Of a DNA stretch of 31,538 nucleotides, positions 1-31,538 are shown piece after piece. The number at the start of each line of letters is the position of its first letter. The stretch's first letter is position 1. The notes beneath the pieces were generated by a model. That model did no database searches. It was not told the DNA's origin and worked only from the letters and a program-made list of their open reading frames with translations. A program made the position numbers and the translations under genes. Where the stretch lies: the IMG/VR virus record IMGVR_UViG_3300015263_000182, positions 1 to 31,538 of that record. One strand, written 5' to 3'. This stretch comes from a virus.

Positions 1-92
1 CACTGCGTAACAATCTTGGGACTGCCACTGATGCCATCGCTAAAGAGCTCGAGAAGCAGATCAACAAGCTGGCGACGGAGGGAAAGAAGTGA
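1..92 (+). CDS. C-terminal end of a tail-completion / head-tail protein (partial)
   Basis: An open frame enters from the left edge (first full codon at base 3) and stops at the TGA at 90-92, giving the last 29 residues of a protein. The visible end is a charged amphipathic helix (ending TEGKK). The next gene is a DUF3168 tail-completion protein, and the gene before it in HK97- and lambda-type phages is usually an HK97-gp10-like tail-completion protein, so this is the likely identity by position only. Its stop overlaps the GTG start of the next gene as GTGA, indicating translational coupling. Confidence 0.6.
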   Translation, partial: LRNNLGTATDAIAKELEKQINKLATEGKK

Positions 93-454
93 GCGCTCCG
101 ATCTTTCAATTGGCTGTTGCCAGTGCCGCTGTCAAGGCTGCGCTAGGAACGTCACCGACTAGGTTCTACCTGTTCGGTGAGGCTGATCAGAACACTGTGA
201 AGCCTTATGCGGTCTGGCAGCAGATATATGGAGCTCCTGAGAATAAGCTCGCAGGAGTTCCAGGCGAGGACGTGTTTGGCATCATGGTTGATGTGTATGG
301 CAACTCAGCAAGCGAGGTAAGACTGATTGGCGCAGCGTTGAGAGACGCTTTTGAGCCTCATGGCTATGTCATGTCATGGGGGAACGAATCGAGAGAACCT
401 GATACGCGACTATACAGGTTTTCTTTCACAGTTGAATTCATGGTGTCGCGTTAG
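89..454 (+). CDS. Tail completion protein, DUF3168 family
   Basis: This 121-aa protein resembles the DUF3168 family of tail-completion/terminator proteins, which cap the head-proximal end of the tail tube so that it can join the head. Visible family features are an N-terminal helix, a segment with VKPYAVWQQI around residues 38-47, the strand-rich middle (FGIMVDVYGNS) followed by an amphipathic helix (RLIGAALRDAF), and a terminal strand ending LYRFSFTVEF. The start is GTG at 89, overlapping the previous stop. The major tail protein follows 29 nt downstream, the usual order. The family call is by pattern and synteny. Confidence 0.75.
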   Translation: MSAPIFQLAVASAAVKAALGTSPTRFYLFGEADQNTVKPYAVWQQIYGAPENKLAGVPGEDVFGIMVDVYGNSASEVRLIGAALRDAFEPHGYVMSWGNESREPDTRLYRFSFTVEFMVSR

Positions 455-467
455 TTGGTAACAGTCT

Positions 468-475
468 TAAGGAGG
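468..475 (+). promoter_or_regulatory. Perfect Shine-Dalgarno for the major tail protein
   Basis: TAAGGAGG lies 8 nt before the ATG at 484, fully complementary to the 16S anti-SD core. It is the strongest ribosome-binding site I saw in the tail module and fits the high copy number a tail-tube subunit needs. Confidence 0.8.
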
Positions 476-483
476 ACTGAAAG

Positions 484-945
484 ATGAAGGCTCAGGGTAC
501 GGAACTCTACGCAATCGATCCGTCAGATGATTCGATCATCGTCATTGGCTGCATCACGTCTATCGATGGTATCGACGTGTCCGTGGAGCAGAATGAGGTG
601 ACATGCTTGCAGGATCTCGTGCGTCGCTACGAGGCTGGTCTCGGAACTCCGGGCACGGCCACGTTCGGCATCTACACGGATCCGACAGATGCTAGTCACA
701 TCCGTCTGCATCAGCTCAAGACGGCTGGCACCACGCTGAAGTGGGCAGTCGGCTGGAGCGACGCCACTGGCACGCCGCCGACCGCCGATAGCGCGGGTGA
801 CTTCGTTCTCGGCACGACTCGCTCGTGGCTGACGTTTGAGGGGTTCATGAACTCCTTCCCGTTCAGCTTCCAGCAGAACGCGTCGGTGCAGTCGAACATC
901 GGCATCCAGGTTTCCGGTGAGCCGGTCTGGACTCCGGCGGTCTGA
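484..945 (+). CDS. Major tail tube protein
   Basis: This 153-aa protein is the probable tail-tube subunit, which stacks in hexameric rings to form the siphophage tail. It is rich in beta strands, Gly, Thr and Ser, starts with a short strand before a loop (TELYAID), and has a central segment with LGTPGTATFGIYTDP around residues 57-71. The length and position, between a DUF3168 protein and the G/GT chaperone genes just before the tape measure, are those of lambda gpV-like tube proteins. A perfect ribosome-binding site precedes it. The identity rests mainly on gene order and fold-like pattern. Confidence 0.8.
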   Translation: MKAQGTELYAIDPSDDSIIVIGCITSIDGIDVSVEQNEVTCLQDLVRRYEAGLGTPGTATFGIYTDPTDASHIRLHQLKTAGTTLKWAVGWSDATGTPPTADSAGDFVLGTTRSWLTFEGFMNSFPFSFQQNASVQSNIGIQVSGEPVWTPAV

Positions 946-975
946 TCGGTAACTCAACGAGAAGGATGAGCAGTA

Positions 976-1308
976 ATGAGCAGCCTCAATGATCTGAAGG
1001 CAGTTGGCGCGTTCGTTGTAGATGAACTGGTGAAGAAGGACATCAAGTTCAAGCTGGACGATGAAGAGCACGAATTTCAAATCTTCGTCAGACGGCTCAG
1101 CATCGGACTGCAGGAAGAAATCTTCATGTCCGGTGGCGACAGCGATAAGAGCAGGACCGCCAAGATGATCTCAGAGGCCGTGCGGCTAGGCGAGACCGGT
1201 GAAGAGAGGATGAGCTTTCAAGACGCTTATAAGCTCCACCCGGTCATCGCCGTAGCCATGTCAAAGGCTATCGGTGAGGTCAACAGGAGTAGCGGAAGAA
1301 AAAACTGA
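976..1308 (+). CDS. Tail assembly chaperone, unshifted form (lambda gpG-like)
   Basis: This 110-aa protein is the zero-frame product of the tail assembly chaperone pair that binds the tape measure and recruits tube subunits. The N-terminal half is a small alpha/beta domain (KFKLDDEEHEFQIFVRRLS, residues 26-44) and the C-terminal half is helical (FQDAYKLHPVIAVAMSKAI). It ends in RKN-stop directly on an A-AAA-AAC slippery site. It lies between the major tail protein and the tape measure, the classic chaperone position. No catalytic role is expected. Confidence 0.85.
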   Translation: MSSLNDLKAVGAFVVDELVKKDIKFKLDDEEHEFQIFVRRLSIGLQEEIFMSGGDSDKSRTAKMISEAVRLGETGEERMSFQDAYKLHPVIAVAMSKAIGEVNRSSGRKN

Positions 1309-1619
1309 CAGCCGCCGATCGTTTCCTTTACGATCTAGCACTGGCGCTCGGCGGCATGACAGTAGGTGAGTTGAAGAGACGAATGACTTACGATGAGCTG
1401 CGTGGATGGGAACTATACGTGAAGCAGAATGGTCCGCTACATCTTGCGATACGGATAGAAGCGATAATCGCTCGCGCAGTGTCTCCTTTCCTCAAGAACG
1501 TTTCTGCAAGAAGATTCATGCAGTGGCCGGTGGAAGAGGAAAAGGAGGCAACGCCAGAAGATCTCATGGCCATCCTGAGGTCGGCAAAGGTAAAGAAGGA
1601 GCCTAAGCGTGGCAGCTAG
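976..1619 (+). CDS. Tail assembly chaperone, -1 frameshift fusion (lambda gpGT-like)
   Basis: Ribosomes that slip back one base at 1299-1305 avoid the TGA at 1306-1308 and continue through CTG-ACA-GCC into the frame that stops at 1619. I translated every codon between 1305 and the ATG at 1356 and found no stop. The extension, about 104 residues, begins LTAADRFLYDLALALGGMTV and contains a gpT-like helical pattern (ELKRRMTYDELRGWELY). In lambda, gpGT tethers the tape measure and gpT binds tube subunits. The alternative is an independent small protein from the ATG at 1356, but that ATG has no good ribosome-binding site and sits inside the frameshift hairpin. Confidence 0.85.
1299..1355 (+). promoter_or_regulatory. 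-1 programmed ribosomal frameshift signal
   Basis: The heptamer A-AAA-AAC occupies 1299-1305 in the correct X-XXY-YYZ phase, immediately before the zero-frame stop. After a 5-nt spacer, GCCGCCGA (1311-1318) can pair with TCGGCGGC (1348-1355) in an 8-bp GC-rich stem. A smaller inner hairpin, GATCG (1317-1321) with CGATC (1331-1335), sits in the loop and shares two bases with the outer stem. Slippery site, spacer and downstream structure are the three expected parts of a -1 frameshift signal. Confidence 0.88.
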
Positions 1620-4332
1620 AGGTCTCGGTACTCTTACGCTTGATCTCATCGCTCGTATCGGTGGGTTCAAGAAGGGGATGGACGAGGCAGCGAGAGTCGC
1701 AGACAATCGCGCCAAAGCCATTGAAAAGTCTTTCAAAGGACTGCAAGGTAGTCTTGCTAGGTTCGCCACGTTCATCGGAGCTGGCCTACTGGTAAGAGGC
1801 ATCGTTGAGAACACGAAGACAGCTGAGGAGGCCGTCGGGCAGCTGAACGCCGTCCTCAAGTCGACTGGTGGAGCGGTCGGCTTCACGTCAGAACAGATTC
1901 AAGAGCAGGCCACCGCACTTCAGCGCGTCACAGCCTATGGAGACGAGGCGATTCTTTCTGCGCAGAATGTCATCCTAACGTTCACGCAGGTGAAGGGCGA
2001 CAACTTTGAGGGCGCGACAGAAGCCGTGCTTGACATGGCTACTGCACTGAAGACAGACTTGAAGAGCGCAGCTATCCTAGTAGGCAAGGCGCTCAATGAT
2101 CCTGTCAAGGGTGCAACCGCACTGTCACGCTCTGGCGTCATTCTTACAGACTCGCAGAAGTCGCTGATCAAACAGTTGGTAGCGACCAACCGAGTAGCTG
2201 AAGCGCAGAAGATCATCCTCGATGAGCTCGGTGTAGAGTTCGGTGGGTCTGCGCGGGCTGCCCGTGAAACTTTCGGCGGAGCTCTTGAAGCCGTAAAGAA
2301 CGCTTTCGGTGACTTGCTGGAGGCTGACGGTGGAGTCAACGACACTGTCGGTGCGCTGAATGAGCTGGCTGACGTACTGTCCGATCCTACCGTTGTTGAA
2401 GGAGCGAGGACGCTGGCCAATGCCATCATTCAAGCCTTTGGCAAGGTTGCCAGCACGGTCTCTACTGTCGTTGGCACTTTCAAGTTCCTCGGCGAAGAGG
2501 CAGCCGCAAGAATCTACGGACCAGCCGCCGACGACGTAGTGCGCATCAGCGAAGAGCTGGCCACTGCTATGGAGGCTAGGAAGAACGTCGTTGCTGGCCG
2601 CATCCGGTTCTTCAGTGATCAGGGCATCGTGTCGTGGTGGAGCGAAGAGGAGCTAGACGCCAAGATCAAGGAGCTGAAGCAGAAGTTGGAAGATGCTTAT
2701 CAGCTGGCGGCTCCCCCGGTTCCAGGAACGACCACTACCGAAGGTGGCGTCGCGCCGCCTCCGCCTCCATCAGAAGACTTCGTCAAGATGGAAGAGGCGC
2801 TCAAGAAGCAGATCGCACTGTACGGCAAGGTCGGTGAGGCCGCTAAGATCGCTGCCCAGATTCAGCTCGGTGAGCTGGATGGAATGACTGAGGCAGAACA
2901 GCAGCAGATCCTCGCGCTGGCCAGACGGTATGACGCCATCGTCAAGACCGCCGAGGCAGCGAAAGAGCTTGAGGCCGCAAACAAGAAGCTTCAGGAGAGC
3001 TACAAGAGTCAAGAGGAAAGCTTCTCTGCGCAGATCGCCCTCGAGAACTACAAGCTGGAGATCGGCGCTGTTGAAGAGTTGACGCAGGCACAGCAGATTC
3101 ACTTTGAGGTCACGTATGGCTCGTTGCAGAATCTGTCACCGGAGCAGAAGGCTAGGCTCGAAGAGCTAGGCGCAGAGCTAGACGCGGTCACTGCATTGAC
3201 GGACGCAGAGCGCGAGAGGTTCGAACAGCAGGAGTCGCTCGTTCAGAAGAGCATCGAGCTTCATAAGGAAGCGCGTTCTGAGGAAGATAAGCTCGCTGAC
3301 CGATTGCTGGAAATCAAGGAGGCGTACGAAGCGGCAGGCAGCGTGCTCACGGCAGAGGATGTCGTGGTGCTGTCGCAAGAAGCGGTCGACGCATACGAGA
3401 AGGCCACGGAGCAAGTCAACGAGTTCGCCAAGACAGCGTCCGAGAACGTTCAGAACATTATCGAGGACTTCCTTGTCAACCCGATGGAGGAAGGGTTCGA
3501 TGGATTGCTGGCGTCCTTTATCCAGATGCTGCACCAGATGGCTGCGGCTGCACTGGCGGCGAAGATCGCTGAGGCCATCTTCGGGTCAGGCGGCGTCGGG
3601 TCAGGCGGCGGATGGGTCGGAGCGCTCATGGGAGCATTCGCTGGAGGAGCAGAAGAGGGCGGTCACTTTACTCCCGGCAAGTGGGGCATCGCTGGCGAGG
3701 CTGGCCCAGAGCTGATTTTCGGCGGCTCTCCTGCGGCAGCGATGGGGACGTTCGACTATCTGTCAAGGGTCAAGTCGGATCTCTCCGGATTTGACTTGCC
3801 GGATACAGCCGTTGTCAAGGTCATCGCAGACCTGTCGAAGTTCACAACTCCTCAGCGCGTCGCGTTCGGTGCGGCTCCTCGTCCCGGTGAGTGGAGCGTC
3901 GTAGGAGCATCTGGTCCAGCCATCGTAGACAGCGGCACATCTGGTGCTACGATCATCAGCAACGAAGAGTCAGCGCAGTTGATACGTGAGCTTGTCGCGT
4001 TCATCGCGACCAACAGGCAGATGTTCAAGGGTCTTAGCATGCTGGCCAATCCGTTCGTGCTGCCCTCACGAGACGTTGGCGGCAGGGGTGTACCCGGACA
4101 GCCGTATATGATTGGCACTGGAGCACAGCCTGAGATCTTTATCCCAGACTCACCGGGATCGTTCGTGCCTAACAACATGAACAGCAACGTGACAGTGAGA
4201 CCGCAGATCGTTAACGTGAGAGACCCGTCTGAGATTCCGACGGCGCTTCGCTCCAGTGCCGGCGAGCAGGCGATACTCAATGTTATCTCGCGGAACCCAT
4301 CAGCTATCAAGAGCATGCTAGGAGGACAGTGA
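1609..4332 (+). CDS. Tail tape measure protein
   Basis: At 907 aa this is the tape measure, which sets tail length and is ejected with the DNA. Order of parts: N-terminal basic and helical segment with a hydrophobic stretch around residues 49-65; a TP901-type core up to about 250 (GALEAVKNAFGDLLEADGG); a Pro-rich linker near 368-388 (APPPPPSED); long charged coiled coil to about 610; a hydrophobic Gly/Ala-rich stretch around 642-690; and a C-terminal part with repeated GEAGPEL/GAQPEI-like motifs. At the usual 0.15 nm per helical residue, 907 aa predicts a tail of roughly 135 nm. The GTG start at 1609 overlaps the gpGT end by 11 nt. Confidence 0.93.
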   Translation: MAARGLGTLTLDLIARIGGFKKGMDEAARVADNRAKAIEKSFKGLQGSLARFATFIGAGLLVRGIVENTKTAEEAVGQLNAVLKSTGGAVGFTSEQIQEQATALQRVTAYGDEAILSAQNVILTFTQVKGDNFEGATEAVLDMATALKTDLKSAAILVGKALNDPVKGATALSRSGVILTDSQKSLIKQLVATNRVAEAQKIILDELGVEFGGSARAARETFGGALEAVKNAFGDLLEADGGVNDTVGALNELADVLSDPTVVEGARTLANAIIQAFGKVASTVSTVVGTFKFLGEEAAARIYGPAADDVVRISEELATAMEARKNVVAGRIRFFSDQGIVSWWSEEELDAKIKELKQKLEDAYQLAAPPVPGTTTTEGGVAPPPPPSEDFVKMEEALKKQIALYGKVGEAAKIAAQIQLGELDGMTEAEQQQILALARRYDAIVKTAEAAKELEAANKKLQESYKSQEESFSAQIALENYKLEIGAVEELTQAQQIHFEVTYGSLQNLSPEQKARLEELGAELDAVTALTDAERERFEQQESLVQKSIELHKEARSEEDKLADRLLEIKEAYEAAGSVLTAEDVVVLSQEAVDAYEKATEQVNEFAKTASENVQNIIEDFLVNPMEEGFDGLLASFIQMLHQMAAAALAAKIAEAIFGSGGVGSGGGWVGALMGAFAGGAEEGGHFTPGKWGIAGEAGPELIFGGSPAAAMGTFDYLSRVKSDLSGFDLPDTAVVKVIADLSKFTTPQRVAFGAAPRPGEWSVVGASGPAIVDSGTSGATIISNEESAQLIRELVAFIATNRQMFKGLSMLANPFVLPSRDVGGRGVPGQPYMIGTGAQPEIFIPDSPGSFVPNNMNSNVTVRPQIVNVRDPSEIPTALRSSAGEQAILNVISRNPSAIKSMLGGQ

Positions 4333-5378
4333 TGGCATACGCCATAGGAACCGCAGATGACTTCATGGACTTTCTGCGGAAGATCCGTGACTTTGCAACA
4401 GGAGTTTTGGACCCGGCGACGGACTCAACATTCACAGACGGCATCGCTGTTCCAGCTGCCCAACAGTGGACGGAATTGGTGCCGGGATCAACGTCGAGCA
4501 TCGTAAGTATTCCGGCGTCGGGCTTCGCTACTGATGGCGAGCTGTACATGATGGGTCCGGGATCTGACGTTGATGATGAGATCATTATCGGGTTCAGGAC
4601 TTACCGCAATGTAGGCGCGAACATCTGGGGATGGGAGATGCGCGGCTACACTGCATTCTTTGACACGCTGGATTGGGATACGATGCCCGGTGTGTCGCCA
4701 TCGTGCTACGCCGCGTTCGATGATGAGCTCATGGACATCTGGATCTGGGTCAACGCTCGCCGCATCATGGCGTGTGCTCGCGTTGGCACGACAGACATCC
4801 TGATCCATGCCGGGTTCATCCAGCAGTTTGGTACGCGCAGTCAGTATCCGTACCCGCTGATGATTGGTGGCAGCAGCGACTTGAGCACGACGTCATTCCA
4901 AACAAACAACTTCGCGCACTCCTGTCTGCCTGATCCAGCACGGACGTATCTGCGTTGGGTTGATGGAAGCTGGAAGAAATACGCGAACTACAGCGGAACA
5001 ACCGACCAGCGTGGCAGCGCTCGCATTCAAACTGGCCGTCTGTACTGGCCGCAGCGTGATCCGTTCAGCGCTGAGGAAAGCACCTCCGGTAAGGACAACT
5101 CAGAGACCGAAATCTTTGAGAACTTTGTCACTGGCAGCGACACCTATATCAGTCCGTCAATCATCGACGCCTATCCGCTGTTTCCAACAGTGCTGATGTC
5201 GTCAACTGAGAATGCAATCGTTGGACGGGTTGACGGGCTGTACACGACGTTCGGTCTTGGACTGGTGACTGGCGACACCATCACCGTCGGCGCTGGAAGT
5301 TCAGCCGAAGTGTACGACGTTTTCGCAAACACATGGCGCTCCGAGCCGCCAGACTTCTTTGCCGTCAAGAGGGAATAA
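4332..5378 (+). CDS. Virion protein of unknown function, between tape measure and distal tail genes
   Basis: This 348-aa protein is not recognised beyond its place in the tail operon. It opens with a short helix (DDFMDFLRKIRDF, about residues 8-20) followed by Thr/Ser/Gly- and aromatic-rich beta sequence (WGWEMRGYTAFFDTLDWD) without obvious transmembrane segments. The next gene has the same plan: a short N-terminal 'LLQEIRDF' helix, then a similar aromatic-rich domain of nearly equal length, so the two may be divergent paralogues. I chose the ATG at 4332, 6 nt after GGAGG (4321-4325); it overlaps the tape-measure stop as TGATG. A tail decoration or baseplate-associated role is a guess. Confidence 0.7.
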   Translation: MAYAIGTADDFMDFLRKIRDFATGVLDPATDSTFTDGIAVPAAQQWTELVPGSTSSIVSIPASGFATDGELYMMGPGSDVDDEIIIGFRTYRNVGANIWGWEMRGYTAFFDTLDWDTMPGVSPSCYAAFDDELMDIWIWVNARRIMACARVGTTDILIHAGFIQQFGTRSQYPYPLMIGGSSDLSTTSFQTNNFAHSCLPDPARTYLRWVDGSWKKYANYSGTTDQRGSARIQTGRLYWPQRDPFSAEESTSGKDNSETEIFENFVTGSDTYISPSIIDAYPLFPTVLMSSTENAIVGRVDGLYTTFGLGLVTGDTITVGAGSSAEVYDVFANTWRSEPPDFFAVKRE

Positions 5379-5382
5379 GACA

Positions 5383-6408
5383 ATGCCTGTTGCAAGACTT
5401 ACTAACGTGACCAGCTACGATTCGCTTCTTCAGGAGATACGCGACTTCCTGAACGCGACGGGAGACTGGACCATTCATGAAGACATGGTGGTGCCCACGA
5501 CCCCAGCAATTGGGTACACAGCAGGCGGCCACAAGCTGACGATGTCTAACGGTGATGTGCTGACAACTCTGCGTTCAACAACGACTACCAGCGGCGCAAA
5601 CCGGCTGATGCTGTTCGCCGGTAGCGGAACGTGGACAACTGCCGTTGATGATTTTGATCTGCCTGGAAGTGACGGGTGCGTTCTTGTTGCTGGTGACTAC
5701 ACAAGCACCAATACCCCACCATGTAAACACTGCCAGCAGTTCGCCGGTCCATTCCCAAGAGCATGGATCTTCACTGATGATCCGTCAACGTACTGCCACG
5801 TTGCGATTGAGGTAGTCGCAGGTCGCTATCGTCACATGCACTTCGGCAACATAGAAAAGTTCGGCACGTGGACCGGCGGCGCGTATTACGAAACTCAGTG
5901 GTGGAGTCAGTCTGTAACCTACATCGACTCTCCTCACAGCAACACTCACTACATTCCGTTCGACGCTTGGGAGAGCAGCGGCCCGTCAGTTAGCAACAGA
6001 GGCACGATTCATTTTGACTACGACAGCACGTACTATTGGGGAAGGTCTGGGGGTGGAACGTTGAACGGAGTTGCCTCGCTCAACATGCCAGGGAGTTGTC
6101 GTGGCGGGATGGGCATGGCGTTTCGTGCTCCGCGTGAGACGCTGTTCTCAGCGCTCACTGCGTTGATCCCGATCACTAAGTGGTACAAGCGCACGAGCGA
6201 TACACCTGACACCACTCGCTGTGTCGGGAGGATCAAGGACATCGCTTGGACCAACATCGCCAACTTCACTCCGGGGGAATCCTACTACATCGGTTCAGAT
6301 GAATGGATCCTGATCCCGGCGACGCGAAAGCAAGACCCGACGCTGTTCAATGACCTTGAAAATTCCGGGTGGTACGCCTACGCTTACAAGGTGATTCCGT
6401 CGCCATGA
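5383..6408 (+). CDS. Virion protein of unknown function, possible paralogue of the preceding gene
   Basis: This 341-aa protein starts MPVARLTNVTSYDSLLQEIR and shares the short N-terminal helix ending in IRDF and the aromatic, Gly/Thr-rich beta body with the preceding gene product. It carries CKHCQQ near residue 115 and a His-rich loop (RYRHMHFGNIEKFG); the equivalent FIQQFG in its neighbour suggests real alignment. The ATG at 5383 follows AGAGGGA and lies 4 nt after the upstream stop. The 3' end overlaps the next start as ATGA. Probable structural component; no enzymatic motif seen. Confidence 0.7.
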   Translation: MPVARLTNVTSYDSLLQEIRDFLNATGDWTIHEDMVVPTTPAIGYTAGGHKLTMSNGDVLTTLRSTTTTSGANRLMLFAGSGTWTTAVDDFDLPGSDGCVLVAGDYTSTNTPPCKHCQQFAGPFPRAWIFTDDPSTYCHVAIEVVAGRYRHMHFGNIEKFGTWTGGAYYETQWWSQSVTYIDSPHSNTHYIPFDAWESSGPSVSNRGTIHFDYDSTYYWGRSGGGTLNGVASLNMPGSCRGGMGMAFRAPRETLFSALTALIPITKWYKRTSDTPDTTRCVGRIKDIAWTNIANFTPGESYYIGSDEWILIPATRKQDPTLFNDLENSGWYAYAYKVIPSP

Positions 6409-8120
6409 CAAACTATGACGGCTACAACTGGCCCGAGCCAGAGTTCTACAAGCAGTCCATCACCGGCAGCTTAGATGACGGGCTGGCTCGTTGGGATGAG
6501 TGGAGAATTTGGGACGTCGATGACCTCATTACGTCTCCGCTCTACAACGGCATACGCGCCAGAGGATCATACGCAATTCACAGCGACAATTTTGACGGCT
6601 TCGTTCAGCCTGAGTGGTCTGACCTCTTGTTCGGTCACATCCTTGTCGTTCCATCTCGGCTCCAGCTTGGCAACGTGCTGACCAATCAGACACGCAGCGT
6701 TGAAATTGCTAATCTGTTCTTGAGTGACGTGACATGGCAAACTCTTGGCACAGACGTTCAAGGTCTGACGTTCACCAACGCTCCCGCTGGAATGGATGAC
6801 ACGTCTTCTTCAGTGCCGTACGACATACCGTCGTTTGGCAGCTTCGTACTTCAGGTTGGAATCAGCGCTGAAGGACCGGCAGTAATCAGCGGTGACATCT
6901 TCTTTGGTATGAACGTTGAGTTCGTCACCGTGCCCGTTGAGGGTCGTCGAGTAGTGTCATTCCACTTCAAGCCTCTGGCTCCGATCACAGAAGTCATTGA
7001 GTGGAAGACAGACATCATAACTGCCGAGGCAGGCAACGAGCAGCGTGTCACACTTCGAGGATCTCCACGTCAGCAGCTCCGTATGGCATACATGCCAGTT
7101 GAGCAGCGTAGCAAGCGACGCATAGATGGTCTGCTGTTTGACTGGATAGATAAGATCTTTGCAGTGCCGATCTGGTATGAGGCGACATACCTGACAGGAA
7201 CCATCGCAGCCGGGAGCTTGAGCGTCCCGTGCGACACGTCCTTTGCAGACTATCGTATCGGCAGTCTCGCGATGGTGTACTTGAATGATGAGCACTATGA
7301 CATCTTCGAAGTGGCGAGCATAGACAGCAACGGCATCACTTCGGCGTCTGAGATCATCTTTGACTACGGAGTATCAGCGCAGGTGATGCCGGTGCGACAG
7401 GCTTACGCAAGGACAGCCATCGGGTCACCGAGGTACTCTGGAAAGCTGACAAGGTTTGATCTGGAGTTTGTCACCATTGAGAACGAGGACTTGGCCAGCA
7501 CAGCCGGGGAGCAGTTCTACGACAGCAAGGTCATCATCAAAGACTGTGTCAACATCCAGTCTGGCGCTGACAATGCGTGGCAGCGCAACGTCATCGTCAT
7601 TGATGCAGAGACCGGCAGGCTACAGCAGACGTCGCTGTGGGATCGTAGCAAGCTGACGTCAAAGATTGTCTGGGACGCGAGGTCCTATGAAGAGCTTTGG
7701 AGAGTGCGTCAGTTGCTGCATGCGTTCCATGGAAGCCGCGTCTCATTCTTCATGCCGACGTTCACCGAAGATATCAAGCTGGCCAACTTCATCGGAGCAG
7801 GAGCCGAGTCGATGGAGGTAGAGGAGACCGGGCTGACTGCGTACATGCAGGGGCGTAGACCTTTCGGTGATATCCGGCTGGTCAAGACAGACGGCACAGA
7901 GTACATCAGGCCGGTGGCCAGCATCGTGCTTGACCCCTCTGGTACGGAAGTTCTTTCGTTCACCGGTCAGATGGATCCGTCTAATCCAATCTACCCGGCT
8001 GACGTAGAGAGGATTGAGTGGGTCAACCTAGTGCGCATCGCAGATGACAAGGCTACCATCTTGCACAGGTATCTGCAGAACGCAAGAATTGAAGTCAACA
8101 TTGTCACGACGAGAGAGTAA
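6405..8120 (+). CDS. Probable distal tail / tail hub-associated protein
   Basis: This 571-aa protein is placed where the distal tail protein lies, just before the gpL-like and gpJ-like hub genes. The N-terminal 200 residues are strand-rich with an Ig-like pattern (TRSVEIANLFLSDVTW followed by FGSFVLQVGISAEG). The C-terminal two thirds contain a conserved-looking block with WQRNVIVIDAETGRLQQTS and WRVRQLLHAFHGSRVSFFMP, typical of tail proteins that attach to the tube end. The ATG at 6405 overlaps the preceding TGA as ATGA and gives MTNYDGYNWPEPEFYK. Role inferred from position and general pattern. Confidence 0.7.
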   Translation: MTNYDGYNWPEPEFYKQSITGSLDDGLARWDEWRIWDVDDLITSPLYNGIRARGSYAIHSDNFDGFVQPEWSDLLFGHILVVPSRLQLGNVLTNQTRSVEIANLFLSDVTWQTLGTDVQGLTFTNAPAGMDDTSSSVPYDIPSFGSFVLQVGISAEGPAVISGDIFFGMNVEFVTVPVEGRRVVSFHFKPLAPITEVIEWKTDIITAEAGNEQRVTLRGSPRQQLRMAYMPVEQRSKRRIDGLLFDWIDKIFAVPIWYEATYLTGTIAAGSLSVPCDTSFADYRIGSLAMVYLNDEHYDIFEVASIDSNGITSASEIIFDYGVSAQVMPVRQAYARTAIGSPRYSGKLTRFDLEFVTIENEDLASTAGEQFYDSKVIIKDCVNIQSGADNAWQRNVIVIDAETGRLQQTSLWDRSKLTSKIVWDARSYEELWRVRQLLHAFHGSRVSFFMPTFTEDIKLANFIGAGAESMEVEETGLTAYMQGRRPFGDIRLVKTDGTEYIRPVASIVLDPSGTEVLSFTGQMDPSNPIYPADVERIEWVNLVRIADDKATILHRYLQNARIEVNIVTTRE

Positions 8121-8123
8121 GCA

Positions 8124-8948
8124 ATGACATTCGCTGCCGACGAAACTAGCGTTGAAAGTGGTTCAGTAATTGAACTCTACAAGTTCAGCTACGCTGGCGA
8201 GACATTCTACTACACGTCAGCTGACGACACGTTCACTTACTCGGACAGGGATTATATCCCAGTCGCCGGGCTCACTCGTTCTCCGATCACAGAGCAGAGT
8301 GAGATCAGCCAGTCATCGCTGACTTTGACTGCGCATCCTGATTTTGAGGTCGCTAAACTTTTCGAGGTCTACCCTCCATCAGACGTCGTTGATCTGGTCA
8401 TCTATCGAGTTCATCGTGGCTCACCGACGGATGTCATCGTCTACTGGCTCGGGCGCGTGCTGAACGTGTCGTGGCCGGGAGGCTACTGTGAGCTTCGCTG
8501 TGAGTCACTCTACACGCGACTGCGCCAGCCGGGTCTGCGCAGAGTGTATTCTAGGAACTGCCCTCATGCGCTCTATGGATCGGAGTGCGGAGCTAATCAG
8601 GTGTCGTTCGCAGAGAACGCGCAGCTTGACAGCGTGTCAGCGACACAGTTTGAGCTGGTGAGCAGTGATTTTCAAATCCATCCGGACGGATACTACAGCG
8701 GAGGGAAGGTTGTCTATGAATACTCGCCCGGCAAGTTCGAGCGGCGCGGCATACGCAAGCACGTTGGGAACACCATCACAATCACGCATCCAATCCCCGG
8801 TCTGCCCGGAGACGCAGACATAGTTGTCTATGCAGGATGCGATAGAACGCAGCCGACATGCAATGATCGCTTCGCTAATGGAGAGAACTTCGGCGGGTTC
8901 CCATACGTGCCGAAGAAGAATCCTTTCGGCTCTAACTCGGTGTATTGA
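8124..8948 (+). CDS. Tail tip protein, DUF2163 / BR0599 family (lambda gpL-like)
   Basis: This 274-aa protein matches the DUF2163/BR0599-type phage family. Hallmarks are an N-terminal domain with FYYTSADDTFTYSDRDY, a cysteine pair in NCPHALYGSECGA around residues 147-159, and a C-terminal AGCDRTQPTC-NDRF-NFGGFPYVPKKNPFG signature. The four cysteines resemble those of lambda gpL, whose C-terminal domain carries an iron-sulfur cluster, so metal binding is plausible. It lies directly before the gpJ-like hub gene, as expected for a protein that docks the hub to the distal tail ring. Start is ATG at 8124, 3 nt after the upstream stop. Confidence 0.85.
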   Translation: MTFAADETSVESGSVIELYKFSYAGETFYYTSADDTFTYSDRDYIPVAGLTRSPITEQSEISQSSLTLTAHPDFEVAKLFEVYPPSDVVDLVIYRVHRGSPTDVIVYWLGRVLNVSWPGGYCELRCESLYTRLRQPGLRRVYSRNCPHALYGSECGANQVSFAENAQLDSVSATQFELVSSDFQIHPDGYYSGGKVVYEYSPGKFERRGIRKHVGNTITITHPIPGLPGDADIVVYAGCDRTQPTCNDRFANGENFGGFPYVPKKNPFGSNSVY

Positions 8949-8950
8949 AA

Positions 8951-11900
8951 ATGATCTGGACGCAAATCATCTGGTATGTAGTTACGCTGATCATCAGCAT
9001 CGCGCTGACGCCGAAGCCTAAGAAGCCGAAGGCTGCCGCGCTAGAGGACTTTGAATTTCCAACCGCAGAGGAAGATCGTTCGATCCCTGTCGTGTTCGGC
9101 GAGATAGACATCTCCGGGCCGAACGTTGTTTGGTACGGTGACCTCAACATCAAGGCGATCAGGAAGAGCAGTGGATTTAGCAAGGCGACTGTCGGGTATA
9201 AATACTACATCGGTTTCCACATCGGCCTGTGTCATGGACCAGCAGACTCGATAACGAAGATCTGGTGGGAGGACAAGGAGTGCTGGACAGGCAATCTTAC
9301 CGCGAGTGGATCTGGCAGCATCGATCAGAAAGATCTGTACGGAGGCACTGGTCGCGGCGGCGGCGTCATTGGAGACTTCGATGTTGACATGGGTGAGTCT
9401 GGTCAGACAGCCAATGCCTACCTGACGTCGCGTCTTGTAGTTTCAAGCACTGACTATCCGGTTCCAGCTTATCGTGGCATCGTCAGCTTCATCTGGAAGG
9501 GCGGCTACATTGGAAACAGTGAGTACGTCAAGCCGATTAAGATCCGGGTTAAGCGCATTAAGAAGGGCTGGCAGAATGACATCTGCTGGTATCCTGCTAA
9601 GGCCGAACTCAGCACGGGAATGAACCCCGCGCACATCATCTACGAGACGCTGACTAACTCGTTTTGGGGGATGGGTCTTTCTTCAGACGTCATCAACCTG
9701 ACCAACTTCACGGCGCAGGCGGATCTGCTGTACGATGAAGGCTTCGGGTTGAACATGATCTGGAACCAGTCGGTGACCATCGAGGCATTCCTGCAAGAGG
9801 TACTCGATCACATCGACGGAGGCCTGACGTTCAATCTTACGACTGGCCAGTACGAGCTAACGGTGTTCCGCGCCAACTACGTGCTCGGTGACCTGCCGAT
9901 CATTGACTCTACTGACATCGTAGAGATGGTCAAGTTTGAGAAGCAGGGATGGGGCGAGACCGTCAATGAGATAATTCTCAACTACACCGATCCGACTACA
10001 CGTCGTGGGACCAACATCACGGCACAAGACCTGTCGCAGATAGACGCGCAGGGTTCACGGCTCAGTCAGCAGGTTGACCTCCCAGGCATCACTGACCACA
10101 CCATTGCGCATCAGGTTCTGGCGCGTGAGCTGGCGCAGCGCACGACGCCGCTGACACGCGTCACGTTCAAGGTCAATCGCAATGCGTGGCTTCTCGGCTT
10201 CGGCTCGCTGTTCAAGCTTGACAGACCCGAGCGCCAGTGCTACGAGCGTGTCTTCCGAGTGATCAAGATTGATCGCGGCTCGCTGCAAGACAACACGATT
10301 ACCATCGAGGCCATCGAGGACATCTACCAGAACGAGTTCGGCGCTGGCCTAGCAGTGCAGCCGTCCTCAGTATTGGAAGAGTCACCTCCGCCGACGCCAA
10401 CTGCCAGCGATGTTCTTTCAGCTACGACTACGACTCCGCCGGGCTCGCCTGCTGACGGTGACACTTACTTTATCCCGGCTGGCGCGACGGGAGCGTGGTC
10501 AACTCATCCATTCTCATTCGCAACGTGGGACGCAGACACTGGATCGTGGGAGTACACGCCAGCAGAGGACGGTGACGGGTTCTACGTCGTAGATACTGGG
10601 ACCAACTACCAGTTCATAGTCGATTCTAGCGGAGGTTCGCTGGGGCCGATAGCTGGCGTGACTGATCACGGCATGCTGACTGGTCTTGCTGACGATGACC
10701 ATCCGCAGTACCAACTCGTTTCTACCATCAGCGAAGTCATTGATGATCGCGTTGCTGCACTGTTGGTAGAAGGAACCAACATCACGATCACCTACGACGA
10801 TGGCGCGAACACGCTCACCATTGACGCTGCCGGGTTCAGCTCGCCGTTGACCACGAAGGGCGACCTGCTAGTCTACAGCACGGCCGAGGCAAGGCTCCCC
10901 GTCGGCGCTAATGGCTATGTGCTGACGGCCGACAGCGCAGAAACTGCCGGAGTCAAGTGGGCGGCGCCGACAGGCGGAGGCAGCGGACAGTCAAACTACT
11001 ATCAGGCAGGCGCAGATCCGGGAAGGCGATACACTTTCTACGATGACTTCGTAGAGAACCCGCCATCACTGGGATGGGCAACGAACACTTCTGCTGGATC
11101 ACTTGACTACACGACTGGAGTTGACGTCGGTCATCCCGGTGTCGCCATGCTCAGCTCAACCACCTCAACGACTGGCCAAGCTGGACTGATGCTTGCGAAC
11201 AGCGTCACTGGTGGCGCGGCGAACTACATGAAGTTCGGTGGTGGCGTCATCGTCATGCGCGGGCTCATTTATCTTCCGGCGCTCATGGACGGGACCACGA
11301 ACACTGGACAGGTTCGCTTTGGTCTTGTTGACGAATTGAGCGGCGCTCCCGCCAACGGTGTCCATGCTCAGTATGACGGCAACTTCGCGAACTGGCGACT
11401 GTACTCGCGCGGCGGGTCTGGCGGCACTGTCAATAGCAGCTCAGGCAGCATCGCAGTCACGGCAGCGCAGTGGACGTTGCTTGAGATCGTCATCTATGAC
11501 ACGAGCAACGCCGAGCTCTATGTTGATGGCGTGCTGGCCGCGACACTCAACACTCCGTTCACGACCACTGGATGTGCGCTTGGCTTCAGCGTTCAGAAGA
11601 CAGCAGGCACAACAGCGCAAGACTTGTACGTTGACTGGGTTCAGGCGTGGCAGGAGTTCAGCACGGAGCGGAACGTTGACGGGTTCTATCCACCGATCTG
11701 GTCTGGGGCTGGCGGCGCTGGCGGTGAGACCGGGAGCACAGGTGCTAGCTTCGGTGATGGCGTCAATACAGCGAGCATCGTTGACGCGATGATAGGCTAC
11801 GTCACCGTTCCATACGGTGGCACGATTGACCGGGCACAGATCGTCGCGGATGTGGCGTGCTCATTCAACGTTGAGGTGTGGAAGGCGGCTGGCGCGTTGC

Positions 11901-12154
11901 CGACTGTAGCAAACAAGATATCTGCATCAGCTCCCATCACGCTCTCCTCGCAGACTTACAACGCGGACACGACGCTGACCGGCTGGACAACGAGCGTGTC
12001 ACCGGGTGACGTCATAGCGTTCAAGCTCAATAAGACCTCTGGCTCACCGACGCAGATCATGGTGTCAATCGGCATCAAGACTGCGCAGCAGGAAATCTAC
12101 GTGCAGGCAGCTGAGCCTGTGTCGCCGGGTACTAACGCACTATGGATCTGGTGA
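8951..12154 (+). CDS. Central tail hub / tip attachment protein (lambda gpJ-like) fused to fibre modules
   Basis: This 1067-aa protein is the host-contacting tail hub. A hydrophobic N-terminal segment (residues 5-20) precedes the hub domain (about 35-470), with PVVFGEIDISGPNVVWYG and THIDGGL-like sequences of gpJ hubs. Around 494-555 is a DUF2793-like module (SPADGDTYFIPAGATGAW). Around 571 is the fibre-type motif DHGMLTGLADDDHPQYQ, then a LamG/concanavalin-like domain (about 693-900, FYDDFVENPPSLGWA to DLYVDWVQAW) and a final beta domain. Hub and receptor-binding fibre thus appear to be one polypeptide. TTG at 8945 is an alternative start; ATG at 8951 follows the upstream TGA closely and is preferred. 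Confidence 0.88.
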   Translation: MIWTQIIWYVVTLIISIALTPKPKKPKAAALEDFEFPTAEEDRSIPVVFGEIDISGPNVVWYGDLNIKAIRKSSGFSKATVGYKYYIGFHIGLCHGPADSITKIWWEDKECWTGNLTASGSGSIDQKDLYGGTGRGGGVIGDFDVDMGESGQTANAYLTSRLVVSSTDYPVPAYRGIVSFIWKGGYIGNSEYVKPIKIRVKRIKKGWQNDICWYPAKAELSTGMNPAHIIYETLTNSFWGMGLSSDVINLTNFTAQADLLYDEGFGLNMIWNQSVTIEAFLQEVLDHIDGGLTFNLTTGQYELTVFRANYVLGDLPIIDSTDIVEMVKFEKQGWGETVNEIILNYTDPTTRRGTNITAQDLSQIDAQGSRLSQQVDLPGITDHTIAHQVLARELAQRTTPLTRVTFKVNRNAWLLGFGSLFKLDRPERQCYERVFRVIKIDRGSLQDNTITIEAIEDIYQNEFGAGLAVQPSSVLEESPPPTPTASDVLSATTTTPPGSPADGDTYFIPAGATGAWSTHPFSFATWDADTGSWEYTPAEDGDGFYVVDTGTNYQFIVDSSGGSLGPIAGVTDHGMLTGLADDDHPQYQLVSTISEVIDDRVAALLVEGTNITITYDDGANTLTIDAAGFSSPLTTKGDLLVYSTAEARLPVGANGYVLTADSAETAGVKWAAPTGGGSGQSNYYQAGADPGRRYTFYDDFVENPPSLGWATNTSAGSLDYTTGVDVGHPGVAMLSSTTSTTGQAGLMLANSVTGGAANYMKFGGGVIVMRGLIYLPALMDGTTNTGQVRFGLVDELSGAPANGVHAQYDGNFANWRLYSRGGSGGTVNSSSGSIAVTAAQWTLLEIVIYDTSNAELYVDGVLAATLNTPFTTTGCALGFSVQKTAGTTAQDLYVDWVQAWQEFSTERNVDGFYPPIWSGAGGAGGETGSTGASFGDGVNTASIVDAMIGYVTVPYGGTIDRAQIVADVACSFNVEVWKAAGALPTVANKISASAPITLSSQTYNADTTLTGWTTSVSPGDVIAFKLNKTSGSPTQIMVSIGIKTAQQEIYVQAAEPVSPGTNALWIW

Positions 12155-12155
12155 C

Positions 12156-12389
12156 ATGACAGCGAAGCGCAGAATTGGATCGTACTTCACCAATCTCTCG
12201 CACGTCAAGAGATGGACTGGAGGCTCATGGGCTCCGGTTCGCTTCGGCAAGCGATGGACAGGGACGGCATGGGAGCAGTGGTGGCCGCTGGCGGGTGGCG
12301 ACATCAGCAGCGGCCCATACAATCTGGATGAAGCGACGCAGTCAATTGGCACCGTGTTCAATCTAACTCAAACGCCACAAGGACTATGA
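12156..12389 (+). CDS. Small tail-associated protein with a repeated KRWTG motif
   Basis: This 77-aa protein has two copies of a short Trp-rich motif, KRWTGGSWAPV and KRWTGTAWEQW, separated by FG. Such repeats are common in short virion proteins near tail fibres, but I cannot assign a role. It starts one base after the hub stop and is followed by the next gene after one base, so it is part of the tail-fibre operon. No membrane segment or cysteine is seen. Confidence 0.65.
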   Translation: MTAKRRIGSYFTNLSHVKRWTGGSWAPVRFGKRWTGTAWEQWWPLAGGDISSGPYNLDEATQSIGTVFNLTQTPQGL

Positions 12390-12390
12390 C

Positions 12391-13338
12391 ATGTCAACTG
12401 GATTTCGTTACGCAAGATATGACTTGGATTCAACTACGGCACAGATGGGCTACCTTGCCGGAGCAATCCACGAGGTGCTTGATGACCTGCTGACAGTCGG
12501 CAGCTATCCGTGGACCAAGACGGTCAACGGAACGAATGACGTCACTTATCAGGCTCCCGGTGGCAGTGAGATGATGCTGCACGTTGCGCAGAACTACTCG
12601 CTCAGCACGAATCTACTCATACAGTTATACGCTCAGGTTGGCACTGATCCTGAGTTCCCGACTCCGACGCAAGTAGTAACAGCCGGTCAAGGCTATGTCA
12701 CGCTGAGACCACGCGACAGCACCAGCTCCGCAACAACCTACGATAGCAACTGGTATGGCATCAGGACTGATCGCTTCATGTTGCTGGCCATTGGTCCAAA
12801 CAACGCAGGGAGTGTGATGGGGTCAATAGTAGCGGCGGGAGACTTTCCTGTACTGTCTGGATCCGATCCCGGTCTCACCTGCATCCTTGGTAGCACATCA
12901 ACCACTTCATCGAACACTTCCACTAGCACTGAGTACACTCTTACTGGAGCCTTGTACCCTCCGCAGAGCAGTCCGCCAAACGGAGTATATGGTTACTCAT
13001 ACAATCACTTTCAAGGATCAACCTTAAGTCATCCGGTATTCTGCTGGCAGACCTTACCAAACAACTCATATCTCTATTACTCCGATACGCTAGGAGAGTT
13101 GCAGCTTGGCAAGTTGTTGATTGGAACGTCAGCAAACACAACTGACGCTTCGAACATCAGCACGCGCACCATGTATCGCGGATACGTACCGTATCTGCGC
13201 TCTTGTCCAGTGCGTCAGGCAGACATGGCCAACGAGGACACCTTCACAGACGCTGGAGGAGCAACGTATATGTACTGGGACAGTTTGAATAATTATCCTG
13301 CGGTGCTCATGATCTCTGACGATGAGGCGCTGCCGTAA
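12391..13338 (+). CDS. Tail appendage / fibre protein, unknown family
   Basis: This 315-aa Ser/Thr/Tyr-rich protein opens with a helix (MGYLAGAIHEVLDDLLTVG, about residues 19-37) followed by beta-rich sequence (MLHVAQNYSLSTNLLIQLYA). The plan resembles the product of 14025-14930: an opening helix, then an MKIQV/IQLYAQVGT-type strand and loops rich in Ser and Thr. It probably forms part of the adhesion apparatus downstream of the hub. The ATG at 12391 is preceded by AAGGACTATGAC. The stop TAA overlaps the next ATG as TAATG. Confidence 0.65.
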   Translation: MSTGFRYARYDLDSTTAQMGYLAGAIHEVLDDLLTVGSYPWTKTVNGTNDVTYQAPGGSEMMLHVAQNYSLSTNLLIQLYAQVGTDPEFPTPTQVVTAGQGYVTLRPRDSTSSATTYDSNWYGIRTDRFMLLAIGPNNAGSVMGSIVAAGDFPVLSGSDPGLTCILGSTSTTSSNTSTSTEYTLTGALYPPQSSPPNGVYGYSYNHFQGSTLSHPVFCWQTLPNNSYLYYSDTLGELQLGKLLIGTSANTTDASNISTRTMYRGYVPYLRSCPVRQADMANEDTFTDAGGATYMYWDSLNNYPAVLMISDDEALP

Positions 13339-14015
13339 TGGACTCAACAGCAATCGGCATTCCACTCGACAGCACGTATGCTTCTGTCTCGTTGACGGAC
13401 TACAAAGCATCAACCAGCAGGGTTCAGTTGATAACAACGATGCCAAACCTAAGCCGATTTCCAGCAACTGGGACGGGACTTGAGATCATGAGAACAACGA
13501 GCCCATCGACAGTGCCAAGACCGATCCATGACCCCGCACGCACCATCCAGATCAATGGCGTGACGCAAGTCAACGGCACAGACACGCCACGACGCAAGGC
13601 GATTCTGTACAAGGGGCGCGTCTATCAGACTCTTGGCGGCACGACTGATGAAGTGTTCTTTGACAACCTAGTCGGCGCTGACTATGAGCTAGCGGTGTTC
13701 GGTGACGGTGACAGGCGCAGCGAGGTGTGGGGACCGAGCACCATACTGGCTCCGGCTCCCATGAGGCTGTCTGGCTCGTTGGCCGCATGTACCGCGAGCG
13801 TTGCCTACTCCAGCGGCTTGACGCTGACCGGCGGCAATGGAACGATGCAGTGGAGTTTGACAGGGCAGGCGTTGCCGTCTGGCCTCAACTTCAGCAGCAC
13901 GACAGGCATCATCAGCGGCACGACAGCCGTGACTGGAACAACGCAGCACACCATCGGTGTCCGTGACGGAAACAATGTGTGGCGCTGGAAAGAAGTGACA
14001 TTGGTAGTTTCGTAG
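13338..14015 (+). CDS. Tail appendage protein with C-terminal He_PIG-type Ig-like domain
   Basis: This 225-aa protein ends in a putative immunoglobulin-like domain (about residues 145-225): LTGGNGTMQWSLTGQALPSG, then LNFSSTTGIISGTT and HTIGVRDGNN, the consensus rhythm of He_PIG/cadherin-like domains used by phages for weak surface binding. The N-terminal 140 residues have a basic, proline-containing segment (RPIHDPARTIQINGV) and a strand-rich region (KAILYKGRVYQTLGG) reminiscent of virion proteins of the same position. It is translationally coupled to the gene before (TAATG). Confidence 0.7.
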   Translation: MDSTAIGIPLDSTYASVSLTDYKASTSRVQLITTMPNLSRFPATGTGLEIMRTTSPSTVPRPIHDPARTIQINGVTQVNGTDTPRRKAILYKGRVYQTLGGTTDEVFFDNLVGADYELAVFGDGDRRSEVWGPSTILAPAPMRLSGSLAACTASVAYSSGLTLTGGNGTMQWSLTGQALPSGLNFSSTTGIISGTTAVTGTTQHTIGVRDGNNVWRWKEVTLVVS

Positions 14016-14024
14016 GAGAATGGA

Positions 14025-14930
14025 ATGACAACTTCATCTTGGGCAACTCTGCTATCGCACGCAGATGATGCAGCCTACAGAGCGTGGGGGAGCGACGTCA
14101 GCAGCCACATGTCTACAATTGGGCTGGTCCAGACCAGCGACACAGGACAGGTCAACTGGACAACAGCTACCAAACCTGGATCCAACACAACGACAGACTA
14201 CGAGATCTGGCGCTTCAACGATTCGCTGCAAGGCACTGCGCCAATCTTCATCAAGCTGTTCTACGGCACAGGGGTCTCCACGTCTTATCCCGCGATGAAG
14301 ATTCAGGTGGGCACAGGCTCCAACGGTTCAGGAACGCTGACAGGTCTCACGTCAACAGAAAGTTTCATGTGCTACGTCAGCAACAACATCGGTGGCGTGT
14401 CGCTAAACAACTACGCTTGTCACACTGATGGCATAGCGTTCTTGGTCTACAACGTCGGTGAAGCTCCAGACAGGTTTTTCTTTGCCATTGGCAGGTCATG
14501 CGACAACACTGGAGCGCCGACCACGCATGGCGCTGTCGTGTTCACTCACAACAACTCCAACTCAACAGGCTATAGGTTCTACACTGAGGCACTACGGTTC
14601 ACAGCGACAGCTACAAAGTACACTCAGAATGGTGGCTCAGCGGACGGCAATAACTACTTCAACCTTCCCGGCGCAGAGACAGACACGAGCGTAGGTGGCG
14701 ACACGCAGTCAACCGTCTGTATCGCGCCATTCCCGGACTTCAAACCTGTCGGGTGCTTTGGCGTCGCGCTGTTGAGTGAGTTGTCCATTGGGTCCACCGC
14801 GGCCATTTCTTACTTCGGCGGCAGCTCGCCATCCACCTACATCCAGCTTGGATCAGGCTTTGGCTGCACAGGCTCACGGGTCAACGTTGGCGATGATCAA
14901 GGTGTTGGATTACTGGCGCTCTGGGAGTGA
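14025..14930 (+). CDS. Tail appendage / fibre protein, unknown family
   Basis: This 301-aa protein starts MTTSSWATLLSHADDAAYRA and has an N-terminal helix, then an aromatic/Thr-rich beta body (YEIWRFNDSLQGTAPIFIKL, MKIQVGTGSNGSGT). It probably belongs to the same structural class as the 12391-13338 product, suggesting a small family of appendage proteins. TAGGAG (14013-14018) lies 6 nt before the ATG at 14025; an ATG at 14020 meets a stop after one codon and is not used. No enzymatic motif is seen. Confidence 0.65.
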   Translation: MTTSSWATLLSHADDAAYRAWGSDVSSHMSTIGLVQTSDTGQVNWTTATKPGSNTTTDYEIWRFNDSLQGTAPIFIKLFYGTGVSTSYPAMKIQVGTGSNGSGTLTGLTSTESFMCYVSNNIGGVSLNNYACHTDGIAFLVYNVGEAPDRFFFAIGRSCDNTGAPTTHGAVVFTHNNSNSTGYRFYTEALRFTATATKYTQNGGSADGNNYFNLPGAETDTSVGGDTQSTVCIAPFPDFKPVGCFGVALLSELSIGSTAAISYFGGSSPSTYIQLGSGFGCTGSRVNVGDDQGVGLLALWE

Positions 14931-14934
14931 TGTC

Positions 14935-15126
14935 ATGGCATGGTTAATTGGACCTAAAGAAGAGCTAATTCAGGACGGCTATTACCCTGCCGTGCTCGAC
15001 TCAGAGACAGACAAGAGTTTGAAGATACCCAACGTCACCAAGTCAAACTTCCTGACTTACGGAACTGAGGGAACGTTTGGCATAACTGGCGCTGGCGGTG
15101 GACCAGTGGTAGGGACATTCTCATGA
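14935..15126 (+). CDS. Small hypothetical protein at end of fibre genes
   Basis: This 63-aa protein (MAWLIGPKEELIQDGYYPAV to GGGPVVGTFS) has no transmembrane segment and a Gly-rich tail. The frame stays open far upstream inside the previous gene, but the ATG at 14935, 4 nt after the upstream stop, gives the only sensible gene boundary. The 3' end overlaps the next ATG as ATGA. No function recognised; by position a small virion or pre-lysis protein. Confidence 0.55.
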   Translation: MAWLIGPKEELIQDGYYPAVLDSETDKSLKIPNVTKSNFLTYGTEGTFGITGAGGGPVVGTFS

Positions 15127-15476
15127 ACATGCAGAATCTAAAGGAGCGATTGGTGACGAAAGAGCAACGCGAAGAGTTTCGTATAGGACCATTCACAGTC
15201 GGTGACTTGATAGCACTGGCCGGAGTGGTGTTCATGTCCGGAGCTCTGTGGTGGCGCGTTGCGAGCATTGAGGTGACCAACACCACGCACCGCGCAGAGT
15301 TCGTCCTGATGGAACAGCGTGTTCGTGATCTCGAGAAGCTGGTCCCAAGTGAGTACGTCAAGCGCGTCGAGTACCGACAGGATCTGGCAGAGTTAAAGTC
15401 TCTGATGCAGAGGATAGACTCTAAGCTGGACGCGCATCTTCAGGTTACACTAAAGGGAGAAGACCATGGACGCTAA
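15123..15476 (+). CDS. Single-span membrane protein with coiled coil, start of lysis cassette
   Basis: This 117-aa protein has a charged N-terminus, one predicted transmembrane segment around residues 27-45 (VGDLIALAGVVFMSGALWW), then a long charged helix likely to form a coiled coil (EFVLMEQRVRDLEKLV and RQDLAELKSLMQRIDSKLD). It begins the membrane-protein set next to the endolysin. The topology, a short cytoplasmic N-terminus with a periplasmic coiled coil, resembles small lysis-accessory or inner-membrane spanin-like proteins, but the true spanin pair lies further downstream. Role in lysis is inferred from location. Confidence 0.65.
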   Translation: MNMQNLKERLVTKEQREEFRIGPFTVGDLIALAGVVFMSGALWWRVASIEVTNTTHRAEFVLMEQRVRDLEKLVPSEYVKRVEYRQDLAELKSLMQRIDSKLDAHLQVTLKGEDHGR

Positions 15477-15774
15477 GGCATGGCTCGCCGTGCCGGGAGT
15501 GCTGGCACTCATCGTGGCGGCAGTGCTCGGCGCTGAGGACCGATACATCACCGCGGCGAAGGCGAGCGAGATGATCTCGCAGACTCAAGTCGACGCAGAG
15601 CGTGGTCGGCTCGAGACGGAGCTGGCACTGGCCGAGCACGAGCTTGAGTACCTCGACACAGTCGACGCAGAAGACGGGTCGATGGCCGACAAGCTGGAGC
15701 GCCGCAAGAGGTATCTCGAGTCTCGCATCAACATGATGGAGCAGCGGCTGTTGGAACTGGAGGACAAGGAATGA
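15466..15774 (+). CDS. Small membrane protein with coiled coil, lysis cassette
   Basis: This 102-aa protein starts MDAKAWLAVPGVLALIVAAV, a hydrophobic N-terminal segment that could be a transmembrane anchor or signal, followed by continuous charged helix (ERGRLETELALAEHELEYL and KRYLESRINMMEQRLLELE). The 5' end overlaps the upstream gene by 11 nt and the 3' end overlaps the endolysin as ATGA, so it is translated together with them. It could be a lysis regulator, pinholin-type partner or envelope-spanning coiled-coil protein; I do not recognise the family. Confidence 0.65.
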   Translation: MDAKAWLAVPGVLALIVAAVLGAEDRYITAAKASEMISQTQVDAERGRLETELALAEHELEYLDTVDAEDGSMADKLERRKRYLESRINMMEQRLLELEDKE

Positions 15775-16232
15775 CCTTCAAGCTGTCCAAGCGTTCCTAC
15801 ACGAGGCTCGAAGGAGTTCATCCTGACATGGTGAACTTCGTCGAGTGCCTCATCACAATCACTCCCGTCGACTTCGGAGTGATCGAAGGGTTGCGCACGA
15901 TAGAACGACAGAAAGAGCTCGTGGCGTCTGGTGCAAGTCAGACGATGGATAGCAGGCACATCACTGGTCACGCGGTGGACCTAGGAGCATACGTAGGGAA
16001 AGATCTTCGATGGGACATGAACCTCTACTACCAGATAGCGGACGCCGCGAGGGAGGCATGCAAGAGGACCAAGACTCCCATCAGGTGGGGAGGAGCGTGG
16101 GCTCGCCTCGACACTGGCAGCAAGCCTGCGAGTGTCCTCGTGGCGGAGTACGCTGCGGCTAAGAAGGCGCAAGGCAAGAAGGCATTCATTGACGCGCCGC
16201 ACTTTGAACTTCCGAAAACTGTTTACGGCTAA
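15771..16232 (+). CDS. Endolysin, M15-type L-alanyl-D-glutamate peptidase
   Basis: This 153-aa enzyme is a VanY/M15C-type peptidase that cuts the L-Ala-D-Glu bond of peptidoglycan stem peptides and so ruptures the wall at the end of infection. The zinc-site pattern is visible: SRHITGHAVDL (about residues 61-71, with H63 and D70) and DAPHFEL (D141, H144). EGLRTIERQKEL at 39-50 is the usual upstream helix. No signal peptide or signal-anchor is present, so export should depend on a holin. Length is normal for a single-domain globular endolysin of a Gram-negative phage. Confidence 0.92.
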   Translation: MTFKLSKRSYTRLEGVHPDMVNFVECLITITPVDFGVIEGLRTIERQKELVASGASQTMDSRHITGHAVDLGAYVGKDLRWDMNLYYQIADAAREACKRTKTPIRWGGAWARLDTGSKPASVLVAEYAAAKKAQGKKAFIDAPHFELPKTVYG

Positions 16233-16242
16233 GGAGACTGAC

Positions 16243-16887
16243 ATGACTGATCTGAAGAAGGACTGCATCCTTTGCAAGCTGATCCTCGAGAATCCGTGGC
16301 GAGCGGCAGCCGTCGTGCTCGGCGTCGTGCTACTGTTCGCACTCTTCGGATGCGGCACGGCACAGGCAGACGACCTCAACATCTCGTGGCAGCATCCGGC
16401 TCAGCGAGTTGACGGTACTGCGCTGCCGCTGTCTGAGATTCAGCACACGACCATTGAGTGGGGGCTGTGCAGCGGAAACAATTTCCCGGCCACTCCGGCT
16501 GGAACGCGTGATGTCGCTGCTCCGTCTACCACGACCTCTGTCACTGGAGTAGGATATGGAACGTGGTGCGTTCGTGGTAAGACGGTAGACACTGGCGGTC
16601 GCGTGTCAGATAATAGCAACGTCGCGCAGAAGATCATTCTTGCGCCGCCGAATCCGCCGCTCATCGTCACCGTGGAATCTGTCGCCTACGAAATCAAGCT
16701 GCATCCCGTCACTCAGCTGGCATCGCTCGGGCGGCAGGTCGGCGTCATCGCATACGGAGTGCCGTGCGTTGACAATCCGATGGTCGAGACTGGACGTGGA
16801 ACCTACTACGAAGTTCCCGCTGACAAGGTGCTGCTCACCAAGGACCCGAAGAGCAGCGTGGTCGTAGCTCGCTGTGCGGTGCTGTGA
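16243..16887 (+). CDS. Exported or lipid-anchored protein with fibronectin-III-like domain
   Basis: This 214-aa protein has a charged N-terminus with CILC (residues 8-11), a hydrophobic segment (about 21-36) ending at FALFGC with Cys37, and then a sequence resembling a fibronectin type III domain (LNISWQHPAQRVDGT, TWCVRGKTVDTGG, SDNSNVAQKIILAPPNP) over about residues 45-140. The Cys37 context is a weak lipobox; signal cleavage after AQA is another option. It sits between endolysin and holin-like gene, so it may be periplasmic. AAGGAG (16231-16236) lies 6 nt before the ATG. Confidence 0.65.
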   Translation: MTDLKKDCILCKLILENPWRAAAVVLGVVLLFALFGCGTAQADDLNISWQHPAQRVDGTALPLSEIQHTTIEWGLCSGNNFPATPAGTRDVAAPSTTTSVTGVGYGTWCVRGKTVDTGGRVSDNSNVAQKIILAPPNPPLIVTVESVAYEIKLHPVTQLASLGRQVGVIAYGVPCVDNPMVETGRGTYYEVPADKVLLTKDPKSSVVVARCAVL

Positions 16888-17141
16888 TGGACTCCACAGG
16901 AAAGCGTCTGACGAAGCAGGCAGTGTCCGGCGCTAAGAAGAGCAAGACCGTCCACCTGGGACTCGTGGTGATAGTGCTAGGCTATCTGCAGATGAACATG
17001 CCGCTGATCGAAAAGATCCTGTCGCCGTTCGTTGGAGCTGAGATGGTAGAGCACATCATGGCGGCGCTGACGATGGCCGTCGGCCTCGGCGTCGTCGTGG
17101 TGAGGTTCTACACGGATCAGTCTTTGGCGGACAAGGCATGA
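16887..17141 (+). CDS. Holin-like two-span membrane protein
   Basis: This 84-aa protein has a basic N-terminus (TGKRLTKQAVSGAKKSK) followed by two hydrophobic segments, about residues 22-40 (HLGLVVIVLGYLQ) and 57-75 (HIMAALTMAVGLGVVVVRF). Small size, two spans and position beside endolysin and spanins suggest a class II-type holin, which would form the inner-membrane lesions that let the signal-less endolysin reach the wall. GTG at 16884 is an alternative start; ATG at 16887 overlaps the previous stop as TGATG. Family not recognised by name. Confidence 0.65.
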   Translation: MDSTGKRLTKQAVSGAKKSKTVHLGLVVIVLGYLQMNMPLIEKILSPFVGAEMVEHIMAALTMAVGLGVVVVRFYTDQSLADKA

Positions 17142-17488
17142 AGGGACTCCTGCGAGCCATGACGGTAATCCCGTTCCTTGGAGGCTGCGCCACTCTGGGT
17201 GACATGTCAACGGAGGAGAAGGTGTGGCACGGGCTCAACGTGGTGGACGGTGCGCAGACAGCCGGACGTTGCCGAGGTGTCGTGGAGATGAATCCACTGC
17301 TAGGCAAGAATCCGTCTGACGCCGAGGTGGCTGCGTTCACCGTCGGCATGAGCGCACTGTATCACTATCTGCACAAGTGGATCGCTGAGAATGAGCCGGG
17401 AGGTTTGAAGGTGTTCGAGTACGTGACCATCGGAGCTAAGATTCTTGTGATAGGTCACAATGCGAACGTGGCGCGAGAGGAGTGCTGA
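17138..17488 (+). CDS. Putative lipoprotein of the lysis cassette
   Basis: This 116-aa protein begins with a short signal-like segment and a plausible lipobox FLGGC (Cys17). The mature part is mostly helical, with WHGLNVVDGAQTA and VEMNPLLGK, and a second hydrophobic stretch near 90-105 (VTIGAKILVIG). The HGLN-VVDGAQT-NPLLG arrangement recurs in small phage proteins of this neighbourhood but I cannot give a function. It overlaps the holin-like gene as ATGA and precedes the inner spanin by 2 nt, so it is co-translated with lysis genes. Confidence 0.65.
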   Translation: MKGLLRAMTVIPFLGGCATLGDMSTEEKVWHGLNVVDGAQTAGRCRGVVEMNPLLGKNPSDAEVAAFTVGMSALYHYLHKWIAENEPGGLKVFEYVTIGAKILVIGHNANVAREEC

Positions 17489-17490
17489 GC

Positions 17491-17871
17491 ATGCCTATCA
17501 AGTTCTGGATTAACTTGGCTGTCGGAGTGGTGGCGTTAGCTGCCGTCTACTTCGCAGTGACTACGGTGCTCGGGTGGAAGGAAGATTCTGAGTCGTTGCC
17601 GAAGGTGCAGGATGAACTGGCGCAGACGATCGCTGATCGTGACGCCTATCTCGAGTCTGCGCGGAGGGCAGCTGAGGTGGCCGGAAAGGCCGAGGCAAGA
17701 GTGGACGAGTTGCTTACGAAGATGGACCGTCCTGTTCGTGTTGTTTATCAGGAGGCTAAACGTGAAGATCCAGACTGCGCAGCTTGGGCCGCTGCTCCTA
17801 TCATGTGCCCTCTTGACGGGATGCGGCGTCTTCGGGAAGCCGAAGCCGACTCCGGCACCTCAGTGCCCTGA
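17491..17871 (+). CDS. Inner-membrane spanin (Rz-like)
   Basis: This 126-aa protein has an N-terminal transmembrane segment (about residues 6-26, WINLAVGVVALAAVYFAV) and then a long charged coiled coil (DELAQTIADRDAYLESARRA). That is the i-spanin plan: anchored in the inner membrane, spanning the periplasm, and meeting an outer-membrane lipoprotein so that the membranes fuse after wall breakdown. The o-spanin begins inside it in a different frame. ATG at 17491 is used; GGAG lies 9 nt upstream. Confidence 0.85.
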   Translation: MPIKFWINLAVGVVALAAVYFAVTTVLGWKEDSESLPKVQDELAQTIADRDAYLESARRAAEVAGKAEARVDELLTKMDRPVRVVYQEAKREDPDCAAWAAAPIMCPLDGMRRLREAEADSGTSVP

Positions 17872-18046
17872 CATCCCGCCTTCCTTGCTACGCGACTGTG
17901 GCGTCTGCAAGGATGACGAAGTAACGCCGAAGACGAACGGTGAGCTGGCCGAAGCCTGGATGGATTGTCGCCTCTGCGTGACGTCTTACAGGGTTCGCAT
18001 TGACGCGGTACGTGAAATTGCAGCGTGCCGCCATGAAGAAGGGTGA
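17762..18046 (+). CDS. Outer-membrane spanin lipoprotein (Rz1-like), overlapping the inner spanin gene
   Basis: This 94-aa protein starts with GTG at 17762, 6 nt after GGAGG (17751-17755), in the +1 frame relative to the inner spanin. It has a signal peptide with a clear lipobox LLTGC (Cys21) followed by the short Pro-rich stretch KPKPTPAPQCPDIPPS typical of o-spanins. The final part is Cys-rich (RDCGVC, DCRLC). The first 110 nt lie inside the inner spanin gene and the rest runs beyond it, so the pair is overlapping rather than fully embedded. Confidence 0.85.
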   Translation: MKIQTAQLGPLLLSCALLTGCGVFGKPKPTPAPQCPDIPPSLLRDCGVCKDDEVTPKTNGELAEAWMDCRLCVTSYRVRIDAVREIAACRHEEG

Positions 18047-18389
18047 GCTGAAGATACCGAGCCAGATAACTCTATTGGCTAACACACTGCACGTAAGAAT
18101 AATCCCTGACAAAGAGTTTGACGAGCTTCACCAAGATCCCGAATACGAAGGAGCCCACGGAGTCTACGACGATCAGAGGATGAGTATCGACATTCGCGAG
18201 AGTAGCGACAAGAAGGGTCACACCTATCTACACGAGCTGACCCACGGTATTCTCACGGTGATGAACCATCCGCTTAACGACGACGAGACTTTCGTGGATC
18301 TCTTTTCGGGATTATTGCATCAAGCTCTAGTCACAGCCAAGTTTAAGAGAGCTCCAAGGAGGAAGGTAAGTGAAGCAGCGAGTGACTGA
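18033..18389 (+). CDS. Small zinc metallopeptidase-like protein (HExxH)
   Basis: This 118-aa protein carries YLHELTHGI, a consensus HExxH zinc-binding motif (about residues 67-75), followed by an acidic helix (DDETFVDLFSGLLHQAL) that could supply the third ligand, as in ImmA/IrrE (M78)-type and similar small metallopeptidases. Substrate unknown; it could process a phage or host protein late in infection. ATG at 18033 overlaps the outer-spanin end by 14 nt; TTG at 18000 is an alternative. No signal peptide is seen, so cytoplasmic action is likely. Confidence 0.7.
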   Translation: MKKGELKIPSQITLLANTLHVRIIPDKEFDELHQDPEYEGAHGVYDDQRMSIDIRESSDKKGHTYLHELTHGILTVMNHPLNDDETFVDLFSGLLHQALVTAKFKRAPRRKVSEAASD

Positions 18390-19452
18390 TGAGGAGATAC
18401 TAGCCGCACTAGACGCGTCAAATGGAATAAGAGCGCACGCGGCACATGCTCTTGGGATTTCAACGAGAAGGCTTGTAGCAAGAATCGGCAAGATGAGGGA
18501 CAACGGCATTGAGGTTCGAGAATCTACGTACACTGGCAGCTGTCCGACGAAGGCGGCAGACGAGAGATCAGAAACTCGGCTGTCATTCCCGGAGCTGCCG
18601 GACGAAGAGATCTCGATAGAAGAGCTACTGTACCGGCGCAAGTCGGAGTTTCGTCGCCGCAAAGAATGGAAGGACGCACGGCGCATCGTGCCTGTCAAGG
18701 TGAGTGACAACAGGCCGATAGGAATCGTCATGTTCGGAGATCCGCACGTTGACGATCCGGGTTCGGACATCGAGGCATTGGAGCGTGACGTCAATCTTAT
18801 CCGTGAGACTCCGGGATTGTACGGAGCCTGCATAGGTGACATCCAGAATAATTGGGTGGGGAGATTGTCGCACTTGTATGGTCGTCAGGAGACGACAGCG
18901 CGTCAGGCGTGGCAGTTGGTCGAGTGGTTCATCGACTCTTTGAAGGAGCACTGGCTCTTTCTGGTGCAGGGCAATCACGATCACTGGAGCGGCACTGGCA
19001 ATCCGTTGAACTGGATCCAGCGACAGTCTCAAGGCATACACGGAGACCACGAGGTACGCATCAGCATCGAGTTTCCAAACGATACGAAGGTGCGCATTGC
19101 TGCACGGCATGACTGGCCGGGCTCCTCTATCTGGAACCCGACGCATGGTCAGGTACGCGCCGCGACCATGACCGTCCACGATCACATCGTGGTTGCTGGC
19201 CATCGTCATACCGGCGGATACCAGAAGCTGCGCATTCCGGCCAGTCAGTTGATCTCACACTGTATTGCGCTCGGAGCGTACAAGCTCTTCGATGACTACG
19301 CTGAGGCGAAGGCATTTCCGAACAGGCACATCTCTCCGTCTGTCACTGCAATCATCAATCCGTCTGGCAATGAAGATAGTGTCGTAAGAATTGAACACGA
19401 CACTGAAGCTGCCGCGAGCTACTTGACGTGGCTTCGTCAAAGAGGAGGTTGA
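18370..19452 (+). CDS. Metallophosphoesterase with N-terminal helix-turn-helix
   Basis: This 360-aa protein starts with a Fis-type helix-turn-helix (about residues 6-50, HAAHALGISTRRLVARIGKM), then a linker rich in acidic and basic residues, and a calcineurin-like phosphoesterase domain. Metal-ligand motifs occur in order: GDPHVDD (about 123), GDIQNN (156), GNHDHW (201) and GHRHTGG (277). The family includes nucleases and phosphatases such as Mre11/SbcD-type and lambda Ser/Thr phosphatases. The DNA-binding domain favours a DNA substrate, by inference. GTG start at 18370 follows AGGAGGAAGG. It is the last gene of the rightward block. Confidence 0.85.
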   Translation: MKQRVTDEEILAALDASNGIRAHAAHALGISTRRLVARIGKMRDNGIEVRESTYTGSCPTKAADERSETRLSFPELPDEEISIEELLYRRKSEFRRRKEWKDARRIVPVKVSDNRPIGIVMFGDPHVDDPGSDIEALERDVNLIRETPGLYGACIGDIQNNWVGRLSHLYGRQETTARQAWQLVEWFIDSLKEHWLFLVQGNHDHWSGTGNPLNWIQRQSQGIHGDHEVRISIEFPNDTKVRIAARHDWPGSSIWNPTHGQVRAATMTVHDHIVVAGHRHTGGYQKLRIPASQLISHCIALGAYKLFDDYAEAKAFPNRHISPSVTAIINPSGNEDSVVRIEHDTEAAASYLTWLRQRGG

Positions 19453-19731
19453 GGCGGCTGAGGGGCAGGCAGGGGGCCGGGGGCAGGCAGGGGGGCACTT
19501 TTTTAACATAATTGGCCCCCCTGCTAGGCCTCCGCAGGGCCGCTAGGCTGGCCGCTAATTCACCCCGCTACCACCCTACCGGCCCCCCGGCCCCCGGCAG
19601 GCTGGCGCGGCCCTGCTAGGGGGCGCAATAGGGGGCAGGGGGCAGGGCCGGGGGGCATGCCGGGGGCCGGGGGCATGCTGCGCTGCAACATAGCGGCCCC
19701 CCGGCAGGGGGCAGGGGGCAGGGCCGCACCC
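19453..19731. repeat. Noncoding G/C-rich island with multiple G-quadruplex-type tracts between convergent operons
   Basis: No credible gene lies here. The sequence is built from runs of 4-6 G or C separated by CA, CC or CAGGCA. On the plus strand, G runs occur at 19462-19465, 19472-19476, 19479-19483 and 19490-19495, and again at 19619-19623, 19631-19635, 19638-19642, 19645-19647, 19650-19655, 19662-19666 and 19669-19673, then 19707-19723. C runs at 19563-19566, 19574-19576, 19583-19588 and 19591-19595 give the same potential on the minus strand. CCGGGGGGC (19648-19656) can pair with GCCCCCCGG (19696-19704). The composition differs sharply from flanking genes. Possible roles are transcription or replication arrest, an origin, or a recombination site. 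Confidence 0.75.
19487..19524. terminator. Candidate hairpin at the convergent junction
   Basis: GCAGGGGGGC (19487-19496) is the exact reverse complement of GCCCCCCTGC (19515-19524), forming a 10-bp stem with an 18-nt loop that contains six T (19499-19504). It lies 34 nt after the stop of the last rightward gene. The T run is in the loop, not after the stem, so this is not a standard rho-independent terminator, though the stem itself or a folded G-tract in front of the T run might stop polymerase. Confidence 0.35.
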
Positions 19732-19863
19732 TCAGCCCTCTTCGTCATCCCACCACCGAAATTTCTCCTCCTTCCACGGGAGGACGATGATGATGAGAAA
19801 GAGCATTGAGTACATCACCGCGATAAGAGCACTGTTCAGCACAGTGTTGAATATCTTGCGCAT
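19732..19863 (-). CDS. Small single-span membrane protein (43 aa)
   Basis: This 43-aa reading frame begins MRKIFNTVLNS, has one hydrophobic segment (about residues 12-28, LIAVMYSMLFLIIIVL), and ends with a charged aromatic tail (WKEEKFRWWDDEEG). GGAG lies 6 nt before the ATG at 19863, and the ATG overlaps the stop of the J-domain gene as TGATG, the coupling used throughout this operon. The ordered topology and coupling make it a believable gene although small. It is the last gene of the leftward operon and its stop abuts the G/C-rich island. Function unknown. Confidence 0.65.
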   Translation of the reverse strand: MRKIFNTVLNSALIAVMYSMLFLIIIVLPWKEEKFRWWDDEEG

Positions 19864-20459
19864 CAAAAGCTCCCCGTTGAGGTTACAGTTGAGGTGGTAA
19901 AGAACTGCGGAGGGTTGTCGTAGTCGTAGGAACAGTCCTTGAGCATCTCGATGGCACGGTTGGCCACCTCAAGGTTCTGAGTAGCCTCCCCGATGCTGCG
20001 CTTGATCTCCGCTTCCTTGGCATCAAAGAGATTCTTGAACAGCCCGTCGTCATGCAGCCGAGTACGGTGCTGTTCTAGTCTCTTGATGGCAGCGTTGGCC
20101 TGCGTGATGTGCGTCTTCATCTTGCCGCACTCTTTCTTGATGTGCTGCCGCATCTGCTCGATGATCTGAGCGCGTCCCGGCGTCACGTTGTTGAGCACGT
20201 CAGACATGATGGCGTAGATCAAGTTCTTGGCCTTCGCCTCGACCGAGGACATCCCGTTGGATTCGTCGCCGGTCTGGTCGTAGCGGCTGCGCCTCATCGG
20301 GTCGGACAGGACTGCATACGCCACGTTGACCTTCGACATCTTGGCCGTGTCGCCACCGCGATCAGGATGGTGCTTCCTAGACTTGCGACGGTATGCCTTC
20401 TTGATGTCCTCTGGCGTGGCGTCACGCGCCACACCGAGCTCGTCGTAGAGGTCAGTCAT
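19863..20459 (-). CDS. J-domain (DnaJ-like) co-chaperone protein
   Basis: This 198-aa protein has a complete N-terminal J domain (residues 2-62): DLYDELGVARDATPEDIKKA, the catalytic HPD tripeptide in KHHPDRGGD, and NVAYAVLSDPMRRSRYDQTG. The HPD loop stimulates host DnaK ATPase. No Gly/Phe region or zinc-finger domain follows; instead there is a long charged helical tail (about 80-180, likely coiled coil) that may choose the client. It is a class C-type J protein, and would recruit host Hsp70 to a phage complex. AAGGA precedes the ATG at 20459. Confidence 0.9.
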   Translation of the reverse strand: MTDLYDELGVARDATPEDIKKAYRRKSRKHHPDRGGDTAKMSKVNVAYAVLSDPMRRSRYDQTGDESNGMSSVEAKAKNLIYAIMSDVLNNVTPGRAQIIEQMRQHIKKECGKMKTHITQANAAIKRLEQHRTRLHDDGLFKNLFDAKEAEIKRSIGEATQNLEVANRAIEMLKDCSYDYDNPPQFFTTSTVTSTGSF

Positions 20460-20685
20460 TGTGGTTCCTTCTAAAGATGCTGCGCCACCACGACACCCTC
20501 GGCGGTGGATCGGGGCGACGCTCGAAGAACTTTCCCTCTATGCCGCACTTCCCTTCATAGCGGGCATTGCTCACAGGCATGTACGGTCCAGTCAGCAGAC
20601 GTGACTGAGGATGGTAGCACATCGGCGGCAGTGGGATGTGATGGTTCGACTTGAAGTGAACACAGTCAACGCAGAAGTTAGTCAT
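20452..20685 (-). CDS. Small cysteine-rich protein, possible zinc-binding
   Basis: This 77-aa protein starts MTNFCVDCVHFKSNHHIPLP and has four cysteines arranged as FCVDCVHF, MCYHP and GKCGIEGKFF, with nearby His, suggesting a single small metal-binding fold. The C-terminus is basic and Trp-containing (PPRVSWWRSIFRRNH). AGGAG lies 5 nt before the ATG at 20685; the frame continues upstream but lacks a better start. It overlaps the neighbours by 8 nt on both sides. Function unknown. Confidence 0.65.
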   Translation of the reverse strand: MTNFCVDCVHFKSNHHIPLPPMCYHPQSRLLTGPYMPVSNARYEGKCGIEGKFFERRPDPPPRVSWWRSIFRRNHND

Positions 20686-21424
20686 GCTGACTCCTGATGC
20701 TGTTCCTGTGGTCAGCCTGTTCGTCAACGACCATGAACTCTACCTCGTGCTCCATGCGCATCTGTCCAGCGGTCTTCTGCACGTTGGCGCGTTCCTCGTC
20801 GTTCAAGTCCGCTCGTGCGCAGCGATAGCACTTGTCATGGAGGCTGATGCTGGCAATGTGCAGGAACGGATCCGTGGCATGCGCCACGAGCAGCCCGCAC
20901 TCGGCACACTCCATGCCGGGGATTTCCTTCTTGGGCTCGGTGGTCGGAATGACCTTGTCCGGCTGCCCCATCGTCTTGACAACCTCGTGCGAGAAGTCCT
21001 CGGCAGTGACGTGATTCTGTTTACGCGAGTACTCATCGAACGTCCGCATGTTCTCCTGCTCACGCTCGTCGGCGTCGCGGCGCAGCTCCTCGAAGAACCC
21101 TGCCGCGAACGGATCGGCGGCATACGTGCGATACTCGTTCTCGACGAGCGTGAGGTAGCGGCGCAGATCCGCGATGTCGTCCAGCACGTCTTCGACGTTG
21201 GCGTCCATCGCCTTGAACACGTCATAGCCTTCGTTCTTGACGATGTTCTCGATGCGGTCCCACTTGCGAGCCAGCATCATGAAGGCGCCGATGCCTCCGC
21301 GCTTCTTCCAGCTGTCGCCGTAGGAGCGGCCCTTGATGATGAGCACGTCCATGTCCGCGTTCAACAGCTCCGCCAGCCTGCGACGGAATGCCAGTTCCTG
21401 ATCAGTGTGCTTAAAGCGTTCCAT
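20678..21424 (-). CDS. Possible nucleotide-modification-associated protein (Nmad1/DUF1599-like) with C-terminal zinc ribbon
   Basis: This 248-aa protein contains KGRSYGDSWKKRGG then MMLARKWDRIENIV (about residues 30-65) and a later acidic helix EDVLDDIADLRRYLTL (about 83-98). The YGxxW, K-x-x-RI-x-x-IE and D-x-x-DLxxY pattern resembles the Nmad1/DUF1599 helical family, associated with DNA-base modification operons; I recall this from memory and cannot verify it. The C-terminal part has MECAECG and DKCYRCA, a two-pair cysteine set likely binding zinc. ATG at 21424 follows GGAGGA. It follows the HD nucleotidase in the same operon. Confidence 0.6.
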   Translation of the reverse strand: MERFKHTDQELAFRRRLAELLNADMDVLIIKGRSYGDSWKKRGGIGAFMMLARKWDRIENIVKNEGYDVFKAMDANVEDVLDDIADLRRYLTLVENEYRTYAADPFAAGFFEELRRDADEREQENMRTFDEYSRKQNHVTAEDFSHEVVKTMGQPDKVIPTTEPKKEIPGMECAECGLLVAHATDPFLHIASISLHDKCYRCARADLNDEERANVQKTAGQMRMEHEVEFMVVDEQADHRNSIRSQHD

Positions 21425-21947
21425 GAGTGTTTCCTCCTGCTGATTCAAATAGCGCCATTGCGTACTCAGTTAGTTCCTGTGTCCGTTCGTTGAGTGAGAT
21501 GAGCTCACGGTTGCGCACGGCACCGATGGCTCGCCGCACCATGTCCTCAACTCCTCGGTTGCCCATCATGTACTCCTCGATCCCGTAGAACACGAGCTCC
21601 ATGATGTCGGCAAATTTCACGTACCGATGCTCCTCCTCGGAGAGGAAGGTCTTGGTCTGGTAGTCGAGATGGATGTCCTCCTCTACTTCTCGAAGAGCCT
21701 CTTCAAGCTTCGGGTTGTCCCACTTCGCCGGTGCCGGTACGTCGCCGGTGACGGCCTCTGGTAGATCGTGATAGAGCATCGCCCTCCAGACGTTCTTGTC
21801 AGCGTCCGGGTACACTGCGTCAAGGATCACAAGAGCGTTGAAAGTGTGCTCTCCGACACCCTGTTGATGGATGACGCTCTTGGTATGGCAGCGTTTCGTT
21901 CTGGCAGCTACCCTCGCCAGCTCAAGCAGATCGTGCGATGTCTTCAC
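21411..21947 (-). CDS. HD-domain 5'-nucleotidase (YfbR-like)
   Basis: This 178-aa protein is an HD-superfamily metallohydrolase of the size and motif order of YfbR-type 5'-deoxynucleotidases, which dephosphorylate deoxynucleoside monophosphates. Metal ligands are visible: VGEH (H34), YHDLPE (H60, D61, with E64) and KFADIMEL (D114). Directly after the thymidylate-synthase homologue, it could remove host dNMPs that would compete with a modified precursor; that role is inference. The GTG start at 21947 overlaps the upstream stop as GTGA and follows AGGAGA. Confidence 0.85.
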   Translation of the reverse strand: MKTSHDLLELARVAARTKRCHTKSVIHQQGVGEHTFNALVILDAVYPDADKNVWRAMLYHDLPEAVTGDVPAPAKWDNPKLEEALREVEEDIHLDYQTKTFLSEEEHRYVKFADIMELVFYGIEEYMMGNRGVEDMVRRAIGAVRNRELISLNERTQELTEYAMALFESAGGNTHGTL

Positions 21948-22969
21948 TTCACTCTCCTGATCATCCAGCGGATGCCAGCCTCGTGCCAGTCGATGTTCTC
22001 GAGGTCCCTGCGCCTGTCGAAGAACTCAACTGCCTTAGCCGCGCCCTCATTCTTGTAGATTTTCCACGCTTCCCACATGGGAATGACTACGGCATTGAAG
22101 AAGCGCAGAGTTAAGACACGGTCTTCAATCTTAGCGCCAGCCGCCACAGAGTTGCAGAAGCTTTCGCAGCACTCCAAGAACTTCAGCCAGTCGTCTGCGT
22201 CATCGAGGAGCGGCACGGTATGAATGCCATTGAGGTAGAGGTCCACCACACCCTCACGACTGCCTTCACGCAGGAGGCGCTCGTACACTGCGATGTCTGG
22301 GTAGACGTGGAAGCTGTCGCTGATCTGCCGATAGACGCCGACGTACATGCCGAGCGCCGAGGCCACGAACTCCTGCAAGACGCTGAACTGAACAGCGTTC
22401 GCTCCGTACGCGCCCCAGATGGCATCGTTGCTGCGGCAGCACACCGTCATGTCCAGTCCGCCACTCCTAGCCTTGAAGAATATCGCGTCATTGCACGGGA
22501 TGTCCTTCGAGTCGAAGTTGAGGTCGTCCTTGGGATCCCAGATCATCATCACTGCGCGGCGCGTGTCTGGTTCCTTCTTCATGAGGAACACGACTTCCAT
22601 GATCTGATCTCCGTACCAGACTTGACTGCCGAAGTGTCGGCGCAGCCTGTGTCCGTACGGAGCATGGAACGTAATGCCGTCGTCGGAGTACTGCGCAATC
22701 TGTCTGTTGAACATCCTGAGGAACCCGACGTCCTTTCTACCCGCCAAGATCCACAGAGACTCGAACAGGTGAAAGAACGGGTTGGCGTCACGCGCCGGAC
22801 AGAATGACACACGCTGCGTCGGGCATGAGTACTCCGTTACGACGGGCTCCGGCCACTCGCGTGTGAGGGTGCCTCTTGCCGTCCTGTTTATCCAATGAGT
22901 CTCATGGCGCATCATGAACACGAGTTCTGAGATTGCGCCATTGACATTCCTAACACTGATGGTTTTCAT
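21944..22969 (-). CDS. Thymidylate synthase homologue, probable dUMP (pyrimidine) hydroxymethylase
   Basis: This 341-aa protein keeps the thymidylate-synthase catalytic layout: FHLFESLWILAG (E70), catalytic Cys in DIPCNDAIFF (C159), CRSNDAIWG (R179, S180, D182), Asn191 in GAYGANAVQFS, and SFHVYPD (H221, Y223). Phage homologues of this class often make 5-hydroxymethyl-dUMP or 5-hydroxymethyl-dCMP instead of dTMP. Retention of Asn at the base-recognition position, where T4 dCMP hydroxymethylase has Asp, favours a uracil substrate. Clustering with base-modification genes supports hydroxymethylase over plain dTMP synthesis, but motifs alone cannot separate them. AGGAAGGGG precedes the ATG. Confidence 0.85.
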   Translation of the reverse strand: MKTISVRNVNGAISELVFMMRHETHWINRTARGTLTREWPEPVVTEYSCPTQRVSFCPARDANPFFHLFESLWILAGRKDVGFLRMFNRQIAQYSDDGITFHAPYGHRLRRHFGSQVWYGDQIMEVVFLMKKEPDTRRAVMMIWDPKDDLNFDSKDIPCNDAIFFKARSGGLDMTVCCRSNDAIWGAYGANAVQFSVLQEFVASALGMYVGVYRQISDSFHVYPDIAVYERLLREGSREGVVDLYLNGIHTVPLLDDADDWLKFLECCESFCNSVAAGAKIEDRVLTLRFFNAVVIPMWEAWKIYKNEGAAKAVEFFDRRRDLENIDWHEAGIRWMIRRVK

Positions 22970-22979
22970 TTTCCCCTTC

Positions 22980-23609
22980 CTAGTATCCGTAGCGGTCTGC
23001 CATCTTCCTGATCTTAGCGGTCAGGCGAGGGTCCTGTTTCTCGAGGTCTTGCCACGTGACGTGCCGCGCCTTGAAGATCCCTCTGCTCCTGTTGGCCGGA
23101 GGAATCTGCGGCAGCTTCACGTTGCCAAGCTTCGTCATGTCACAAAGTCTGCGCCACTCCGACTTCCCCTTCACCAAGTCTTCTAGCCTGAACCTGTTCT
23201 TGGTGTAGCGCTCACAGGCTCTGTTGACCTCGTACCAGATGTGCATCGACTTGAGCACCTTCGGCTTGAGGCCAGCTGGGATGATGTCGAACTCTTCTAG
23301 CCACTCCTGATGCTCGACGCCGATGGTGCTCCAGATCGAGCCTATGGTCTTCAACGGATCTCGAACCAGATGAGCTCGGTGCTGAAACTGATAATCCGAC
23401 AGTCGCTCACCGACGTGCGCGATGAGGCCCTTCGGGTGCGTGGACGGACTGAATGGATACCACGGAGTGTCGAGGAAGAAGTAACAAGACACAGTGCCGT
23501 CCTCACGAACGTACTCGTGTCCGACGTCCTTGCCCGCTGCCCTGAACACTCTCGAGAGCCATGTCGTTCCGCTGCGGCTGTTGCCGACGACGTTGATCCA
23601 GTGTTTCAC
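22980..23609 (-). CDS. Sulfotransferase-family protein (PAPS-type P-loop)
   Basis: This protein of about 209 aa looks like a bacterial sulfotransferase, which moves sulfate from PAPS to a hydroxyl or amine. The 5'-phosphosulfate loop is GNSRSGTTWL (about residues 9-18); the 3'-phosphate-binding motif is HLVRDPLKTIGS (R83, D84, S91); a RFRLEDLV segment matches the usual [RY]-x-EDL, and the C-terminal end LTAKIRKMADRYGY matches the typical terminal helix. Two GTG starts are possible (23612 and 23609); 23609 has better spacing to GAGG. A sulfotransferase inside a base-modification gene run is unusual. The acceptor is unknown. Confidence 0.82.
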   Translation of the reverse strand: MKHWINVVGNSRSGTTWLSRVFRAAGKDVGHEYVREDGTVSCYFFLDTPWYPFSPSTHPKGLIAHVGERLSDYQFQHRAHLVRDPLKTIGSIWSTIGVEHQEWLEEFDIIPAGLKPKVLKSMHIWYEVNRACERYTKNRFRLEDLVKGKSEWRRLCDMTKLGNVKLPQIPPANRSRGIFKARHVTWQDLEKQDPRLTAKIRKMADRYGY

Positions 23610-24355
23610 CACGTCACCTCGTCTTGCAGTGTAAAGTCAACCTTTACAGTCGGATCATCGCACAAGGTTTCAGGCGTCCCCCACTCGTGCAGGAACATCT
23701 GCTCAACGTCAACGCTGACCTTGCGCCCCTCCTTGACGTGCTCGAAGAGTTGACTGAGGTACAGCACCTCACCCGGCCAAGTCTCCTCGAGATAGGTCTT
23801 CATGATCACCTTCGAGTCGCGGAAGTAGAATGCTCCGGCCAGCGCATGCGCAGAGATTGGGTCCTTCTCGGCACCTCTGGTGAACACGGGATGCGCGTCA
23901 ACGTATCCGTACCGCTCCTTGTTGACGGAGGGGCGGAACGTCAGCGCACCGAGGACAGCGCCACGCGCTCGGCACCGGAACAGGAAGTCATCCAGCACCG
24001 GAGAGTCGAAGGCATTGTCGCAGTTGAGCACCACGATGTCACCGTAGAGCCCGCTGTCGTACTGATTGAGGTGACTGATGATACGCACGACGGTCTCTGC
24101 CTGCCCTGAGGTCGGAGGCAGTCCTACCAGCGAGGCAGGTCTATCCATCCGTGCCGCGAACGCAGCGACATCAGAAGTCTTCACTCCCACCACGACCCTG
24201 CCCTCCCAGTCCTCCGGGATGACGTGGTCAATCATGGTGGCATAGCGGCCCTTCCACACGAACTTCACGAGAGCCTTCGGCAAGTCGGTCTTCTGCTTGA
24301 AGCGCATGCTGTCGCCAGCCGCAGGAATGATCAGAGTGCAAGGCACACTTTCCAC
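23606..24355 (-). CDS. Sugar-type nucleotidyltransferase (GT-A fold pyrophosphorylase)
   Basis: This 249-aa protein has the N-terminal signature of NTP_transferase enzymes, IIPAAGDSMRF followed by DLPKAL (R18, P26, K27), which join a sugar- or alcohol-phosphate to an NTP. A TSGQAETVV segment (about 82-90) corresponds to the usual nucleotide-binding Gln loop and VVLNCDNAF (D113) to the metal-binding Asp. Length is that of compact GlmU-N/RmlA/LicC-like enzymes; no left-handed beta-helix follows. With the kinase and HAD genes immediately upstream in the operon, it probably makes an NDP-activated donor. GTG at 24355 follows GGAG. Confidence 0.82.
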   Translation of the reverse strand: MESVPCTLIIPAAGDSMRFKQKTDLPKALVKFVWKGRYATMIDHVIPEDWEGRVVVGVKTSDVAAFAARMDRPASLVGLPPTSGQAETVVRIISHLNQYDSGLYGDIVVLNCDNAFDSPVLDDFLFRCRARGAVLGALTFRPSVNKERYGYVDAHPVFTRGAEKDPISAHALAGAFYFRDSKVIMKTYLEETWPGEVLYLSQLFEHVKEGRKVSVDVEQMFLHEWGTPETLCDDPTVKVDFTLQDEVTW

Positions 24356-24771
24356 TTCGTATTCTCCTTGAGATAGTTGGCCACTGACACTGAGTCCTCA
24401 AAGACGATCCCCGGCCCGAGGGCATTGAGCACGCGAGCCTTCCCTTGAGTTGTGAGCTCGCAGAAGGTGGATGTCGGTGAGATGTTAATGGCGTCAATGA
24501 CTGCGGTGGCCGCAACCTGTGACGCGCCAGTGATGATGATGCCGCCTGTCAGCTTGAACAGCTTCACCAGTTGAGTCGGACGCACCATGTGTCCGACGAG
24601 TCCCAGGTACTCTTCGTTCTTGCGCTTGTGGAGCTTGGGGTCATTCAACCACTCGCGCCACGTCTTCGAGAAGAAGTCCTCTGGAGGTTCAACGCCTACT
24701 CTTCGATAGGCTTCCAATACTGCCGCCCGAGTATCTGCGAGCGTTCCATCAAGGTCATAAGCGTACTGCAT
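24331..24771 (-). CDS. HAD-superfamily phosphatase
   Basis: This 146-aa protein begins MQYAYDLDGTLADT, HAD motif I with nucleophile D6 and acid D8. Motif II is IIITGAS (T81), motif III Lys is probably K111 in TTQGKARVL, and motif IV is VFEDS (E125, D126). It is small, with at most a minimal cap, like sugar-phosphate or polynucleotide-type HAD phosphatases. ATG at 24771 is chosen because AAGGAACGGAGC precedes it; the frame is open for 18 more codons. It overlaps the kinase gene by 76 nt and the nucleotidyltransferase by 25 nt. Substrate unknown. Confidence 0.8.
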   Translation of the reverse strand: MQYAYDLDGTLADTRAAVLEAYRRVGVEPPEDFFSKTWREWLNDPKLHKRKNEEYLGLVGHMVRPTQLVKLFKLTGGIIITGASQVAATAVIDAINISPTSTFCELTTQGKARVLNALGPGIVFEDSVSVANYLKENTKWKVCLAL

Positions 24772-25559
24772 GCTCCGTTCCTTCCGAGGTTGTAGAAAAT
24801 CTCCTTTGCGACATGGCTCGCCCACTCAAGGGCGATCTCGCTGCGTCCGCTGGCATACGGAATGATCCTCAGTGCGTGGATCATCAGCCAGAAGACAGCC
24901 TTGTGCAACAGCTCTTCACTGAACTTGTCGCGCAGCACGTTAAGACAGGCATCGCCGGGCATCGCCCATCCGAACATCACGTGCTCCCATCCGACCACCG
25001 ACTGTAGCATCTTGCCGATGTCCACCTCCGGCAGCCACGCCACCTTGCCGACGGGACGGATGGGGTCTATGAAGCGCAGCTTCTCGCCCTCAAGCGTGAC
25101 CATCACGTTCGAGAACGTGGGATCACCGTGGACGTAACACCCGAGCGAGGTCTGCCCGTGGTATAGGTCAGTCATCATCCATGAAGCGTTGAACGGCTGC
25201 CCCTTGAACCACTCTTCCATCGCTTCCATCCAGTCGTGCTGATCAATGCCGTTGCACCAGACGTCACGCTGAAGCGTGTAGATCATCTGATTGAGCAGCT
25301 CGTGTGGCTTGTACCACTTGAGGAAGTCGCAGGAGAGCGTCTCCATGAAGTAGCCATCTGGCATCAGGTTGATGACGCGAGGGCAGACCTCAGGTCCCAG
25401 CTGCCTCACGTACTCGGCCTGCTCCCTTGCGTTCTTTCCGGTCTTCCACGTTCCTTCGTCGGACACTATGACCGTTGCTCCGCTGAAGCCTGCCGTATTC
25501 GTACGCTTTCTTCCAGCGTACAATAACTTCTTTTCTGGAAACAGACTGCTTGTACTCAC
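24696..25559 (-). CDS. Small-molecule kinase, aminoglycoside/choline-kinase fold
   Basis: This 287-aa protein has the protein-kinase-like fold of APH/choline kinases. GFSGATVIV (about 24-32) is the nucleotide-binding hairpin, KTGKNAREQAEYVRQLG carries candidate Lys and Glu of the N lobe, CYVHGDPTFSN (H144, D146, N151) is the Brenner catalytic loop and RFIDPIRP (D165) supplies the metal Asp. It should phosphorylate the hydroxyl of a sugar, amino alcohol or similar small molecule. The next genes are a HAD phosphatase and a nucleotidyltransferase. The GTG start lies 170 nt inside the preceding glycosyltransferase gene, in another frame; N-lobe motifs require an early start, so the long overlap seems real. 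Confidence 0.78.
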   Translation of the reverse strand: MSTSSLFPEKKLLYAGRKRTNTAGFSGATVIVSDEGTWKTGKNAREQAEYVRQLGPEVCPRVINLMPDGYFMETLSCDFLKWYKPHELLNQMIYTLQRDVWCNGIDQHDWMEAMEEWFKGQPFNASWMMTDLYHGQTSLGCYVHGDPTFSNVMVTLEGEKLRFIDPIRPVGKVAWLPEVDIGKMLQSVVGWEHVMFGWAMPGDACLNVLRDKFSEELLHKAVFWLMIHALRIIPYASGRSEIALEWASHVAKEIFYNLGRNGACSTLMTLMERSQILGRQYWKPIEE

Positions 25560-26283
25560 GTTCCACCACCTTCACAAAGTCAGGGAACATCTGCGCCAGC
25601 TTCTCCGCGTCGGCGTTGCTGGCCGTCATGTTCCGTTCTAGGCTTGCGCCTCCCTTTGAATTGTACGTCTGATCCACCACGAGTTCAACCAGTACACGAT
25701 TCGGGTAGCCCTGAGTGAGCAGCTGAAGGCACAGCTCCATGTCCTCACGGTGCTCAATGCGCCCGAGGACGCAGTGCTCAACGACTTCCGGCACGCGATA
25801 GCCTAGTGCGTAGATCATGCGAGAGTTGGCATACCATCTGTGAGCAGACAGGATGCCATTGTTGCCCTGACGCGGCCCGATGCCGACATGCACGTACTTG
25901 TCCAGTGCTCTGTCAACCTTGCGCAGCGCCCAGTCAATCTCCTCCTCGGATGCCGTCGTGATGTTGAACGGCGGAAGAGGCTTCCCCTTCTTCAGAGGCT
26001 TTGAGTAACGACGCCTCGAGAAGCGCAGGTCATCGTCGAACATCATTATCTTGTCCACTCCCGTGGTGTTGTAATGCTCGAGAATCCACTTGCGCTTCTT
26101 GGCGATGGACGTGACTGAGGGTGGATGCACTATGAGTGACACTCCCGCAGGCACGGTCTTCTTGAGATAGGCCGCGTCAACTTCGTCAACGATCAAGTCC
26201 GTTCGCTTGTGCCATCGTTTCGGAATGTTGCGCAGCGTTATCTGTCGCTCAACGCGACGGTATGTCGGTATCACGATCCTCAC
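25390..26283 (-). CDS. GT-A glycosyltransferase resembling the TET/JBP-associated (TAGT) DNA glycosyltransferase family
   Basis: This 297-aa protein starts MRIVIPTYRR and has the metal-binding DDD in MFDDDLRFSRR (D83-D85), a YVHVGIGPRQGNN block (about 132-144), a conserved EHREDMELCLQLL helix and GYPNRVLVE, followed by TYNSKGGAS. The DDDLRF, HVGxxxRxGNN, EDxxxxLQLL-xxGYPN and xGGxS sequence order is, to my memory, that of phage TAGT enzymes, which glycosylate hydroxymethylated pyrimidines in DNA. The tail after about residue 255 is basic and low in order and corresponds to the overlap with the kinase. GTG at 26283 follows GGAGG. Confidence 0.75.
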   Translation of the reverse strand: MRIVIPTYRRVERQITLRNIPKRWHKRTDLIVDEVDAAYLKKTVPAGVSLIVHPPSVTSIAKKRKWILEHYNTTGVDKIMMFDDDLRFSRRRYSKPLKKGKPLPPFNITTASEEEIDWALRKVDRALDKYVHVGIGPRQGNNGILSAHRWYANSRMIYALGYRVPEVVEHCVLGRIEHREDMELCLQLLTQGYPNRVLVELVVDQTYNSKGGASLERNMTASNADAEKLAQMFPDFVKVVEREYKQSVSRKEVIVRWKKAYEYGRLQRSNGHSVRRRNVEDRKERKGAGRVREAAGT

Positions 26284-27269
26284 ATGATCCTCCTCAGTCG
26301 CTTGACTATGGCTGCCGAGCCATGCGCCTCGAGAACGTCGAGTGCATTCTTGCGCAGCTTGTTGAGCTCACCGACGGTGACGTTGCGAAGGATGTTCGCA
26401 AGATCATCATCACTGTGAACGGCAAGGCAGTTGACGAACTCTTGCATGTCGCCTTTCTTGTCCGCCCAGTTCGTGTGAATGACGTTCACCGTGCCAGCGT
26501 CCATCGCCTCAAGGAAACTGTACTGCGTTCCTCCGCCGTCGCCGTGCGGATAGTCCGAGAGGTCCACCGCCATCTGGTATCCTGCGGCCAGCCTAGCGGC
26601 GTCCTGTGAGCAGCGGAATCCCTTCGGCTTCTTGTACGACGGATACTTCTGCTTCAGCTTGAGGCCCAGGAAGTGAGTGGTCTCTTTGCCCACGAACTCC
26701 ACCCTGAACTTCGCCGGCAGCGACTCATTCGCCTTGCAGATGATGTCAGGGTGCTTGTTTGTCGCTACCATCGACAGTGAGCAGGCTCGCTGGCGTCCCT
26801 TCAGGTCGGACAGCTTGCCATGAACTCTCGAGTACGGATGCGGCAAGTATGCGCTGCCCTTGAAGTGCTTCTGCAACGACTCACGGATCACCACGACCTG
26901 AGCAGGCTTGAGTCCTGTCACGTGCGGGAACTGTTTGAACTCTTGCGTACTCTGGACACAGCACATCGCGCCAGCCTTGAGGAGCTTGTGGATGGTGTCC
27001 TTGTCCGCAAGATCATCTGGCCGTGCTACAGCCGTGATGAGCGTCGGAGTGGTCTTGGCCGCTCTTACCGCAGTGGCCACGCTCACGTTGCGATAGGACA
27101 GCTCGTGTCCCTTCATCACTCTCGTTACTCGCTCCTCACGATCTCTGTTGCAGCGCAGGACGGTAACGTTCACGCCCTCCGCCACGAGGCATCGTTGCAG
27201 ATGCGCCGTGAAGGACGTGAAGCCGCCAACCGACCACGGGCTGAGGTAGATGAGGTTGATGCTCTTCAC
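26280..27269 (-). CDS. GT-B glycosyltransferase (GT4-like)
   Basis: This 329-aa protein has a two-Rossmann GT-B plan. The N-domain opens INLIYLSPWSVGGFTSFTAH, the Gly-rich acceptor-side loop, and the C-domain has SLSMVATNKHPDI, then DLSDYPHGDGGGTQYSFLEA (about 245-264), a form of the donor-binding E-x7-E region, and MDAGTVNVIHTN. It probably adds a second sugar, or the only sugar, from an NDP donor. It overlaps the next gene (TAGT-like) by 4 nt and follows the aGPT-Pplase-like gene by 2 nt. GTG start at 27269 follows GGGAGGTAACA. Confidence 0.78.
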   Translation of the reverse strand: MKSINLIYLSPWSVGGFTSFTAHLQRCLVAEGVNVTVLRCNRDREERVTRVMKGHELSYRNVSVATAVRAAKTTPTLITAVARPDDLADKDTIHKLLKAGAMCCVQSTQEFKQFPHVTGLKPAQVVVIRESLQKHFKGSAYLPHPYSRVHGKLSDLKGRQRACSLSMVATNKHPDIICKANESLPAKFRVEFVGKETTHFLGLKLKQKYPSYKKPKGFRCSQDAARLAAGYQMAVDLSDYPHGDGGGTQYSFLEAMDAGTVNVIHTNWADKKGDMQEFVNCLAVHSDDDLANILRNVTVGELNKLRKNALDVLEAHGSAAIVKRLRRIM

Positions 27270-27271
27270 TG

Positions 27272-28237
27272 TTACCTCCCTTTCGCCAGCTTGCTCAACA
27301 TGGCGCTCTTTGAGACCGCCGTCTTCTTGAGCTTGTAGCGATCGTTCTCGAAAGACACGCGCTCGGTGGTCTTGTACCGACTGCGCGGCCTGCCCTCGCC
27401 GTTCTTGACGCGCATGTACTTGTCGAACTCACACAGTGAGTGCTCGACCTCACGCATCTCGAATGGCCACTCGCATGACTTGACCTTCTTGCTGAGCTTG
27501 CTCGGAGCACGCTCGAGAAGCTTCCTCATGGCGTCCACGTAATCTGGTTTCCTGCCTTCCATGCGATGCTTGCCGGTGAGCAGCCTGTTGATGCCTCGCT
27601 TCGCCCCCGGCCCCGGATTCGCCCATGTGTTGATGTCACGGGCTCCGTGTAGGACGTAGGTGAAGCGGAGGTCACACGCCATCTCATAGGCGATGAAATT
27701 GCCCACCGAGTTGATGTCAGTGAGAATCTCCACCGTGATCTGCATCGACTGCGCGTTCATGATCCGCTTGGCCAGCTCGTCGCGGTGCTTGTAGACGTAG
27801 TCCACCGCGTCGGTGATGATCTCCACCTTCGGGATTGACTGCCCGAGGTTCGGCACAATGTACGCGCCGGTGAAGATCTGCTTCTTGTTGCGCTTGCGCT
27901 CTTCGAGGATCTTCAGCGTCCTCGCTCTGCTCCACTTGCCCGAGAAATAAATCTCGTCGTAAGTCGGAGGCCAGTTGAACAGACGGAACAGCGCGTTGTG
28001 AAACACCACGTCACCCGGCGACGGGCGCTTGAGTGAGCCGTACAAGAAGACGTAACGGTTGATCCACGCTTGCGTCACGCGGTCAAGCTGCCGGAACGGG
28101 TTGGTGAACTTGTAGTCGTTGAGGATCTGGTCTTTGGTCCACGGCCTCTTGTGACCGTCGCGCTTCTTGAGATAGATGGAATGCCGTTCGTTGATCCAGT
28201 ACCAGAACAGCTTCTCCTCCGCAGGAAGGAATTTCAT
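27272..28237 (-). CDS. DNA base hypermodification protein (aGPT-Pplase / 5-hmU-DNA-kinase helical-domain class)
   Basis: This 321-aa protein matches the helical, DNA-glycosylase-related class linked to alpha-glutamyl/putrescinyl-thymine pyrophosphorylases and to the helical part of 5-hmU DNA kinases. Tell-tale segments in order: FWYWINERHSIYLKK (10-24), RPWTKDQILNDYKFTNPFRQ (31-50), KQIFTGAYIVPNLGQ, an HhH-like INSVGNFIAYEMACDLRFTY (about 175-194) and TWANPGPGAKRGINRLL. In known pathways such proteins act on phosphorylated 5-hmU in DNA, replacing phosphate by an amine or amino acid. No P-loop kinase domain is attached. GGAG lies 9 nt before ATG 28237. The family is recognised by memory of its motifs. 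Confidence 0.8.
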   Translation of the reverse strand: MKFLPAEEKLFWYWINERHSIYLKKRDGHKRPWTKDQILNDYKFTNPFRQLDRVTQAWINRYVFLYGSLKRPSPGDVVFHNALFRLFNWPPTYDEIYFSGKWSRARTLKILEERKRNKKQIFTGAYIVPNLGQSIPKVEIITDAVDYVYKHRDELAKRIMNAQSMQITVEILTDINSVGNFIAYEMACDLRFTYVLHGARDINTWANPGPGAKRGINRLLTGKHRMEGRKPDYVDAMRKLLERAPSKLSKKVKSCEWPFEMREVEHSLCEFDKYMRVKNGEGRPRSRYKTTERVSFENDRYKLKKTAVSKSAMLSKLAKGR

Positions 28238-28257
28238 TGGTCATGCTCCATGAGAAG

Positions 28258-28284
28258 GGAGGGGCGACACTGCGCCGCCCCTCC
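28258..28284. terminator. GC-rich hairpin between the acidic-protein and base-modification genes
   Basis: GGAGGGGCG (28258-28266) and CGCCCCTCC (28276-28284) form a perfect 9-bp stem with a 9-nt loop in the 63-nt gap between two minus-strand genes. It is the largest gap in the leftward operon before the 19.7-kb end. No U tract follows in the leftward direction, so it may be an attenuator, RNA-processing or RNA-stabilising element rather than a full terminator. Confidence 0.45.
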
Positions 28285-28300
28285 TAGTTGCCGATGGTCG

Positions 28301-28918
28301 TCAGGCGACCTTGATGAAGCCGTTCTTGGTCATCAGCTTCACCCAGCCGGGAAGCTTGGCAGTGTTGATGCCTGCCTCCTTCGCCTTCGCCGTCAGCTCC
28401 TTCATGGTCATGCCGCCCTTAACAGGCAGAAGTTCCTGGAGCTTAGTCTTCGGTCCCTTGCCGGGACGCGGCTTGCCCTTGATGAACTTGCTCTTCGTCG
28501 AGATTTCGACAGGAGCCTTGCGCTCACGGGTCTTCTTTTCCGCCTTCTCTGCCTTCGCAGGCTTCTCCTTTCCAGCCTTGCGCTTCGTCTTGACAGGGGC
28601 GTCGGCCGACTTCTTGGCCTTCTTGGTCTTGGTCTTCTTCACGGTCTTCTCCTTCCGCTTACGGGCGGGCTGCTCTTCCTCTTCCTCGTCTTCCTCGTCC
28701 TCATCGGACTCGTCGGACTCTTCCTCTTCCTCGTCCTCGGACTCCTCCTCGTCGTCCTCAGACTCTTCCTCTTCCTCCTCGTCGTCCTCAGACTCCTCAG
28801 AGTCTTCGTCGTCGAGCTCTTCGTCGTCCCCGTCGAGGTCTTCTTCGCCTTCTTCCTCTTCCTCTTCTTCGAGCTCCTCGTCCAGCTCTTCCTCGACCTC
28901 GCGCTTCTTCTTAGACAT
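28301..28918 (-). CDS. Acidic-basic block protein from an internal in-frame start
   Basis: ATG at 28918 is preceded by AAGGAGG with a 5-nt gap, so a 205-aa product is expected even though the frame is open upstream. Residues about 7-82 are almost all Glu, Asp and Ser; residues 84-150 are Lys/Arg/Ala-rich; the last ~55 form a compact-looking domain (GGMTMKELTAKAKEAG, LPGWVKLMTKNGFIKVA) that could be a small helical DNA-binding unit. Such a charge-block protein could act as a DNA mimic, a chaperone for DNA-binding proteins, or a condensate former; these are guesses. Confidence 0.65.
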   Translation of the reverse strand: MSKKKREVEEELDEELEEEEEEEGEEDLDGDDEELDDEDSEESEDDEEEEEESEDDEEESEDEEEEESDESDEDEEDEEEEEQPARKRKEKTVKKTKTKKAKKSADAPVKTKRKAGKEKPAKAEKAEKKTRERKAPVEISTKSKFIKGKPRPGKGPKTKLQELLPVKGGMTMKELTAKAKEAGINTAKLPGWVKLMTKNGFIKVA

Positions 28919-29515
28919 GCGGTCCTCCTTATCAGGACGTTTCAACGTGACGGCGGGCCAATGGTCAAGAACGCTCAAGTCCGCCAGCTTGACGTTCCCA
29001 CTCTTCTCGACCATCCCAAGTGATAGCCGTAGCACCACATGAGCGGCAAAGTTGAATGCTTCTGAAAACTCCTTGCTCACAATCGGAGCATTGACTGCCT
29101 CGGAGATCAGCTTGCTCAACTGAATCCAGGTCATGCGAGCAAGACACTCCTGTACCTCAAAGATAAATCTGGTGTCGGCCTCCTTTCGTGGTAGGTAACT
29201 ACGATACTTCGGAACCTTCGAACCGTTCTCCTTACAGAACTCCTCGAAGGAACGGAACACGTTCTCGGTCAGAACCTCGAAGTGCTCATGCTTCTCCATC
29301 AGCTCGCGGTACTTCGCGGACTTGGTCTGTCCTGCCAAGAGCTTCTTGCCCTTGCTCCTTCCCTCCTTGCGAGCCTTGCGTTCGTCCAACCGCTTCTTGC
29401 CAGCCTTGTGATACTTCTTGAGGTCCTCTTTGGTAGAGGGTCTGAAGCCGTCCGCGTCCCGCTTGGGTTCGCTCGCGCGCTCCGCTGCCGCCCTCTTAGC
29501 CTTGTTGAATCCCAT
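28301..29515 (-). CDS. Basic/acidic low-complexity protein, full-length reading frame (404 aa)
   Basis: The frame runs from MGFNKAKRAAAERASEP at 29515 to 28301 with no stop. The first ~200 residues hold a basic N-terminus (about 1-80, many Lys/Arg) and a folded-looking helical region (YRELMEKHEHFEVLTENVF, SKEFSEAFNFAAHVVLRLS). The rest is the acidic/basic protein described separately, which has its own internal start and strong ribosome-binding site in the same frame. AGGAGGG precedes the ATG at 29515, which follows the helicase stop by one base. I do not recognise a family; nucleic-acid binding is suggested by the basic regions and the helicase neighbour. Confidence 0.65.
   Translation of the reverse strand: MGFNKAKRAAAERASEPKRDADGFRPSTKEDLKKYHKAGKKRLDERKARKEGRSKGKKLLAGQTKSAKYRELMEKHEHFEVLTENVFRSFEEFCKENGSKVPKYRSYLPRKEADTRFIFEVQECLARMTWIQLSKLISEAVNAPIVSKEFSEAFNFAAHVVLRLSLGMVEKSGNVKLADLSVLDHWPAVTLKRPDKEDRMSKKKREVEEELDEELEEEEEEEGEEDLDGDDEELDDEDSEESEDDEEEEEESEDDEEESEDEEEEESDESDEDEEDEEEEEQPARKRKEKTVKKTKTKKAKKSADAPVKTKRKAGKEKPAKAEKAEKKTRERKAPVEISTKSKFIKGKPRPGKGPKTKLQELLPVKGGMTMKELTAKAKEAGINTAKLPGWVKLMTKNGFIKVA
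28676..28885. repeat. Pyrimidine-rich triplet-repeat-like tract encoding the acidic run
   Basis: The plus strand carries about 210 nt dominated by CTC, TTC, CTT and GTC triplets, encoding Glu/Asp/Ser on the minus strand. The strand bias is strong (purines almost absent on the plus strand except for G and A of GTC and GAC). It may vary in length by slippage. Confidence 0.7.
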
Positions 29516-29516
29516 G

Positions 29517-30950
29517 TCAGCCCTCCTGTTTTCCGTAGCGTCGTTCCATTGCCGAAAGCAATGCCTGTTGATTCCTGTCCTTGCGCGACAGTGCGTCAAG
29601 GATAACTTCATCTACCGTGTCATTTGCAATGATGCGGTAAACGATGACTCTGCGCTTCTGGCCCTGCCTCCAGATTCTCGCTATCGCCTGCTCGTGGTCT
29701 TCGAAGTTCCAGCCGAGGCTGTAGAAAATGACGATGCCTCCGCTGCCCTGTAGGTTCAGTCCGTGCGCCATGCTGCTAGGCTGCCCGAACATGACGGGGA
29801 TCTTTCCCTCGTTCCACTGCTTGAGCAGCTTCGGAGTGTCCTTGAGTTTGAGCGACGAGTTGATGGCCGGAGCGTCGGGGAAGTAACGCCTCAGCCTAGC
29901 TAGGTCATGCCTGAACTCGTACACGACCAGAGCTGGCTCGCCGTTCAGCTCCTCGATCAAGTCAACTAGGTTCTCGTCCTTCTCGTCGTGGATGCGCATG
30001 TACTTCCGCTTGCCGACAGGCTTGCCCAGCTCGTCGAACGTCTGGTCAAGGTAGAGGCCTCCGTTGGCGATCTGGCGAAGCTTGCCGCTGACGACGGCAG
30101 CATTGGCCGCAGTGACCAGATGGTCATTCAGCATCGCCTCGAAGTCAGCTTCCATCTGCGCATACTTGGATCGTGCCTTTGAAGGCAGCTCAATCCTCCG
30201 GTCGAAGAACGTGAGTGGCGGCATGTCCAGCTGGTCTGTGCCGTAGCGCATGACAAGAGGCCTCAGCTTCTTGAAGATGCGCTTCTCGGAATCCTGCTTC
30301 AGCTTCCACTCGTAGCCCATGTACCCAGACGGATAGAAATATGTGTTGCGAAACTCCGTGATGTAACGCCCGAGCGCCACGCCTTGATCGAGGACGTAGA
30401 TCTGGCCGAAGATGTCCATCATGGTGTTAGGCACTGGCGAGCCGGTCAGGATGTAGCGTCGGTCAAAGAAGCTGAGCATCTTGCGGATGGCACGGAACCT
30501 CTTGGCCGTCGAGTTCTTTAGCTTGGAACTCTCGTCGCAGACCAGCATGATCTTCTTGCCGCGTCTGAAGAACGCCTTCTGGTTCTTGAGCCACATGAGG
30601 CCCTCGTAGTTGAGCAGCCACACGTCCGTGTCCATCTGAAGACGCTTCGCCTTCTTGGGGCCGTGCAGGATCTTGTAGTCGAGGTCGAGCCTCCACTTCT
30701 TGATCTCAGCTGGCCACACTGAGTACACGATGCGGATCTTGCCCAGCACGAGCAGCTCGTCAACGACGCCCATCTTCTTCAGAATCTTGAAGATCATGAG
30801 CACGATCATCGTCTTGCCAAGTCCCGGAGCCAGCAAGAAGCCTGCCGCCGGACGGCTAAGACCGAACTTTATGCACTCCTTTTGATAAGGCTTTGGGATG
30901 AACTTGGTCAAGGAGGATCTTGATGGCTTCTTGCGCGGTGTAGACGACAT
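29517..30950 (-). CDS. SNF2-family DNA helicase / translocase
   Basis: This 477-aa ATPase has the two RecA lobes of SNF2 enzymes. Motif I APGLGKT (41-47), motif II VCDESSKLKN (D139, E140; DESS instead of DEAH), motif III LTGSPVPNT (169-177), and motif V-VI with GLNLQGSGGIVIFYSLGWN and QAIARIWRQGQKRR (421-434). These drive translocation along double-stranded DNA. The length is short, with no extra C-terminal domain, as in phage SNF2 proteins. It is followed by the basic/acidic protein and preceded by two nucleases. The ATG at 30950 lies 95 nt inside the VRR-NUC gene; a good Shine-Dalgarno is not visible. Confidence 0.92.
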   Translation of the reverse strand: MSSTPRKKPSRSSLTKFIPKPYQKECIKFGLSRPAAGFLLAPGLGKTMIVLMIFKILKKMGVVDELLVLGKIRIVYSVWPAEIKKWRLDLDYKILHGPKKAKRLQMDTDVWLLNYEGLMWLKNQKAFFRRGKKIMLVCDESSKLKNSTAKRFRAIRKMLSFFDRRYILTGSPVPNTMMDIFGQIYVLDQGVALGRYITEFRNTYFYPSGYMGYEWKLKQDSEKRIFKKLRPLVMRYGTDQLDMPPLTFFDRRIELPSKARSKYAQMEADFEAMLNDHLVTAANAAVVSGKLRQIANGGLYLDQTFDELGKPVGKRKYMRIHDEKDENLVDLIEELNGEPALVVYEFRHDLARLRRYFPDAPAINSSLKLKDTPKLLKQWNEGKIPVMFGQPSSMAHGLNLQGSGGIVIFYSLGWNFEDHEQAIARIWRQGQKRRVIVYRIIANDTVDEVILDALSRKDRNQQALLSAMERRYGKQEG

Positions 30951-31188
30951 GAACTTGAAACCCCATTGTTATGAGCTCGGTGTGCCTCCGTATCTGCATC
31001 TGAGTAGGCACCTCGCCCTTGCGCTTGAACTCGAAGAACAGAGCTACCTTGTAAGGAGCCAGCACCAGACGGTCGGAGTGACCTCGCTCACCGAACGGTC
31101 CTGCCGTGCTGAGCTTGATACACTTCCAACCTCTGGCCCTGACGTACTTGCAGAACTTCAGCTCCTCAACTTTTTCCAGGCGTCGCAC
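30856..31188 (-). CDS. VRR-NUC domain nuclease
   Basis: This 110-aa protein is a stand-alone VRR-NUC (PD-D/ExK superfamily) nuclease. Motifs: RRLEKVEELKFCKYVRARG (N-terminal helix with an acidic residue), GPFGERGHSDRLVLAPYK (D39), FFEFKRKG (E53, K55) and PTQMQIRRH (Q63). Such small nucleases occur next to SNF2 helicases in phages and may resolve branched DNA. The GTG at 31188 is preceded by AAGGGGGGACC, so it is preferred over an upstream GTG at 31221 that has no ribosome-binding site. It overlaps both neighbours by out-of-frame sequence. Confidence 0.85.
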   Translation of the reverse strand: MRRLEKVEELKFCKYVRARGWKCIKLSTAGPFGERGHSDRLVLAPYKVALFFEFKRKGEVPTQMQIRRHTELITMGFQVHVVYTAQEAIKILLDQVHPKALSKGVHKVRS

Positions 31189-31538
31189 GGTCCCCCCTTG
31201 CTTGACTTGAAGGCACACCACTTACAGGCATCTTGGCTCGGCGTCGGAAGGAACTTCGTTTCCGACATGATCTTGCGGCCCTCGTTCGACCAGAACTTCT
31301 TGCGCTTCGCAAGATAGGTGTTGGTGAACTCGTATGCGACGATGTCACCGAGGTCAACGTACCAGAACTCGACCTCGATCTTCTTGGCCGCTGGATACCA
31401 CAGCCACGAGGCCAGCGCAGTGAGCTCAGCCTGATCGTCGTGGGCCGGATAGATCCTGCCTGACTTGTGGTCAATGTTGATGGCCACTCCCTTCTTCGGA
31501 GCCGTGGCCACGTCAGCCTTCAGCGTGAACGTCTGCCT
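31158..31538 (-). CDS. PD-(D/E)XK nuclease, Cas4/RecB-like (partial, N-terminus outside window)
   Basis: The reading frame is open to the right edge, giving the last 126 residues. It shows the RecB/Cas4-type active-site strand order: LKAD (Asp of motif II), then INIDHKSGR (D-x-K of motif III) and a helix with Q (DDQAELTALASWLW). Near the C-terminus QDACKWCAFKSSKGGPC supplies three cysteines (C-x2-C-x8-C) in the place where Cas4 and AddB-type enzymes ligate a 4Fe-4S cluster; the fourth Cys would be upstream, outside the window. A GTG at 31511 is internal and is not the start. It likely acts on DNA ends together with the helicase and VRR-NUC. Confidence 0.75.
   Translation of the reverse strand, partial: RQTFTLKADVATAPKKGVAINIDHKSGRIYPAHDDQAELTALASWLWYPAAKKIEVEFWYVDLGDIVAYEFTNTYLAKRKKFWSNEGRKIMSETKFLPTPSQDACKWCAFKSSKGGPCDAWKKLRS

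Follow-up and report, generated by a model that had tools for sequence, protein, structure and literature searches.

A G/C-run island between convergent phage operons as a candidate transcription termination region

An IMG/VR virus contig of 31.5 kb, the whole of which was analyzed and is called the window below, carries an island of G and C runs where its late operon (tail, lysis) meets its early operon (DNA modification, replication). We propose, with a probability of roughly 55%, that this island is a transcription termination and insulation region. Predicted RNA folds make a G-quadruplex a plausible active element within it.

The island and its surroundings

The left two thirds of the window hold rightward late genes, i.e., those for the major tail protein, tail assembly chaperone, tape measure, tail assembly proteins, and endolysin. 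The right third is read leftward and encodes functions of nucleotide modification and replication: a relative of thymidylate synthase and pyrimidine hydroxymethylase, an HD phosphatase, a phrog_842 relative, and a helicase. The island makes up the entire gap of 279 nt between the two convergent stop codons that separate these gene sets. The features discussed here are as follows, in window positions.

18370-19452, + strand: last rightward gene, phosphoesterase / DNA-repair-exonuclease-like (phrog_7339), its stop codon adjoining the island
19439-19516, - strand: rut-like composition (C/G = 3.08), a putative Rho site overlapping the end of the rightward gene
19453-19731, no strand: G/C-run island between the convergent stop codons
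19462-19495, + strand: quadruplex motif 1, G4-G5-G5-G6, G-rich in the rightward transcript
19476-19535, no strand: inverted repeat I2, arms 19476-19496 and 19515-19535, the loop of which contains the T6 tract
19499-19504, + strand: T6 tract, the sole run of at least 6 T on the window's + strand
19563-19595, - strand: quadruplex motif G5-G6-G3-G4 in the leftward transcript
19584-19673, no strand: inverted repeat I1, arms 19584-19602 and 19655-19673, 95% complementary, the core of a predicted large fold-back
19619-19673, + strand: quadruplex motif 2, seven G runs with heptamer spacing
19694-19721, - strand: first hairpin of the leftward transcript, GCGGCCC...GGGCCGC, followed by a weak U-tract, UAUGUU
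19703-19723, + strand: three heptamer units GGCAGGG, period 7, 100% match
19732-19863, - strand: probable last leftward gene, 43 codons, hydrophobic
19863-20459, - strand: DnaJ-domain protein gene (PF00226, E 2.5e-19)

The original prediction placed the island exactly between the last rightward and last leftward genes, and the stops at 19452 and 19732 do form its borders. The leftward border is set by the 43-codon open reading frame (19863-19732), which is scored as coding, though weakly (score 12 in a codon-usage model), and the start of which forms an ATGA overlap with the stop of the DnaJ-domain gene. On the rightward side, the first G block begins 10 nt past the stop codon. A scan of the window found no tRNA or tmRNA, and no part of the window matches an Rfam family above the gathering score.

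Further into the leftward genes, the segment 21411-28237 contains a set resembling those for thymidine hypermodification: a hydroxymethylase (phrog_5131), an HD phosphatase, a phrog_842 glucosyltransferase-like protein, and a phrog_2396 protein. Given this gene set, the phage DNA may carry a modified thymine.

All the runs reported in the original prediction are present, namely the G4-G5-G5-G6 array at 19462-19495, the seven G runs at 19619-19673, and the four C runs at 19563-19595. At a threshold of three nucleotides, the island has 23 runs of G or C. At four, it has 17 (12 of G and 5 of C), against 76 in the window as a whole, and at five it has 15 of the window's 25, the other 31.2 kb sharing the remaining 10. 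Dinucleotide shuffles of the island yield fewer runs of at least five than the 15 observed (mean 7.6 and maximum 13 in 2000 shuffles). The base composition is likewise as unusual for the window as had been claimed, with a GC fraction of 0.763 against at most 0.645 in any other 279-nt stretch (z = 6.7).

The island is a mosaic of the heptamer GGGGGC(A/C); the + strand carries 10 copies and the opposite strand 4, which makes 14 in all, and the rest of the window has none. Tandem Repeats Finder reports period-7 arrays of 2.3-3 units each at five places in the island. Such a sequence could have grown via amplification of the G5C(A/C) heptamer. The tetramer GCTA occurs five times in the island and once more on its other strand (window positions 19520-19620), in three cases as GCTAGG; these occurrences are possibly a protein site or merely part of the repeats.

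Signals on the two transcripts

Quadruplexes are predicted at the island's motifs. Within the window, only the island has quadruplex motifs in which all four tracts are G4 or longer, and such motifs were absent from 300 shuffles of the whole window. Similarly, every G4Hunter peak in the window with an absolute score of at least 1.75 falls inside the island. Many of the island's C-runs also face G-runs as inverted repeats, and the predicted folds of both RNA strands are more stable than those of dinucleotide shuffles (z = -3.1 and -4.0).

The rightward transcript has the U-rich tract of an intrinsic terminator, the T6 tract at 19499-19504. This tract is 3 nt past quadruplex motif 1 and 46 nt past the rightward stop codon. 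Shuffles of the window contain about two runs of at least six T, at random positions, a comparison to be read with the fact that the closeness of the tract to motif 1 was spotted after the fact. No GC-rich hairpin stands directly 5' of the U-tract; the upstream RNA is a weak hairpin (about -15 kcal/mol), and a simple terminator scan of the island's + strand gave no match. When a quadruplex is allowed, the predicted fold of the RNA upstream of T6 reaches -32.1 kcal/mol, compared with -15.4 kcal/mol otherwise, and a second computation gave -30.7 versus -15.6, the quadruplex parameters in these energy models being rough. The C-rich arm of I2 (19515-19535) sits downstream of T6. Because that arm is made only after the T-run, a hairpin at T6 cannot act in time, but a quadruplex could. 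We infer from these models that a quadruplex is the sole strong RNA fold at T6.

A mechanism can be sketched on this basis. In the rightward direction, the nascent RNA, by itself or together with the non-template DNA strand, would fold into a G-quadruplex just upstream of U6. The quadruplex would take the role of the usual hairpin, so that RNA polymerase would pause and then release. A polymerase getting past U6 would go on to make a long fold-back RNA. That an RNA or RNA-DNA hybrid quadruplex replaces the hairpin before the U-tract, while the other strand of the same DNA halts transcription of the opposing operon, is a tentative proposal, and we hold it to be doubtful in this full form.

Leftward transcripts would first run into a strong hairpin, the U-tract of which is weak, and later into a stretch very rich in C. 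No long U-tract is available to them, as the + strand has no run of at least five A within the island. Positions 19516-19439, opposite quadruplex motif 1, are the most C-rich and G-poor 78-nt stretch of the - strand, a composition that follows from the G-tracts. It is possible that Rho loads there.

The junction in relatives

A search with three neighboring proteins and one tail protein returned distant relatives only, the thymidylate-synthase-like proteins of which are about 40-55% identical. About nine of them have a convergent thymidylate-synthase-like (hydroxymethylase) operon: L061, L063, L065, L066, L068, L082, L107 (Rhodoferax phage P26218), L108, and probably L093. At their junctions is a compact hairpin, often with A and T tracts beside it. 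Most of the gaps are about 50-130 nt long and hold one or two such hairpins, and the runs of at least four G or C number 0 to 4, compared with 17 here. Genes were called here with a simple codon-usage model; the L066 junction was mis-called and was read by eye, and in L082 the hairpin inspected first sits upstream of the junction that the model later chose.

None of the about nine relatives with the convergent layout has the G-run island. Conservation among relatives of the same gene order had been put forward as a touchstone of the original prediction. For the island itself it does not hold; for a terminator at that place it does, in relatives that are distant. The presence of compact terminators without an island marks the junction as a terminator site in the wider group. 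Thus, what looks conserved is the function of the site and not its G-rich design. Within the collections searched, the island is special to this phage. Since no relative carries it, the G-rich design is not demonstrably selected.

An exact 21-mer and an exact 27-mer of the island have no match in IMG/VR. In 84,980 genomes, the 21-mer has 3 scattered matches (two Streptomyces and one Cyanobium), which do not indicate a shared element. BLAST searches of phage records with the island or with the junction gave no match, the reach being limited by the low-complexity filter. The 28 loci found for relatives of the last rightward protein include none with the island, and these loci are uninformative on the junction because most continue co-directionally. 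Two other comparisons were set aside. For synteny, the relatives of the DnaJ protein were of no use, matching mainly through the DnaJ domain. Yuavirus YuA has proteins in common with this phage, but a comparable convergent junction is absent from the part of its genome beyond 10 kb, where every annotated gene is on a single strand.

Competing explanations and similar units elsewhere

Among the functions suggested in the original prediction, a bidirectional transcription roadblock is the best supported, by the terminators at the relatives' junction and by the U6 tract right behind the first quadruplex motif; the leftward half of that idea lacks its U-tract. The main rival to termination is that the island is a low-complexity repeat that expanded and has no function of its own, in which slippage amplified the G5C(A/C) heptamer and the quadruplex potential is a by-product. 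We regard this as a real, if lesser, possibility. The confinement of the 14 heptamers to the island and the period-7 arrays at five places are in its favor, as are the similar intergenic G5CM arrays in unrelated phage contigs (L145, L115), which among the matches listed show no preference for convergent junctions. The amplification may have begun in the stem arms of an earlier hairpin terminator, in one of the rare gaps that can take an insertion without damage to a gene, and the G-run and C-run arms of the relatives' terminators could provide such a seed. Against a neutral repeat stand the placing of T6 right behind the first quadruplex motif and an inverted-repeat organization that exceeds dinucleotide shuffles, and the relatives lead one to expect a terminator here. 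An ordinary bidirectional terminator of hairpins only, in which the G-runs serve just as stem arms, is rather unlikely. The relatives do use hairpins, and the island's C-runs and G-runs pair in very stable predicted folds, but at the sole T6 tract the pairing partner is still untranscribed, and none of the stable hairpins has a long U-tract behind it.

Two further explanations appear very improbable. The idea of a replication origin or terminus, or a packaging or recombination site, which the original prediction had also raised, gained no positive support. The cumulative GC skew has its maximum near the island, but this turn coincides with the switch of coding strand and cannot be told apart from it. 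The iteron candidate that was examined, GCTA, is weakly enriched, the annotated neighboring genes are neither replication nor packaging genes, and origins or packaging sites would be expected to persist in the relatives, where only terminators are seen at the junction. An assembly artefact, or a chimeric join within low-complexity sequence, is equally hard to credit. The contig is metagenomic, and no second contig covering the island was found; L098, which is the same phage (6 mismatches in 10,919 nt, window 2081-12999), ends at 12999, short of the island. Against a join stand the flanks, both of which have the gene content and convergent layout of the relatives, with GC and strand-wise skew consistent on each side; the island also lies between stop codons and breaks no gene.

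For the termination reading, known systems offer partial parallels. The known elements most like the island are the intergenic repeats of Xanthomonas and Nostoc, heptameric and quadruplex-forming, with units GGGAATC / GGGGA(C/T)T (Rehm et al. 2015, PMC4692102). In that study, transcripts began or ended at the quadruplex-capable repeats more often than at control repeats, and the authors were unable to assign them a function (PMC4692102). The island has their architecture, a 7-nt period with G-tracts of at least three. In contrast, its unit is GGGGGC(A/C) and not the consensus GGGNATC / GGGGA(C/T)T, it forms a single compound degenerate cluster in a phage rather than many loci per genome, and it has a T6 tract after its first block. 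In human mitochondrial CSB 2, a G-tract is established to terminate transcription via a hybrid quadruplex (PMC5027508). The likeness, i.e., non-template-strand G-tracts and termination through a quadruplex, concerns only how the element works; the polymerase, the organelle, and the role (a replication primer) differ, and there is no homology. Rhodoferax phage P26218 and relatives like it have intrinsic bidirectional terminators in the same place, between convergent early and late genes, but these are compact hairpins with A/T tracts and few G-runs, unlike the 17 runs in 279 nt found here. No paper on a phage terminator of the quadruplex and U-tract type was found, in a literature search that was thin in subscription journals.

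If a quadruplex does the stopping at this junction, the island would be a naturally occurring terminator of bacterial type that has no hairpin, and it would be missed by terminator-finding programs, as it was by the simple scan. It would also supply a concrete sequence for the question of what role G-rich heptamer repeats play near bacterial stop codons. If the island is merely an expanded repeat, it shows a phage terminator site that tolerates and accumulates G-rich repeats.

A scan of IMG/VR for a G-tract followed by T6 gave 67 stretches. About 10 of 68 matches, redundant ones included, follow a same-strand gene by at most 150 nt, and ordinary hairpins with G-rich arms account for several of them. 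In L233, the unit is likewise in a convergent gap. Since the matches are mostly not just past same-strand stop codons, the unit is not a general terminator signature, and a general class of such phage terminators is unsupported. Among the matches listed, arrays of GGGGGCN in other phage contigs are intergenic in 34 cases, against about 16.5 expected, and convergent junctions are not favored. Two are pure tandem repeats between genes in unrelated mid-GC phages: eight units of GGGGGCC at L145:10791-10951, beginning 6 nt after a stop codon, and eight units of GGGGGCA at L115:1058-1196. An identical GGGGGGTGGGGGTAGGTGGGGTCTATTTTTT unit is found in at least 10 low-GC viral contigs (L236, L237, L246, L256, and others), at 78-79 nt from the end of an opposite-strand gene where such a gene is called.
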